From: Desulfovibrio sp. DV
GTDB lineage: Bacteria > Desulfobacterota > Desulfovibrionia > Desulfovibrionales > Desulfovibrionaceae
Assembly: GCF_001936595.1 (NCBI RefSeq)
Contig: NZ_MLBG01000001.1
Span: forward strand, 1 to 64,000
Length of the DNA: 64,000 nt
Direction of reading: 5' to 3'
The position numbers and the translations under genes are program-made. The notes beneath the pieces are model-generated. The model worked only from the letters and a program-made list of their open reading frames with translations, had not been told where the DNA came from and did not search any database. This document shows, in pieces, positions 1-64,000 of this stretch (positions are counted from its first letter, which is position 1; each line of letters starts with the position of its first letter).

Positions 1-1
1 C

Positions 2-922
2 TCGGTCCCCCTGGCCGCTGCCCTGGCCGCGCGCGGGGCCACGGCCGCAACCGTCGGCGGCTTGCTCGCCATGACGGCCCAGGGGGTGCTTGGCCGGCTG
101 CTCGCTCTGCTCGTGCGGGAATTCGGCCCGCCGCCGGGCCGGTGGTGCTGGCTGGCCCTGGGACCGGCCGGCCGGCGGGAGATGCTGCCGGGCCAGGGCT
201 TATCCCTGGCCGTCGTGTCGGATTGCGGCGGCGACGATATCCTGGCCCGGGCCATGGACACTTATTGCCGTGGCGTGTTCCCGGTCCTGGCCGACCGGCT
301 TAAGGCGTGCGGCCTGGGCGGCGCGGAGCTGGCCGGACCAGTCGATATGGCCGGACTCGGCGCATTTTTGCAGGCCGGGCCGTATGGCGCGCGTCTGGAC
401 GCCCGGGTGGCGGCCGGAGACGCCGGGCTTGGCGAGGACGTGCGGTGCGTTTTGGCCGGATGCCGTCCCGAACCGGCCCTCCTGGCCTCCTGGCTGGCCG
501 ACCGGCTAGCCCGGCCGGCTCCCCTGGGCATCCACCAGGGCCGGCTGGCCGAGCGCCAGGGTGGGTTTGCCGCGGTTTTCGACGTGGCCGAGCGGGGCTC
601 CCGGCCGGTCGTGGCCATGGCCCGGCTGGCCGGACTGCTCTGGGGCGCGCCCGGGCCGGGAACGGTCTCCCGGCTGCAAGCCCTGGCCGCTGCCGGTCAC
701 CTGCCCGGTCCGGTGGTGCAACATGTTTTGGACGCCTTTGCCTTTTTTGAGGGCGAACGGCTTCTGGCCCGCCTTGCCGGCCAGGCCGGCGACCCTGACG
801 TGGTGAGCCGGCCCGGGGCGCTCTCGGCCCGGCGGCGCCAGGAATACCGGGCCGCGTTCGGGGCGGTGGAGGCCCTGCGCCTGGCCTTGCTGGCCGGCTT
901 TGGGGCAGGGGAGGGCCGGTGA
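2..922 (+). CDS. DUF294-type nucleotidyltransferase-like protein, C-terminal part (5' end outside window)
   Basis: The reading frame is open from the left edge, so only the end of the protein is present. The segment after the first 40 residues reads GPAGRREM followed by a hydrophobic strand, matching the position of the GSxGRxE...TDQD motif of DUF294 proteins. The rest is the helical DUF294 C-terminal (substrate-binding-like) region. In this family these domains usually follow cyclic-nucleotide-binding and CBS domains, which would lie upstream. The catalytic DQD appears replaced by GQG, so nucleotidyl transfer may be lost. The stop overlaps the ATG of the exonuclease gene (TGATG), a pairing I recall as common in Desulfovibrio. 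Family assignment is by recognition only. Confidence 0.7.
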   Translation, partial: SVPLAAALAARGATAATVGGLLAMTAQGVLGRLLALLVREFGPPPGRWCWLALGPAGRREMLPGQGLSLAVVSDCGGDDILARAMDTYCRGVFPVLADRLKACGLGGAELAGPVDMAGLGAFLQAGPYGARLDARVAAGDAGLGEDVRCVLAGCRPEPALLASWLADRLARPAPLGIHQGRLAERQGGFAAVFDVAERGSRPVVAMARLAGLLWGAPGPGTVSRLQALAAAGHLPGPVVQHVLDAFAFFEGERLLARLAGQAGDPDVVSRPGALSARRRQEYRAAFGAVEALRLALLAGFGAGEGR

Positions 923-1646
923 TGCCCTGGCTGTCCGGACTCCTTGCCCGCCTGACTCGCGGTCTGTCGTCGGGCGAGGCCCATGGCGTGCTGGCCGCCC
1001 ACCGGGCCGCCCAGGCCGGCCGCGATCCCCGAATGCTGCTCGATGCGTTGCCGTTCGTGGCTGTGGATACCGAGCTGACCGGCTTTGATCCCCGCCGCGA
1101 CGCCGTGGTGTCGGTGGCGGCGGTGCGCTTGCGCGGGCTGTCCATCATGGCCGGCGAGACCTACGCCACCCTGGTGCGCCCGGACCGGGACGTGCCGCGC
1201 GATTCCTCGCTCATTCACCGCCTGACCGCCACGGCCCTGGATTCGGCCCCGCCCATGGCCGAGGCCCTGGCCGGGCTGCTGGAATTCATCGGTCCGGCCG
1301 TCATCATCGGCCACCATGTGGATCTGGACATGGCTTTTTTCAATGCCGCCAGTCGGCGCTATTTTGGCGGCGAACTGGCTGCCCCCTGCATCGACACCCT
1401 GCGTCTGGCCATGGCCTACGAGGAAAAACGCCTGACCCTGGAAGGCGGGGGGAGCTTGAACAGACCGGTTTCACTTTGCCGGCCCTTTGCCGGCGCTACG
1501 GCCTGCCGGCCTTTGCCGCCCATGACGCCCGGCATGACGCCCTGGCTGCGGCCTATCTCTTTCTCTACCTGGCCAAGAAACTTGCCCGGGGCCGGCCCAT
1601 GCCGCTGTCCGGCCTGTGGCGGGCCGGGCGGCTGTGGTGGATGTGA
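922..1646 (+). pseudogene. 3'-5' exonuclease (DnaQ/PolC-like), frameshifted
   Basis: DEDD-type exonuclease. Exo I is seen as AVDTELTGFDPRRD (about residues 50-63) and Exo II as GHHVDLDMAFF. After the run of six G at 1447-1452 the frame continues with unrelated residues to 1698. The -1 frame instead reads the expected end (FTLPALCRRYGLPAFAAHDA, then DALAAAYLFLYLAKK, stop at 1644-1646), which contains the Exo III histidine and aspartate. One extra G would restore a 241-residue protein. The start at 922 overlaps the stop of the DUF294 gene; a GTG at 919 is an alternative. Either a base-call error or a real inactivating deletion. Confidence 0.8.
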
Positions 1647-1672
1647 TTTTTTCGGGGAACGGAAAATAGGGG

Positions 1673-1732
1673 TTGACGGGCCGGGGCTTCTTTCTTAAAT
1701 AGGAATCAACAGCAAATAGGAATAATACCTAT
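1673..1732 (+). promoter_or_regulatory. Promoter and probable PerR operator of perR-rbr-rdl
   Basis: TTGACG at 1673-1678, a 17-base spacer and TAAATA at 1696-1701 form a good sigma-70-type promoter. The decamer AAATAGGAAT occurs at 1697-1706, over the -10, and again at 1714-1723. ATAGG (1716-1720) and CCTAT (1728-1732) form an inverted repeat over seven bases that ends inside the perR start codon. This fits autorepression by the Fur-family protein encoded immediately downstream. Assignment to PerR is inferred from position. Confidence 0.7.
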
Positions 1733-2165
1733 GACCATCGAAGCCCTGAAAGAACTTTTCGCCCAAAGCGGACTGAAGTTTACCAACCAACGCTATCTGG
1801 TGTACAAGGCCATGGTCGAGGCCAGGGATCACCCCTCGGCCGAGATGGTCTGGCGGCGGGTTCGGGGGGAGGCTCCGGCCATTTCCCTGGACACGGTCTA
1901 CCGGACCCTGGCCGCCCTGGAAACGCGGGGGCTGGTGACGCGGGTGCCGTCGGGCGGCGAGGAAGGGCGGTTTGACGGCGATGCCAGTCCGCACCACCAT
2001 CTGGTGTGCCTGACGTGCGGCCGCATCGAGGATTTTACCATGCCCGGGGCCGGGCTTGGCGATCTGCCGCCGCAGCTTGCGGCCTGGGGACGCATCCGCG
2101 ACGCCCAGGTCTTGGTTCGCGGCATCTGCCACGCCTGTCTCGGCCGTACCCCCGAAAACCATTAA
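1731..2165 (+). CDS. perR: Fur-family peroxide-responsive repressor PerR
   Basis: 144-residue Fur-superfamily regulator. An N-terminal winged helix (KFTNQRYLVYKAM; SLDTVYRTLAAL recognition helix) precedes a dimerisation domain with the HHHLVCLTCGRIEDF metal site and a second Cys pair, CHAC, for structural zinc. The RFD before the histidines aligns with the regulatory Asp of Bacillus PerR, where Fur has Glu, supporting a peroxide sensor. It is followed after 22 bases by rubrerythrin and then a rubredoxin-like gene, the same order as the D. vulgaris perR-rbr-rdl operon. The start at 1731 is the first ATG after the promoter. It probably represses its own operon until oxidised. Confidence 0.88.
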   Translation: MTIEALKELFAQSGLKFTNQRYLVYKAMVEARDHPSAEMVWRRVRGEAPAISLDTVYRTLAALETRGLVTRVPSGGEEGRFDGDASPHHHLVCLTCGRIEDFTMPGAGLGDLPPQLAAWGRIRDAQVLVRGICHACLGRTPENH

Positions 2166-2187
2166 GACCCTCTCAAGGAGAAAAACG

Positions 2188-2682
2188 ATGACCAAGACCA
2201 TGGAAAATCTGCAGGAAGCTTTTGCCGGCGAGTCCCAGGCCAACCGCAAGTATCTGGCCTTTGCCGCCCAGGCCGAGAAGGAAGGACTCATTGGCGTTGC
2301 CAAGCTGTTCAAGGCTGCTGCTGCCGCTGAAACCGTCCATGCCCACACCCATCTGCGCAACATGAAGGGCATCGGCACCACGGCCGAGAACCTCAAGGCC
2401 GCCATCGCCGGCGAAACCCACGAATTCAAGAACATGTACCCGGGCATGATCGAGGACGCCAAGGCCGAGGGCGACAAGGCGGCCGAGCGCGGCTTCACCT
2501 TCGCCAACGCCGTCGAGGAACTCCACGCCAATCTGTATGCCAAGGCCGCCAACGATCCCGCCGGCTACCCGGCCGAGGACTGGTATGTCTGCTCGGTGTG
2601 CGGCTACACCATCGCCGGCGCGGCTCCCGACAAGTGCCCGGTATGCCAGGCCCTGGCCAAGGCGTTTTTCAAGGTCGACTAG
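2188..2682 (+). CDS. rbr: Rubrerythrin
   Basis: 164-residue cytoplasmic non-haem iron protein that reduces hydrogen peroxide. The N-terminal four-helix ferritin-like domain shows the diiron ligands in AGES, ETVHAH, GETHEF and EELHAN. The C-terminal rubredoxin domain has CSVCGY and CPVC for the Fe(Cys)4 centre. The ATG at 2188 follows a strong AAGGAG site; an in-frame upstream extension lies inside perR and is not needed. It is shorter than the roughly 190-residue D. vulgaris Rbr, resembling the compact rubrerythrins of other anaerobes. Co-transcribed with perR upstream and the rubredoxin-like gene downstream, presumably PerR-repressed. Confidence 0.95.
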   Translation: MTKTMENLQEAFAGESQANRKYLAFAAQAEKEGLIGVAKLFKAAAAAETVHAHTHLRNMKGIGTTAENLKAAIAGETHEFKNMYPGMIEDAKAEGDKAAERGFTFANAVEELHANLYAKAANDPAGYPAEDWYVCSVCGYTIAGAAPDKCPVCQALAKAFFKVD

Positions 2683-2723
2683 CCGATTTTCGGTCGCATC
2701 GCGTGACGCAGCAAGGAGCGAAC

Positions 2724-2939
2724 ATGGCCGCGCCTGAAAATATGTGGCAATGTCAGACCACCAATTGCGGCTACATCTACGATCCTGACCGTGGCGACCG
2801 CAAAGGCAAGGTCCCGGCCGGAACCTCTTTCGAGGATTTGCCCGAGGGCTGGAAATGCCCGATCTGCGGTGGCGGGAAGAAGTGCTTCCGCCCCCTGGCC
2901 GGCCCCGGATCGACCAAAGAAGTGAAGTGTCCTGTCTGA
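2724..2939 (+). CDS. rdl: Rubredoxin-like protein Rdl
   Basis: 71-residue small iron protein, the third gene of the peroxide-stress operon. The first Cys pair is spaced by four residues (CQTTNC) instead of the usual two, and the second is CPIC. The CX4C spacing is the hallmark of D. vulgaris Rdl. GYIYDPDRGD and FEDLPEGWKCP are otherwise normal rubredoxin motifs. The likely role is electron donor in the rubrerythrin peroxidase path. The ATG at 2724 follows AAGGAG at good spacing. Confidence 0.9.
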   Translation: MAAPENMWQCQTTNCGYIYDPDRGDRKGKVPAGTSFEDLPEGWKCPICGGGKKCFRPLAGPGSTKEVKCPV

Positions 2940-2979
2940 CGACCGGGCGGCCCGCAAGGGTCGCCCGGTTTCGTTTGGC

Positions 2980-3003
2980 AAGGCCCCGTTTCGGGGCCTT
3001 TTT
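2980..3003 (+). terminator. Rho-independent terminator of perR-rbr-rdl
   Basis: AAGGCCCCG (2980-2988) pairs with CGGGGCCTT (2992-3000) over a three-base loop and runs into five T. A second perfect 8-bp hairpin, ACCGGGCG/CGCCCGGT at 2942-2969, lies just before it. Confidence 0.85.
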
Positions 3004-3124
3004 CATGTCCGGCGTTCGGGGCAGGGCTTTGGGGCGTCTGGAGGCGTTTTCATGGGCGGCGGCACCACCCCGGCAAACCACTCCCTGGCGTCCATGGGCC
3101 CGACCGGGGAAGCTGTGCGGGAGG

Positions 3125-4249
3125 TTATTTTTCCGGCAATGTTTCCGTGGAGGAGCCGGGAGCCAACACCAGGTTTCGCTCCTCAAGCACATGCCGGTAG
3201 TCCTCGGCATAGAGCGTGAGCATGACCATGGCGAAACCCAGGATGAGGGGGCCGTAGAGGATGCCCAGGGCCCCGAAGAATTTGATGCCGCCGATGATGG
3301 AGAGAAACACCCAGAAGGTGGACATGTTGGACCGGTTTTGCATGAGCAGCGGCCGGATGAAGGAGTCGATGCTGGAGATGACCACCACACCCCAGGCCAT
3401 CATGAACAGGCCCCACTGCCACTGGCCGGTCAGCATCAGGTAGATGGATACGGGCAGCCAGATAATGGCCGTGCCAACCACGGGTATAAGCGAGGCAAAG
3501 CCCATCATGCAGCCCCAGAAAAAGGGCGGGATGCCGACGATGAAAAGTCCGATGCCGCCAGCCAGCCCCTGGGCCAGGGCGATGACGAAGGCCCCGAGGA
3601 TGACGGACTTGGAGATGTCGTCGAGCTGGCGGATGATCCGGTTTTCCTGGTCATTGGTCAGGGGCACCAGATAGCGCAGCTGGGCCAGCATGGCGTGGCC
3701 GTCACGGATGAGGAAAAACAGCACGAACATGAGAATCAGAAAATTCATGGTCAAGACGAAGAAGTTGCCAATGACCCGGGTGCCGCTGTCGAGCAGGACC
3801 TGCCCGGCATTTTTGGAAATATCGATAAGATCGGCCTGCAGGGCCAGTTTTTTTATGTCCAGGAAGGGCAGGTGCTCCTGGACCCAGTCCATGTAGGGCG
3901 CGATGGAGTCATGGCTGAAAAGCTTGTTGAAATCCGTGGACGCCAGTTGGGTTTGCAGGGCGTTGACCGATTGCACCCCCTGAGCCAACAGGGAGCCGAG
4001 GAAGAAAAAGATCGGGATGATGATGCAGGTGAAGATGAGGCCGGTGGTCAAAAGGGCGGCCAGGGTGTTTTTGTGGGGGCCGCACAGCCCGGTGACACGG
4101 CGATGGACCGGGCGGAAAAGAGCGGCCAGGACCACGCCGACAATGAGAATATTGACGAAAGGATGCAGCACGATACAGGCCAGGATCAGGGCTGTGGCCA
4201 AAATGAGCAGGAGAAAGACGGAGTAGATGGGTTTTCGGTCTTGGTTCAT
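3125..4249 (-). CDS. AI-2E family transporter (PF01594-type membrane protein)
   Basis: 374-residue inner-membrane protein. Two hydrophobic segments lie at the N-terminus (about residues 8-45), one near 65-90, then a soluble stretch of about 60 residues and a C-terminal block of four or five segments. The conserved family stretch is seen as PFFWGCMMGFASLIPVVGT and DSFIRPLLM, with GGIKFFGALGILYGPLILG near the end. Members are putative exporters; autoinducer-2 export was proposed for TqsA, but the substrate here cannot be told. It stands alone, convergent with the rdl operon. Confidence 0.85.
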   Translation of the reverse strand: MNQDRKPIYSVFLLLILATALILACIVLHPFVNILIVGVVLAALFRPVHRRVTGLCGPHKNTLAALLTTGLIFTCIIIPIFFFLGSLLAQGVQSVNALQTQLASTDFNKLFSHDSIAPYMDWVQEHLPFLDIKKLALQADLIDISKNAGQVLLDSGTRVIGNFFVLTMNFLILMFVLFFLIRDGHAMLAQLRYLVPLTNDQENRIIRQLDDISKSVILGAFVIALAQGLAGGIGLFIVGIPPFFWGCMMGFASLIPVVGTAIIWLPVSIYLMLTGQWQWGLFMMAWGVVVISSIDSFIRPLLMQNRSNMSTFWVFLSIIGGIKFFGALGILYGPLILGFAMVMLTLYAEDYRHVLEERNLVLAPGSSTETLPEK

Positions 4250-4393
4250 GCCCGGGCCTTATCAGAAGCGCCTCGGCGGCGGCAAGGGCCTTTCACAGGG
4301 ATTGCGAAGCGTCGGGCATCCATCATAGAGTGAGCCACGTATGCTGCACAACAGTCGTTTTTTGCGTCCGCCCGCCCGCCAGGAGTCCCCGGC

Positions 4394-5380
4394 GTGACGG
4401 ATTCGCCGCGTCCTGCCCTTCCCAGACGGCCGCTTCCGCCCACCCCCCGGCCATCCCTGTGGCCCCGGCCCGGCCAGCGCGACCTGACCCAGGCCGTCAC
4501 CGGACACCCCGGCCCGGCCACGGCCATCCGGGCCCGGGAATGGGACCTGATCCTGACCTCCCGGAGCATCCCCCACGCCATCCGCCGCCAGGGCAGCGGC
4601 TATCGGCTGTTCGTGCCGCGCCGCCGGGCCGAGGAGGCGCTTGCCGAACTGGCCGGCTACGCAGCCGAACGCCAGGCCGTGGTCCTGCCCGACCCCGAGG
4701 CCGAGCTGGTGCGCCCCCAGGTCTGGCCGACCGTGCTGGCCGTCATGGGCCTGGTCACGGCAGCCTGGGGCTTTCTCCTGGGCGAGAGATTGTTTTTTGG
4801 CCGGCGTGTGGCCTGGAAGGCCCTGGGTGCCGGGGATTCGGCCGCCATGCTGGCCGGGCAGTGGTACCGGGCGGTGACCGCCCTTTCCCTGCACGCCGAT
4901 CCGGCCCATCTGCTTGGCAATGCCGTCAGCGGAGCGCTTTTTCTGGCGCTCTTGTGTCGCGAAACCGGGGTGGGCCTGGGCTTTGCCCTGGCCCTGGCCG
5001 CCGGAGCCGGCGGCAATGTGCTCAAAGTCCTTATCCAGGGGCCGGGGATGCATTTTCTCGGGGCCTCCACCGCCGTTTTCGGGGCTCTTGGCGCTTTGGG
5101 CGGGGTGCGTCTGGCCAGCCGCTGGCCGCCGCTGACCTTTCGCCGCTCAGCCCCGGCCGGGGCGGCGCTCATGCTGCTGGCCATGCTCGGGGCCGGCGGC
5201 GAAGAGGGCGGGCCGGTGGATCTGGCCGGCCATTTGTTCGGATTTCTGGCCGGGGCCGCCCTTGGCCTGGCTGCCGGCTTCTGGCTTGCCGGCCGGGACC
5301 GGCCGGGGCCGGCGGCCCAGATGCTCTGGGGCGCGCTGGCCCTTGGCCTGGCGGTTGCGGCCTGGGCAGCGGCGATCTGA
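4394..5380 (+). CDS. Rhomboid-family intramembrane serine protease
   Basis: 328 residues. About 100 N-terminal cytoplasmic residues (Pro/Arg-rich, then a small fold around DLILTSRSIPHAIRR) precede a six-helix rhomboid core. Catalytic serine lies in GASTAVFGALG and catalytic histidine in DLAGHLFGFLAG; HLLGN before the third segment is the usual HxxxN loop. The protein would cleave substrates within or near the membrane; no substrate is suggested by the neighbours. The GTG start at 4394 is preceded by AGGAG about eight bases upstream. Confidence 0.85.
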   Translation: MTDSPRPALPRRPLPPTPRPSLWPRPGQRDLTQAVTGHPGPATAIRAREWDLILTSRSIPHAIRRQGSGYRLFVPRRRAEEALAELAGYAAERQAVVLPDPEAELVRPQVWPTVLAVMGLVTAAWGFLLGERLFFGRRVAWKALGAGDSAAMLAGQWYRAVTALSLHADPAHLLGNAVSGALFLALLCRETGVGLGFALALAAGAGGNVLKVLIQGPGMHFLGASTAVFGALGALGGVRLASRWPPLTFRRSAPAGAALMLLAMLGAGGEEGGPVDLAGHLFGFLAGAALGLAAGFWLAGRDRPGPAAQMLWGALALGLAVAAWAAAI

Positions 5381-5384
5381 CACT

Positions 5385-5446
5385 GCCGCCGGCGTTTGAG
5401 AGAAGAGGAAGAGAGCCTCCGGCGGCCAAAGGGCAGTGCCCTTTGG
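5385..5446 (+). repeat. Structured intergenic repeat in a 328-base gap
   Basis: Within the gene-free stretch 5381-5708, GCCGCCGG (5385-5392) can pair with CCGGCGGC (5419-5426). A second hairpin, CCAAAGGGC/GCCCTTTGG with an AGT loop, follows at 5426-5446. The wording CCTCCGGCGGCC...CCCTTTGGAAACCC matches a repeat I know from many Desulfovibrio intergenic regions (recollection, not searched). It may end rhomboid transcripts, although no T tract follows. Nothing else recognisable up to 5708. Confidence 0.5.
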
Positions 5447-5708
5447 AAACCCACCTGGGGTAAGTTTGATTTGACCGGGCGTGTTGCCAAGTGGACGCGC
5501 GGAAGTTGCGCAAGAAAAGACGAAAAGGGGGCCGGGGGCGTGACCGTTGGTGTTTGAGCGTGACTGGGAACACCGTTGCTCCAGCCGGTCGGCGCGGGGG
5601 CCAGGAAGGCTTTGCTTTGGCCGTCCTTTTCGGATACGCTCATAAATCGTCGCCGGTTCGTGCGTGCAGAGGGACCGGATCGAAGCAACTGCGTGGGAGT
5701 GGGATGCC

Positions 5709-6212
5709 ATGAGCCTTAAGGGCCTTGTATTTGAAGGTGAGACTATCCGATACCGGACGGGCAAGCATTGGATCGTGCTGGCCAAGGCTGTGGTCCTTTT
5801 CGTCCTGGCGTTGGTGGTGTGGTCAAGCGAGCCGACGCTTTTAAAGCTCGTGCAGTTCAAGGTCCCCGAAGAGCTGGAACGCTTTGTGCCGAAGATTCTT
5901 ACTGTCGGCGTGTGGCTTTTCCGCTACGTGTTTTTCATTTTGCTCACCCTTGTCGCCCTGGTGCGGCTGTTTTCTTTTTTCACGCTGCGGGTGGGGCTTA
6001 CAGATAAACGCTTACTGTGCGATGATGCCTTGTTGGGCAGTTTTTCCCTGGACCTCGGCAAGATCGAATCGGTCAAGTGCGAGCCGGGACTGTTCGGCGG
6101 CCTTTTCGGCTACGGCAAGGTGATCCTGACGGCTGCGAGCAGCCAACGCCTGGTCCTCACCAATCTGTCGCGTCCCCACGTGCTCGAACAGGAAATCTTC
6201 GCTGCCAAATAG
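5709..6212 (+). CDS. PH-domain-like (bPH2/DUF304-type) membrane protein
   Basis: 167 residues. A short start (LVFEGETIRYRTGKHW) is followed by two hydrophobic segments (about residues 22-37 and 61-85). A C-terminal beta-rich region (TLRVGLTDKRLLCDDALLG...LGKIESVKCEPGLFGGLFGYGKVILTA) has the pattern of bacterial PH domains of the YdbS/DUF304 kind. Function unknown. An in-frame start at 5664 exists, but the ATG at 5709 begins the conserved region and follows GGGAGTGGG. It lies upstream of, but not clearly in operon with, the histidine kinase. Confidence 0.7.
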   Translation: MSLKGLVFEGETIRYRTGKHWIVLAKAVVLFVLALVVWSSEPTLLKLVQFKVPEELERFVPKILTVGVWLFRYVFFILLTLVALVRLFSFFTLRVGLTDKRLLCDDALLGSFSLDLGKIESVKCEPGLFGGLFGYGKVILTAASSQRLVLTNLSRPHVLEQEIFAAK

Positions 6213-6280
6213 CGTCCGGGGCCGGCGGCTGCGGGCCGCCAGCCCTGTTGCCAACCTCCCCGCGTCGTGGATCCGCGACC

Positions 6281-7735
6281 ATGTATTTGTCCCGAAAGCC
6301 CATCAAGCATTACGGCATCCTTTTTAAGCTGCTGGTGGTCTTCATCGGCATCATGATTGTTGCCTATTTCACCATATCCACGCTGCTGATCTACATCAAA
6401 GACTCGGTCAACATTTCCCGGGACATCGTCAAGGTCCGTTTTGAGGTGCTCACCATTTCCCAGCGTCTGGTGGACAGCCTCCTTGTCATGGAGGAAAACC
6501 AGAAGAAGTACGAGATCCTCCATTCCGAAGAATACAAAAAGAACTTCATGGCGGCACTTTCCGAATATAAAAACGCCATCTGGAGCATTTTGTGGTTCCG
6601 CTATGAAGGGTTTTCGGCCTGGGAAGAGCTCCATGCCGAGTTTCGACAGACCTTTCCCGATCTGGCTCAGGGGAGGGATCTGTCCAAAGAACCGTGGATC
6701 GACCAGGACAGGCTCAACCAGTGGATGCGTATCGTGGTCAGCGCCCGCCAGGACAACGAACGCGTGCTGGAATCCGGGATGCGCGAGCTGTTTCGCATCA
6801 GTGAAGTGGCCGTCAACCGGGGCGTCTCCGGACTGACCATTTCCATCGGCGTCGGCCTTCTGGGCGTGCTCTTTCTCACCTATTCCCTGAGCCGTCCGCT
6901 GCGCGAACTGCGCCGGGGCATCCGGGCCTATACCCGCGACGGCCGCCTGGAACCGATCCGGGTGCTGTCCAAGGATGAACTGGGGGAACTGGGCGCGGCC
7001 TTTAACGACATGACCGTGCGCCTGAAGGAAGAGGAGCGGATGCGGGCCGATTTCATCGACATGGTCAGCCACGAGATCCGGACCCCGCTCACCTCCATCC
7101 GGGAATCCGTCAACCTCATGCGCGAACGGGTGCTTGGCGACGTCAACGAGCGGCAAAAGCGCTTTCTCGACATCGCCAGCGACGAACTCCAGCGCATCTC
7201 GGCCATGCTGACCAGCCTGCTCAAGGTGTCGAGCATGGCTTCCCAGATTGTCGATCTGGCCCCGGTGACGTTTAATCCCGAGGAACTGCTGCGGGAAACC
7301 CTGGAAAAAGCCGGGCCGGCCGCCGAGGCCAAGGGCATTGCCCTGTCGCCCCGGGTGGCCCCGGACATCGTCTCGGTGGTTGGCGACCGGGAGCTTCTTG
7401 GCCAGGCGCTCTATAATCTGGTCGGCAATGCCGTGAAGTTTTCCCCGCCCGAGTGTACGGTGCGGGTGGGGGTGGAGATGGCCGACGGCGGCGAAAAGCT
7501 CCTGGTCAGCATTTCCGATGAGGGGCCGGGGATTCCCGAAGAGGAGCAGTCCCACGTTTTCAACAAGTATTACCGGGGGGTGCGCACCAAGCGCACCACC
7601 GATGGCATAGGCCTTGGCCTCAACATCGCCAAGACCATCGTCGAGGCCCATGGCGGCAATATCTGGCTGTCCAGCCTGCCCGGCAAAGGCTGCACTTTTT
7701 ACTTTACAATTCCAGTGGATGGGGCAAGAGCGTAG
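6281..7735 (+). CDS. Membrane sensor histidine kinase (GlrK/QseE-like position)
   Basis: 484 residues. First membrane segment about 15-38, periplasmic helical sensor about 39-180, second segment about 183-206, HAMP to about 255, HisKA with phospho-acceptor His264 in MVSHEIRTPL, and an HATPase domain with NLVGNAVKF, DEGPGIPEE and GIGLGLNIAK. It should autophosphorylate and pass phosphate to the sigma-54 regulator two genes on. The order kinase-lipoprotein-NtrC-type regulator equals E. coli glrK-qseG-glrR; sequence orthology is not proven. The start at 6281 puts the first membrane helix near the N-terminus; the longer frame from 6077 overlaps the PH-domain gene. Confidence 0.88.
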   Translation: MYLSRKPIKHYGILFKLLVVFIGIMIVAYFTISTLLIYIKDSVNISRDIVKVRFEVLTISQRLVDSLLVMEENQKKYEILHSEEYKKNFMAALSEYKNAIWSILWFRYEGFSAWEELHAEFRQTFPDLAQGRDLSKEPWIDQDRLNQWMRIVVSARQDNERVLESGMRELFRISEVAVNRGVSGLTISIGVGLLGVLFLTYSLSRPLRELRRGIRAYTRDGRLEPIRVLSKDELGELGAAFNDMTVRLKEEERMRADFIDMVSHEIRTPLTSIRESVNLMRERVLGDVNERQKRFLDIASDELQRISAMLTSLLKVSSMASQIVDLAPVTFNPEELLRETLEKAGPAAEAKGIALSPRVAPDIVSVVGDRELLGQALYNLVGNAVKFSPPECTVRVGVEMADGGEKLLVSISDEGPGIPEEEQSHVFNKYYRGVRTKRTTDGIGLGLNIAKTIVEAHGGNIWLSSLPGKGCTFYFTIPVDGARA

Positions 7736-7736
7736 T

Positions 7737-8351
7737 ATGGCCCAATGTGTTTTGCACCGTATCGGAACGACCGCTGTCCGCGTCTGTTGCGGGCTGTCCT
7801 TGGTTGTGGCGCTTGGCTGCGCCCGTCACGAACCGGCCCCGGTTCCCGTGGTCGCGCCGGTGCCGCCGCCGGCGCCGTCCAAGGAAGTGATCATCTGCAA
7901 AATCGAGCGGGAGACGGCCTACGACCGGGGGCTACGCGCCTACGAATCCGGCGAGGTCAAGCGGGCCATGACCCTTTGGCGCGAGGCTGCAGCGGTTGAA
8001 ACCGACCAGGACGTGCGGCAAAGAGCCCTGTTCGCCATGGCCGCCGTCAAACTGGCCCAGGCCGGCAGCGAGGCCGAACTCTCCGCCGCCCTGGACCTGT
8101 TCGATGCCTGGGCGAAAAAATCCCCGCCCGGCGGCAGCGGCGAGGACGCCCGGTTCCTGCTTGGCGTCGTCAAATCGTTCAAGCCGGCCTTTGCCTTCAA
8201 GGAACAAAAGGCGGCCCTGGAACGGGAGTGCGGCAGGAAATTGACCGAACGCGAGGACCAGGTGCGAAAAAGCCTGCAGCAACAGGTCAAGGCTTTGGAG
8301 TCGATCCACCAGCAGATCCAGGAAAAGAAAAAGGGTCTCAGCAATTACTGA
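7737..8351 (+). CDS. Small lipoprotein between kinase and regulator (QseG-like position)
   Basis: 204 residues. Signal sequence ending in the lipobox LVVALGC (Cys about residue 28), a Pro/Ala-rich linker (PVPVVAPVPPPAP), a helical TPR-like middle (AYDRGLRAYESGEVKRAMTLW) and a C-terminal coiled coil (REDQVRKSLQQQVKALESIH). It starts one base after the kinase stop and is translated with it. By position it corresponds to E. coli QseG, an outer-membrane lipoprotein that controls the GlrK kinase. I infer a similar accessory sensing role, unproven from sequence. Confidence 0.75.
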   Translation: MAQCVLHRIGTTAVRVCCGLSLVVALGCARHEPAPVPVVAPVPPPAPSKEVIICKIERETAYDRGLRAYESGEVKRAMTLWREAAAVETDQDVRQRALFAMAAVKLAQAGSEAELSAALDLFDAWAKKSPPGGSGEDARFLLGVVKSFKPAFAFKEQKAALERECGRKLTEREDQVRKSLQQQVKALESIHQQIQEKKKGLSNY

Positions 8352-8387
8352 TCCGGCCGGGCCACGGCCGGCCGACCAGAAGCACCC

Positions 8388-9751
8388 ATGAGCATAGGCG
8401 CGCAGCAGACCCGCAAGACCATCCTGGTCGTTGACGACGATCCGCACATCCTCGAAGTCCTGGAGGTGCGTCTCGTCTCGGCCGGCTATGACGTGATCAC
8501 GGCCACCGACGGCCTGGAAGCCCTGGACGTGCTGTCGCGAAAGACCGTGCGTCTGGTCATTTCCGACATCCGGATGCCGGCATGGACGGGATGCGGATGC
8601 TTGAGGAGATGGAGAAGCGCAACATCAAGCTTCCCATCATCTTTTTAACCGCCCACGGCAGCATCTCCGGAGCCGTTTTTGCCATCAAGCACGGGGCTGT
8701 GGATTACCTGACCAAGCCTTTTGACGGCCAGGAACTGCTCACACGGGTCACCGAGGTCTTTGCCAAGGCGGCCGGCCTTGACGCCGCCCGGGCCGCGCAA
8801 CTCGGCGAAACCGGGCTGGTCGGCACAAGCCAGGCCATGCGTGATCTGGCTGCCATGATTGAGCGGGTGGCCCCGCGCGACGTCAACGTCCTGGTCCTTG
8901 GCGAATCCGGCACCGGCAAGGAGCTGGTGGCCAACCTGATCCACCGCCGCAGCACCCGCAAAAACGGTCCCCTGGTCACCGTGGACTGCGGTTCGACCCC
9001 GGCCGGCCTGCTCGAATCCGAGCTCTTTGGCCACGTCAAGGGCTCGTTCACCCACGCGGTCAAGGACAAAAAGGGCCTCATCGAACAGGCCAACCTGGGT
9101 ACGCTTTTCCTCGACGAGATAGGCAATATTTCCACGGAAATGCAGATTCGTCTTCTGCGCGTCCTGGAAAACCACAAGATCCGGCGCATCGGCGACGTGC
9201 GCGAAATCCAGGTCGATTGCCGGGTCATTGCCGCCACAAACGCCGACATCTTCGAGCAGGTGGCCGAGGGCATTTTCCGCGAAGACCTGCTGTATCGCCT
9301 CAAGGTTGTGACGATAAACGTGCCGCCCCTGCGCGAGCGCCGCGAGGACATCCCCATCCTGGCCGAGCATTTCACCCGCCAGTTCTGCGCCGCCCAGGGA
9401 ATGCCGCCGGTGACCGTGCCGGTCGAGACCATGGCCTACTTAACCGCCTATCCCTGGCCCGGCAACGTCCGCCAGTTGCGAAACGCCCTGGAGGCCGGGG
9501 TGGTCCTTTGCACCGACAGCGTCCTGGCCCCCCAGGACCTGCAACTCCCCCTGGCCGGCAAGGGTCCGGACCGTTCCCCGGACAACCTGTCCCTGGACCA
9601 GAGTGAAAAGGCCGCCATCGTGCGAGCCCTGGAACAGTCGGGCTGGGTCCAGAAGGAAGCCGCGCCGCTTCTGGGCGTCAGCCGCCGGGCGCTCAATTAC
9701 AAGATCCAGAAATACGGCATCGAAATTCCCAAGCGCCGCCCGAAAAAATAA
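8388..9751 (+). pseudogene. Sigma-54-dependent response regulator (NtrC/GlrR type), frameshifted
   Basis: The first frame (8388-8648) gives a receiver start with ILVVDDDPH and phospho-acceptor Asp60 in ISDIRMP. At 8577-8582 one base is missing (CCGGCATGG where CCGGGCATGG gives PGMDGM), and the rest continues in the -1 frame to 9751. Corrected length is 454 residues: receiver, AAA+ domain (GESGTGKE Walker A, FLDEIG Walker B) and Fis-type HTH (EAAPLLGVSRRALNYKI). The sigma-54 contact loop is GSFTHA (about residues 219-224) instead of GAFTGA. Either a sequencing error or a real mutation leaving a separate AAA-HTH piece from 8582. Confidence 0.82.
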
Positions 9752-10013
9752 GCAGACCGTCACCTTCCGGTCCCGGCCCTGCCTTGGCAAGGGGGGTGGT
9801 TTCTGTCACAAGAAGAGAGTCCCTTCAGGAGGCCTGCCCAAAGGCTGCCGCGGCCGAAGAAAGGGTGTGGGCGTCTCCTGTCCGTTGGAGCGGCTGGTGC
9901 GGGACAAGGCCGGGCGAAGTCCGTTGGCAGCGTTCCTGTGTTCGGTTGTAGCGAGGCCCTGACCGGGCGAAAATGCAGACTTCGGCCCGACGCGGCCAAA
10001 ATCGGGTGGACGC

Positions 10014-10745
10014 ATGGCGCAGCCAGATGGCGCGATTGCACCGAAAGCGGGCCGGGGGCCAAAAGTGGCCAGACAGGTGGTCCTGCCCTTTCGCAAGTCC
10101 CTGGAAATCAGCCTTAAAAGTATTCAGGTCCGGTTTTTCCGGTCTATGATCACCGTGGCCAGTCTGGTGCTGGCCGTGGCCTTTTTGAGTTTCACCCTCA
10201 CCGGTTCCGACGTGGCCGGCGGCCTGCTGCGCTCCGGGGACCCGCAATTGCGTCTGGCCCTGGTCGAGGCCGGCTACGATCTGCCGGCTTTGCCGTCGGC
10301 TGCCGTCTCCGCTGCTGCCGAAGCCGCCCGCCTGCAAACCAGTCCCAAGGAACGCTGGATCGTCATCCTGTCGCTGCTGGTCTGCACCGTCGGCATCGTC
10401 AACGCCCAGCTCATGGCCGTCACCGAGCGGTTTCGCGAAATCGGCACCATGAAGTGCCTGGGGGCGCTTGACCGCTTCATCCTGCGTCTGTTCCTCCTGG
10501 AAGCCGGGATGCAGGGGCTGGTCGGGTCCTTTCTGGGGGCGCTCCTGGGGGCACTGGTCGGGGTGTTGGCCGGACTTTTGCGGTTCGGTTTTGCCGCCGC
10601 AACCCATCTTTCCATGATCGATCTTGGCGCAACCCTGGGCCTGTCCATTGCCGTCGGGGCCGGGTTGAGCCTTCTTGGCGTGGTCTATCCGGCGGCGGTC
10701 GCCGCCAGAATGCGGCCGGTGGAAGCCATGCGGGCCCAGGAATGA
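10014..10745 (+). CDS. Minimal FtsX-type ABC transporter permease
   Basis: 243 residues. One membrane helix at about 44-64, only some 50 periplasmic residues, then three helices. The FtsX motif ERFREIGTMKCLGA (about 138-151) and the end motif YPAAVAARMRPVEAMRAQE are clear. It lacks the large periplasmic domain of MacB/LolC-type permeases and seems to be a stripped-down partner for the very large permease two genes downstream. Same direction as the ATPase, 34 bases ahead. The ATG at 10014 has no clear ribosome site; internal GTG codons are alternatives. The 262 bases before it hold nothing I recognise. Confidence 0.8.
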   Translation: MAQPDGAIAPKAGRGPKVARQVVLPFRKSLEISLKSIQVRFFRSMITVASLVLAVAFLSFTLTGSDVAGGLLRSGDPQLRLALVEAGYDLPALPSAAVSAAAEAARLQTSPKERWIVILSLLVCTVGIVNAQLMAVTERFREIGTMKCLGALDRFILRLFLLEAGMQGLVGSFLGALLGALVGVLAGLLRFGFAAATHLSMIDLGATLGLSIAVGAGLSLLGVVYPAAVAARMRPVEAMRAQE

Positions 10746-10779
10746 CCCGCCGGGCGGGCTAAGGAAGAAGCGGGGGACT

Positions 10780-11520
10780 ATGGCCGAGGCGCACAATATC
10801 GTCCGGGTGGCCGGCGTGGCCAGGACGTTTACCATGGGCACGCAAGTGGTCCAGGCCCTTCGCGGCGTGGACCTGACCATCAAGGCCGGGGAATATCTCT
10901 CCATCATGGGGCCGTCGGGGTCGGGCAAGTCCACGCTTTTCAACATGATCGGCGGCCTGGACAAGCCCTCCACCGGCAAGGTCTTCATCGACGAGGTGGA
11001 CATTGCCCAGCTCGACGCCTACGAGCTGGCCTGGCTGCGAAACCGCAAGATCGGCTATATTTTTCAGACATTTAATCTCATCCAGGTGATGACCGCCCTG
11101 GAAAACGTTACCTTGCCCATGACCTTTGCCGGCGCTTCCCAGGACGAGGCCACGGAAAAGGGCCTGGAACTGCTTGGCCTGGTCGGGCTACGCGAACGCC
11201 ACGCCCACCGGCCCCAGGAGCTTTCCGGCGGCCAGCAGCAGCGGGTGGCCATTGCCCGGTCCCTGGCCAATACTCCGGCCATCATCCTGGCCGACGAACC
11301 CACCGGCAACCTGGACCTGACCACCGGCGAAGAGATCATCACACTTTTAAAGCGCTTAAGCTCCGATCGCGGCGTCACCGTCATCTCCGCCACCCACGAT
11401 TATAAAATGCTCAACGTTTCCGACCGGGTGGTCTGGATTCGCGACGGCCGCATCGACAAGATCGAGGAACGCGACCAGCTCAATATTACGGTCGGCGGCA
11501 TCGGAACCAGGGAGGCCTGA
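10780..11520 (+). CDS. ABC transporter ATP-binding protein (MacB/LolD type)
   Basis: 246 residues. Walker [11 protein letters not shown]-loop IFQTFNLI, signature [13 protein letters not shown], Walker [14 protein letters not shown]-loop SATHDYKM. The family is the one that couples to FtsX-like permeases and drives mechanotransmission rather than classical import. It lies between the small permease (34 bases) and the giant permease (6 bases), so one heteromeric transporter is likely. The ATG at 10780 follows AAGGAAG. Confidence 0.93.
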
Positions 11521-11526
11521 GCCCGG

Positions 11527-14500
11527 ATGTCCTGCCAGCCCCTCCCATCTCTCCCGGGCCGGACCCTGCCCGGCCGTGCCTGTCTCGTCCTTCTGGCCAT
11601 CCTGTGGCTGGTCCTGCTCACGGCCGGCCCGGCCGCGGCCAAGCGGGCCAAGAAAGCCGAGGCCGCATCCTCCCAGGGCGTGGCCCTGGCCGAGGCCTGG
11701 CTGGCCGCGGCCGACGCCGACATCGACCGGGCCGTCATCGACGCCCTGGCCAGTCTTGGCGACCGTTCCCCGGGAACCCCGGGCAGCCGGGTGGCGGCCG
11801 ATGCCCTGGAAGCCTTTTTCAAAAGCCTTGGCGTTGGCGAAGTGGGGCGGCTGTCCTACCGCGCCCCGGCCATGGTCCACGGCCGGGCCACCTTGTCCGT
11901 GCCCGGCGGCAGACAGGCGGCCCTGACCCCCCTGGCGCTCAATGCTTTCACGCCGGGCTCGGTCCCCCCGGCCGGGCTTGCCGGCCCGGTGGTCTATGCC
12001 GGCCAGGGCGACTACCGTGATTTTGAGGGGAGTGCCGTCAAGGGTGCCATTGTGCTCATGGACCTCAAAAGCGGGCGCAATTGGCAGGCGGCCGCCCAGC
12101 TCGGGGCCAGGGCCCTGGTCTATGTGGACGACAGCCCGGCCGGGCAGCCGGCCGACAACGGCGTCTTTCGCGACAAGTTCGAACTGACTCCGATCCGGTT
12201 CCCTCGCTTTCGCATCACCGCCGGGGACGCGGCAGCGCTTTTGGGCGACTACCAAACCCTTCGCGGCAACGCCGACGGCCCGACCGCCACCGTGGCGGCC
12301 ACGGCCGCCTGGGAACCGGTGGTGGCGCAAAACGTCCATATCCTCATCCCTGGCGCCGATCCGGCCCTGGCCGGCCAGCTTGCCGTGGTGGACGCCGCCT
12401 ACGATGCCGCGGCCTATGCCCCGGGGCAGGCTCCGGGAGCCGACGAGGCCGCCTCGGTGGCCACGCTCGTGCGTCTGGCCCGGCAGTTGGCCGAAAATCC
12501 GCCGGCCCGGCCGACGCTGCTGGTGGCTACCTCCGGGCGCGGCCAGTCCCTGGCCGGACTGCGGGAATTTTTCGCCGCCCTTCGCGGCAAGGGCAAAGAT
12601 CTGCGCGGCCAGTCCCGGGAAATCAAAGAAAGCGTGCGCCAGACCGATGCCGTGCTGGCTTCCCTGGAGGTTCTGGCCGCCGGCGGCGACGGGACTGTGG
12701 CCCTGCTTGGCCAGGCCTCGTTGCGCGAGACGTTGCTTGAAAGCCTCAAAGACGAAGTGGACAGCGTCACCACGCGCCTTATGCACCTGCGCCTGGCCGG
12801 CCAGGGCCGCGACGAAGCGGCCATCGCCGCCCTGGCCGCCCGCCGGGCCGATCTGCGCCGGCTCATGTGGCGCGAGGATTTCGGTGCGCTTCCCCCGGCC
12901 GAGGTCCAGGCCCTCCTCGAACTCCTCCCGGCGACCAAGGCCCGTCTGCTGCGCGCCCGGTCCGGAGCCCAGGCCGAAGCCGACTGCGTGGAAAGCGCCC
13001 GGGAGCTGCGAAAGCTCGTGGGCGACCGCGATATTGTGGCCCAGGCCTCGCTCCACCTGTCCAGCCACGGCGACGGGGTGGGGAGCTTTTGCAAAGGCTT
13101 TGCCTTTGAGGTCAAGCCCGACGTCAATCCCGGTCAGGCCTACGGCCGCATCAACCGATCCCTTGCCGCCGCAGCCGAAGCCGCAGCCAGGGAAGCGGGG
13201 CTGCCGGCCGGCTATTACCGCGACGGGATGCGCGACGACCGCCAGCACCCCTGGCAGGGGCTTTTACCCGACCGGCCGGCCCTGGGCGGCGAATTCGGCA
13301 ATATCGCCGGCGTCCTCGGCTTCACCCTGGCCACGGTCAACGACGCCCGGCTGGCCTGGGGCACTCCGGGCGACACCCCCGGGCTGGTGGATTTTGACTC
13401 CCTGGCCCGCCAGAGCCGTTTCGTGACGACGGTGCTGACGGCCATGACCCGGGCGGATTTCGAGGTGGGCGAGAAGCGGCCGCGAAACGTCTTTTCAAGC
13501 CTCACCGGCCGCGTCAACTTCATCCGCCAGGGGGAGCTCTTCCCTGACCGGGCGGCTCCCGACACCGTGGTGTGCGTCTACCAGGGCAAGACCCGATTTT
13601 ACGCCATAACCGACGCCCGGGGCCAGTTTCGGGTGGGTGGGCTGGCCAACAAGAAGTACGTGCTGGACAAAGCCGTCATCGAAGGTTTCCGGTTTGATCC
13701 CGACACCGGCTCGGCTGTCTGGGCCATCGACAAGAAGCAGACCGGCAAGGATGCGTATCGGATCAAGATGAACCGAAACGCCATGGAAACCGACCTGATC
13801 ATGTTCGGTTGCGACCAGACCACGCTCTTTTCCGCCTTTGACCCGCGCTCGTTTCGCTATTTCACCCGCATCGAACTCCTCGATGCCCGGCGCGAGGCTC
13901 CCCCCATGCGTTCCTGGTTCAGCCGTCTGGACACGCTTGATTCCACCCTGCTCTCCATTTTTCTCGAACCGGGAACACCGTTTAAGTGCATCCTGTCCGA
14001 CACGGTCCTGGCCCGGAAACTCCTGCTCTTAAACGCCGATGCCGAGCATCCGACGGGAGTGGGCTATCCTGTCGATGCCTACCCTGTGCTGCCGACCACG
14101 GAACTGCTCGGCGCACGCGACATGTGGGCCCTGGTCGGACCGCGCATTGCCAACCTCGAAGCCCACGGCATCGTCAGCGAGCGCATCCGCGACCTGACCG
14201 ACCAGGGGCGCTCGTTGTATGCCCAGGCCTGGGCTGCCGGCGAGGCCAGACACTACGAGGCCATGGTGACGGCGGCCCGGGCCAGTTGGGCCTTGGCCGT
14301 TCGGGTTTACAACGACGTGGAAAAGACCCAGCGCGACGTGCTTCTCGGCGTCCTTTTTTACATCGCGCTCTTTATCCCCTTTGCCTACTGCGTGGAGCGG
14401 GTGGTCTTTAACTACGCCGACATCCACAAGCGCATCGCCGCCTTCCTGGGGACGCTCACCGCCGTCATTGCCGTTGTCTACGCCGTCCACCCGGCCTTTA

Positions 14501-16518
14501 AGCTCACCTACTCGCCGCTGGTGGTCATCATCGCCTTTTTCATCCTGGGCCTGTCGGTCATGGTGGCGGCCATTATCTTCATGCGCTTTGAACGCGAAAT
14601 GACGGCGCTGCAGCGCCGGGCCTCCCACGTCAAATCCACTGAAATAGGCGGGATGCGCGCCTTTGCCGCGGCCTTCGTCATTGGCGTGAGCAACCTACGG
14701 CGTCGCAAGATCCGCACGGCCCTGACCTGCCTGACGCTTGTCATCCTGACCTTTACCATCATGAGCTTTACGAGCATCAAATCCACCCGGGACGAGAGTG
14801 CGATCCAGATAGCGGATACGGCACCCTACCGGGGGGTGTTGCTCAAAAATATCGGCTGGCATTCCCTGCCGCCCGAATCCCTGGCTGTGGTGGCCGACGC
14901 CTACGGCGCGGCCGACGTGGTGGCCCCCCTGGCCTGGCTTGAACTGCCGGAAAAAACCGTGGCTCCGGTCACCAGCCTCCGGGCCAGCGGGCGCAGCGAG
15001 GTCGTCCAGGGCATCATGGGCCTGTCGGCCAACGAGGCCCATCTGGGGCGCATGGCCGGGCTCCTCGCCGCCGGCAGCTGGTTTGCTCCCGGCGACGGCG
15101 CGGCCATCATTCTGCCCGTGCCCATGGCCGAGCGCCTGGGCGTTGCCCCGGGCGATCGGGTGACGCTTTTTGGCCGGACGTTCACAGTCAGCGGCCTTTT
15201 CCGCAAAAACGCCCTGGAAGAGCGGCCGGATCTTGATGGCGAGCCGCTCATGCCGGTGGTTTTCCCGTCCGAGGTGTCCAAAGAGGTCAGCGAAGTCGAG
15301 AAGGAGGCGGCCGAGTCGGGCGAGGACGTCAAGAGCCTGCAAAGCCGCTACCAGCACATCGACGACGATCTGGTCGTGATTTTGCCCTATGAGACGCTGA
15401 TCGGCCTTGGCGGGCAGCTCAAATCCGTGGTGGTGGCTCCGTCGGCCGCCGGACCGGAGGGCGGCGAGGTGGCGGCCAAAACCGATGCGACCCTGGCCGG
15501 ACGGCTGGCCGACCGGTTTGGCATGGCGGTTTTTTCCGGCCAGGCCGACGGCGTGTTCCTCTACCATGCCGGCGATGCCCTGGGCTATGCCGGCGTGCCC
15601 AACATCCTTATTCCCCTGGTTATTTCCATGCTGATTGTGCTCAATACCATGATCGGCGCGGTTTATGAGCGTAAGCGGGAAATCGGCGTGTACACGGCCG
15701 TGGGGCTGGCCCCGTCCCATGTCTCGTTCCTGTTTATCGCCGAGGCCCTGGCCTTTGCCGTCATCAGCGTGGTCCTTGGCTATCTGCTGGCCCAGACCGC
15801 GGCCGGCCTGCTGTCGGGCACCTCCCTGTGGGCCGGCATGACCGCCAACTATTCCTCCACGGCCGGCGTGGCCGCCATGCTGCTGGTCATTGCCGTGGTG
15901 CTGCTCTCGGTCATCTATCCGTCCAGGGTGGCCGGCCAGATCGCCATCCCCGACGTCAACCGTTCCTGGACCCTGCCCGAGGCCGTGGGCGGCGTCATCG
16001 CCACCCGGCTGCCGTTTCTGGTCAAGGTGCGCGAGCAGGAATGCGCCGGCGGGTTTCTTTTTGACTATTACCAGTCCCACCAGGACGTGTCCCATGGCCT
16101 TTTTGCCACTGCCGACGTGGACTACGCCTTTGAATGTCCCTGGGATCTGCCCGGTTCGCCGCCGCATCCCAAGGAGCTGCATCCGGAATTCTGCGATTTG
16201 CGGGCCTGTATGCGCCTGACCGGCACGGTCTGGCTGGCTCCCTTTGATTTCGGCATCAAACAGTCCATGTCCATTGTGTTTACGCCGGCCAAGGATACCC
16301 CGGGCTATATGGAAATCGACGTGGAACTGACGCGCGTGGCCGGTGAAGCCGGCATGTGGAAGCGGCTTAACAAGGGCTTTTTAAACGATCTGCGCAAACA
16401 GCTGCTCGTGTGGCGCTCCCTGGAGGAATCCACCCGGACCTCCTATGAGGACAAGGTCATCGGCGGCTACAATGCCCGGCTTCGCAGCGACGAGCCGGCC
16501 GGGGAGGGGACCGCATGA
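11527..16518 (+). CDS. Giant FtsX-type permease with degenerate M28-like peptidase ectodomain
   Basis: 1663 residues. Signal peptide to about 38; PA-like segment about 165-205 (GAIVLMDLKSGRNW); M28-like fold about 270-640; CarboxypepD_reg-like beta domain about 677-720 (ITDARGQFRVGGLANKKY); three hydrophobic helices about 938-1023; FtsX helix about 1060-1086; periplasmic domain to about 1355; three FtsX helices about 1357-1470 with YERKREIGVYTAVGLAP; and a unique cytosolic tail of about 170 residues. M28 landmarks survive as PGADEAAS (about 303) and WGTPGDTPGLVDFDSL, but the Glu-Glu and the zinc His (HT to GT) are gone, so catalysis is unlikely. The stop overlaps the next gene by four bases. 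Function unknown. Confidence 0.82.
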   Translation: MSCQPLPSLPGRTLPGRACLVLLAILWLVLLTAGPAAAKRAKKAEAASSQGVALAEAWLAAADADIDRAVIDALASLGDRSPGTPGSRVAADALEAFFKSLGVGEVGRLSYRAPAMVHGRATLSVPGGRQAALTPLALNAFTPGSVPPAGLAGPVVYAGQGDYRDFEGSAVKGAIVLMDLKSGRNWQAAAQLGARALVYVDDSPAGQPADNGVFRDKFELTPIRFPRFRITAGDAAALLGDYQTLRGNADGPTATVAATAAWEPVVAQNVHILIPGADPALAGQLAVVDAAYDAAAYAPGQAPGADEAASVATLVRLARQLAENPPARPTLLVATSGRGQSLAGLREFFAALRGKGKDLRGQSREIKESVRQTDAVLASLEVLAAGGDGTVALLGQASLRETLLESLKDEVDSVTTRLMHLRLAGQGRDEAAIAALAARRADLRRLMWREDFGALPPAEVQALLELLPATKARLLRARSGAQAEADCVESARELRKLVGDRDIVAQASLHLSSHGDGVGSFCKGFAFEVKPDVNPGQAYGRINRSLAAAAEAAAREAGLPAGYYRDGMRDDRQHPWQGLLPDRPALGGEFGNIAGVLGFTLATVNDARLAWGTPGDTPGLVDFDSLARQSRFVTTVLTAMTRADFEVGEKRPRNVFSSLTGRVNFIRQGELFPDRAAPDTVVCVYQGKTRFYAITDARGQFRVGGLANKKYVLDKAVIEGFRFDPDTGSAVWAIDKKQTGKDAYRIKMNRNAMETDLIMFGCDQTTLFSAFDPRSFRYFTRIELLDARREAPPMRSWFSRLDTLDSTLLSIFLEPGTPFKCILSDTVLARKLLLLNADAEHPTGVGYPVDAYPVLPTTELLGARDMWALVGPRIANLEAHGIVSERIRDLTDQGRSLYAQAWAAGEARHYEAMVTAARASWALAVRVYNDVEKTQRDVLLGVLFYIALFIPFAYCVERVVFNYADIHKRIAAFLGTLTAVIAVVYAVHPAFKLTYSPLVVIIAFFILGLSVMVAAIIFMRFEREMTALQRRASHVKSTEIGGMRAFAAAFVIGVSNLRRRKIRTALTCLTLVILTFTIMSFTSIKSTRDESAIQIADTAPYRGVLLKNIGWHSLPPESLAVVADAYGAADVVAPLAWLELPEKTVAPVTSLRASGRSEVVQGIMGLSANEAHLGRMAGLLAAGSWFAPGDGAAIILPVPMAERLGVAPGDRVTLFGRTFTVSGLFRKNALEERPDLDGEPLMPVVFPSEVSKEVSEVEKEAAESGEDVKSLQSRYQHIDDDLVVILPYETLIGLGGQLKSVVVAPSAAGPEGGEVAAKTDATLAGRLADRFGMAVFSGQADGVFLYHAGDALGYAGVPNILIPLVISMLIVLNTMIGAVYERKREIGVYTAVGLAPSHVSFLFIAEALAFAVISVVLGYLLAQTAAGLLSGTSLWAGMTANYSSTAGVAAMLLVIAVVLLSVIYPSRVAGQIAIPDVNRSWTLPEAVGGVIATRLPFLVKVREQECAGGFLFDYYQSHQDVSHGLFATADVDYAFECPWDLPGSPPHPKELHPEFCDLRACMRLTGTVWLAPFDFGIKQSMSIVFTPAKDTPGYMEIDVELTRVAGEAGMWKRLNKGFLNDLRKQLLVWRSLEESTRTSYEDKVIGGYNARLRSDEPAGEGTA

Positions 16519-18493
16519 CGTCCGGGACCATTCGTTTCCGGGCCGTGGCCCTGGGGTTGGTCCTTGGGCTTGGCGTGTGCGCCGTGACCCCTTTAAACAA
16601 TCTCTATCTGGGCGCGACACCCCTTGGCGGCGGCCATTTTCCCCTGGCCCCGTTTTTCCTGCTGGCCTGGCTCACGGTGCTGGCTGCCGGGCTTGGCCGA
16701 CTCTTTCGCGGCCGCTCCGTGCTCACCGGCACAGACCTGCTCGTGTGCTGGATGCTCATGGTCGTGGTTTCCGGCGTGGCCCACACCGGCCTTGCCCGCA
16801 CGTTTTTTATCAGCCTGACCGCACCGCTGCATTTCGCGAGCGAGGGCAACCAGTGGAATGCGGTGTTCGGGCCGCTTTTGCCGTCGGGCTGGTATCCGGC
16901 CGATCCCGAGGCCGTGGAGACGCTTTATAACGGCTTGGCCGGCGGCTACACCATGCCCTGGGACCGCGTGCTGGCCGCCATCCCCTGGGGGGCCTGGGTC
17001 GGGCCGCTTGCCACCTGGGCCGTCTTTATCGGCCTGTGCTATTTCGTGCTCCTGTGCCTGACCAATCTCTTTTCCCGGCAGTGGGTGTCCAACGAGCGCA
17101 TGAATTTCCCGCTGCTGCGCCTGCCGGAAATGCTCACCGGCGCAGTGGATACCGGCGGGCTGTCGGGCTTTTTCACCGACCGATTTTTGCTGTGCGGCCT
17201 TTTTTCAGCCTGCTCCTGCATACCATAAACGGCATCGCCTTTTACGATCCGTCCGTGCCCCAGATTCCGACGCTGATCCTGGCCGGGCCGTATTTTCCCA
17301 AAACCGGGCTTTTTTCGGGCTTTACCAAGCTCAAGATCTATTTCTACCCGGCCTTCATCGGCTTTGCCTACCTGACGTCCCGCCAGATCTCCTTGAGCTT
17401 CTGGCTCTTTTTTCTCCTGGGCGGCTTTGTCTACGGCGTCTTTGACATCATCGGCCAGCATATCCCGGCCTCGGCCCTTGGCGTCACCTTCGGCCCGACC
17501 CTGACCTCCCCCGAGGAAACACAGATGATCGGGGCCTATGGCGTCTTTTTCCTGTTTCTCCTGTGGCTGGCCCGCCATCATCTCTACGAGACAGCCAAGG
17601 ACGCCGTGCGCTTTCGCTTTCGCGGCCCGGATGAGGCCGAGTGGGTGGGCGCGCCGGCCTCGCTGTGGGGGCTGGTCCTTGGCGGCGGGGCTCTTGTGGC
17701 CTGGAGCGTGTCCTTTGGGATGCCCCTTGGCCAGGCCGTGCTGCTCCTTGGCGCGTTTTTCATGGTCATGCTGGTGGCCAGCCGCATCATCTGCCAGGGC
17801 GGCATCGCCTATTTCACCCTGACCGCCGCGCCGACCGACGGCCTGCTGGCCTTTTTCGGCACCGGCATCTTCAGCCGCCTGGGCCTTCTCATGGCCGCCG
17901 TCATGCAGAAAATGCTCTTTGTCGATCTGCGCGAATCGCTTTTGCCGTCCCTTTTCCACGCGGCCAAGGTGGGCGAGAAAAAAAGCCCCAAGAAGCTCTA
18001 TCTGGCCGCCATTGTCCTGGCCATTGCCGCAGCCGTGGCCGTGTCCTTCCTGGCCATGCTGGCCGTTTGCCACAAGTACGGGCTGCGCGATTTGCAGGTG
18101 GACTGGGAAACGCAGACCGTCAGCACGGTCTATGAAAACGTCCAGCGCCTGATCGAAGCCCCGGCCGGCTCCAACCACGCCGTCATCGGCTTCACCCTGG
18201 CCGGGGCGGTGGTGATGTTCGCCCTGGTCGTGGCCTACCAGCATTTCTACTGGTGGCCCATCCATCCCCTGGGCTTTCTCACCATGTACAGCTCATCCAT
18301 GCGCATCCTGTGGTTCTCGTTCTTTCTTGGCTGGCTGTGCAACCATCTGACGCTTCGCTATGGCGGCATCGTCCTTTTGAAACGGGTGCGATTGCTGTTT
18401 ATCGGCCTGATCCTGGGCGACTTTCTCATGGGCGGCGTATTTGCGCTGATCGGACTGTGGACCGGGCAGAGCTATCTCGTGCTGCCGAATTAG
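16515..18493 (+). pseudogene. DUF6785/DUF6784-type polytopic membrane protein, frameshifted
   Basis: The frame from 16515 runs to 17228 and then the -1 frame carries on to 18493. The join is the run of six T at 17200-17205; seven T would read GLFFSLLLHTINGIAFYDP without break. Corrected length is about 659 residues with a dozen or more membrane helices. SRQWVSNERMNFPLLRLPEML near residue 190 is typical of the family, which I recognise from planctomycete and other genomes as resembling OPT transporters. No function known. It starts inside the giant permease stop (ATGA overlap) and is 9 bases before a second large membrane protein. Translational slippage on the T run is possible. Confidence 0.75.
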
Positions 18494-18502
18494 GACGACC
18501 CG

Positions 18503-20461
18503 ATGTACGATGACAAAGAGTTAGCCGAATACCGGGACCTGCTCCCCACGCCGACCCATTTCGAAGAGGGCTTCGACTGGAAGACCATTGTCGGCGCGGT
18601 CTTCATCGGCTTTCTCATGATGCCGGGCAGCATGTATCTCCAGCTGGTCATCGGCACCGGCATCGGCCCGGCCGCCCGGTGGGTGACCATCATTCTTTTT
18701 GCCGAGATCGCCAAGCGGGCCTATACGGAACTCAAACAGCAGGAAATCTTCCTGCTCTATTACATGGCCGGGGCGGCCATGGCCTCGCCGTTTCATGGAC
18801 TCCTGTGGAACCAGTATCTGGTCCAGTCCGATGCGGCCAAGATGCTGGGACTGACCGACCTCATTCCGCTATGGGTGGCCCCGGGGCCGGAATCCGACTC
18901 GCTTCTGGCCCGCACTTTTCTCCACCGCGACTGGCTGGTCCCCATCCTGCTCCTGGTCGGCTCCCAAATCATCCAGCGCATCGACCATTTCGGCCTGGGC
19001 TATGCCCTGTACCGCATCACCTCCGATGTGGAAAAACTGCCGTTCCCCATGGCCCCGGTCGGGGCTCTGGGCACCATGGCCCTGGCTGAATCCACCGAGG
19101 ACCGCAAGACCGGCTGGAAATGGCGGGTCTTTTCCATCGGCGGCATGATCGGGCTGGCCTTTGGCGCCATCTATGTCCTTTTCCCGGTGGTCTCCGGGCT
19201 TGTTTTTACCGAGCCCGTGCGTCTGATCCCCATTCCCTGGGCCGATTTCACCCGCAATACCGAGGCCTGGCTGCCGGCCGTGGCCACCGGCATCCAGTTT
19301 GATCTGGGGCTGGTCTTTACCGGCATGGTGCTGCCGTTTTGGGCCGTCATCGGCGGGCTGGTCGGACTGGTCATCACCGTGGTGGCCAACCCCATCCTTT
19401 ATTCCCACGGCATCCTGCACCGCTGGCGGCAGGGCATGGGCACGGTGGACACGGTCTTTGCCAACAACTTCGACTTCTATATGTCGTTTGGCATCGGCCT
19501 GGGCCTGGCCATCGGCGTCATCGGCGTGTGGCAGGTGGTCCGGTCGCTGCAAAAGGGCGGGGTGGGGGGGGCGGCCTACAAGGCGCTCTTTGACACCAAC
19601 AAGGCCAGGGGCGACATCAATTTCTGGGTGTCCATCGCCATCTACGTCTTTTCCACCCTGGCCTATATCGGCATGTGCCTGTTTTTGGTGCCGCAATTGC
19701 CCTGGCTTTTTTTCGTGCTCTACGGCTTCGTCTACACCCCGGTCATTTCCTATATCACCGCCCGGATGGAAGGCATCGCCGGCCAGTTCGTCAGCCTGCC
19801 GCTGGTGCGCGAGGCCAGCTTTATCGCCGGGGCGCGCTTTTTCGGCTACCAGGGCATCGAAATCTGGTATGCCCCCATCCCCATCCACAACTACGGCAAG
19901 GCGACCGTGGATTTCCGGGAAATCGAGCTGACCGGCACCAGCCTTCGCGGCATCATAAAGGCCGAGATCGTGGTCTTTCCGGTGGTCATGGTGGCCAGCC
20001 TGCTTTTTTCCCAGTTCATCTGGCAGCTCGCCCCCATCCCGTCGGCCAGCTACCCGTATGCCCAGGAACTGTGGCACCTGCAGGCCCTTAATTCCCTGCT
20101 CATGCAGACCTCCACCCTGGAGGGCAACTCGCTCTTTTTCCAGGCCTTAAATGGCTGGTTTGTCAGCGCCGGCCTGGGCCTTGGCCTGATTGTCTACGTG
20201 CTGCTCATGATTTTCGGCCTACCGGTGCTTCTGGTCTACGGCATCGTGCGCGGCATGGGCCAGAGCGTGCCCCATGGGCTTATCCTTGAAGTGGTGGGGG
20301 CGCTTTTGGGGCGCTATTATTTCCTCAAGCATTACGGGAAGCGCTGGCGGCAGTATGCCCCGGTCCTGCTGGCCGGCTTTTCCTGCGGCATGGGGCTCAT
20401 GGGCATGTTCGCCATGGGGGCCACGCTTATTTTGAAGTCCCTGGGCAGGCTCGCCTATTAG
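18503..20461 (+). CDS. OPT-superfamily-like transporter
   Basis: 652 residues, about fourteen hydrophobic segments. Cytoplasmic start (DKELAEYRDLLPTPTHFEEG), EKLPFPMAPVGALGTMALAES in the first half, GFVYTPVISYITARMEGIAGQF in the second. Size and pattern match the preceding DUF6785-type protein, so the two may form a pair. Annotated relatives are called OPT or peptide transporters, but no substrate is established. Last gene of the five-gene membrane cluster, 9 bases after its partner. Confidence 0.7.
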   Translation: MYDDKELAEYRDLLPTPTHFEEGFDWKTIVGAVFIGFLMMPGSMYLQLVIGTGIGPAARWVTIILFAEIAKRAYTELKQQEIFLLYYMAGAAMASPFHGLLWNQYLVQSDAAKMLGLTDLIPLWVAPGPESDSLLARTFLHRDWLVPILLLVGSQIIQRIDHFGLGYALYRITSDVEKLPFPMAPVGALGTMALAESTEDRKTGWKWRVFSIGGMIGLAFGAIYVLFPVVSGLVFTEPVRLIPIPWADFTRNTEAWLPAVATGIQFDLGLVFTGMVLPFWAVIGGLVGLVITVVANPILYSHGILHRWRQGMGTVDTVFANNFDFYMSFGIGLGLAIGVIGVWQVVRSLQKGGVGGAAYKALFDTNKARGDINFWVSIAIYVFSTLAYIGMCLFLVPQLPWLFFVLYGFVYTPVISYITARMEGIAGQFVSLPLVREASFIAGARFFGYQGIEIWYAPIPIHNYGKATVDFREIELTGTSLRGIIKAEIVVFPVVMVASLLFSQFIWQLAPIPSASYPYAQELWHLQALNSLLMQTSTLEGNSLFFQALNGWFVSAGLGLGLIVYVLLMIFGLPVLLVYGIVRGMGQSVPHGLILEVVGALLGRYYFLKHYGKRWRQYAPVLLAGFSCGMGLMGMFAMGATLILKSLGRLAY

Positions 20462-20568
20462 GTCCGGGCAGGGGCTGTTGCGGCTGGCCCGGGAGTCGGC
20501 CGTGGTGCCGCACGGGTGGGGGTGGCAGACGTTCGGGCCTGACCGGGACAGGGCTCCTGCTGCCGGGG

Positions 20569-20594
20569 CCGGGCAGGCCTGAACGCCTGCCCGG
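20569..20594. terminator. Hairpin between convergent genes
   Basis: CCGGGCAGGC (20569-20578) and GCCTGCCCGG (20585-20594) form a perfect 10-bp stem with a six-base loop. It lies between the OPT-like gene and the convergent chemotaxis receptor and could end transcripts from both sides. There is no T run, so the call is moderate. Confidence 0.5.
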
Positions 20595-20621
20595 CGGGGA
20601 AGCGCCGGTCTCTCGCGTTTC

Positions 20622-22436
20622 TCAGGAAAGCGCGCGTCTGCCGGTCTTTGCGTCTTGCCTGTCGCCCTGCATCTCCATGATCAGCCGTTTGAGCACATCG
20701 ACCTGGCGGGTGCAGTCTCCGACAATATGGGCGGACTCGCCCATGGCCTCGGAGGTCTGGGCGGAGATCGTGTTGATATCGTCAATCGTCCGTTTGATCT
20801 CTTCGCTGGTCGATGCCTGCTGCTCCGAGGCCGTGGCAATGGCCCGCACCTGATCGGTCGTCAGATCGACCAGGGAAACGATGGCCTCCAGGGCCTCTCC
20901 GGAGGTGTTGGCCAGATCCGTGGCGGTATTGATCATGCTGTAGGATTTTTCGACGTTGGCGATGTTGTCCTGGGCGCCGGACTGGATGCCGCTGATGGCA
21001 GCTCCCACTTCCTTGGTGGCGGTCATGGTTTTTTCCGCCAGTTTCCGCACTTCGTCGGCCACGACCGCAAACCCACGGCCGGCGTCGCCGGCCCGGGCCG
21101 CTTCGATGGCGGCATTCAAGGCCAATAGGTTGGTCTGGTCGGCGATATCGGAGATGACGCCGAGGATCGTGCCGATTCCCTCGGCCCGCTGCCCAAGGGC
21201 CGTCATGCTGGACTTGAGGCCCAGGACCTGATTTTGCACCTCAGCGATGCTCACAACGGCCTGGGTGACGATCTGAGCGCCGTTTTGGGCCTTGCGTCTG
21301 GCGGAATTCGCGGTTTCAGCCGCCTGGGAGGCGTTTTTCGTCACATCGAGCACGGTCGCGTTCATTTGGTCCATGGCCGTGGCCGTGGCATCGATGCGAT
21401 GCGCCTGTTCCCGGGCACCCTGGTTGGACTGCTCGATCATGGCGGTCAGCTTTTCAAATCCCGCAGAAACGACCGCTACGACTTCCTCCAGTTGGGAGGC
21501 GGCCTGCAGCAGGGCATTGCGGACTTCCTCGGCCCGCCGGGTTTCAGCGGCAGCGGTTTCCAGAGCCTGTTGGGCCTTTTGGGCCTCCACAGTCGCTTCG
21601 GTGGTTTTAAGCGCAGCCTGGCCCATTTTTTCCTTGAGCCCGGCAACCATGTTGCGCATGGCGTCAGCCAGCCGGGCCACTTCATCCGAACCGGTCACGG
21701 CCAGCGGAGCGTCGAGTTGCCCGGAGTCCACGGCCTTGGCAAAGGTCAGGCTCTTGTTGAGCGGTCCGGTTATGGTCCGGATAATGATGCTGGACAGGGT
21801 GGTGAGGATGACAAAGGCGAGGCTGATGACCAGGATGATGCGCAGTCGGACATCGGCGTACAGGCCGCGTGACTCCTGGGTGGCCTGCTCCTGGATGGCG
21901 TCGCTGCGGGCTGAGATGTCATGCACGATAGCGTCGAGGGCCTGGGTGGGCTCACGGTCGATGCCGGCGACAAGCGCATCGACTTTTTTCCCGGCAGCCG
22001 CGTCGCTGGCATCGAATTGTTTCAAGGCCGCCAAGTATTTTTCATGCAACAGACTATGGACCCGGATAGTTTTTTCAACGCTATCCGTTGGAATTCCAAT
22101 TTGTTGCATGGTTGTCGCCAGGGCTTGCAGCGTGGCCAGAACGACAGCATGTTCATCATTAAACAAGGCCGTATATTTTGTGTATTGGGCAGTATCATTG
22201 CCCCGGAGCAGCATATTCTTCCATTCCTGGACCTGCTTTTTGAATGCGACTTGCGCCGAGCGCGCCTGATTGACGGCAAGGGTTATGCGGGAGAAGTTGC
22301 CGATTTGAATGTTTTCAGACGCATTCATTCGGGAAATGCCCTGGAGACTGTATATTCCAAGAATTGCAAGGAACAGGATTGACGCGCCGAGAAGAATGAA
22401 AAGGCGGGTCTTGATTGTTAAATGGGTCAATTTCAT
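20622..22436 (-). CDS. Methyl-accepting chemotaxis protein
   Basis: 604 residues. Membrane helix about 11-31, periplasmic four-helix-type sensor about 32-195, second helix about 198-220, HAMP, then a long signalling coiled coil. The hairpin tip reads [20 protein letters not shown] and is followed by [18 protein letters not shown]. No C-terminal CheR-tethering pentapeptide is seen. It would signal through CheA/CheW to the flagellar motor; the ligand is unknown. Single gene, with its own weak promoter upstream. GC content looks lower in the N-terminal third than in the neighbours. Confidence 0.95.
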
Positions 22437-22483
22437 GGGAGTTGCCCTGCAATGTGTGTTGAGGCCGGTTTCTGAGAGTGGGA

Positions 22484-22513
22484 CTAAAAAAACACAGACA
22501 GCAGTTTTGTCAA
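22484..22513 (-). promoter_or_regulatory. Candidate promoter of the chemotaxis receptor
   Basis: On the minus strand TTGACA (22513-22508) is a perfect -35. TTTTAG (22489-22484), 18 bases on, is a weak -10; shifting by one gives TTTTTA at 17 bases. Confidence 0.4.
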
Positions 22514-22675
22514 GTTGATCCTTGTTTTTTGTGGGCCGGATTCAATTCGTCTTGTTGGATAACAGACGAAAGCGAAGGAAATTGGGACATTGTATTGTTG
22601 GCATGGCGCGGTGGCCGCGGTCTCGCGGCAGCAGGCTCCCGCTGCCGGGGCCTTTGAAGGGACGGCAGGTTGGGC

Positions 22676-22735
22676 TTGACTCCTAACGGACGATGGAATA
22701 CCAGTCAATGTTTCGCGTTGGAATTCAATCGTCCG
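22676..22735 (+). promoter_or_regulatory. Inverted repeat and weak promoter in the 426-base gap before rpoZ
   Basis: In the gene-free stretch 22437-22862, GGACGATGGAAT (22688-22699) pairs with ATTCAATCGTCC (22723-22734) with one mismatch, extended by C22687-G22735, around a 23-base loop. TTGACT at 22676-22681 could be a -35 overlapping the left arm (TACCAG after 17 bases is a poor -10). It may be a regulator site or a leader hairpin for the rpoZ operon. Nothing else clear in the gap. Confidence 0.4.
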
Positions 22736-22862
22736 ACCAGCTGGGCCAACCCGGCCGATCAGGGGGAAGGCCCCTTGACGCGGCGAAATAACGTCTTACC
22801 AGGGTAGCGCAACCGCGCACCGGCAACACGTCCTACCGCATCCAACGTGCAAGGAGAATCGC

Positions 22863-23087
22863 ATGGCGCGTATCACCGTTGAAGATTGCCTGGAAAAAAT
22901 CAACAACCGCTTCCTCATCGTGCAGATGGCCATCAAGCGGGTGCACCAGTATCGTGAAGGCTATGAGCCGCTGGTCGAGTGCAAGAACAAGGAAGTCGTC
23001 ACCGCCCTGCGGGAGATTGCTGCCGGCGAAGTGTTGCCGGCCGAGTCCATTGTGGAAGCGGGCGTCGTGCTTCCTGAAAACAACTAG
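22863..23087 (+). CDS. rpoZ: DNA-directed RNA polymerase omega subunit
   Basis: 74-residue small subunit that helps beta-prime folding and RNA polymerase assembly. [20 protein letters not shown] and [15 protein letters not shown] match the omega core. Strong AAGGAG site upstream of the ATG at 22863. First gene of a tight operon with dnaJ (8-base gap), a TPR protein and moaC. Confidence 0.92.
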
Positions 23088-23095
23088 AAGAAACA

Positions 23096-24205
23096 ATGCC
23101 CCGGGATTATTACGAAATTCTCGGCGTTGAACGCGACGCCGACGAGGAAACGATCAAGAAGGCCTATCGTCAGCAGGCCTTCAAGTTCCACCCCGACCGC
23201 AACCAGGACGATCCCGAGGCCGAGTCCAAGTTCAAGGAAGCGGCCGAGGCCTACGAGGTGTTGCGCAACCCGGAAAACCGGGCCCGCTATGACCGTTTCG
23301 GCCATGAAGGCATGGGTGGCAACGGGTTTGGCGGTTTTGGCAGCACTGACGACGTGTTCAGTGCGTTTTCCGATATTTTCGGGGAGTTTTTCGGCTTCAG
23401 CGGCCGCACCTCGCGTGGTCCCCGGCCCCAGGCCGGAAACGATCTGCGCTACGACCTGACCGTGCCCTTCCGCGATGCGGCCAAGGGGACCGAGGTCACG
23501 CTAAAAATTCCCAAAAACGTCCAGTGCCACGTCTGCAACGGTTCCGGGGCCGAGCCCGGCACCTCGGCCGAGACCTGCCAGCAGTGCGGCGGGGCCGGTC
23601 AGGTGATCCAGAGCCAGGGCTTTTTCCGCATCGCCGTCGCCTGCCCGGTCTGCCGGGGCGAGGGCCGCGTGATCGCCACGCCCTGCAAGGAGTGCCGCGG
23701 CCGGGGCATCACCCGCCAGACCCGGGAACTCAAGGTCCGCGTGCCGGCCGGCGTGGACGACGGCAGCCGCCTGCGCCTTCGCGGCGAGGGCGACCCGGGA
23801 CTGCACGGCGGTCCTCCCGGCGACCTTTATGTCATCCTCCATGTGGAGCAGGACAAGGTCTTTGAACGCCAGGGCCAGGATCTCCTCTACCGTCAGGACA
23901 TCACCTTTGTTCAGGCCGCCCTTGGCCACAAGATCGAGGTGCCGACCCTGGACGGCGAGGAGTCCATGGAAATCCCCAAGGGCACCCAGAGCGGGGAGGT
24001 CTTTTCCCTGCGCGGCCTGGGACTGCCCATACCGGGGTCCAGCCGTCGGGGCGATCTGCTCGTCCATGTGACGGTGGTGACGCCGCGCGGGCTGACCAAG
24101 AAGCAGGAAGAGCTTTTGCGCGAGTTCGAGTCCCTCGACGAGCAAAAGCCCATGAAAAAAGTGAAGAGTTTCTTTCGCAAAGCCAAAGAGGCCATGGGGA
24201 ACTGA
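23096..24205 (+). CDS. dnaJ: Chaperone DnaJ (Hsp40)
   Basis: 369 residues, cytoplasmic co-chaperone that delivers clients to DnaK and stimulates its ATPase. J domain 1-70 with the HPD motif in [10 protein letters not shown], Gly/Phe-rich linker (GGNGFGGFG), zinc-binding domain with four CxxCxGxG-type repeats ([32 protein letters not shown]), then two C-terminal substrate-binding beta domains. Full family length with all zinc cysteines present. Starts 8 bases after rpoZ. Confidence 0.97.
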
Positions 24206-24206
24206 A

Positions 24207-24620
24207 ATGGGTAATCGCATCCGTACGGCGCTGCTGCTTCTGGGGCTCGTCCTGGCTTTTCCGGCCATGGCCCAGGCTGATCCGACCCAGGATTACGGCG
24301 AAGGCATGGCCGCTGCCACCAAGGGCGATATGAACACGGCCATTGCGGCCTTTAGCCGCATCATTGCCAATCCGGCGGTGGATGCCAAGAACCTAGCCAG
24401 CGCCTACAACCTGCGCGGCATGTGCCATGAGGCCAAACAGGACCTGCAGCTCGCCCTGGCCGACTACACCAAGGCGGTGGAGACCGACGCCAAATTGGCC
24501 GAGGCCTATGGCAACCGAGCCCTGCTGTATGTGAAGCTTGGCGACGAGGCCAAGGCCCGGGAAGACGCCACCGCCGCCAAGCGCATCGACCGCAAGGTCA
24601 AAGTCCCGGACTTCAAGTAG
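24207..24620 (+). CDS. Exported TPR-repeat protein
   Basis: 137 residues. An N-terminal signal peptide (LLLLGLVLAFPAMAQA, cleavage about residue 24) is followed by two or three tetratricopeptide repeats (YGEGMAAATKGDMNTAIAAF; AYNLRGMCHEAKQDLQLALA; AYGNRALLYVKLGDEAKARE). Probably a periplasmic scaffold; partner unknown. It starts one base after dnaJ and six before moaC, so it is translated in the same operon. Confidence 0.8.
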   Translation: MGNRIRTALLLLGLVLAFPAMAQADPTQDYGEGMAAATKGDMNTAIAAFSRIIANPAVDAKNLASAYNLRGMCHEAKQDLQLALADYTKAVETDAKLAEAYGNRALLYVKLGDEAKAREDATAAKRIDRKVKVPDFK

Positions 24621-24626
24621 GCAGTC

Positions 24627-25139
24627 ATGAGCGAAGGCTTTACCCACATCGACGCCGAAGGCCGCACCCGCATGGTGGATGTCGGCGGCAAGTCCAAGAC
24701 GCGCCGTCTGGCCATTGCCGGCTGCGAGGTGCGCCTCTCCGCTGCAACCATGGCCCTTCTCGCCACTGCCGCCCTGCCCAAGGGCGATGCCCTGGCCACG
24801 GCCAAGATCGCCGGCATCATGGCGGCCAAGCGCACCTCCGATCTGATTCCCCTGTGCCATCCCCTGCCCCTGGCCTTTGCCGACGTGCGTTTCGACGTGG
24901 ACCGAGCGGCGGCCATCGTCCGGGTGGAAGCCGAGGCCTCCACCACCGCCGAGACGGGCGTTGAGATGGAAGCCCTGGCTGCGGCCTCGGTTGCGGCGCT
25001 CACCATCTATGACATGTGCAAGGCCGTGCAAAAGGACATCGTCATCGGCGAAATCCGGCTGCTCTACAAGGCCGGCGGCAAATCCGGCGTCTTTGTGTCG
25101 CCGCACTGGCCGGCCGGTCGTCCCTTCCCGGACGCCTGA
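24627..25139 (+). CDS. moaC: Cyclic pyranopterin monophosphate synthase MoaC
   Basis: 170 residues. Second step of molybdenum cofactor biosynthesis: rearranges the MoaA product to cyclic pyranopterin monophosphate. [14 protein letters not shown] near the start, [15 protein letters not shown] in the middle and [23 protein letters not shown] carry the conserved active-site residues. The end diverges after residue 150, as is usual. Last gene of the rpoZ operon; a terminator follows. Confidence 0.96.
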
Positions 25140-25166
25140 TTCGAGCTTTTTGGTCCGCATTGTGAG

Positions 25167-25199
25167 AAACGCCCGGGAGACGCAAGTCCCCGGGCGTTT
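25167..25199 (+). terminator. Terminator of rpoZ-dnaJ-TPR-moaC
   Basis: AAACGCCCGGG (25167-25177) and CCCGGGCGTTT (25189-25199) form an 11-bp perfect stem over an 11-base loop. The T tract is only three bases and sits in the stem. Confidence 0.7.
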
Positions 25200-25322
25200 C
25201 CCGTTGGTGGTCAGATCTCCGTCACCCCGGATGACGGCCCCTTGTGTCTGCGATTTCAGGCCACCCAGACAAGCCTATGGCCCTTGCGTCCGGTCGAAGG
25301 CGCGACAGTGGCCGGCGTGTCG

Positions 25323-26228
25323 TTATCTGGTGGCTGAAAACTCTCTTTCGCTGATGACAGCGGACAATTTTTCCACATCAGACAGGATTTTCGCCTGGAG
25401 CAACCGTTTGCGGCCCATGGAGAGGGCCGCCGCCTCGACATTGGTATTCTCCCGGGAAAGGGCGACAACGACCTGATTGAGCTCCCAGAAGGCGGCATAC
25501 GCGGCTTGGCCCTGGCGGGCGGCTTCCCGAAGGCTGGCATCTCCATCCGGCAACCGGCCAAGCTCCGCCAACGCAGTGCGTGCGATCTGGTTGGCATCGC
25601 CAATGGACGCCTCCAGGGCATCCATGCCGGCGGCCGTGCTTTCATCGATATGCCGGGGGTGCAGGGCCAGGATGGACAGGGCGGCGGTGATCACCCGCGA
25701 GGCGTCCTTGGACGCGGCACAGTTCTGGCTGTCGATGATGGGGCCAAGGGCCTGTTGCAGACGCAGGACGGCCTGGGACGCCTCGCTGCGCGACAATTGG
25801 GCGGCGCGCACATTGGTATTGCGGCCAAGCAGTCCAAGCAGGGCGTCATAGGTGGCAGAGAGTTCCTTGAAATCGCTGGAGACGATGTTCAGTGCTTCGA
25901 TTTCCTTCGTATTTTTGCCTTGTTGCACCAGTCCATCCAGGGTGCCCAGCTGTTCTGTGCCGGCGGCAAGGGCCTCGCGTGTGGTTGCGGCATAGGCCTT
26001 GGCATCGGCCTCGACGGGTGAGAGCAGGACATTATTTTCGGCATCCGAGGCCAGGAGCAGGCTCTGTTGCAGCTTGCCGACAAGGCGCTGTTTTTCAACA
26101 AGCGCATGGAGGTTGGCGCGGACATTGTCGCCGGAACAGCCCGCAAGACAGCCAATTGCCAGGACGCCCAGGGTAACGACGGCTGCGAAGGATCGAAGCC
26201 GAGGGAAGCTCGGTCTGGGGTAGTGCAT
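25323..26228 (-). CDS. Lipoprotein with duplicated chemoreceptor-like helical sensor
   Basis: 301 residues. Signal sequence with lipobox LAGC (Cys31). The rest is predicted all-helical, and NTNVxAAxLS recurs at about 137-146 and 261-270, each at the same place in a run of about 120 residues, indicating internal duplication. Each half resembles a four-helix-bundle chemoreceptor ligand domain, but no membrane helix or signalling domain follows. It might act as a periplasmic ligand-binding partner of a receptor, such as the MCP at 20622-22436; this is inference. The start is well set by AAGGAGG on the minus strand. No named family recognised. Confidence 0.65.
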   Translation of the reverse strand: MHYPRPSFPRLRSFAAVVTLGVLAIGCLAGCSGDNVRANLHALVEKQRLVGKLQQSLLLASDAENNVLLSPVEADAKAYAATTREALAAGTEQLGTLDGLVQQGKNTKEIEALNIVSSDFKELSATYDALLGLLGRNTNVRAAQLSRSEASQAVLRLQQALGPIIDSQNCAASKDASRVITAALSILALHPRHIDESTAAGMDALEASIGDANQIARTALAELGRLPDGDASLREAARQGQAAYAAFWELNQVVVALSRENTNVEAAALSMGRKRLLQAKILSDVEKLSAVISEREFSATR

Positions 26229-26308
26229 ACGTCCTCCTTGGGACTTGAACTGTTTCGTCCAGTACGCCGGGCTGCCCGTCGATACAAGGGCTTCGGCTTA
26301 CCCACCAT

Positions 26309-26338
26309 AAAAAAGGCCGCGACACGGGGCGCGGCCTT
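26309..26338 (-). terminator. Terminator of the lactate operon
   Basis: On the minus strand AAGGCCGCG and CGCGGCCTT (26338-26330 and 26321-26313) form a 9-bp stem, followed by a run of T at 26314-26309. It lies just after the last gene of the lactate operon. Confidence 0.85.
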
Positions 26339-26364
26339 GGACAGGGCGAAACGGAAGGCTGCCC

Positions 26365-28524
26365 CTATTTGCGCTTGAGGCGCTCGGCCAGATACTCGGC
26401 CACGTGGCGTACCTCAAAGGGGGTCTTGTCGTGTTCGAAGCCGCCGCGGATCTGCATGATGCAACCCGGGCAGTCGGTGGCCATGGCAGTTGCGCCGGTG
26501 GCCTTGAGGTTGTTGATCTTTTTGGTCAGCAGTTCCTTGGACAGTTCCGGAAACTTTACCGAGAAGGTGCCGCCAAAGCCGCAGCACACGTCCTCCTCTT
26601 CGGCCGGCACGTATTCCAGCCCGGCAACGCCAAGGAGCGCCCGGGGAGCTTCGGTCACGCCAAGGCCCCGGCACAGGTGGCAGGGGGCGTGGTAGGTGAC
26701 CTTTTTCTCCGGCCCGGCAAAGGCCTCATCGGTGATGCCGAGCACGTCGCGCACAAACGAGCTGAAGTCGATGACCCGGTGGGCGAACTGGGCGGCCTTG
26801 TAGGCCATGGCCGGATCATCGGCGAAAAGCCGCTTGTAGCCGTGTTTGAGGTACGAGGCGCAGGAGGCGCACATGGTCACGATGTAGTCGAAATCCTGGG
26901 CGTCGATGGCGTTCATGTTGTGGGCGGCCAGTTCCCGGCCGGCCTTTTTCTCGCCCATCATCATCAGCGGCAGGCCGCAGCAGGACTGGCCCATGGGATA
27001 TTCCAAGGCCACGCCCTTCTTGGTGGCAATGACCGACACCGCCGCTTCCATCTGCTCGGGATAGACAAAGTCCTGCACGCAGCCGGAGAACAGCGCCACC
27101 CGGAGGTTGGCCCCGGTCACATGCGGCTTGATCTTTTCCCAGCGATCCCGGAAGGCTTCGTCGGCCACGGCCGGGAGAGCCCGGAAATCCTGGTCCTTGA
27201 ACAGGAACATGGGCAGGTGGCGCAGATAGGGCGTGCCGCCGGTGACCGGCTTTTGCAGCAACCTGGCGGACTTGAGCATGGTGTGGAAGAGCTTGCGGTT
27301 TTTAAGCACCTGCCCGGCCACCGAGGAATAGAGCGGATGGCCTTCTTCGTCCTGGATGCGGGCGTGGACTTCCTTGATCAGGGTCGGCAGATCGATGCCG
27401 GCGGCACACACGGCCTTGCAGGCCCCGCAGTTGAGGCAGTTCTGCACAAGGTTCTTGGCCGCCTCCCGACCGTGGAAGAAGTAGGTGGCCACCAGCCCGA
27501 TGGCTCCGATGTAGATGTGGCCGTACTTGTGTCCGCCGACCAGCCGGTAGATGGGGCAGACGTTGGCGCAGGCCCCGCAGCGGATGCAGCGCAGCACCTG
27601 CTTGAATTCCGGGTCCTTGGCCATGGCCATACGGCCGTTGTCCAAAAAGACCACGTGCTTGACCTTCTTGCCTTCCGGGCCGACTTCGCAGGGCACGGCT
27701 CCGGTGATCCAGGTGACATAGGAGGTGATGGCCTGGCCGGTGGCGTTTTTGGGCAGGCAGCGGATGATGCGCAGGGCGTCGTGCAGGGTCGGCATGAGCT
27801 TGTCGATGCCGGCCAGGGCCACATGGACCCGCGGCAGGGTGGTGGTCAGCCGGCCGTTGCCTTCGTTGGTGATGAGTCCAATGGTGCCGGTGGCGGCGAT
27901 GGCGAAGTTGGCGCCGGAGATGCCCATGTCGGCCTGGCAGAATTTGGGGCGCAGTTCGCGCCGGGCCACCTTGACCAGCTTTTGGATGTCCACATCCTGC
28001 TGTTTCTGGGTGACTTCGGAGAAGAGGTCGGCCACCTGGTAGCGGGACAGGTGGATGGCCGGCATGACCATGTGGGTCGGGCCTTCATGGCGCAGTTGGA
28101 TGATCCATTCGCCAAGGTCGGTTTCCGTGACTTCCAGGCCCTCGGCCTCGAGGTGGTCGTTTAAGTGCGTCTCCTCGGCCGTCATGGACTTGGACTTGAC
28201 GATGGTCTTGACGTTATTTTCCTTGGCGATGCGGGCGATGATCTCATTGGCCTCGTGGGCGGTGGCGGCCAGATGGACCGTGGTGCCGGCGGCTTCGGCG
28301 TGGCGCTTGAACTCCTGGAAAAGCTCTTCCAGCTGGTCGATGGCCACGTCCTTGGCGGCGGCGATCTCGGCGATCAACTCCGGGGCGTCGATGCCGGCAA
28401 AGGCGTTGGCCCGGGAGGTGCGGTAGGCCACGGCGAACTTGTCGAGGGCCTGGCGCTGAAATTCATTGTCCAGAGCTTCGCGCAGCTGCTGGCGATACTC
28501 TTTGAGGGTGGTGGCGTCTTGCAT
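26365..28524 (-). CDS. lldH: L-lactate dehydrogenase Fe-S protein (LutB-LutA fusion, LldH type)
   Basis: 719 residues, cytoplasmic. The N-terminal LUD/LutB domain (about 1-300) is followed by two [4Fe-4S] motifs, C313IRCGACANVCP and C363LNCGACKAVC, and two CCG domains with CC at 515-516 and 647-648, CASC at 552, CHLC at 615 and CPGC at 685. Separate LutA and LutB of other bacteria are thus joined. With the LutC-like protein encoded directly upstream (no gap) it should oxidise L-lactate to pyruvate. Same arrangement as D. vulgaris DVU3032-3033. Last gene of the operon. Confidence 0.9.
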   Translation of the reverse strand: MQDATTLKEYRQQLREALDNEFQRQALDKFAVAYRTSRANAFAGIDAPELIAEIAAAKDVAIDQLEELFQEFKRHAEAAGTTVHLAATAHEANEIIARIAKENNVKTIVKSKSMTAEETHLNDHLEAEGLEVTETDLGEWIIQLRHEGPTHMVMPAIHLSRYQVADLFSEVTQKQQDVDIQKLVKVARRELRPKFCQADMGISGANFAIAATGTIGLITNEGNGRLTTTLPRVHVALAGIDKLMPTLHDALRIIRCLPKNATGQAITSYVTWITGAVPCEVGPEGKKVKHVVFLDNGRMAMAKDPEFKQVLRCIRCGACANVCPIYRLVGGHKYGHIYIGAIGLVATYFFHGREAAKNLVQNCLNCGACKAVCAAGIDLPTLIKEVHARIQDEEGHPLYSSVAGQVLKNRKLFHTMLKSARLLQKPVTGGTPYLRHLPMFLFKDQDFRALPAVADEAFRDRWEKIKPHVTGANLRVALFSGCVQDFVYPEQMEAAVSVIATKKGVALEYPMGQSCCGLPLMMMGEKKAGRELAAHNMNAIDAQDFDYIVTMCASCASYLKHGYKRLFADDPAMAYKAAQFAHRVIDFSSFVRDVLGITDEAFAGPEKKVTYHAPCHLCRGLGVTEAPRALLGVAGLEYVPAEEEDVCCGFGGTFSVKFPELSKELLTKKINNLKATGATAMATDCPGCIMQIRGGFEHDKTPFEVRHVAEYLAERLKRK

Positions 28525-29148
28525 CTACTTGTCCTCCAGGATGAGGATGTGCAGTTCCAGCGGGCCGTGCACGCCAAGAGCCAGCACCCGTTCGATGTCG
28601 GCGGTACGGCTGGGGCCGGTGACAAAGGCCGTGTAGTCGGGCTGGGCCATCCATTCGACGAGTTTCGGTTCCAGGGCGTAGGAATCGGCCACGATGGACG
28701 AGGCCGGCAGCACGGCGATGTGGATTTCGGCCACCATGCTGGCCAGACGCACTTCCTCGCTCATCGAGCGCACAACGACCGTGCCGGTTTCGGCAATGCC
28801 GGCAACGGCCATGGTCAGGCCGATGTCGATGCCGCCCAGGCGCGAGCGCATCCCCGAGGTGATCAGGCTGATGCCCTTTTCGGCGCACAGGCCGGAGAGC
28901 GTCTCCATGGCCTCGGCCGGCATTTGCGGCGCGCAGATGATTTTTTCCTGTTTGGTTTCACACAGGGCTTCGGCCGTGCCGGACAGGGGGGCGTCACAGC
29001 CCGAAGCCAGGATCTGGCAGGCCTCTTTGCCCACGCACACGTCGGTCACATAGGCCATGGCTTCGTCCATGGAAGCGACGGGCCGCACCACGGCCGAGAC
29101 CAGGGAGGCCTTTTGCGTCAGCAGTTCGACCAGATTGGGGGTCGTCAT
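28525..29148 (-). CDS. lldG: LutC/YkgG-type lactate utilisation protein (LldG)
   Basis: 207 residues, LUD domain (MVSEVRLASMVAEIHIAVL-like core; ISLITSGMRSRLGGIDIGLT near the middle). Subunit of the L-lactate dehydrogenase complex together with the LutB-LutA fusion that starts at the next base. An upstream in-frame start exists, but the ATG at 29148 follows AGAGAGG and begins the conserved region (MTTPNLVELL). Homologous by order and sequence type to DVU3032. Confidence 0.87.
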   Translation of the reverse strand: MTTPNLVELLTQKASLVSAVVRPVASMDEAMAYVTDVCVGKEACQILASGCDAPLSGTAEALCETKQEKIICAPQMPAEAMETLSGLCAEKGISLITSGMRSRLGGIDIGLTMAVAGIAETGTVVVRSMSEEVRLASMVAEIHIAVLPASSIVADSYALEPKLVEWMAQPDYTAFVTGPSRTADIERVLALGVHGPLELHILILEDK

Positions 29149-29182
29149 GGGAACCTCTCTTTCGTCGGATGGCGTAAAAGGC

Positions 29183-29215
29183 ACGGCCGGCGACGCAGGA
29201 CGCGCAGCCGGCCGT
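29183..29215 (-). promoter_or_regulatory. Hairpin between lactate permease and lldG
   Basis: ACGGCCGGC (minus, 29215-29207) and GCCGGCCGT (29191-29183) form a perfect 9-bp stem, followed after three bases by four T. Within the 92-base gap it could be a weak terminator or an RNA-processing site that sets different levels for permease and dehydrogenase. Confidence 0.45.
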
Positions 29216-29240
29216 ACCTGGGTCTATGCGCGGTTTAAGG

Positions 29241-30875
29241 TTACGGCAGCATCCACTTCAGGGCGTAGGCCTGCAGCAAGGTCAGCACGGCGACAAAGCC
29301 GAGCATGGCCAGGGAGTGGGGCAGGGTGAAGCGGAAGATGTCGCCTTCCTTGCCCACCATGTTCGAGGCCGCGGTGGCCACGGAGATGGACTGGGGCGAG
29401 ATCATCTTGCCGGTAACACCACCGGAGGAGTTGGCGGCCACGGTCAGGTGCGGGTCGACGCCGATCTGCTGGGCGGTCGTCTTTTGCAGCGAACCGAACA
29501 GGGCGTTGGACGAGGTGTCCGAACCGGTCAGGAACACGCCCAGCCAGCCGAGGATCGGCGAGAAGAACGGGAACAGCGCGCCGGAGGCGGCAAAGGCCAG
29601 ACCCATGGACGAGCTCATGCCCGAGTAGTTCATGATGTAGGCCAGGCCCAGGATCATGGCGATGGTGGCGATGGGCCAGCGCAGCTGCTTGATGGTGCGA
29701 AGCAGGCAGGCAAAGCCCTTGCCGAAGCCATAGCCGGGCATGAAGAGGATGGAGATCAGGCCGGCAAACAGGATGGCCGTGCCCGGGGTGGACAGCAGGT
29801 TGAGGTTGAAAACGGCCGGATACGGGGTATCCTTGGCCACGATGGGGACGGTTTTCATGACCAGGTTATGCAGGCCCGGCCACTCGAACTTCATGAGGAA
29901 GATCTTGTCCAAAATGGCCTTGAAGGAATCGATGCCCCAGAAAAAGACCATGACGGCCAGGATGATGTAGGGAAGCCAGGCGCGGAAGATCTCGCCGCCC
30001 GAGAATTCCGAGGCCACGACGCGGCTGGCCGCCGGCGGCTCGTCCGGGAAGTGCCAGGTCTGCTTGGGCTTCCAGACCTTGAGGAACAGGCCAAGGCCGA
30101 TGATGGTGACGATGGCCGAGATGATGTCGGGCAGGTAGGGGCCGACGTAGTTGGAGACCAGGAACTGGGAACCGGCAAAGCACACACCGGCGATGATGAC
30201 GGCCGGCAGGATTTCCATGGTGCGCTTGAAGCCGCACATGGTCACCGAGATCCACATCGGGACGATGATGGACAGGAAGGGCAACTGGCGACCGCAGATG
30301 GCGCTGATCTTCATCATGTCGAGGTCGGTGACCTTGGCCGCGACCACGATGGGGATGCCGATGGCGCCGAAGGCGACCGGCGCGGTGTTGGCGATCAGGC
30401 AGATGCCGGCGGCGTAGAGCGGGTTGAAGCCAAGGCCCACCAGCATGGCGGCGGTGATGGCCACGGGCGTGCCGAAGCCGGCCGTGCCTTCAATGAAGGA
30501 GCCGAAGGCGAAAGCGATGAAAATGGCCTGGAGCCGACGGTCGTCGGTGATCTGGGCCAGGGAGTTTTTGATGATGTTGAATTCGCCGGACTCGACCGTC
30601 ATGTTGTAGACCCAGATGGCGGTGATGACGATCCAGACGATGGGGAAAAGGCCGAAGGCCGCACCGTAGAGGGTGGCGCCGATGGCCAGATCAGCCGGCA
30701 TGTTCCAGGCGAAAATGGACAGCAGCACGGCCACGGCCGTGGCGGCAAAGGCAGCTTTGTGGCCGGCCATGCGTTTGACCGCCAGCATGAAGAAGAGAAT
30801 GTACAAGGGAATGCCCGCGACCAACGCGGACATGGCCACGCTCCCCAGCGGTTGGTACTGTTGGACCCACGACAT
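29241..30875 (-). CDS. lctP: L-lactate permease (LctP family)
   Basis: 544 residues, about 13 membrane helices. Typical LctP segments: IAFAFGSFIEGTAGFGTPVA near residue 130, ANTAPVAFGAIGIPI, and LTGSDTSSNALFGSLQKTTA plus ANSSGGVTGKMISPQSISVA near the end. Imports lactate with protons. The start at 30875 (MSWVQQYQPLG) has AAGGAGCG in front; the longer frame is not supported. Corresponds to DVU3026 of D. vulgaris, but here it sits after the DRTGG gene instead of next to PFOR. Confidence 0.95.
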   Translation of the reverse strand: MSWVQQYQPLGSVAMSALVAGIPLYILFFMLAVKRMAGHKAAFAATAVAVLLSIFAWNMPADLAIGATLYGAAFGLFPIVWIVITAIWVYNMTVESGEFNIIKNSLAQITDDRRLQAIFIAFAFGSFIEGTAGFGTPVAITAAMLVGLGFNPLYAAGICLIANTAPVAFGAIGIPIVVAAKVTDLDMMKISAICGRQLPFLSIIVPMWISVTMCGFKRTMEILPAVIIAGVCFAGSQFLVSNYVGPYLPDIISAIVTIIGLGLFLKVWKPKQTWHFPDEPPAASRVVASEFSGGEIFRAWLPYIILAVMVFFWGIDSFKAILDKIFLMKFEWPGLHNLVMKTVPIVAKDTPYPAVFNLNLLSTPGTAILFAGLISILFMPGYGFGKGFACLLRTIKQLRWPIATIAMILGLAYIMNYSGMSSSMGLAFAASGALFPFFSPILGWLGVFLTGSDTSSNALFGSLQKTTAQQIGVDPHLTVAANSSGGVTGKMISPQSISVATAASNMVGKEGDIFRFTLPHSLAMLGFVAVLTLLQAYALKWMLP

Positions 30876-30970
30876 TGTCTCACGCTCCTTTTGGTTGGAA
30901 ATTAGACCAGCCGCTCCCGGTCCCATCGCCGCGAGGGATCGGGGTGCGAGCCAAACCGCTTTATCGGACA

Positions 30971-31012
30971 GGGCCTCCCGGAACGGGACCGTGAGCGCGC
31001 TCCGGGAGGGCC
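30971..31012 (-). promoter_or_regulatory. Hairpin between DRTGG gene and lactate permease
   Basis: CCTCCCGGA (30974-30982) and TCCGGGAGG (31001-31009) form a perfect 9-bp stem that extends to 12 with one mismatch. It lies in the 144-base gap and has no T run, so RNA processing or stabilisation is more likely than termination. Confidence 0.45.
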
Positions 31013-31019
31013 GTGCCTG

Positions 31020-32084
31020 CTACAGGCCGAGGTTCTTTTTAAGCAACGCCATGTTGACCGCCTGCTGGACGATCTTGGTGCCGTGCTCGATGCGCGACCG
31101 GTCACGCAGCTTTTCCCGGGTAAGCATGAGCTCCATCTTCTTGGCCACGGAGAAGGTGTCGTCGCGCACCACGATGACGGGCACGCCCTTGTCTTCGGCT
31201 TTGGCCAGGATCATGTCGTTGGGATAGAGATTGCCGGTTAAGATCAGGGCCGAGCAGTTGCCTTCCAGGGCCACGAGCTGCAAATCGGACCGGTCACCGC
31301 CGCACAGGATGGCCACGTCTTTCTGGCGCTTGAAAAAGGTCACGAAGTTTTCGATCTGCATGGTGCCGATCAGGAAATTGACCACCAGTTTGTCGGTCTT
31401 GGGGGCGGCGGTGACGAGGCGGCCGCCAAGGCCCACGGCCAGATCCGAGGCGCGCACGGCGAACATGATGGGATCGTGGGGCACGATGCCAAGGACGTCC
31501 ACGCCCCGGCGCTTGAGGAACGGGGTGATGAGCGTTTCGGCTTCCTCGCGGAAGTGTTCGGGCACGTCGTTTAAGATGACGCCGACCAGATCGTCGCCCA
31601 GGGCCTCCTTGGCGGCGGCCAGATAGTCGTAGTTGTATTCCTGGAGATAGCGGTCGACCAGGATGACCTTGGCGCCCATGGCCTGGCTCACGGTCACGCC
31701 GTCCACGCCGCAGTATTTGCCGGAGTAGAGGAAGCTGCCCGAGCCGCCGACCAGCATGAGGTCCTTGTCTGCGGAAAGTTTTTTATAGCTGTCGACGATG
31801 CCCGGCAACAGATTGGCGCAGTCTTCGAGGAAGGCCCGCATCCGGAAATCGCGGGTGATGACCACCGGGGTGACCAGGGACGGGTCTTCGGACAGGCCCA
31901 GGGCCTGCTGCATGAAGTAGGCGTCCTCGTCGCCGATCTGGTTGCCGATCTTGTGGGGCACGGCGCCGATGGGCTTCATGTAGCCGATACGCTGCCCTTC
32001 GCGCTGGAAATGCTGTCCCAGGGCCAGGGTGACGAGGTTTTTTCCCGAATATCCCTGGGTGGACCCAATGTAGAGACCGATCAT
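31020..32084 (-). CDS. BioD-like P-loop and DRTGG domain protein (DVU3031 type)
   Basis: 354 residues. An N-terminal P-loop resembles dethiobiotin synthetase (GLYIGSTQGYSGKN, residues 3-16) and a C-terminal DRTGG domain contains GGDRSDLQLVALEG. The same two domains form the N-terminal part of long phosphotransacetylases, without the catalytic PTA domain. Its D. vulgaris homologue sits beside pta and ackA; here it sits beside an ADP-forming acetyl-CoA synthetase, suggesting that it regulates acetyl-CoA to acetate conversion whichever enzyme is used. Role inferred; biochemical function unknown. Confidence 0.82.
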   Translation of the reverse strand: MIGLYIGSTQGYSGKNLVTLALGQHFQREGQRIGYMKPIGAVPHKIGNQIGDEDAYFMQQALGLSEDPSLVTPVVITRDFRMRAFLEDCANLLPGIVDSYKKLSADKDLMLVGGSGSFLYSGKYCGVDGVTVSQAMGAKVILVDRYLQEYNYDYLAAAKEALGDDLVGVILNDVPEHFREEAETLITPFLKRRGVDVLGIVPHDPIMFAVRASDLAVGLGGRLVTAAPKTDKLVVNFLIGTMQIENFVTFFKRQKDVAILCGGDRSDLQLVALEGNCSALILTGNLYPNDMILAKAEDKGVPVIVVRDDTFSVAKKMELMLTREKLRDRSRIEHGTKIVQQAVNMALLKKNLGL

Positions 32085-32108
32085 AGGATTGTTCCTCCTG
32101 GGTTCGTT

Positions 32109-34214
32109 TTAGGCGGAAAGCGTGATGCGCACGTCGGCCACGACGGCCTTCTCGGAATTGACCAACACCGGGTTGAACTCGGCTTCGAGGATTTCCGGGA
32201 AATCCAGGGCCAGTTCGGACATGGTGAGCAGGATGTCCTCAATGGCCTGGAAGTTGACCGGCTGTTCGCCGCGCACACCCTTGAGCAACATGTAGGATTT
32301 GATCTCGCGGATGATGCCCTTGGCGTCGTCACGGCCAAGAGGAGCCAGCCGGAAAGCGATATCCTTGAGTATTTCCACGTAGATGCCGCCCAGGCCGAAC
32401 ATCAGGAGCGGCCCGAACTGATCGTCGCGCTTAAAGCCGATGATGATTTCCTTGCAGCCTTTGGGAGCCATTTCCTGGACCAGACAGCCGGCGATATACG
32501 CCTCGGGACGCATCCGCTGGGCCCGGGCCGTGATGTCGAAGAAGGCGTTTTTGACGGCTTCGGCATCGATCAGGTTCACTTTGACGCCGCCGACATCGGA
32601 CTTGTGCGAGATTTGCGGCGAGGCGATTTTGAGGACCACCGGGTAGCCGATCTTCTCGGCTGCGGCCACGGCTTCGTCGGAGGACCGGGCCAGGGCGGTG
32701 TTGGGAGTGGGCAGATTGTAGGCCCGAAGGACTTCCTGAGCCTGGAATTCCACCACTTCGGTTGCGCCCTTGGACCGGGCCTCATTGATGACGAGGCGGG
32801 CCTTTTGGCGGTTGCGCTTGATGGCCGGGTATTCCTGGGCCGGGGTCTGCCGCCACAGGTAGTAGTTGTACATGGTCTCGATGCTGGCAATGAGCGGCTC
32901 CGGGTAGATGGAGCAGGGGATGCCGGCTTCGGTCAGCCGCTTCTGGCCCGGGCGCGTGCGCATACCACCCATGTAGTTGACGAAGATGGGCTTTTTGGTG
33001 GTCTTGGCCACGTCGATGATGGCCTCGGCCGTTTCCATGATCTCAGCTGAGGCCGTGGGGGTCAAAAGCACCAGGATGGAGTGGACCTGGGGATCCTCGA
33101 CCACCACTTCCAGGGTCTTGCGATAGCGTTCGGCCGGGGCGTCGCCGATGAGGTCGACGGGGTTGTACAACGAGGCGTAGGGCGGCAGGAACTCCTTTAA
33201 GCGGTCGATGGTGGAGTTGGAAAGCCGCGCCATGTTGAGGCTGGATTTTTCCGTGGCGTCGGCGGCCAGGATGCCGGGACCGCCGGAGTTGGTGACGATG
33301 CAAAGGCCCGGGCCTTCAGGCAGGGGCTGGGTGGAAAAGGCCTGGGCCAGATCGAACAGGGTGGCCATGTCGGCCGCCCGGATGACGCCGGTCTTGCGGA
33401 AGGCGGCGGAGTAGGCCTGGTCCGAGCCGGCAATGGCGCCGGTGTGGGAGGAGGCGGCCTTGGCGCCGGCGGCGGTGGTGCCGGACTTGATCATGATGAC
33501 CGGCTTTTCCCGGGTCACCTTGGCGGCCTGTTCGATGAAGTCTGCGCCATGCTCGACGTTTTCAATGTAGCCGAGGATGACCGACGTGTTGGGGTCGGTG
33601 CGCAGATACTCAAGCATGTTGGCTTCGTTGATGACAGCCTTGTTGCCGAGCGAAACGAACTTGGAGAAACCGATATTTTCGCCCAGGGCCCAGTCGAGGA
33701 TGGCGGTGCAAAGCGCTCCGGACTGGGAGAAAAAGGCGATGGAGCCTTCGGCGGGATAGCCGGCGGCAAAAGAGGCGTTGTTGTGGTCCTGGGTGCTGAT
33801 GAGTCCCAGGCAGTTGGGACCGACCATGGCGATTTCATGCTCGGTGCAAAGCTCGATCAGGCGCTGCTCCAGGGCATAGCCTTCCTTGCCCACTTCCTTG
33901 AAACCCGCGGTGATGATGATGACGGCCCGGACCTTGCGTTCGATCAGGGCGTCCATGGCCGGCAGCACGGCAGCCACGGGCACGACGATGACGGCCAGAT
34001 CGAGGCCTTCCGGCAGATCCTTGATGTTCTTCGTCACCGGCAGGCCGAGAATCTCGTCTGCCTTGGGGTTTACAGGAATGAGCGTACCCGAGTACCCGGC
34101 CTCCAGCATGTTGGCCACGACCGTATAGCCGACCTTGCCCGGGGCTGTTGAGGCCCCGATGACGGCTACGGTTTTGGGCGCAAACAGCGCGTGAATGTTC
34201 TCTTTCAAACTCAT
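32109..34214 (-). CDS. Acetate--CoA ligase (ADP-forming), fused alpha-beta
   Basis: 701 residues. CoA-binding domain 1-130 (VAVIGASTAPGKVGY), succinyl-CoA-ligase-like domain with the phospho-histidine loop SSHTGAIAGSD near residue 255, then an ATP-grasp beta part (YPVVLKIASPQISHKSDVGG...) to the end. Converts acetyl-CoA, ADP and phosphate to acetate, ATP and CoA in one step. It occupies the place that pta and ackA hold in the D. vulgaris lactate operon, so it probably carries substrate-level phosphorylation here. Acyl specificity (acetyl versus propionyl or other) cannot be read from sequence. A protein-acetyltransferase GNAT tail is absent. Confidence 0.88.
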   Translation of the reverse strand: MSLKENIHALFAPKTVAVIGASTAPGKVGYTVVANMLEAGYSGTLIPVNPKADEILGLPVTKNIKDLPEGLDLAVIVVPVAAVLPAMDALIERKVRAVIIITAGFKEVGKEGYALEQRLIELCTEHEIAMVGPNCLGLISTQDHNNASFAAGYPAEGSIAFFSQSGALCTAILDWALGENIGFSKFVSLGNKAVINEANMLEYLRTDPNTSVILGYIENVEHGADFIEQAAKVTREKPVIMIKSGTTAAGAKAASSHTGAIAGSDQAYSAAFRKTGVIRAADMATLFDLAQAFSTQPLPEGPGLCIVTNSGGPGILAADATEKSSLNMARLSNSTIDRLKEFLPPYASLYNPVDLIGDAPAERYRKTLEVVVEDPQVHSILVLLTPTASAEIMETAEAIIDVAKTTKKPIFVNYMGGMRTRPGQKRLTEAGIPCSIYPEPLIASIETMYNYYLWRQTPAQEYPAIKRNRQKARLVINEARSKGATEVVEFQAQEVLRAYNLPTPNTALARSSDEAVAAAEKIGYPVVLKIASPQISHKSDVGGVKVNLIDAEAVKNAFFDITARAQRMRPEAYIAGCLVQEMAPKGCKEIIIGFKRDDQFGPLLMFGLGGIYVEILKDIAFRLAPLGRDDAKGIIREIKSYMLLKGVRGEQPVNFQAIEDILLTMSELALDFPEILEAEFNPVLVNSEKAVVADVRITLSA

Positions 34215-34250
34215 TCGGCTACCTCGCTCGCCAGTTGATTGTGGGCCGGA

Positions 34251-35555
34251 TCAGCGACCGGCCAGGGTCTCCGCGTAAATCTCCACTGGATGCTTGATTG
34301 CCAACGTATCGCCGGCCTGTGACAGCATGTCGCCTATCTGGAGCATACAGGCCGGGCAACTGGTGGCCGCGACCGTTGCGCCGGTGGCCACGATATTGTC
34401 CCGCTTGTGTTTGCCGATGCGCTTGGACAGGTCGTAATGCTGCAGGGTGAAGCTTCCGCCGGAGCCACAGCAGGAATCCGCGCCATCCATTTCAACCAGT
34501 TTGTAACGCGGGTTGGCAGCAATGAGCGCCCTGGGTTCGGCGGAAATGCCCAGGGATTTTTTCAGGTGGCAGGGGTCGTGGTAGGTGACTGCGACAGGCT
34601 CGCCGGCAACCGGGAGATCGGCCGGGACCACGCCCACGTCCTGGATCAGGAAGGCGCTTATGTCTTTGACCTTGGCGGCCATTTCCCGAATCTTGAACTT
34701 GGTGGTTTCGGGCAGGCTTTCGGCCATAAGGGGCCACAGCTTTTTGATGGTGGAGGTGCAGGTGGCGCAGGGCGTCACCAGCACGTCGAAATCGGCATCG
34801 CCAAAGAGCTTCATGTTGTGGGCCACCAGGGCCTCGAAGGTCTCCCGGTCGCCCGAAGACAGGGCCGGAATGCCGCAGCAGGCCTGGTCATGGGGCATAT
34901 ACACGCCCACGCCGTGGTGGTCGCAGACCTTTAAGACCGCTTCACCGATGCGCGGGAACATCTTGTCCACCACGCAGCCGTAGAAAAACGCCACCTTGAG
35001 GCCGGAAAAGCCACGGGGGGCATTGCGTTCGGCCGCGGCTTCGTGCAGGGCCGTCCCGGCCAGGGGGGCGAAATGTCGCCCGCCGATCAGGTCGGAAAAG
35101 ACCCGGGCGCACGAGGAACCGATCATGTCGTTGACCGGCTTGGTGAAAAGCCCCTGGAACTTCGAGGCAATCGCCAGCACCGAGTCAAAGAGCCGGGGGT
35201 TTTTGAGAAGGCCCCGGAAGATGGCCCGCTTGACCGGCGGCAGACCGTAGTAGCCGGTGAGAAAGGCCCGGGCCTTGAGGAAGATGTCCAGCGCCTTGAC
35301 GCCGCTTGGACAGTTGGCCTGACACGAGCCGCAAAGGAGGCAGGCGTCCAGGCGATCCTTGACCCCGGCCGGGTCCTTGATGACTTCATCGGCCAGACAT
35401 TCGAGCAGGGCGATCTTGCCCCGGGCCACATGGCCCTCAAGCCCGGTCTCGGCGTAGATGGGACACACGGCCTGGCACATGCCGCAACGCATGCAGGCCA
35501 CGAGCTGGTCGTCGATCTGCTTCAAGAGGCCGACGAGCTGACGCATCTCGCTCAT
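34251..35555 (-). CDS. GlcF/GlpC-type Fe-S subunit of lactate dehydrogenase
   Basis: 434 residues. Two N-terminal [4Fe-4S] motifs (CMRCGMCQAVCP, CLLCGSCQANCP) and two C-terminal CCG domains (FYGCVVDKMFP, QACCGIP; CHLKKS, DSCCGSGG, SCPACMLQ). Takes electrons from the FAD subunit encoded one base upstream. Corresponds to DVU3028. Probably cytoplasmic or membrane-associated; the electron acceptor is unknown. Confidence 0.9.
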   Translation of the reverse strand: MSEMRQLVGLLKQIDDQLVACMRCGMCQAVCPIYAETGLEGHVARGKIALLECLADEVIKDPAGVKDRLDACLLCGSCQANCPSGVKALDIFLKARAFLTGYYGLPPVKRAIFRGLLKNPRLFDSVLAIASKFQGLFTKPVNDMIGSSCARVFSDLIGGRHFAPLAGTALHEAAAERNAPRGFSGLKVAFFYGCVVDKMFPRIGEAVLKVCDHHGVGVYMPHDQACCGIPALSSGDRETFEALVAHNMKLFGDADFDVLVTPCATCTSTIKKLWPLMAESLPETTKFKIREMAAKVKDISAFLIQDVGVVPADLPVAGEPVAVTYHDPCHLKKSLGISAEPRALIAANPRYKLVEMDGADSCCGSGGSFTLQHYDLSKRIGKHKRDNIVATGATVAATSCPACMLQIGDMLSQAGDTLAIKHPVEIYAETLAGR

Positions 35556-35556
35556 G

Positions 35557-36936
35557 TCATTCCCCCGTGATCTTGCCGGGATTGAGGATACCCTTGGGAT
35601 CGAGGGCGGCCTTCAGGCGCTTGGCGTACTGGATCGAACCCAGGCCCACTTCCTTGACCATGTACTTGGACTTGGCCGTACCGATGCCGTGCTCGCCAGA
35701 CAGCGTGCCGCCAAGGGACAGGGCCACGTCGAAGATCTCGTCGATGGCCGCTTCCACCCGGGCGTACTCGACATGGTCGCGCTTGTCGGTGAGGATGGTG
35801 GGATGCAGGTTGCCGTCGCCGGCATGGCCGAAGGTGCCAATGGTCAGCTTGTACTTGGCGGCAATGGCTTCAAGGGCCCCGATCATGGCCGGGATCTTGG
35901 AGCGCGGCACGGTGGCGTCCTCGAGCACCGTGGTCGGGCGGACCCGGGCCAGGGCCGAAAGGGCGGCCCGGCGGGCTTCCCAGACCTTGTTGCGCTCGGC
36001 CGCGTCCTTGGCCACCTGGATGCGGGTTGCGCCGATGCGTTTGCAGATGGCCTCGACCTCGGCCGCTTCGTCCTCGACCTGGGCCGGATGGCCGTCCACT
36101 TCGATCAAAAGCAGGGCCTTGGCGTCGGTGGGCAGCCCTGCGTGGGCAAAGTCCTCGACGGTGCGGATGGTGAAGTCGTCCATGTATTCAAGTGTTGCCG
36201 GCACGATCTTGGCCGCGATGATGGCCGCCACCGTCTCGGAGGCTTTGCCGAGATCGTCGAAGATGGCCATCATGGCCTTGCTGGCCTTGGGCGGCGGCAC
36301 GAGTTTCAAGATGATCTCGTTAAAAACGCCCAAGGTGCCTTCGGAGCCGACCATGAGTCCGTGCAGGTTCATGCCGGTGACGCACTTGACGGTGCGTGAG
36401 CCGGTTTTGACCAGTTCTCCGTCCACGTCATAAAAGCTCATGCCCATGACGTAGTCTTTGGTCACGCCGTACTTGAGGCCGCGAAGGCCGCCGGCGTTTT
36501 CCGCCACGTTGCCGCCAAGGGTGGACACGGCCTGGCTGCCGGGATCGGGCGGATAGAACAGGCCGCGCTTGGCCACTTCCGTGGCAAACTTGGCGGTGAT
36601 CACGCCGGTCTGGACCACGGCGTACATGTCGGCTTCGTTGATCTCGATGATCTTATTGAGCGCGCCGGTGAGCACCACCACGCCTCCCACGGAGGGGATG
36701 GTGCCGCCGCTTAAATTCGTGCCCGAGCCGCGCACAGTCAGCGGCAACCCGAGCTCATTGCATGTTTTCACCACCCGTCCCAGAGCCTCGGGCGTCTCCG
36801 GACGCACGGCCAGGGCCGGGAGTTTGGGGGGAAGGACCGCCGCATCGTAGGAATAGCTGTGGCGGTCCACCTCGCTGGCCAGGACGTTGCCTTTGCCGAC
36901 GATTTCCTCGAACTTCTGGGACAGGTGGTTACTCAT
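35557..36936 (-). CDS. FAD-binding D-lactate dehydrogenase (GlcD type)
   Basis: 459 residues, FAD_binding_4 oxidase: RGSGTNLSGGTIP and GGNVAENAGGLRGLKYG bind FAD; the C-terminal domain has FGHAGDGNLHP and GTLSGEHGIGTAK. Oxidises D-lactate (glycolate is the alternative) to pyruvate. Order PFOR, FAD subunit, Fe-S subunit equals DVU3025, 3027, 3028, with the permease relocated. 23 bases after PFOR. Confidence 0.9.
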   Translation of the reverse strand: MSNHLSQKFEEIVGKGNVLASEVDRHSYSYDAAVLPPKLPALAVRPETPEALGRVVKTCNELGLPLTVRGSGTNLSGGTIPSVGGVVVLTGALNKIIEINEADMYAVVQTGVITAKFATEVAKRGLFYPPDPGSQAVSTLGGNVAENAGGLRGLKYGVTKDYVMGMSFYDVDGELVKTGSRTVKCVTGMNLHGLMVGSEGTLGVFNEIILKLVPPPKASKAMMAIFDDLGKASETVAAIIAAKIVPATLEYMDDFTIRTVEDFAHAGLPTDAKALLLIEVDGHPAQVEDEAAEVEAICKRIGATRIQVAKDAAERNKVWEARRAALSALARVRPTTVLEDATVPRSKIPAMIGALEAIAAKYKLTIGTFGHAGDGNLHPTILTDKRDHVEYARVEAAIDEIFDVALSLGGTLSGEHGIGTAKSKYMVKEVGLGSIQYAKRLKAALDPKGILNPGKITGE

Positions 36937-36959
36937 CGGTTTATACTCGCTTGGCTTTG

Positions 36960-40613
<3,654 letters not shown>

Positions 40614-40667
40614 TTAAAGGTTGTCGTTCGACCGAAGGGAAAAGGCCGGGTCGACGCTCTCTCTTTG

Positions 40668-40682
40668 GCAAGCCTTGTGCCA
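40668..40682 (-). promoter_or_regulatory. Sigma-54 promoter of the lactate operon
   Basis: Minus strand reads TGGCAC, five bases, TTGC (40682 to 40668), a perfect -24/-12 element. It is 66 bases before the PFOR start. The sigma-54 activator is encoded next to it at 41214-42632. Confidence 0.9.
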
Positions 40683-40837
40683 GCAAAGGTTAATGCAAAT
40701 AAATCCGGTGAGTTAGCAAGGCAAGGAAACCGCTCCGGGTTCAGGCAGGAATCCGGCATCCGGTTTTTCGGATACCGTTTCAGAGCTAATAGCCTGAAAT
40801 ATATGGCTTCGTAAAGCGCTTCCCGGAAGGAGGGGCA

Positions 40838-40880
40838 GTCTGAAATTTCAGACAGAGTTGGGTTGTCCGAAATTTCAGAC
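40838..40880 (-). promoter_or_regulatory. Twin palindromic enhancer sites for the sigma-54 activator
   Basis: GTCTGAAATTTCAGAC at 40838-40853 is a perfect 16-bp palindrome. GTCCGAAATTTCAGAC at 40865-40880 differs by one base. Centres are 27 bases apart, roughly 160-210 bases upstream of the sigma-54 promoter, the expected place for enhancer binding. A third, looser pair (TTTCAG at 40778-40783, CTGAAA at 40794-40799) lies between them and the promoter. The rest of the 612-base gap (40881-41213) shows nothing I recognise. Confidence 0.8.
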
Positions 40881-41213
40881 TTGGGTGCGTCTCTCGCCGG
40901 ATTCGGGACCGAACAGGGATTACCTGCCGTTTATTGCCACAAGTACCCACGCTTGGCACGTGAAAAGGCAGGGAAAACGGTCTTGTTCCAAAAGTCCCAA
41001 TCTCGGGCTTGCGGTGTTGCAGTATTGCCGCATAGCCGCTTCCCCTGTGTCGCGAGATCGGGAAAGTGTTCGGGCCGAGCGGTCTGGGGGATGGTTTTTT
41101 TGAAAATATGCTTGAATCGGTATCGTGATAGCATTCACAAAGAGGGGGCCGGATACCGCGGCCGAGCAAGCGCAGCCCGGCCGGAGCCCGGCCGCCGAGA
41201 GGGCAGGGGCCGC

Positions 41214-42632
41214 CTAATCGGGAATGGCCAGACCGCTTTTTTTGAGCAGGGCGTAGAAATGGGAACGGGACAGGCCGGAAATATCCAGCATGGCCACCAC
41301 GTCCCGGCCGTGCTCGCGCAGGAGTCCTTCCAGGTAGCGGCGTTCCATGGCTTCCTTGTATTCCTTGAGGGTGCGCTGCCCAACCGGGCTTATTTCGCTG
41401 GGGAAAAGACCGGCCGGGGCCATTGTCGGCCGGTCGCCGCCCTGGTTGCCCCGCTCCAGGGTGGATTTGGTCACCTTGATGCGGACATCCTGGGGCAGGT
41501 GCATGCTGTAGAGGGTTTTTTCCCGGCCGGAAGCCAGAAAGGCGCGCTCCACCACGTTTCGCAGTTCGCGCACATTGCCCGGCCAGTCGTAGGCCTCGAG
41601 CATGGCCAGAAATTCCGCGTCAAAGCCTTTTTGCGGCAGGGCGTACTCAGCCGCCAGGGCGTCGGCAAAGGCCAGGGTGAGCGGCTTTATGTCTTCCACC
41701 CGGGCACGAAGGGGCGGCAGGGCCACTTCGATGGTTTTCAGACGAAAATACAGGTCGCGGCGAAACTCCCCGGCCTCGACCATGGCTTCGAGGTCGCGGT
41801 TGGTGGCGGCGATCAGCCGGAAGTCGCTGCGGATCTCGGTGATCCCGCCCACCGGCCGGAAGGTCTTTTCGTGGAGCACGCGCAAAAAGGTTTTTTGCAA
41901 CGAGGTCGGCATCTCGCCCACTTCGTCCAAGAAAAGCGTGCCCCCGTCGGCCAACTGGGCCAGCCCCACCCGGTCGGCGTCAGCCCCGGTGAAGGCTCCT
42001 TTCTTATGGCCAAAAAGCGTGCTCTCCACCAGGGATTCGGTCAGCGAGGCGCAGTCCACGGTGACAAAGGCCTTGTGGACCCGGGCGCTGTTGGTGTGGA
42101 TGAGCCGGGCGAAAAGCTCCTTGCCGGCCCCGGTTTCGCCGGTGACCAGCACGGCGGCGTTTGATCCGGCGGCATGGGCCACCTGATCGAGGCACGGCTG
42201 CATCCGGGGGCTGGCCGTCACGCAGCCGGTCAGGGCCAGGGAGACCGGGGTATGGTCGCAGCGGCGTTCCTCGCGGTATTTGAGCGCCCGCTTGAGGGTG
42301 AGCATGATCTGTTTGATGGGCGAGGGTTTGACCAGATAATCCCACACCCCCTCCTGGATGGCCAGTTCCGCGCCGTCCGGGTCGCCGATGCCGGTGAGGA
42401 TGATGACCTCCGGGGCGCCCGGCAGGCGCTTGATGGCCGGCAGGGCGGCCAAACCGTTGCCGTCGGGCAGGCGCACGTCCAGAAAAACCACGTCAAAGCG
42501 CTCCCGGGCCAGCAACTCCATGCCGGCCTCCAGGGTGCCGGCGGCGTCGCTGGTCAGGCGCATCTTGCGCGTGAGGCTCACAATGGTGTCGCGGACTTCG
42601 GGGTCGTCGTCGATGATGCACACGGATTTCAT
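41214..42632 (-). CDS. Sigma-54-dependent response regulator of lactate utilisation (DVU3023 type)
   Basis: 472 residues. Receiver 1-120 (CIIDDDPEV; phospho-acceptor in FLDVRLPDGNG), AAA+ domain (GETGAGKE; canonical GAFTGA in GHKKGAFTGADADR; FLDEVGEMP), Fis-type HTH at the C-terminus (GRDVVAMLDISGLSRSHFYALLKK). The ATG at 42632 overlaps the kinase stop by four bases, coupling the two. It lies directly upstream of a perfect sigma-54 promoter with palindromic sites, and its position equals DVU3023, reported to control the D. vulgaris lactate operon. It should activate the operon when phosphorylated. Confidence 0.92.
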   Translation of the reverse strand: MKSVCIIDDDPEVRDTIVSLTRKMRLTSDAAGTLEAGMELLARERFDVVFLDVRLPDGNGLAALPAIKRLPGAPEVIILTGIGDPDGAELAIQEGVWDYLVKPSPIKQIMLTLKRALKYREERRCDHTPVSLALTGCVTASPRMQPCLDQVAHAAGSNAAVLVTGETGAGKELFARLIHTNSARVHKAFVTVDCASLTESLVESTLFGHKKGAFTGADADRVGLAQLADGGTLFLDEVGEMPTSLQKTFLRVLHEKTFRPVGGITEIRSDFRLIAATNRDLEAMVEAGEFRRDLYFRLKTIEVALPPLRARVEDIKPLTLAFADALAAEYALPQKGFDAEFLAMLEAYDWPGNVRELRNVVERAFLASGREKTLYSMHLPQDVRIKVTKSTLERGNQGGDRPTMAPAGLFPSEISPVGQRTLKEYKEAMERRYLEGLLREHGRDVVAMLDISGLSRSHFYALLKKSGLAIPD

Positions 42633-45600
42633 GCGGCTATCGTTTGGGGCTTGGCGTCGAGCACCTCGCGGATGGCTGCCGAGATGATCGCCTGATTGTA
42701 GGGTTTGAGCACGACTTTCTTGATGTTGCCGGCCAGTTTCTTGTCCTCGATGTCGCCCATGCGCCCGGAAACCAGGATGACCGGCAGGTTCGGGGCCATC
42801 TCGGCGGCCCGCCGGGCCAGTTCCAGGCCGTTGACGTCCGGCATGTCGAAGTCGGTGATGCACACGTCAAAGGCGTCCGGAGCGGCGTGCAGGGCGGCCA
42901 GGGCCTCCAGGGCGTTGCCGTGGGCCGTTACTTCGTGGCCGAGCTGGGCCAGCACCCGGGGGATGGTCAGGAGCTGGTCTTCGTCGTCTTCGACAAAAAG
43001 GATGCGGTCCCGGCCCCGGTTGGGAGCGGGCCTTGGCTGGACGGGCGGGGCGTCGGCCGTGGCCAGAAGCGGCAGATAGATGTCAAAGCCGGTCCGTTCG
43101 CCGGGAAGGCTGGCCACCCGGATGCCGCCGCGGTGGCTCTTGACGATGCCGCGCACCACGGCCAGACCCAGGCCCGTGCCTTCGCCTTTTTGCTTGGTGG
43201 AAAAAAACGGGTCAAAGATCTTGTCCAGAATGTCGCCGGCAATACCCGGACCGGTATCCACCACCGAGAGCCGGGCATAGCGGCCGGCCCTGGTCCCGAC
43301 CTGCCCGGCCTGGGTTTCGTCGAGTTCGTCCTCGGTGAGCGACAAGGTGAGTTCGCCGCCGGATTCGCGCATGGCCTGGAAGGCATTGGTGCACAGATTC
43401 ATGACGATCTGGTGGAGCTGGGTGGGGTCGGCCCGGCAGGTCACCGGGGTGGCCGGCATGTCCACGATGACCTTGATGTGGCGCGGGATGGAGGCCTTGA
43501 GCAGGCCGGCCACCTCGCTGATCACGTCGGCCACGTTTATCGGCGCAAATCCGGCCTGGGACGGGCGGGTGAAGGACAGGATCTGCTTGACCAGCCGGCT
43601 GCCGCGCTCGCCGGCCTTGAGCACCCGGCGCAGGTCGTCCTCCATGGCGTCGCCGGGGGGCAGGTCCATGAGGGCCAGTTCGGCGGAATTGATGATCGAG
43701 GTCAGGATATTGTTGAAATCGTGGGCAATGCCGCCAGCCAGGGTGCCTATGGCTTCCATCTTCTGGGATTGGAGCAACTGGCGCTCCAGGCTGACCTTCT
43801 GAGTCACGTCATCGGCCGTGGACAGGATTCCGACCACCGCCCCCCGGTCGTCGTGCAGGGGGACCTTCTTGATTTCGAGCAGCACGTCGGCTCCCCGGAC
43901 ATTGCGGGCGGCCAGCTCCCCGGCCACCGGGCGGTTGTTGCGCATGACGTCGATGTCGGTGGCCCGCACGGCGTCCACGTCTTCGGGGCGCAGGGGCAAG
44001 GCCGTGTCATCGCGGCCCATCAGCGCATCGAGGTCGGTGAAGCCGAAAAATTCGGTAAAGGCCCGGTTGGCTCCCAGGTAGCGCAAGGCCTTGTCCTTCC
44101 AGGACACGAGCTGCGGGATGTTGTCGAGAACAAGGCGCAGCATTTCCTGGGATTCGCGCAGGGCGCGTTCGGCCTCGTGGCGCATGGTCACGTCCTCGAC
44201 CACGCCCTCGACGTAGGCCAGATAGCCGTCGCGGTTGGCAATGAGGCGCATGTTGATGTTGGCCGTGACCTGCCGGGTGTCGGGGCGCACGAACCGGGTT
44301 TCGAATTTGATGGTGGCCTGATCGTCCACAGCCGATTCGAGGAGCAGGGCAAAGCGGTCGCGGCCGGAAAAGAGCACGTCCATCATGTCGCCGCGCCGGC
44401 GCAGCAGGATGTCGAGGTCATCGACGCCAAGCATGGCCAGCATGGCCGGATTGACGTCGACGGCCTGCCCGTCCGGGGTCATGCGGAAGATGCCCAGGGC
44501 GGAATTTTCAAAGATGCCGCGGTATTTTTCCTCGGCCTGGCGCAGCTTTTCCGCCGCGCCCTTGAGTTCGGAGACGTCGTAGAGCACACCGACCAGACCG
44601 GCGATTTCCCCCTTGGCGTTTTCGTAGACGGCCCGGTGCAGGATGACGGAATGGGGCATCCCGTCGGCAGCCAGGATGTCGGTTTCGCCCACCCGGACCC
44701 CGGGCTGGCGCAGCAGGCCGGCATCCTCGTGGTCCAGGGAGCGGGACAGCGGCGAATCCGCCACAACCTCGCAGTCCCGGATGGAGACAGCCTCCTCGCC
44801 GGAACCGCACCAGGCGCGGAAGGCCGGGTTGCAGCCCCGGTACCGTCCGGACTCGTCCTTGTAGTAGATCGGAATCGGGATGGTGTTGACCAGGGTTTCC
44901 AGGAACGACACCTGATCCTTGATCTTTTCCTCCACCGAGCGACGCCGCAGGATGTTGGTGACGAGTAGGACCATGACGTAGCACAGGATAAGGAGACTGA
45001 TGATGATGGTCCAGAAGACCGCAATATTGATGTGATAGAAGGGATATGGCTCGTTTATGAGGGAAAAGCCCGTGGGCAGCTTGTCCGTGGTGATGCCAAG
45101 GCGCAGCATCTCCCGGAAGTCGAAGATATATGTGTCGTCGGTGTTGGTGACAATGGGCAGTTCGGACAGGGGGACGCCGTGCAGGAGCTTGTCGGCCATG
45201 GCTGCGGCGATGCGCCCTTCCTCGATGCCGCTGTGCAGCCGGCCGCCGGCAATGCCGTGGCCGAGCATGAACTGCCAGGCGCTGTAGATGGGCACGTCGG
45301 AATTGGCCCGGATGGCGGCCAGGACCTCGTTGACGGAGTACACGTCCTTCTCGGTGTCCTTGTAAAAAGGAATGAGGAAGATCATGACGTCGTCGGGAAG
45401 ATCGCGGACCCGGTCCAGGATGCCGGAAAGCGTCAGGTTGTCTTCGTATTCAAAGTGCAGCCGGCCGGCAAAATCCGATTCCACGGCCCGCAACTGGTTG
45501 CCGATGGCCACGCCCGTGACCGAGGAATCACCGAAGATGAGCAGCCGGTTGCGGTCGGGGTGAAAGCGCAGGGCCAGTTCCAGGGTGGCGCGGATGTCGG

Positions 45601-46039
45601 GATTTTCCAGGACGCCGGTAAAATTCGGGTGGCCGTCGAGCCAGGATGCCTTGAAATCGTTGACCCCGCAGAAGACCACGGGCGTTCCGGGAAACAGCTC
45701 GTCATGATACTCGCGCAGAAAGTTGAAGGCATAGTTGTCCGAGGCCAGGATGACCTCGAAGCGGGTATTGCGGTACTTGAGCTTGTAATAATCGTGGAGC
45801 ATGCCGCGCAGGATCGGGTCGGCGTATTTCTTCGAGTCCATGTACTCGATTTGCAGATCCACGTTGTAATCGGAGGTGGCAAAGGCCTCGCGCACGCCGG
45901 CCAGGATCTCGTCGGACCACTGGTAGCCGTTCTGATAGGAATTGAAAAACAGGACGTTTTTGCGAATTTTCTCCGCCCCGGCCGCCAACGGGTGGGCCAG
46001 GAGGATAAGGACAAGGCATAACAAAAGCCTTCGGACCAT
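42629..46039 (-). CDS. Hybrid sensor kinase with periplasmic ABC-substrate-binding-like domain
   Basis: 1136 residues. Signal peptide to about 22; periplasmic domain about 25-330 of the ABC_sub_bind type ([18 protein letters not shown]...); membrane helix about 340-362; three PAS domains about 380-745; HisKA with [11 protein letters not shown]; HATPase ([27 protein letters not shown]); C-terminal receiver ([11 protein letters not shown]). The partner of the regulator it overlaps. The position equals DVU3022. A periplasmic small-molecule ligand, perhaps lactate or pyruvate, is plausible but unproven. The soluble receiver suggests internal phosphotransfer or feedback. Confidence 0.9.
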
Positions 46040-46171
46040 GATGACTCGCGGGAAAAAAGGTGCGGGGCTTGCCAGCCCGGGGCGCTGTGTCCATTCAGTT
46101 TGTCATGGCCGGCCCGGAAGTCAAGCCCCTGGCCGGAATTGGCCGGTTGGCCGGCCGGGGCGGCTGGTGGA

Positions 46172-46200
46172 TTGAAAAAAGGGGGGAAACAGGCTACTGT
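46172..46200 (+). promoter_or_regulatory. Promoter of tRNA-Sec
   Basis: TTGAAA at 46172-46177, exactly 17 bases, TACTGT at 46195-46200; the tRNA 5' end lies 15 bases beyond the -10. Confidence 0.65.
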
Positions 46201-46215
46201 CATTTTTTTGCGCGG

Positions 46216-46309
46216 GGAAGCGTTTCGTCACCGGTGTGGCGCCCGGACTTCAAATCCGGTGTGTGGTCGAGAGGTCACAGGTAGGTTCGACTCCTATACG
46301 CTTCCGCCA
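46216..46309 (+). tRNA. selC: tRNA-Sec (anticodon TCA)
   Basis: 94 bases with encoded CCA. The 8-bp acceptor stem GGAAGCGT/ACGCTTCC (46216-46223, 46298-46305) has discriminator G46306. The anticodon stem CCGGA/TCCGG encloses loop CTTCAAA, giving TCA at 46250-46252. A long variable arm (GTGTGGTCGAGAGGTCACAG region) precedes a T loop GTTCGACTC. The extended acceptor and long extra arm are typical of selenocysteine tRNA, so the organism makes selenoproteins. No Sec-encoding UGA was identified in the genes of this window. Confidence 0.95.
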
Positions 46310-46440
46310 TGATTGGATATTTTCTCAGCCAGTCGTTTTGTCCCAGTTGCCTGGCCAAGCCGCAAACGGTCAGGCCCACTCTGATCCCGCGTGTTTTTTT
46401 TCACCCGTCGCGGTCCGCATCGGCGGGTTTCTGGAGTGCC

Positions 46441-46791
46441 ATGGCGTCAATCCCGCCCGATCTGGCCCAGCGGGCCAAAGTCTTCAAAGCCCTGGGGCAT
46501 CCCAGCCGCCTGCTCATGGTCGAAGCCCTGGGCCGGGGGGAGCTTTGCGTGTGCGAACTGCGTGAACTGGTCGGCTCGGATATGTCCACCATCTCCAAGC
46601 ACTTGAGCATCCTCCGGGAGGCCGGCATCGTTGCCGACGAGCGACGGGGCACCAATATTTACTATTCACTGCGCATGGGCTGTGTCACGGCCTTCCTCGG
46701 CTGCGTGGGCCGTTTCCTGGACCAGCAACTGGAAGAACAAATCCTGTATCTTGAGGATTTGCGCAAACAATCCGGCCGGCCGGCTTCCTGA
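46441..46791 (+). CDS. arsR: ArsR-family metalloid-responsive repressor
   Basis: 116 residues, winged helix-turn-helix. KALGHPSRLLMVEALGRGELCVCELRELV places Cys-Val-Cys exactly where E. coli ArsR binds arsenite; the recognition helix is MSTISKHLSILREAGIV. Two extra cysteines follow (GCVTAFLGC). Start chosen at 46441 (MASIPPDLAQ), where the conserved fold begins and a GGAG lies upstream; the longer frame begins at the tRNA 3' end. It probably represses the permease cluster at 48516-50252 and perhaps the transporter directly downstream. Confidence 0.85.
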   Translation: MASIPPDLAQRAKVFKALGHPSRLLMVEALGRGELCVCELRELVGSDMSTISKHLSILREAGIVADERRGTNIYYSLRMGCVTAFLGCVGRFLDQQLEEQILYLEDLRKQSGRPAS

Positions 46792-46810
46792 TGGGGGGCC
46801 GTTTTTTTTC

Positions 46811-46847
46811 TTGCCTTAGTGACACGAATTTTCTAAAATCCGTGTCA
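46811..46847 (+). promoter_or_regulatory. Promoter with embedded operator before the MOT1 transporter
   Basis: TTGCCT (46811-46816), 17 bases, TAAAAT (46834-46839) form the promoter. TGACACG (46820-46826) and CGTGTCA (46841-46847) are perfect 7-base arms over 14 bases and overlay spacer, -10 and start point. This layout implies repression. The repressor could be the ArsR protein upstream or a molybdate/tungstate regulator. Confidence 0.7.
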
Positions 46848-46921
46848 TAGGTTTTGGCGTATTGTTTCGCCGCCCAGGCATGACCGGCGGCTTATAACCG
46901 TGCAACAAGGCAGCGGACCCC

Positions 46922-48103
46922 ATGCAAGACGGCAACAACGCATCCCAGGCCCTGTCGACGGCATCGGATCGCCTCCCCGGCGAGAAAACCCGCAACCGCT
47001 ACGACCACATGGAATGGGCCGGAGCATTCGGCGACATCGGCACGCTCATTCCCTTTGTTGTGGCCTATATCACGATCCTCGGCATTGATCCGCTGGGGCT
47101 TTTGTTCATGTTCGGCATCAGCAAGATCGCGGCCGGGCTGATCTACAAGACACCCATTCCCATCCAGCCCATGAAGGCCATCGGCGCGGCCGCCGTGGCC
47201 GGCGGCATAACGCCTGCCGCGCTTTTCGGCTCGGGCCTGACCACCGGGCTTTTCTGGCTCATCATCGGCCTGACCGGCACCATCGACCATGTGGCCAAGC
47301 TGGCCACCAAGCCGGTCGTTCGCGGCATCATGCTCGGCCTTGGCATGTCCTTTGTGGTGGAGGGAATCCACCGCATGGTGGCCTCGCCGGTGTTGGCCGG
47401 CATCGCCTTGACCGTCACCTTTGTGCTGCTGTCCAACCCCAAAATCCCGGCCATGTTCGTGCTGCTTTTAATTGGTGTCGTGGCCGCGGTTATCGGCAAT
47501 CCGGCCCTCATCAATGAACTGGCCCAGGTCAGCATCGGCTTTCGCCTGCCGGAGTTCGGCCTGCATCAGGTGCACTGGGACGACATCGTGACCGGCACGC
47601 TCCTTTTTACCCTGCCACAGATTCCCTTGACCCTGGGCAATGCGGTCGTGGCCATTGCCGCCGAGAACAACGAACTGTTCCCGGATCGGCTCGTCACCGA
47701 GCGCACCATGTGCGTGAGCCAGGGCATCATGAACCTGATTTCGCCGCTCTTTGGCGGCGTGCCCATGTGCCACGGAGCCGGCGGCATGGCCGGGCATGTG
47801 CGCTTCGGGGCGCGCACCGGCGGCTCCCTGGTCATCCTCGGAACCATCGTCATCGTCATAGCGCTGTTTTTCAGCCAGTCGGTGGCGGTCATCTTCAAAA
47901 TGTTCCCGCCGGCCATTCTCGGCGTGATCCTGTTTCTGGCCGGGGCCGAACTGGCCATCACGGTGCGCGACATCGGCAACAAGCGCGATGAATTCTACAC
48001 CATGATCGTGGTGGCCGGCTTTGCCATGTGGCATATGGGCGTGGCTTTCGTGGTCGGGGTTATTTTGGACAACGCGCTGCGGCGCAAGTGGATTCGCCTC
48101 TAG
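46922..48103 (+). CDS. MOT1-type molybdate/sulfate transporter
   Basis: 393 residues, about 11 membrane helices, no STAS domain. MEWAGAFGDIGTLIPFVVAY near residue 31, YKTPIPIQPMKAIGAAA near 75 and LFGGVPMCHGAGGMAGHVRFGARTG are the signatures of the MFS_MOT1/SulP-like family. Molybdate import is the best guess given the many molybdo- and tungsto-enzymes of these bacteria; sulfate or another oxyanion is possible. Preceded by a repressor-type operator and followed by a strong terminator. Confidence 0.85.
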   Translation: MQDGNNASQALSTASDRLPGEKTRNRYDHMEWAGAFGDIGTLIPFVVAYITILGIDPLGLLFMFGISKIAAGLIYKTPIPIQPMKAIGAAAVAGGITPAALFGSGLTTGLFWLIIGLTGTIDHVAKLATKPVVRGIMLGLGMSFVVEGIHRMVASPVLAGIALTVTFVLLSNPKIPAMFVLLLIGVVAAVIGNPALINELAQVSIGFRLPEFGLHQVHWDDIVTGTLLFTLPQIPLTLGNAVVAIAAENNELFPDRLVTERTMCVSQGIMNLISPLFGGVPMCHGAGGMAGHVRFGARTGGSLVILGTIVIVIALFFSQSVAVIFKMFPPAILGVILFLAGAELAITVRDIGNKRDEFYTMIVVAGFAMWHMGVAFVVGVILDNALRRKWIRL

Positions 48104-48160
48104 GGTCGGACCGATCCCGGGACGCCTGGCCCGGGTCGCAAGCCGCCGTTCTTTTCGGGC

Positions 48161-48200
48161 CCGGGCGCGGGAGCAATGCTCCCGCGCCCGGCCTTTTTTT
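48161..48200 (+). terminator. Terminator of the MOT1 transporter gene
   Basis: GGGCGCGGGAGC (48163-48174) pairs with GCTCCCGCGCCC (48178-48189), extended by two C-G pairs to 14 bp, followed by seven T (48194-48200). Confidence 0.92.
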
Positions 48201-48433
48201 GAGCCAGCGCCGGCGGCAAGGCATTGCCAGGGCTTGGCCTGTTGCCAACAGTCAGGTCCAGGCCAGCGCCCGTTGTGGTTTCCCAGCGGCCAGGGCTGCC
48301 GACTGTTTCCGGGCTGTCCGAGGCCGGCAGCAGGAACGCCTGCCCGACGCTCCCGGACGGCGGCCTCTACTGGCGTCCACACGCCTGCGGATTTCCCGCG
48401 GCCGCCCAACCGATAAAACCCTGCCTCTTCCTC

Positions 48434-48483
48434 TTGCCAAAGAAATCGATCCCGCATAGTTTCCTTTTTGACCAAATAGGAAA
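48434..48483 (+). promoter_or_regulatory. Promoter and operator of the permease cluster
   Basis: TTGCCA (48434-48439), 17 bases, TAGTTT (48457-48462). TTTCCT (48460-48465) and AGGAAA (48478-48483) form an inverted repeat over 12 bases across the start point. The right arm belongs to AAATAGGAAA, close to the AAATAGGAAT decamers of the perR promoter. Within the gap 48104-48515 only this element and the terminator are clear. Confidence 0.5.
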
Positions 48484-48515
48484 TATCTCCGGCCAGACGA
48501 CTGGGAGAAAAATCC

Positions 48516-49667
48516 ATGCAAAATGATTGTCCATCAGGCCGATGCGCCTGCAGCTGCGGGCAGGAGCCTGTCGTGGGCACTGCCTTGCAGGCCGGGGAAG
48601 CGACCGCTCCCGGAACTGGGCGGAAAACGCTTGAGGCCGGCAGCTCCTGGCCGTCCCCTGGCCGTTTGGCCCTGGGCCTTGGCGGTCTGGCCGTCTGGTT
48701 TTTCGTTTATGGCTGGTTGCTTTCCGTCTCCCGGTTTCTCACCTATTCGGTTTTAGGGCTGGAACACGGCTCGCATCTGGGGAATTCGGTCGAGTTTTTC
48801 CTGTACGACACGCCCAAGGTGCTCATGCTCCTGACGCTGGTGGTCTTTGGCGTGGGCATCATCCGTTCCTTTTTTACGCCCGAGCGCACCCGGCGCATCC
48901 TGGCCGGCCGGCGCGAATCAGCCGGCAACCTCATGGCCGCGCTTTTAGGTATTGTCACGCCCTTTTGCTCCTGCTCGGCCGTGCCGCTTTTCATCGGCTT
49001 TGTCTCGGCCGGCGTGCCCCTTGGCGTCACTTTTTCGTTTCTCATTTCCGCGCCCATGGTCAATGAGATTGCCGTGGTGCTGCTCTATGGCCTGCTGGGG
49101 TGGAAGGTGGCGGCCCTTTATATGGGCATGGGGCTTCTCGTGGCCATTGTGGCCGGCTGGGTTCTGGGCCGGCTCAATCTCGAAGGCCATGTCGAGGACT
49201 GGGTGCTGGCCATCCGGGCCGGCGGCGGGGATGCCCCGGTTGCGGACATGACGGCCAATGACCGCATCAACTATGGCATTGGGGCGGTCAAAGAGATTTT
49301 GGGCCGCACCTGGAAATGGGTGATCCTGGGCATTGCCGTCGGGGCCGGCATCCACGGCTATGTGCCCGAGGGGTTCATGGCCGGCATCATGGGAGAGGCC
49401 AACTGGTGGTCCGTGCCCCTGGCCGTGGTCATCGGCATTCCCATGTATTCCAATGCAGCCGGCATCGTGCCGGTGGTGGAGGCGCTGTTGTCCAAGGGCG
49501 CGGCCCTGGGCACGGTGCTGGCCTTCATTATGGCGGTTATCGCCCTGTCGCTGCCGGAGATGATCATTCTGCGCAAGGTTCTCAAGGTGCCCTTGTTGCT
49601 GGCGTTTGCCGGCATCGTCGGTCTTGGCATCCTGCTTGTGGGGTATCTCTTCAACACAATCCTGTAA
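48516..49667 (+). CDS. ArsP/DUF318-type permease
   Basis: 383 residues. A cysteine-rich start (CPSGRCACSCG, residues 5-15) is followed by about 8-10 membrane helices with the signature GIVTPFCSCSAVPLFIGF near residue 150 and IGIPMYSNAAGIVPV in the second half. ArsP members export trivalent organoarsenicals; other DUF318 permeases have unknown cargo. The extra N-terminal Cys cluster could bind metalloid. First gene of a trio with an AhpD-like and a thioredoxin-like protein, suggesting a redox-linked detoxification unit. Confidence 0.82.
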   Translation: MQNDCPSGRCACSCGQEPVVGTALQAGEATAPGTGRKTLEAGSSWPSPGRLALGLGGLAVWFFVYGWLLSVSRFLTYSVLGLEHGSHLGNSVEFFLYDTPKVLMLLTLVVFGVGIIRSFFTPERTRRILAGRRESAGNLMAALLGIVTPFCSCSAVPLFIGFVSAGVPLGVTFSFLISAPMVNEIAVVLLYGLLGWKVAALYMGMGLLVAIVAGWVLGRLNLEGHVEDWVLAIRAGGGDAPVADMTANDRINYGIGAVKEILGRTWKWVILGIAVGAGIHGYVPEGFMAGIMGEANWWSVPLAVVIGIPMYSNAAGIVPVVEALLSKGAALGTVLAFIMAVIALSLPEMIILRKVLKVPLLLAFAGIVGLGILLVGYLFNTIL

Positions 49668-49677
49668 GGAGGCTCGT

Positions 49678-50001
49678 ATGCGATTTTTAGCCCAGTTGTT
49701 CCCGGAATTTGCGACAAAGCTCGACGAAATGGATGCGCTGTACGCCGAAAAGCGCCTCATCGACGAAAAGACTTACCAGTTCATCTGTTTTGCCGTGTCC
49801 GTAAAGGCCCGGTCCAAGCCCTGCGTCCTCAAGCACTTCAAGGGGGCGCTCGACGCCGGGGCAAGCCTGCAGGAATTGGCCTACATCCTGGCGCTGGTCA
49901 TGCGCGAGGCGGCCGGGGCCGACGACTGCTGGACCCATGACGTTCTTGGGGATGTCGCCGACATTATTGCCGGAAAAATCGACTGCGGCTGCAAGAAATA
50001 G
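49678..50001 (+). CDS. AhpD-like (carboxymuconolactone decarboxylase family) protein
   Basis: 107 residues. Typical CMD order: YQFICFAVSVKARSKPCVLKHFKGALDAGASLQELAYILALVMREAAGADDCW. The active-site region has Cys-x3-His (CVLKH) rather than the CxxC of AhpD, so one resolving Cys is missing; three more Cys occur at the end (DCW, DCGCKK). AGGAGG in front of ATG 49678, 10 bases after the permease. Probably a redox partner in the cluster. Confidence 0.75.
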   Translation: MRFLAQLFPEFATKLDEMDALYAEKRLIDEKTYQFICFAVSVKARSKPCVLKHFKGALDAGASLQELAYILALVMREAAGADDCWTHDVLGDVADIIAGKIDCGCKK

Positions 50002-50021
50002 CGGCCGGGAAGGAGCAGGGG

Positions 50022-50252
50022 ATGCTTATTCAGGTGCTCGGCACGGGCTGCGCCAAGTGCAACGAGTTGGAAAAGCTGGTCAAGGAAGTTGTGGCCGAAA
50101 AGGGCGTCAGCGCAACGGTCGAGAAGGTGGCGGATTTGCAGCAGATCGCCATGCTGGGCGTTTTCACCACGCCGGCCCTGGTCATTGACGGGGTCATCAA
50201 GGCCGTGGGCGGCATTCCGTCCCGAAAGGATCTGGCGGCCTGGATCGGTTGA
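50022..50252 (+). CDS. Small thioredoxin-fold redox-active disulfide protein (TM0996 type)
   Basis: 76 residues. Beta-alpha-beta start MLIQVLGTGCAKCNELEK with the CAKC active site, cis-Pro region FTTPALVIDG and a short C-terminal helix. Such proteins often accompany DUF318/ArsP permeases and ArsR regulators. Likely cytoplasmic reductant for the cargo or for the AhpD-like neighbour. AAGGAG precedes ATG 50022. Confidence 0.85.
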   Translation: MLIQVLGTGCAKCNELEKLVKEVVAEKGVSATVEKVADLQQIAMLGVFTTPALVIDGVIKAVGGIPSRKDLAAWIG

Positions 50253-50292
50253 CAGCCTTTGGGCCGGACGTTTGGCTACCACGCCAAGACAC

Positions 50293-50345
50293 AAGCCGCA
50301 GCAGCGGTCGGACAGGTTCTCCCGACCGTTTGCTGCGGCTTTCTC
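50293..50345. terminator. Bidirectional terminator between thioredoxin-like gene and ftsY
   Basis: AAGCCGCAGCAGCGGTCGG (50293-50311) pairs with the segment 50322-50341 (CCGACCG...GCTGCGGCTT) as a long, nearly perfect stem between convergent genes. Confidence 0.8.
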
Positions 50346-50366
50346 AGGCGCAAGCGCCCGGCTTGC

Positions 50367-52172
50367 TCAGTCTTCCACCCCTAACAGCGCCTTGGCGAAA
50401 TCCTGGCCGTCAAAGGGGCGTAGGTCTTCCATCTTTTCGCCAAGTCCGATGTAGGTGATGGGCACGCCAAACGACAGGGCGATGCCGACCACCACGCCGC
50501 CCTTGGCCGTGCCGTCGAGCTTGGTCAGGATGATCTCGTCCACGCCGGCCGCTTCCTTGAAAAGCTTCACCTGGGACAGGGCGTTCTGGCCGGTGGTGGC
50601 GTCGAGCACCAGCACCGAGCGGTGCGGCGCGCCAGGATGTTTTTTGCCCACCACCCGGTGGATCTTGTGCAGCTCTTCCATGAGGTTGGTCTTGGTGTGC
50701 AGCCGGCCGGCCGTGTCCAGATAGAGCACGTCAAAACCTTCGGCCAGGGCCTTGTCCATGGCCTCGTAGGCCACAGCCGCCGGATCGGAATTGGCCCCCT
50801 TGCTGTAAAATTCCGCGCCAACCCGCTTGGCCCAGATCTGCAACTGCTCAATGGCCGCGGCCCGGAAGGTGTCGCCGGCAGCGATGAGCACCTTTTTGCC
50901 GCGCATCATGTCCCGATGGGCCAGCTTGGCAATGGTGGTGGTCTTGCCCACGCCGTTGACGCCGATCATCATGACCACTTCGGGTGGATTGATGGCCCGG
51001 ATGGTTTTATTGGGCCGGAACAGTTCGGAAAGCTCTTCGCGCAAAATGTCCTTGAACACGGCCGGATCGGTCGTGCCGCGCTTGCGCACCTTTTCCCGCA
51101 GATTGCCAAGCAACTTGGCGGCCGGCTCAAAGCCGACGTCGGCCATGATGAGAATTTCTTCCAGTTCCTCCCAGAAGGCCTCGTCAATGACGGTGTGGCG
51201 GCCAAGCATCCCGTCGATGCGCTTGACGATCTGCTCCTTGGTCTTGGCCAGGCCTTCGGAGAGCTTGAGGAACAGCCGGTTGCGCTCGTCTTCCTCATCT
51301 TCGAGGTCAAGGGCCAGGGCGAGGCGGTACTGGAGCTCGGAGCGGAACAGCCCGACCTCGTCGTATTCCATGAGCGCCACCCAGGCGGCGAACTTGGCCA
51401 CAAAGGCGTCGGCCTCGCCGGCCGGGGCTTCCAGGCTTTCAAAGAGAAAGTGCAGCCGTTCCCACAAGACCGGGCCGGCCGTGTCCACGTCGGCCAGCAG
51501 GACATCGAGCCACACGGACAGTTTCGGCTCGGCCTGGCGCAGGGCCAGGATCAGGGAATTGCGCCAGACGGCCTGTTCGGACTCGGCGGTCGGCTGCTGT
51601 CTGGCCGCCGGCTTGGCGGCCGGCTGCATGTCCGGTGCCGGTGCCGGGGGCGCTGCGGCTGTCGGCGCAGCCACCGGCTGCGCCTCGGGAGCCGGGACCG
51701 GTTGTTGGGCCGGAGTTGGTTCGGCTTGCAGCTTGGGTTCGGCGAATTGTTGCGACGCAGGCTGCGGCTCAGGTGTTAATACCGGTTCCGGCTCGGCAAT
51801 GGGTTCGGGTGCCGCTGCCGGCCGGGGCGAAACGATGGGCTGGTCTGTCGCGGCGCTGTCAGGCTGCGGCTCGGTTGCGGCGGGAAAGGGGGCGGCCGGG
51901 GCCGGGGCAGCCGTATCGGGCGCGGCAACCGGTTCAGGCGTAGCCGGGGACGGGTGGAGGGTGTGGGGCTCCAGACTCTGCCCGACAGCGGCAGCAGCGT
52001 CTTCCCCAACCGCTTCGGGCTGGGGGACGGCGGCGGCTTCTTCGGCGACCGGCTCCGGTGTGGCGGCCGGGGCAGGGCGGGCCGCCTCCTGATCCGGGGC
52101 GACTATTGGGGCGGCGTCATCCGGCGTGGTATCGGCCTGCCAGAATTTTTTCAGCTTGGAAAAAAAACCCAT
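50367..52172 (-). CDS. ftsY: Signal recognition particle receptor FtsY
   Basis: 601 residues. Start MGFFSKLKKFW (amphipathic membrane-targeting helix), then about 160 residues rich in Pro, Ala, Glu and Gln (low-complexity A domain), a separate helical block of about 100 residues (SLILALRQAEPKLSVWLDVL...), and the NG GTPase domain: GVNGVGKTTTIAKLA, DTFRAAAIEQ, DTAGRLHTK, TKLDGTAKGG. Docks ribosome-SRP complexes at the SecYEG translocon. The start at 52172 puts the targeting helix first; the frame upstream is unrelated. The helical block between A and N domains is unusual. Confidence 0.93.
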   Translation of the reverse strand: MGFFSKLKKFWQADTTPDDAAPIVAPDQEAARPAPAATPEPVAEEAAAVPQPEAVGEDAAAAVGQSLEPHTLHPSPATPEPVAAPDTAAPAPAAPFPAATEPQPDSAATDQPIVSPRPAAAPEPIAEPEPVLTPEPQPASQQFAEPKLQAEPTPAQQPVPAPEAQPVAAPTAAAPPAPAPDMQPAAKPAARQQPTAESEQAVWRNSLILALRQAEPKLSVWLDVLLADVDTAGPVLWERLHFLFESLEAPAGEADAFVAKFAAWVALMEYDEVGLFRSELQYRLALALDLEDEEDERNRLFLKLSEGLAKTKEQIVKRIDGMLGRHTVIDEAFWEELEEILIMADVGFEPAAKLLGNLREKVRKRGTTDPAVFKDILREELSELFRPNKTIRAINPPEVVMMIGVNGVGKTTTIAKLAHRDMMRGKKVLIAAGDTFRAAAIEQLQIWAKRVGAEFYSKGANSDPAAVAYEAMDKALAEGFDVLYLDTAGRLHTKTNLMEELHKIHRVVGKKHPGAPHRSVLVLDATTGQNALSQVKLFKEAAGVDEIILTKLDGTAKGGVVVGIALSFGVPITYIGLGEKMEDLRPFDGQDFAKALLGVED

Positions 52173-52400
52173 GGGGTGACATCCTTTTGTGCGGACAGGA
52201 GTTGGGCGTGATCGGGCGCGCCGGCCGGCGCGGCCAAAAACTATAGCCGCTGGGCGCATGGGAAGCAACCGCCGCGACAGCGCCGGCATACGCTTTCCCC
52301 GGCCGCCGTCGGCCACCCTGGCGGTTGTGGTCGGGGCGTGCGTTGTGGCAAAAGGAAATGACGCCCGGAACAGACTGTGCGGGCGCGGGAGAACTCCATT

Positions 52401-52886
52401 ATGGGCAATGCCCCCGGGACAGGCGTCACGTTGCTGGAAAAACGCGGCATCGAGGCCGCCATGCTGGCCGACGTCTATGCCGTCCTGACCGAGCGCCTGG
52501 GCCGCGACGCCGCCCTGGCCATTATCGAGGAGACCGTGGCCCGGTCCGCCTTTGCTGCCGGCCAGGCCTTTGCCGCCACCGCCCCGGACGGGCCGACCCT
52601 GGCCCATTTCGCCACGGTGGCCAACCTGTGGCAGCGGGGCGAGGCGCTTTGTATCGAAAACGTGCGCCAGACTTCCGAGCGCCTGTCCTTTGACGTGACC
52701 CGCTGCCGCTACGCCGAGAGCTACCGGGCCATGGGCCTGCCCGAGGAACTCGTCATGCGCATATCCTGCCTGCGCGACGGGGCCTTTGCCGCCGGCTACA
52801 GTCCCGCCCTGGCGTTTTCCCGCCCGGCCACCATTGCCTCGGGCGCATCCTCCTGTCCTTTCACCTTCACCTGGAACGACGCATGA
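52401..52886 (+). CDS. L-2-amino-thiazoline-4-carboxylate hydrolase family protein
   Basis: 161 residues. The C-terminal half RCRYAESYRAMGLPEELVMRIS...GASSCPFTFTW has the Cys/Arg/Gly pattern of the ATC hydrolase family (PF14196). The founding enzyme opens a thiazoline ring on the way to cysteine; most genomic members have no known substrate. Its stop overlaps the asnS start by four bases (ATGA), so the two are translationally coupled. The ATG at 52401 lacks an obvious ribosome site. Confidence 0.7.
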   Translation: MGNAPGTGVTLLEKRGIEAAMLADVYAVLTERLGRDAALAIIEETVARSAFAAGQAFAATAPDGPTLAHFATVANLWQRGEALCIENVRQTSERLSFDVTRCRYAESYRAMGLPEELVMRISCLRDGAFAAGYSPALAFSRPATIASGASSCPFTFTWNDA

Positions 52887-54271
52887 GCATACGACGCACC
52901 ACCGTCAAGGCGGCCCTGACCAGCCCCTCCCCCTGTCCCGAAATTCGCGTCATGGGCTGGGTGCGTACCCGCCGTGACGCCAAGGGCTTTTCTTTTCTGG
53001 AAATAAACGACGGTTCCTGCCTGTCCAACCTGCAGATCGTCATCGACGACGCGGTTGAGGGTGCGGCCCTGGTCAAAGAACTCGGCACCGGGGCGTCCGT
53101 GGCCGTCACCGGCGAACTGATCGCCTCGCCGGGCAAGGGACAACGCTACGAGGTCCGGGCCATCGCCCTGGAATTGCTCGGCCCGGCCGACCCGGAAACC
53201 TATCCGCTCCAGAAAAAACGCCATTCCGACGAGTTTTTGCGCACCATCGCCCACCTGCGGCCGCGCACCAACAAGTACGGGGCCATGCTGCGCATCCGTT
53301 CGGCCCTGGCCCACGGCATCCACGCCTATTTTGCCGAACACGGCTTTGCCCTGGTCCACACCCCGGTCATCACAGGCTCGGACTGCGAAGGGGCCGGCGA
53401 GATGTTCCGGGTGACCTCCCTTGGACCCGAAGCGGCCACGCTGTCGGCGGCCGAGCGGGTGAGCCAGGACTTTTTCGGCAAGGAGGCCATGCTCACCGTC
53501 TCGGGCCAGCTCTCGGCCGAACCGCTGGCCTGCGCCCTGGGCCGGGTCTACACCTTCGGGCCGACCTTCCGGGCCGAGCACTCCGACACCTCGCGCCATG
53601 CCGCCGAGTTCTGGATGCTCGAACCGGAAATGGCCTTTGCCGACCTGGCCGACAACATGGATCTGGCCGAATCCCTGGTCACCCATCTGGTGCGCCTGAT
53701 CATGGACGAGTGCGCCGAGGACTTTGGCCTGTTTGCCAAGTATGTGGACCCGACCCTGCCGGCCACGCTGGAAAACCTGCTCGCCAACCCCTTCGTGCGC
53801 CTGCCCTACGGCGAGGCCGTGGACATCCTGGCCGCCAGTTCCAGGAAATTCCAGTATCCCGTGTCCTTTGGGCTCGATCTGCAAAGCGAGCACGAACGCT
53901 ACCTGGCTGAGGAGCATTTCAAGCGTCCGGTCATCGTGTATGATTATCCCAAGGATATCAAAGCGTTTTACATGCGGCAAAATGACGACGGCCGCACGGT
54001 GGCGGCCATGGATGTCTTGGTGCCGGGCATTGGCGAACTGGTTGGCGGCAGCGCCCGCGAGGAGCGCCTCGACCGGCTGGAGGGCCGCATCCGGGAACTG
54101 GGCCTGCCCCTGGAGGCCTACTGGTGGTATCTCGACACCCGCCGGTTCGGCACGGTGCCCCATGCCGGCTTTGGCCTGGGCTTTGAGCGGCTTATGATGC
54201 TCGTCACCGGCATCGGCAATATCCGCGACGTCATGGCCTTCCCGCGCACCTGGCGGCATCTGGAATTCTAG
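52883..54271 (+). CDS. asnS: Asparaginyl-tRNA synthetase
   Basis: 462 residues, class IIb. OB-fold anticodon-binding domain about 20-115 (GWVRTRRDAKGFSFLEINDG), catalytic domain with motif 2 (TFRAEHSDTSRHAAEFWMLEPE region) and motif 3 (GFGLGFERLMML). HTPVITGSDCEGAGEMF is typical of AsnRS rather than AspRS. Charges tRNA-Asn directly. Coupled to the hydrolase-like gene upstream. Confidence 0.96.
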   Translation: MSIRRTTVKAALTSPSPCPEIRVMGWVRTRRDAKGFSFLEINDGSCLSNLQIVIDDAVEGAALVKELGTGASVAVTGELIASPGKGQRYEVRAIALELLGPADPETYPLQKKRHSDEFLRTIAHLRPRTNKYGAMLRIRSALAHGIHAYFAEHGFALVHTPVITGSDCEGAGEMFRVTSLGPEAATLSAAERVSQDFFGKEAMLTVSGQLSAEPLACALGRVYTFGPTFRAEHSDTSRHAAEFWMLEPEMAFADLADNMDLAESLVTHLVRLIMDECAEDFGLFAKYVDPTLPATLENLLANPFVRLPYGEAVDILAASSRKFQYPVSFGLDLQSEHERYLAEEHFKRPVIVYDYPKDIKAFYMRQNDDGRTVAAMDVLVPGIGELVGGSAREERLDRLEGRIRELGLPLEAYWWYLDTRRFGTVPHAGFGLGFERLMMLVTGIGNIRDVMAFPRTWRHLEF

Positions 54272-54311
54272 CGGCATCCGGGCGGGCCGGTCCGGAGAGA
54301 CGGGGCGGGCG

Positions 54312-56642
54312 CTACGAGCAGGCCTCGCAAGACGTTTCCCGGCAGGCCTCGGCCACCGGCAGGCGCACATAAAACGTGCTGCCCGCCCCGGGTTCCGACT
54401 CCGCCCAGATGCGTCCGCCATAGTGGCGGACGATCTGGCGGCAAATCGCCAGCCCCAGACCCGTGCCCTTGATGGTCGGGCTGGCGATGGTGTCGCCGCG
54501 GCCCACCTGATGAAACCGGTCGAAGATCGATTCCAGCTGATCCGACGGAATCCCGACCCCCTGGTCGCGCACGGCGATGAGCACATCGTCGCCGTCGCCT
54601 CGGATGTCCACGGCCACCTCGCCCTGTTCCGTGAACTTGATGGCGTTTTGCAACAGATTCGAGACCACCTGCACCAGTTGGTCCGGGTCCATGAGCAGCG
54701 GTTGGGTCGACGTGTCGGCGGTGAAGCGGAAATGGATTTCCGGACGCTGGGCCAGCTGTCCCTCTATGGTGTGGACGGCCTGGCGCAGCACGCCAACAGG
54801 ATCAATGCACTGGTCGCGCCACTGCATGTTGCCGGATTCGATGCGATTGAGGTCGAGGACGTCGTTGATGAGCCGGGTGAGACGCTCGGCTTCGCTGTAA
54901 ACCACCCCGAGGTTGTGGGCAATGCGCCGGCCACGGGCGGCCAGGGCTTCATCGCAGCCGCAAGCTGGCTGGAAATGTTCGGAAAATTCGCGACCGATCA
55001 GTTTGGCAAACCCCAGGATCGAGGTGAGCGGGGTGCGCAGTTCATGGGAGACCGTGGACAGGAAGGCTGATTTGAGGCGGTCAAGCTCGCTCATGCGGAT
55101 ATTGGCTTCAGCCAGTTCCATGGCTTGGAGCCGCAGTTCCCGAGTGCGTTCCTCCACCTCGGCTTCCAGGTGGGACTGCTGGCGGCGCAGTTCCTCCTCA
55201 ACGGCTTTGCGGGCGGTCAGATCGGAAAACATGCCAAGTGCTCCGAGAAAGGTCCCGGCATCGTCATAGAGCGGACTGGCCGAAATGAGCGCCCACAGGA
55301 TGCTTCCGTCCTTGCGCTGCATCCGCTGTTCGAACACGTCGCTTAGGCCCTGGCGTCGCCGGTTTTGTTGGTGCAGCGCCTCGGGCACACTCTCCTGCGG
55401 AAGAAAGTCGTTAAGCCGCCGGCCGGCCATCTCCTCGGGTTCGTAGCCAAGCATCTCGGCCATGCGCCGGTTGACGAAGACAGTCGCATAGTCGCCATCG
55501 AAAACCCATACGCCCTCGTGGGCGGTCTCCACGATGCGGCGGAATTTCTCCTCGCTGGCGCGCAGCGCCATTTCAGAGCGGTGGCGCTCGGTCACATCCC
55601 GGATGGCTTCGATGGCCCCGGTCACGGCACCGGCCTCGTCATAAAGAGCAACCGCTTTGGCCCAGACCTGCCGGACGCCGCCGGGCAAGGTGGACAGGAC
55701 CACCTCGGCAATGATTTCTCCCGGAGCGATGTCGGCCACCTGATAGCGGGCATCGGGATGGGGGACCACACCCCGGGCGTAATCAATCAAAAGCGGGGTC
55801 GGGTGGCCGTAAAAGGCTTGGCCATAAGCAAAATCGCCTTTGCCGAGCATGTCGGCCGCGGCCACGCCGGTCAGCCTTTCCAGGGCCTTGTTCCAGAACG
55901 TAACCTTGCCGTCCCTGTCCACCACCAGGGTGGGATCGGGAAGAAATTCGATGATTTCGGCAAGGTTGCGGTCGCTTGCCTTGACGCGGCCCTGGGCTTG
56001 GCGCAGATCGCCGATCAGGCGCGACTGCTCGAAGTTGGTGACGGCCAGGGCCGAGAGGTGGTTGGCGAAATGATGGAGCGCCTGGCAGATTTTTTCGAAA
56101 CGCTCATAAGAGATGCGCGGAACGGTTGCCAGGGCCGCCCGAAAGGCCGACTCGTCGGCACCGATTTCCCGGGCATAGGCCATCATGGACTCGATGTCGG
56201 CCGACTCGTCGAGCACCTGCCCCACCAGCCAGTTGGCGATGTGGCGGTTGCCGACGCGAATGGCCGTGCCGCCGTCAAGGAGTCCGCCGCTGAGGCAGTG
56301 GCGCAGGGTCGGGCCATCGCCGGAGCCGTGGCCGAGGCAGGCGTCGGAGCGGATGCAGTTGGCCAGTCCCTGTTCGGTCCCCCGGATGATGGTCGCGCAA
56401 AGCAGGGTGAAGTTGCTCGGCCGGGTCAGGGGAAGGCCTTGGGGATCGGTTATAAGCGAGGCCACACCGGACGCTTCGGCAAAGGCGTCCTGGATGCGCT
56501 GGATCTCTTCAAGGCAAAAGATGTCTTCAAAACGGACGTTTCCAGAATCCTGCAGCCAGGACATCCCAACCGGGACAGACCCGACCTGATTGCAGCCGGA
56601 CGGCGGGGGAGGGGTGGTCGGCTCGGCTGGGTCCTTGGGCAT
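54312..56642 (-). CDS. Soluble PocR-PAS-PAS sensor histidine kinase
   Basis: 776 residues, no membrane helix. PocR sensor about 35-215 (FEDIFCLEEIQRIQDAFAEA; Cys residues in LLCATI, LANCIRSD and RHCLSG), PAS about 230-350, PAS about 360-490, coiled coil, HisKA with TVSHELRTPLTSI, and HATPase (NLLQNAIKF, DQGVGIPSD, GTGLGLAICRQIVRHYGG). The catalytic region is interrupted by a short Cys-rich insert (ACGCDE) after the phospho-His helix. PocR domains sense small organic molecules such as propanediol or others; ligand unknown. No response regulator adjoins. Confidence 0.88.
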   Translation of the reverse strand: MPKDPAEPTTPPPPSGCNQVGSVPVGMSWLQDSGNVRFEDIFCLEEIQRIQDAFAEASGVASLITDPQGLPLTRPSNFTLLCATIIRGTEQGLANCIRSDACLGHGSGDGPTLRHCLSGGLLDGGTAIRVGNRHIANWLVGQVLDESADIESMMAYAREIGADESAFRAALATVPRISYERFEKICQALHHFANHLSALAVTNFEQSRLIGDLRQAQGRVKASDRNLAEIIEFLPDPTLVVDRDGKVTFWNKALERLTGVAAADMLGKGDFAYGQAFYGHPTPLLIDYARGVVPHPDARYQVADIAPGEIIAEVVLSTLPGGVRQVWAKAVALYDEAGAVTGAIEAIRDVTERHRSEMALRASEEKFRRIVETAHEGVWVFDGDYATVFVNRRMAEMLGYEPEEMAGRRLNDFLPQESVPEALHQQNRRRQGLSDVFEQRMQRKDGSILWALISASPLYDDAGTFLGALGMFSDLTARKAVEEELRRQQSHLEAEVEERTRELRLQAMELAEANIRMSELDRLKSAFLSTVSHELRTPLTSILGFAKLIGREFSEHFQPACGCDEALAARGRRIAHNLGVVYSEAERLTRLINDVLDLNRIESGNMQWRDQCIDPVGVLRQAVHTIEGQLAQRPEIHFRFTADTSTQPLLMDPDQLVQVVSNLLQNAIKFTEQGEVAVDIRGDGDDVLIAVRDQGVGIPSDQLESIFDRFHQVGRGDTIASPTIKGTGLGLAICRQIVRHYGGRIWAESEPGAGSTFYVRLPVAEACRETSCEACS

Positions 56643-56739
56643 GGCGTCTCAATGGGTTCATGTTGCTTTCGCATCCCTTTAATACGCCATTATCAGGGTT
56701 TATTACAACGGTTAATTTATCCGCGCGGCAATCGGGACC

Positions 56740-56766
56740 GCGCGCGGGGAGTCCCGCCGCGCGCGC
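56740..56766 (-). terminator. GC-rich hairpin after the PHP-glycosyltransferase gene
   Basis: GCGCGCGGGG (56740-56749) can pair with the C/G-rich segment 56752-56766 around a short AGT loop. No T run; only moderately supported. Confidence 0.35.
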
Positions 56767-56785
56767 CTGTTGTGCAAGCGTCGGA

Positions 56786-59263
56786 TCAGGCCGCATGAAC
56801 CATGCGCGGCGTCGGCTTTTGGACAGCTTCCTTCACCACGACCGTCTTGTTTGCTTCTCCCGGAGTCTCTTCGTACATGGCCCAGTAGTCTTCAAAGGCT
56901 TGTTCGATGGTGCGTTTTTCGGCGTAACTCCGGCCGGCCCGGCCCATGGCCCGCATGAGTTCCGGATCGGCCAGCAAGCCCTCCATGGCTGTAAAAAGCG
57001 CCTCGGCATCGCCGGCCGGCACCACCACGCCGGTTTCGCCCGGCAGGATGTTTTCCATGGGGCCGCCCTGGTTGGTGACGATAATGGGCAGGCCGGAAGC
57101 CTGGGCTTCCAGGACAACATTGCCGAAGGTGTCGGTGGCGCTGGGGAAGACGAACAGGTCGCTGGCCGCAAAAAGGGCCGCCAGTTCCTCACCCTCCCGG
57201 TAGCCGGTAAAGACCGTGGGCGTGCCTTCAAGGAGGCTTCGCAAATCGTCGAGATACGGTCCGTCACCGACAATGGCCAGCACCGCGTCGGGATGGATCG
57301 CGGTCAGACGGCGAAAGGCCACGGCCAGCAGATGCAGGTCTTTTTCCCGGGACACCCGGCCGGCGTAGAGGATGCGCGGCCCGCTGCCCAGGCCGAAACG
57401 CTCGGCCACGGCCTCGCTGCGTTTTTCCGGCGAAAACCGGCCCACGTCCACGCCTCGGGGAAAGAGTCGCAATTTGGCCGGATCAAGCCCCTTTTCCTCC
57501 AGTTCCCGGCCGGTTTCCTTGGAGGGCACATAGACGAGATCCATCTGGTTGTAATACCAGATGATAAATTTCCAGGTCAGGTCTTCCATGGCCTCATCGC
57601 CGGTGAGAATCTGGGCGTACTGGGGCAGGGCCGTGTGGTAGGTGCCGTAGATGGGCAGGCGAAGGGTCTTGGCGATGCAAAGGGCGGCCAGCCCGATGGG
57701 ACCGGGGGTGGCGGAGTGGATACGGGTGAAATTGCCGGCGTAGACGAAGTGGAGCATTTCAAGGAGCGGCGGATAGAAAAGCGTCTGTTCCGGATATTCG
57801 TCGAGATGATAGACGCCAATGGGTTTGAAGTTCTGCACCCCTGGCTCGAAGACGCGGGGGCCGTGGTCGCAGGTGACGATGCTGAGCGTCTTGCCGGTCT
57901 TGATGGCCAGTTCGGCCTGCTGGCGCAGCGTCCCGGAGACGCCGTTTATTTCGTGGAAGGTGTCGGTGAAATGGGCCACCCGCACGCCGTCGTCCTTGCC
58001 GTTTTTGCCGGTGAGCGCCTTTCTCGCCTCGCTGCTGAACTGGCGGTCCTTGGTGAAGATGGAATAGGCCAGGAAGTAGGGGGCGAGCATGGTGTAAAGC
58101 GCCCCGGCCGAACCGAGCGTGCCGAAGATGTCAAAGACGTTGGCCCCGCTGACATGGTCGAGCAGCGTGCCGGCGAAGTGCGAGGCCACCCGGTTGGTGG
58201 CCCGGTTGACGAAGGAGAACCAGCCGTTTTCCAGGTTTTCGCCGTTTAACACCCCGGCCTGGGCGAATTCCATCAGGGTGGAGTCGGCCCGGATGAGCGA
58301 CTCCGTTTCCATGCGGATGAGGTCGCGAAGCGGTGTGCTGGCGCTCGGCCGCCGCCGGGACAGCCCCCGGGCGATGCGGGTGCGCAGGCGGAAGGCCAGC
58401 CCGACATTGGCCTGGACGCCGGGTTCGAGGAACCGGTCCACGACCTTGAGCGTCACGTCCTTGTCCAGGAACCGGTCGATGCCGAAGCGGTGTTTGTAGT
58501 ACTGGTAGGCGATGCTGTAGAGGTTTCGGGCCATGGTGCGCGGGGTGCTTGAGGCTCCCCGGGCGCTGGCCGCGCCGTTTTCCAGGCCGTCGAGGAACTG
58601 GGGCAGATCGGCTGCGCCGTCCACCTCGGTGTAGGTGGAGGCGATGGTAAGCGCGCTGTGGTCGTCGGAGCCGCCGATGAGATTCTTGCGCCAGGGCTGG
58701 GTGTAGCCCGGATCGATGCCGTATTTTTCCGCCAGCCGCCAGATGGTTTCGGCGTCGAGGTTGGGGATGATGTCGCGCAGACAGTCGTTTTGCCAGGCGT
58801 CGCGGGCGCCGTTGATCTCGAAGTTGCGAAACAGCAGCAGCAGTTTCTCGAAATTGGGCACGGTAATCCGGTCGTTGACCCCGAACAGCGGGTGGGCCAC
58901 GGCGTGGTGGATACCTTCCTGGCGCAGATAATCGACCAGATCGTAGATGTTTTCGCGCAGCCGCTGAAATTCGCGGTGTTTTCCCTCGTCAATGTCAAAG
59001 ACCAGCACATGCACCTTGCAGCGGTCTTCCGGAAAATACGACGTGATTTCTTCACTGATAAACGTACCCGGCAGATGGGCGATGGACAGCGCGCCCTCGA
59101 TGCGGTTGTGGTCGGAGATGGTCACCAGTCCCATGCCTTTGCGCCGGGCCTCCTCATAAATGCGCAGGGGTTCGGTGAAGCTCTCGGGACAGTTGAGCTT
59201 TTGCAAAACCCACTGGGAAGGGCGGGTGGAAAACTTGGAGTGCACGTGCAGGTCGATTTTCAT
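56786..59263 (-). CDS. PHP-domain phosphoesterase fused to GT4 glycosyltransferase
   Basis: 825 residues. N-terminal PHP domain about 1-240 with metal ligands in DLHVHS (H6, H8), SDHN (50-53), HAVAHP and GGSDDHS (197-203). A linker region about 240-420 of helical, partly hydrophobic character follows. A GT-B glycosyltransferase family 4 domain runs from about 425 (VRVAHFTDTFHEINGVSGT), with AGRVSREKDLHLL and DTFGNVVLEAQASGLPI (E-x7-E type). Likely lipid- or polysaccharide-directed; the PHP half may hydrolyse a phosphate ester or be regulatory. AAGGAG in front of ATG 59263; the upstream open frame is not used. Confidence 0.87.
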   Translation of the reverse strand: MKIDLHVHSKFSTRPSQWVLQKLNCPESFTEPLRIYEEARRKGMGLVTISDHNRIEGALSIAHLPGTFISEEITSYFPEDRCKVHVLVFDIDEGKHREFQRLRENIYDLVDYLRQEGIHHAVAHPLFGVNDRITVPNFEKLLLLFRNFEINGARDAWQNDCLRDIIPNLDAETIWRLAEKYGIDPGYTQPWRKNLIGGSDDHSALTIASTYTEVDGAADLPQFLDGLENGAASARGASSTPRTMARNLYSIAYQYYKHRFGIDRFLDKDVTLKVVDRFLEPGVQANVGLAFRLRTRIARGLSRRRPSASTPLRDLIRMETESLIRADSTLMEFAQAGVLNGENLENGWFSFVNRATNRVASHFAGTLLDHVSGANVFDIFGTLGSAGALYTMLAPYFLAYSIFTKDRQFSSEARKALTGKNGKDDGVRVAHFTDTFHEINGVSGTLRQQAELAIKTGKTLSIVTCDHGPRVFEPGVQNFKPIGVYHLDEYPEQTLFYPPLLEMLHFVYAGNFTRIHSATPGPIGLAALCIAKTLRLPIYGTYHTALPQYAQILTGDEAMEDLTWKFIIWYYNQMDLVYVPSKETGRELEEKGLDPAKLRLFPRGVDVGRFSPEKRSEAVAERFGLGSGPRILYAGRVSREKDLHLLAVAFRRLTAIHPDAVLAIVGDGPYLDDLRSLLEGTPTVFTGYREGEELAALFAASDLFVFPSATDTFGNVVLEAQASGLPIIVTNQGGPMENILPGETGVVVPAGDAEALFTAMEGLLADPELMRAMGRAGRSYAEKRTIEQAFEDYWAMYEETPGEANKTVVVKEAVQKPTPRMVHAA

Positions 59264-59438
59264 GGCTGCTCCTTGGGCGGGCGGTGCCTGGCCGGGCAAC
59301 GTCCTCGTTTGCGGCTTGTAGCGCCGCCAGCGTTTCGTTCGGATTGCGTTTGGCCGCAGTTTTGTTGACGCGGTTTCGTCATTTGTCACGGAAATGTCGC
59401 TTGCCCGGGGCCGCGCCATGCTCCATGTGGGGATCATG

Positions 59439-59633
59439 GAAAGCAGAAGGGAGAGGCCGGAGCTGTCCGAGGCCGAGCGGCGCGACCTGTTGCGGGAAGG
59501 CCGCGCGGTCTTGATGTCGCTGGGGGAGGGCCGTCTGGCCAAAGAGTATTGCCGTCTGGCCGAGACGAAATCCTCCCGGGAAGAGGTGGCCGAGCTTTTG
59601 CTGACGTGCATTGTCTCCCGCCATTCCCGCTGA
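59439..59633 (+). CDS. Small hypothetical protein
   Basis: 64 residues if started at ATG 59439 (MESRRERPELSEAERRDLLREG...), after GTGGGG; starts at 59418 and 59394 are alternatives. Predicted helical with charged residues, ending CIVSRHSR. No family recognised. It lies between divergent genes and 56 bases before the EAL/CBS/GGDEF gene, so could be its leader partner. Coding nature is uncertain. Confidence 0.4.
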   Translation, partial: ESRRERPELSEAERRDLLREGRAVLMSLGEGRLAKEYCRLAETKSSREEVAELLLTCIVSRHSR

Positions 59634-59689
59634 TCTGCTCCCGATGTTCCGGGATGGATGTGAACGTCCCGTCCCAGAGAGACGCCTGC

Positions 59690-62023
59690 ATGGAATGGAC
59701 AAGTGAGACGACGCACTACGTCAAAGGGGCGCTTGAGACGCGTCCGGAGCCCCGAAGCGGCCCGGCGGACGGGGAAGCGCAGTGCCTGGCCGGTCCGGCC
59801 GGCTTGTGCCGTGAGCTTGGCCCTCGGGCCGGGGCCGATATCGGGGTCGTCACGGTCGAGATTGCCGCATTTTCCCGGATACTGCCCGAGATCGACCTGC
59901 AGGCCGGCTACGAGATCCTGCGCCAGCTGGCCGAAGCCGTGCGAGAGGGCTTTGCCCGCTATTTTCCGGACTGTGCGTTGCTGCGGCTCCAGGAGACCGG
60001 GGTGGCGGCCCATGCCTGTTTTTTTTCGCCCCGGTCCTGTCCCGGCGATGGCGGCGGGGTGCTGGCCTCCTTTTCCGCCTTCCGAGCAGGCCTGTCAGAC
60101 ACCCTGTCCCGCCGTTTCACCCATATGGCCGGTCGCCATCTGGCAGTGGACATCGGCTACGCCCGCCTGGACGCCGGCTCTGGCGAGCCGGGGCCGCATC
60201 ATATTCTAAAGGCCCTGTGCCAGGCCCAGTGCATGGGCAAAAACGAATTCGACGCCGAGCGCTGCCAGCTCCACCAGACCTTCGAACGCCTCCTGGCCGC
60301 CCGCGAACTTGATGTGCGCTACCAGCCCGTGGCCGATTTGTCGGCTGCAGGGGTCCTTGGCTGGGAGGTCTCGATCCGCGGGGATGCCGGTGGTCCCTTT
60401 GCCGATCCCCTGCTCCTGTGGGACTTTGCCGTCCAGTGCGGCGAGGAGGCGTCGCTTGACCGGGTCTTTCGGGAACTGGCTCTGGCCCACCTGGGGACGG
60501 TTGCCGAACGCCAGAAGCTCTTCCTGCCCATCCGCCACGCCAGCCTTGACGATCCGGCCTTTGCTCCGGCCCGGTTGGTTGCGGCGTTGGAACGCCTGGG
60601 CCTTGGCCCGGCCAATGTGGTGCTGTCCCTGTCCGAAACAAGCGGGCCAGGAGAGCTGTCCTGCCTGTTTGAGCGCCTGGAGGCCCACCGGGCCGCCGGA
60701 TTTGAGCTGGCTGCCGACGACGTGGGCGGCGGGGCTTCCAATTTGCTGCTCCTGTCCCGGGCCAGGCCCGACTGGATCAAGACCTGCCCGGGATTGGCCG
60801 AGGCGGTTGAGGCCAATCCCTTCAAACGGGTGATGCTCGAAACCCTCGCCCTTTTGGCGGACAAGATCGGGGCGCGGATGGCCGTTGGCGGCGTGGCATC
60901 CGACTTGGCCCTGTCCACGGTGGCTTCCATGGGCGTTGCTGCGGCCCTTGGCCCGCATTTCGGCGATCCGGCCTGCCCCAAATCCGAGACCGTCGGGGAG
61001 CTGCCGCCCAAAGCCAGTTTCGACATCCTCGGCGGCGTGGCCCGGCAGTGTTCGGCTCCCATCGGCAAGCTGGCGGATGAATGCCTCACCGTGGACACCC
61101 AGACCACGGTGGACGAGGTCAAGGAGCTTCTCGGCGAGCGGCCGCCCATGACCAATGTGGTGGTGGCGTCCAACCGCCGGCCGGTCGGTATTGTCATGAA
61201 CTACCACCTTGATCGGCGGCTGAGCACCCGTTACGGCAACTCGCTTTTCGCCCACAAGTCCGTCACGCGGATCATGAATCCGCGTCCGCTCCTGGCCGAG
61301 GCCACCCAGGCCGTGGAAGCCGTGGCCCGGCAGGCCATGAACCGCGAGGCTTCCATGGTCTATGACGACATTGTGGTGGTGGATGCCGAGGGGCTCCTGG
61401 TCGGGACGGTGTCAGTGCAAAAAATGCTCGATTCCCTGGCCCAGGTGCAGGTGGAGTTGGCCAAGGGCTCCAATCCCCTGACCGGTCTTCCCGGCAACAT
61501 GGCCATTGAGCAGGAAGTGAACCGGCGGGCCAAAATCGCCCTGCCGGTCAGTTGCGTGTATGTCGATCTGGACCATTTCAAGGTCTACAACGACGCCTAC
61601 GGCTTCACCAACGGCGACAAGGTCATCCTGCTGACCGCCAGGGTCCTGGCCGAGGCCCTGCACGGCCGGCCGGACTGTTTCCTGGGCCATGTCGGCGGCG
61701 ATGATTTTGTCTGCATCACCCCCCGGCAGGAGGCTGAGCCGTTGTGCCGGCAGACCATCGAAGCCTTTGCCCGGGCCATTCTCGGCCATTATTCCCCGGA
61801 GGATCAGATCAGGGGAGCCATTTCCGGCAAGGCCCGGGACGGCACGCCGGGCATGTTCCCGCTGGTCTCGCTGTCCATGGGCATTGTGGACTGTGCTTTT
61901 GAGATTCCCTTCAGCACCGAGGAGTTCAGCCAGCGGGTGGCTGAAGTGAAAAAATTCGCCAAGACCAAACCCGGCAACTCCTATGTGCGCGACCGGCGGG
62001 CCCCTCTTGGCGCGAAGGTCTGA
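59690..62023 (+). CDS. EAL-CBS-GGDEF multidomain protein with degenerate sites
   Basis: 777 residues, soluble. N-terminal region about 40-200 resembles a decayed GGDEF domain. An EAL-like domain about 205-450 has EVS in place of EAL and ADDVGGG where the DDFG-type loop is expected. A CBS pair lies at about 455-610 (IGKLADECLTVDTQTTVDEVKELL). A C-terminal GGDEF domain from about 625 has active-site GGDDF (about 667-671) and SMGI. Cyclic-di-GMP hydrolysis is unlikely; synthesis or nucleotide sensing is possible. Start 59690 chosen before the conserved part; 59654 is an alternative. Confidence 0.82.
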   Translation: MEWTSETTHYVKGALETRPEPRSGPADGEAQCLAGPAGLCRELGPRAGADIGVVTVEIAAFSRILPEIDLQAGYEILRQLAEAVREGFARYFPDCALLRLQETGVAAHACFFSPRSCPGDGGGVLASFSAFRAGLSDTLSRRFTHMAGRHLAVDIGYARLDAGSGEPGPHHILKALCQAQCMGKNEFDAERCQLHQTFERLLAARELDVRYQPVADLSAAGVLGWEVSIRGDAGGPFADPLLLWDFAVQCGEEASLDRVFRELALAHLGTVAERQKLFLPIRHASLDDPAFAPARLVAALERLGLGPANVVLSLSETSGPGELSCLFERLEAHRAAGFELAADDVGGGASNLLLLSRARPDWIKTCPGLAEAVEANPFKRVMLETLALLADKIGARMAVGGVASDLALSTVASMGVAAALGPHFGDPACPKSETVGELPPKASFDILGGVARQCSAPIGKLADECLTVDTQTTVDEVKELLGERPPMTNVVVASNRRPVGIVMNYHLDRRLSTRYGNSLFAHKSVTRIMNPRPLLAEATQAVEAVARQAMNREASMVYDDIVVVDAEGLLVGTVSVQKMLDSLAQVQVELAKGSNPLTGLPGNMAIEQEVNRRAKIALPVSCVYVDLDHFKVYNDAYGFTNGDKVILLTARVLAEALHGRPDCFLGHVGGDDFVCITPRQEAEPLCRQTIEAFARAILGHYSPEDQIRGAISGKARDGTPGMFPLVSLSMGIVDCAFEIPFSTEEFSQRVAEVKKFAKTKPGNSYVRDRRAPLGAKV

Positions 62024-62158
62024 TTTCCCGGGCTGTTGCCGATTGTCACCGGTTTGCCACAAAGCCATGGCGCGATCGTCATGGGCAGGCTGCATACGGA
62101 GTACGGCCGGGCCGGTCTTCGGACCGTACGGGCACATCGCGCAAGGACGGCTTGCCCC

Positions 62159-62920
62159 ATGCAGCAGAGCGTCAAAATGGCCGCCGAGACCCTGGATTTC
62201 TATTACGGCCGGTTCCGGGCTTTGGAAGGCATCAATCTCGAGATCCCCGAACATCAGGTCACGGCCCTGATCGGTCCTTCGGGCTGCGGCAAATCCACAT
62301 TCCTGCGGTGCCTAAACCGCATGAACGATCTCATCCCCGGCACGCGCACCGAAGGGGCCGTGCTGCTCGACGGCGTCAAGGTCAACGTGCCAAGCCTCGA
62401 TGTGGTCGAACTGCGGCGCAAGGTGGGCATGGTCTTTCAAAAACCCAACCCCTTCCCCAAGACCATCTTTGAAAACGTGGCCTACGGGCTGCGGGTGGGC
62501 GGGGTGACCGATCGCAATTTCATTTCCGCCCAGGTGGAAAAGAGCCTGATTTCGGCCGGCCTTTTCACCGAGGTCAAGGACCGGCTGTACGACTCGGCCC
62601 TGGGCCTGTCCGGCGGCCAGCAGCAGCGCCTGTGCATCGCCCGGGCCGTGGCCCTGGAGCCGGAAGTGCTCCTCATGGACGAACCGGCCTCGGCCCTTGA
62701 CCCCATCGCCACCCAGAAGATCGAAGAGCTGATCGCCGAACTCAAGCGCAACTACACCATCGTCATCGTCACCCACAGTATGCAGCAGGCAGCGCGGGTC
62801 TCGGACCTCACCGCCTTTTTCTACATGGGCAAACTCGTCGAAGTCGGCCCCACTGAAGCCATTTTTACCCGTCCGGCCAACCAGCAGACCGAAGACTACG
62901 TGACCGGCCGTTTCGGCTAG
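62159..62920 (+). CDS. pstB: Phosphate ABC transporter ATP-binding protein
   Basis: 253 residues. Walker [10 protein letters not shown] followed by the PstB-specific [31 protein letters not shown]; signature [14 protein letters not shown]; Walker [13 protein letters not shown]; end [21 protein letters not shown]. Energises high-affinity phosphate uptake with PstSCA, which are not in this window. ATG 62159 follows AAGGAC; an upstream in-frame ATG at 62036 gives an N-terminus not typical of PstB. No Pho box recognised in the 135 bases before it. 71 bases before phoU. Confidence 0.95.
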
Positions 62921-62991
62921 GCCGCGTCCGATTCTCTTTGGTCCTGTCCGTGACGCCAAACGAGAGACGCCCAGACGTCGGGAGTGCAGCA

Positions 62992-63657
62992 ATGGAAACC
63001 AGAGCCCATTTTCATGCCGAGTTGGAGGCCCTCAAGGGGCGTGTCGTTGCCCTGTGCGGCCAAGCCGAGGCCTCCCGCCAGGGCGCTGTGGCCGCCTATC
63101 TCGGCCGAGATCTGGCCCTGGCCAGACAGGTCATCGAGGCCGACCGGGCCATCAACCAGAATACCTGCGACATCGATGAGGCCTGCCTCAAGCTTCTGGC
63201 CCTGGAACAACCCGTAGCCCTGGATCTGCGCCGCATTGTCGGCTATGCCCGGGTGGTGATCAATCTGGAACGGCTGGCTGACGAGGCCGTCAATATTGCC
63301 GAGGGGGCGCTGGCCGGGGCCGGGCTGCCGGGCGATTGCGACGGGATGCTGGTGGCGCTTTCCGACCATGTGGCCGCCATGTTCGCCCTGGCGACCAGGG
63401 CCTTTGTCGATGACGACGTGGACGCGGCCATGGAAGTGTGCCGTTTCGATGAGCGGGCTCGTGAATTGGCGGTTTCCGCCATGCGTTGCATCACCGAGGC
63501 CCTGTCCCAGTGCCAGGCCACCCCCGAGACCGGCGTGCGGGCCATCCTGGCCTGCCGCAGTTTTGAACGCATGGCCGCCCATGCCGCCAACCTCGGCGAA
63601 ATCCTGGTCTTTATCGTCAAGGGCGTCATCCTCAGCCAGAAATGCCAGCCTCGTTAA
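62992..63657 (+). CDS. phoU: PhoU phosphate-signalling protein
   Basis: 221 residues, two three-helix repeats with the PhoU metal-binding motif in each: DRAINQNTCDIDEACLKLLALEQPVALDLR and DERARELAVSAMRCI. ACRSFERMAAHAANLGEILVFIVKG is the typical last helix. Links the Pst transporter to the PhoR/PhoB system. ATG 62992 after GGGAG. Its last 16 bases overlap the next gene if that starts at 63642. Confidence 0.93.
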   Translation: METRAHFHAELEALKGRVVALCGQAEASRQGAVAAYLGRDLALARQVIEADRAINQNTCDIDEACLKLLALEQPVALDLRRIVGYARVVINLERLADEAVNIAEGALAGAGLPGDCDGMLVALSDHVAAMFALATRAFVDDDVDAAMEVCRFDERARELAVSAMRCITEALSQCQATPETGVRAILACRSFERMAAHAANLGEILVFIVKGVILSQKCQPR

Positions 63658-64000
63658 CCGTGAACGCCGATCACACCACGGGCCATGCCCCGGCAACCTG
63701 CGCCGCTGTGATTGCGGCCAGCCGGATGGCTCTGCCCTATACCCTGGATCTGCTTCTGGCCGGGGTCCGATTGGCCGTTGGCACCAACAGCCCGGCCCTG
63801 GCCGAGGCCCTGGCCCGCCATTATGCGGAATTCGCCGGCGACGGGGGCGCGCCCGATGTGGTGGTGTCTGCCATTGACGGGAACTCCCCCGGGTTTGAGT
63901 TGCCCTTTGTGCGGCACGGCGAGGCCGGAGCCAAGGAAGAATACGTTGACCTGCCCGACGGCCGGATCGTGCGCAAGCGTCGGACCGGCCTGTGGCTCGT
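63642..64000 (+). CDS. HPr-kinase-related protein (HprK-related kinase B type), N-terminal part
   Basis: Open frame of at least 119 residues running out of the window. After a short lead, LDLLLAGVRLAVGTNSPALAEALARHYAEF is the segment that opens HprK-related kinases, followed by FELPFVRHGEAGAKEEYVDLPDGRIVRKRRTGLWL. The P-loop would lie beyond the edge. I recognise this as resembling kinase B of the uncharacterised GAK (GRASP-and-kinase) gene set of Desulfovibrio. ATG 63642 overlaps phoU; GTG 63660 just after it is an equal choice. Confidence 0.5.
   Translation, partial: MPASLTVNADHTTGHAPATCAAVIAASRMALPYTLDLLLAGVRLAVGTNSPALAEALARHYAEFAGDGGAPDVVVSAIDGNSPGFELPFVRHGEAGAKEEYVDLPDGRIVRKRRTGLWL

Follow-up and report, generated by a model that had tools for sequence, protein, structure and literature searches.

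The three genes at 48516..50252 on the + strand of the window, a 64,000-nucleotide stretch of the Desulfovibrio sp. DV genome, may form an ArsR-associated metalloid-resistance unit, most likely directed at trivalent (methyl)arsenicals. We put the probability of this reading at about one half. In it, the middle protein, which has the AhpD/CMD fold, would derive from a redox enzyme with two Cys and would now handle arsenicals with a single thiol. What we observed directly is how the genes are arranged, which residues are conserved, that the Glu and the resolving Cys of AhpD are lost, and that the neighbourhood is enriched. The trio consists of three ORFs that encode, in order, an ArsP_1 permease, a CMD/AhpD-fold protein (the CMD protein) and a thioredoxin, separated by 10 and 20 bases. 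An initial annotation had proposed this trio, and all three ORFs were found where it placed them, with PF03773, PF02627 and PF13192 above their cut-offs. The Cys-rich permease head that it described is present and reads MQNDCPSGRCACSCG, as is the CAKC motif of the thioredoxin. It was also right about the active-site Cys of the CxxxH motif in the CMD protein, but its total of four Cys has to be corrected to five (C37, C49, C84, C103 and C105), C37 having been overlooked.

The CMD protein (49678..50001, + strand, 107 aa) scored 26.4 bits against PF02627, above the gathering cut-off of 23, and both its family alignment and its fold match agree with this assignment. It showed a profile match to RclX (7y4r) with an E-value of 1.1e-6. 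A Foldseek search with the structure model likewise placed 7y4r first (E 6e-4, TM 0.52), followed by 3bey (O27018) and 1vke, with TM scores of about 0.5. The model is of moderate quality (pLDDT 78.1, falling below 50 at residues 81-84), so the closeness of C37, C49 and C84 in space is unproven.

We compared the residues of the active site in a family alignment of 100 rows, comprising 99 distinct sequences of 123 (125 had been found) and the window sequence, which repeats one of them. S46, C49, H53, R76, E77, D82, D83 and H87 were invariant in 100/100 rows. The active-site segment C49-V-L-K-H53 (49822..49836, + strand) belongs to an SxxCxxxH motif, and Ser46 stands at the position of the AhpD resolving Cys, which is Ser in 100/100 rows. 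When aligned to 7y4r, the canonical CxxC becomes SKPC (RCDGC versus RSKPC) and the Glu of TREL becomes Gln. We take this position, Gln34, to be that of the AhpD proton-relay Glu; it is Gln in 97 rows, Glu in 2 and His in 1. Judged from these alignments, the site is converted relative to AhpD, with Ser in place of the resolving Cys and Gln in place of the relay Glu. C37 and C84 are each kept in 99/100 rows, the exceptions being locus L162 for C37 and locus L141 for C84. In the C-terminal C103-G-C105 pair (49984..49992, + strand), C105 is present in 99/100 rows and C103 in 94/100, and the four relatives L118-L120 and L122, which belong to two further families within the host phylum, have CC instead of the CxC tail.

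Canonical AhpD was rejected as the identity of the CMD protein because two catalytic positions fail: the family has SxxCxxxH instead of the CxxCxxxH Cys pair, and mostly Gln instead of the relay Glu. Against the AhpD core domain (TIGR00778), the CMD protein reached 22.9 bits, under the cut-off of 27.8. Selenoprotein status was also rejected for the window protein, as its gene contains no in-frame TGA. Across 149 genomes from the family of the host, CMD matches fell into two groups, 13 at 205 bits or more and 12 at 37.5 bits or less, so by match score the CMD protein is a discrete family there. Identity is about 70-80% between sulphate reducers, clostridia, Chloroflexota and methanogens, and the named hosts are presumably largely anaerobes.

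The permease (48516..49667, + strand, 383 aa) scored 248.8 bits against PF03773 (cut-off 32.3) and carries the motif TPFCSCSA, so that both its score and its C(S/T)C motif are those of the ArsP family. It reached none of the curated NCBIfam equivalogs (SaoE, 125.6 versus a cut-off of 325). Passages of one study give TPF before C(S/T)C as the signature of ArsP cluster 2 (PMC4435449). The Cys-rich head, CPSGRCACSC, runs from C5 to C14 (48528..48557, + strand). Its CxC is kept in all 11 aligned rows, window included, and the rest of the head varies among them; two of these rows (L012 and L099) are identical in that region. Of 65 permease ORFs near members of the CMD family, 28 have LAV-CSC, 18 have TPF-C(S/A)C and 19 have neither, placing a C(S/A)C signature in 46/65. 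The neighbours of the CMD family include both published ArsP sequence classes.

The thioredoxin (50022..50252, + strand, 76 aa, CAKC) is a Thioredoxin_3 protein of the MTH895/ArsE type. It scored 94.9 against TIGR00412 (cut-off 62) and 89.9 against PF13192 (cut-off 24.8), and both the curated score and the CxxC motif assign it to ArsE/MTH895. Two more permease-thioredoxin pairs, paralogous to this one, lie on contigs C4 and C8 of the host genome. Around the C4 pair, a CMD gene was found neither between nor beside the two genes, and the C8 pair has the same spacing of the two matches, which leaves too little room for a CMD gene between them.

Upstream of the trio, an ArsR/SmtB-type repressor (46411..46791, + strand; PF01022, 50.0 bits; NF033788, 90.5 versus a cut-off of 55) carries the metalloid motif ELCVCEL, within GELCVCEL. 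Its longest ORF is 46309-46791, and the start is probably the ATG at 46411. The initial annotation had placed an ArsR with a CVC site near the trio, and this ORF agrees with it, giving the trio the ArsR with a CxC metalloid motif in its neighbourhood that marks an ars operon. The two are not directly joined, as a MOT1-type gene and a terminator-like site intervene. Near orthologues of the ArsR occur in seven of the eight loci from L009 to L016, two of which (L009 and L011) duplicate each other. Loci L009-L015 are near-identical to the window trio locus and place the host genome close to Solidesulfovibrio. The intervening gene (46922..48103, + strand; PF16983, 174.6 bits) encodes a MOT1-type membrane protein of the molybdate/sulphate transporter family, and it is also found in L009-L015, L090 and L098, the last two being possibly the same species as named loci.

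On the 3' side of the MOT1-type gene lies a terminator-like stem-loop with a T run (48161..48191, + strand), in which a 14-pair stem with 13 G-C pairs is followed by CCTTTTTTT. The scanned stretch contains 10 terminator-like sites versus 6.3 expected in shuffles, and this one has the most pairs. Because it stands between them, a single transcript of arsR, the MOT1-type gene and the trio is less likely. On the 5' side of the permease, an operator-like inverted repeat, TTTCCTTTTTG-AC-CAAATAGGAAA (48460..48483, + strand), has 11-nt arms that are 91% complementary and a 2-nt spacer, and ends 32 bases before the permease start codon. Its core, TTTTGACCAAA, is found in 9/11 aligned upstream regions (the window and one identical duplicate pair included), and TTTTTGACCAAATA has one exact match genome-wide and one other with 1 mismatch. 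The palindrome has the form of ArsR/SmtB operators, which makes an ArsR a likely candidate regulator of the trio. We considered and rejected the idea that tRNA-Sec is linked to the trio: it lies close to these genes in L010, L012 and L013, but was not found there in L009, L014, L015 and L016.

We propose that the unit would work as follows. Arsenic would cause an ArsR to release the palindrome before the permease. C49, activated by H53, would then bind a (methyl)arsenical as a thiol adduct, or attack a pentavalent one, and C37 and C84 may complete the thiolate site. The adduct or disulphide would be resolved by the C-terminal CxC/CC tail together with the CxxC of the adjoining Thioredoxin_3 protein, whose role a lipoamide-dehydrogenase/lipoyl set may take in a few Bacillota. 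The permease, of ArsP type, would receive the trivalent product at its CxC head and export it. Most likely, the CMD protein would act as a thiol relay, either reducing the adduct of a trivalent (methyl)arsenical or delivering it to the permease. Reduction of a cargo or thiol adduct before export, as suggested in the initial annotation, would be a plausible step. The host also encodes an ArsM-like gene (contig C8, 53% identical).

The same residues could serve a metallochaperone with no redox function, whose three to five Cys would capture As(III) or MAs(III) for delivery to the permease, with Thioredoxin_3 only keeping the thiols reduced. ArsD, which passes arsenic to ArsA, sets a precedent; C37, C49, C84 and the CxC/CC tail are nearly invariant, and the permease has a CxC head. 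We nevertheless consider this unlikely. That the C49-H53 pair is retained on an AhpD fold points to chemistry, L162 and L141 each lack one of the proposed ligands (C37 and C84, respectively), and the moderate model leaves the Cys cluster unproven.

We next determined whether the CMD protein keeps the same company elsewhere. A search of 84,980 species genomes gave 179 confirmed relatives, of which the best 80 were kept. Extra samples (27 loci of 25 genomes) were taken to reduce the bias of this selection. Among 395 genomes of the host's phylum 9 had a match, counting the host. Ca. Formimonas belongs to the Bacillota, and among 398 genomes from its phylum 14 had a match, counting Ca. Formimonas itself. 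The four strong matches of the host's family that lie outside the host's genus were added, and 8 other members of that genus were left out. G530 is the same as L017, so its flanks were taken once. Removing 10 duplicates from the 107 loci gave 97 non-redundant loci. Marker genes within 6.5 kb were defined as blast clusters whose representatives were checked by Pfam.

In these 97 loci (the best 80 of 179 relatives plus the samples), the genes within 6.5 kb of the CMD gene included Thioredoxin_3 in 65, ArsR-type in 63, ArsP-type permease in 60, ArsC in 14, ACR3 in 11 and ArsM in 8 (the generic methyltransferases of L077 and L084 excluded), all of which are lower bounds because contig ends cut the flanks in many loci. 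At least one ars-type gene was present in 79/97 loci of this set, or 73 without counting ArsR-type genes, and none in 18; the genome-sampled loci alone gave 22/27. A CxxC lies near the called start in 56 of the 65 Thioredoxin_3 loci. The metalloid link drawn in the initial annotation is backed by the ArsR-type, ACR3, ArsC and ArsM neighbours. The recurrence of the AhpD-like gene with the permease, on which that interpretation was staked, also held up, an ArsP-type permease lying within 6.5 kb in 60/97 loci. On the whole, the interpretation in the initial annotation is supported in part.

The permease is not the tightest partner. In the same set of the best 80 of 179 plus samples, a same-strand trio within 3 kb was found in 39/97 loci, while Thioredoxin_3 was the immediate same-strand neighbour of the CMD gene in 50/94. 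Permease-thioredoxin-CMD was the commonest gene order in this set (21 loci), and the window order of permease-CMD-thioredoxin occurred in 7. L010 and L015 keep the CMD-thioredoxin pair with no space for a preceding permease. Considering these immediate neighbours and the two loci that keep the pair alone, the thioredoxin is the tighter partner of the CMD protein. Against our reading, permease-thioredoxin pairs without the CMD protein are common, and none of 973 plasmid records with a permease relative had a CMD match of at least 60% identity.

Thioredoxin_3 copy number and a control with canonical CMD genes led us to reject a chance association of the CMD protein with ars-type genes. Thioredoxin_3 had 0-3 copies per genome in 20 of 26 CMD-bearing genomes (G111, G276, G327, G620, G820 and G927 were left out), with 29 matches in about 73 Mb. 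It lay within 6.5 kb of the CMD gene in 11/20 genomes, versus about 0.5% expected at a random site. For the control, marker genes were found within 1.5 kb of 0/12 canonical CMD genes of the host's family versus 11/13 family members (p = 2e-5, which overstates independence because 9 of the 13 belong to one genus).

Five Bacillota loci (L017, L020, L024, L038 and L080) carry a lipoamide-dehydrogenase signature and no Thioredoxin_3; one representative was Pfam-checked, and two fragments (79 and 137 aa) without the signature were not counted. Thioredoxin_3 was thus present in 0/5 of these loci versus 65/97 overall in the best 80 of 179 plus samples (p about 0.003, with kinship ignored; L024 and L038 are close in the tree, as are L017 and L020). 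L017 and L160 contain a lipoate ligase, L160 also contains two small lipoyl-domain proteins, and several lipoyl-type loci contain DGC-domain genes and a ferredoxin. These gene contents give a hint that a lipoyl/lipoamide-dehydrogenase set replaces Thioredoxin_3 in some Bacillota.

AhpD works with an Lpd partner set, which the neighbouring thioredoxin or lipoyl/Lpd set of the CMD protein resembles. Along with the AhpD/CMD fold and the retained C49 and H53, this would suit an AhpD-type thiol peroxidase or disulphide reductase recycled by Thioredoxin_3, with the proximity to ars genes reflecting oxidative damage caused by arsenic. Such a role seems improbable, however, as every row has Ser for the resolving Cys and 97/100 have Gln for the relay Glu, the TIGR00778 score (22.9 versus 27.8) is below its cut-off, and the canonical CMD genes of the host's family are without such neighbours (0/12). 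Judging by the names of its hosts, we also take the family to live largely in anaerobes, which speaks against a peroxidase.

A survey of methanogens supplied the main evidence against our reading and led us to reject a purely ars-bound CMD family. The Methanosarcinaceae locus L076 comes from a class that we take to be Methanosarcinia; in this class, 61 of 237 genomes contained the family, some of them as fragments. Neighbourhoods were determined in 20 of these 61 (the generic methyltransferase of L216 was not counted as ArsM). Only 2/20 had an ars-type gene within 6.5 kb, ACR3 in both cases, while a gene for a B12-binding corrinoid protein was near 8/20 and a DUF6951 gene near 8/20. A tree of 107 columns with a midpoint root (L033, L086, L142, L151 and L157 left out) placed the methanogen sequences in one group, with the long-branched bacterial L168 inside it, nested among bacterial sequences that are mostly ars-linked. 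This nesting is suggestive of derived methanogen copies.

A further corrinoid context was found at L162, where the CMD gene lies between two URO-D-type methyltransferase genes, accompanied by an MtmB gene and two corrinoid-protein genes. One URO-D is fused to a Thioredoxin_3-like domain that scored 24.1 against a cut-off of 24.8; the second URO-D and the corrinoid genes were assigned by blast cluster. Corrinoid-protein genes of the same cluster also occur in L026, L035 and L036. Although these loci and the corrinoid genes near 8/20 methanogen copies could point to one-carbon or methyl-thiol metabolism (corrinoid methyltransfer) as the function, with the ars-linked copies as one use of it, we find this the least probable account, given the ars-type genes at 79/97 loci (the best 80 of 179 plus samples) and methanogen copies that look derived (on few columns and a midpoint root). 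The corrinoid contexts are also compatible with methyl-metalloid chemistry. Such chemistry would unite the methanogen, L162 and ars contexts, and another role might do so too.

ArsI needs oxygen. Passages of one paper describe the same need for the detoxifying enzyme ArsH (PMC9213503). Because of these oxygen needs, the survival of methylarsenite by anaerobes is poorly understood. Some paddy-soil anaerobes make methylarsenite, which is proposed, in passages of PMC11653729, to be a weapon against neighbours. As a highly conserved protein of 107 residues with ars-linkage at most of the 97 loci, the CMD protein is a strong candidate for a missing step, and if our reading is true, its system would act where the oxygen-dependent ArsH and ArsI cannot. 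The change of the AhpD site from a Cys pair to a single nucleophile with extra thiols would also be a useful example of how enzymes of thiol chemistry might turn into handlers of metalloids. More tentatively, and with rather less confidence than in the reading of the trio itself, the CMD proteins might constitute an unnamed ars family of anaerobes that uses the AhpD fold as a single-thiol (methyl)arsenical carrier or reductase. A dedicated ArsE-type thioredoxin would recharge it, a task that would fall to a lipoyl/lipoamide-dehydrogenase set in some Bacillota, and it would load trivalent (methyl)arsenicals onto both ArsP classes.

Of the known systems, the AhpD/CMD family (PF02627, TIGR00778) shares with the CMD protein its fold, CMD core, Cys-His pair and thiol partners encoded alongside. 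The CMD family described here differs in always having Ser46 for the resolving Cys and mostly Gln34 for the relay Glu. Beyond AhpD it has C37, C84, H87 and the CxC/CC tail, and the window protein falls below the AhpD core-domain cut-off. The window permease resembles the ArsP permeases in its PF03773 family, its TPF-C(S/T)C cluster 2 signature and the ArsR in its neighbourhood. It differs from them in its N-terminal CxC head and in reaching no curated NCBIfam equivalog, and its export function is a prediction. ArsP of C. jejuni exports MAs(III), according to passages of PMC6205960. Efflux by this ArsP also covers roxarsone.

The thioredoxin recalls the ArsEFG system of Shewanella putrefaciens 200, reportedly described by Chen, Zhang and Rosen in 2019. 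The likeness is a match by name alone, the NCBIfam name of the TIGR00412 family being 'MTH895/ArsE'. Passages of PMC9144182 describe ArsG as an efflux transporter and attribute organoarsenical resistance to ArsE and ArsF. If ArsF belonged to the CMD family described here, the finding would already be known.

AhpD-type domains are also tied to (methyl)arsenic or methyltransferase proteins in the ArsM-AhpD fusion selenoprotein (NF041537), the GSU3128 family and MduS. Passages of PMC13188914 describe AhpD-type selenoproteins with CxxU, one of them fused to ArsM. By motif, we infer that the Sec of this CxxU occupies the place of C49. The 42 aligned members of the CMD family weakly matched the same few AhpD-type NCBIfam models (41 or 42 of 42 each), with 41/42 matching the NF041537 fusion model. 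Whereas the fusion selenoproteins, in those passages, have CxxU and Sec, the CMD family is free-standing with SxxC, and the window protein scored well below the cut-offs of the Sec-containing AhpD models (22.0 versus 510 and 25 versus 110).

A permease followed by a small thioredoxin beside ars genes is also found in the Comamonas and NT-25 plasmid sets (two of the three plasmid regions viewed). These sets differ in that rhodanese and OsmC genes come next, in place of the CMD gene. According to passages of PMC12124457, the ars operons of methylating anaerobes contain arsP and a gene of the thioredoxin family; a word search of its main text found no CMD or AhpD. A search of openly licensed literature by titles, abstract starts and passages found no description of this CMD protein in ars clusters. 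Unnamed as far as that search shows, the CMD protein is a genuine variant of the AhpD fold that is conserved across many lineages and associated with ars genes.

A gene for a MOT1-type transporter (molybdate/sulphate family; 46922-48103) lies between arsR and the gene for the AhpD-fold protein (CMD), and this position is kept in the named Solidesulfovibrio loci L009-L015, of which L009 and L011 are duplicates. The MOT1-type gene also adjoins the CMD gene in L090 and L098. The order MOT1-CMD-thioredoxin, without an intervening permease, was found in L010, L015, L090 and L098, with L090 perhaps coming from the same species as L010. The permease is outlived by the CMD-thioredoxin pair in these loci. 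The MOT1-type transporter possibly contributes to the same response by acting on an oxyanion.

Directly upstream of arsR is a tRNA-Sec gene (46216-46309), which is also present in L010, L012 and L013; it was looked for in L009, L014, L015 and L016 and not found there.

Near the CMD gene in L160 (G740:C1:161232-177552) are two small lipoyl-domain proteins, a lipoate ligase and DGC-domain genes, possibly a lipoyl-based thiol system beside an ArsR. In L162 (G820:C28:11474-27791), CMD is flanked by two URO-D-type methyltransferase genes, of which one carries a fused Thioredoxin_3-like domain; an MtmB gene and two genes for corrinoid proteins accompany them. A partial CMD remnant containing one or more stops occurs in L157 (G620:C18:352209-368328), close to ArsR, permease and Thioredoxin_3 genes. 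The paralogous set at L007:5312-9042 contains no CMD and comprises an ArsR, a DGC-domain protein, a permease, a Thioredoxin_3, a second thioredoxin (motif CIPC) and a DsbD/CcdA-like protein.

A PF14196 L-2-amino-thiazoline-4-carboxylic acid hydrolase-like protein is encoded at 52401-52886, on the downstream side of the trio. Elsewhere in the host genome, on contig C34, a 793-aa ORF (L172:1129-3510, minus strand) apparently joins a part that by eye is radical-SAM-like to an ArsM-like methyltransferase part, which shares 43% identity with an ArsM across its residues 63-230.
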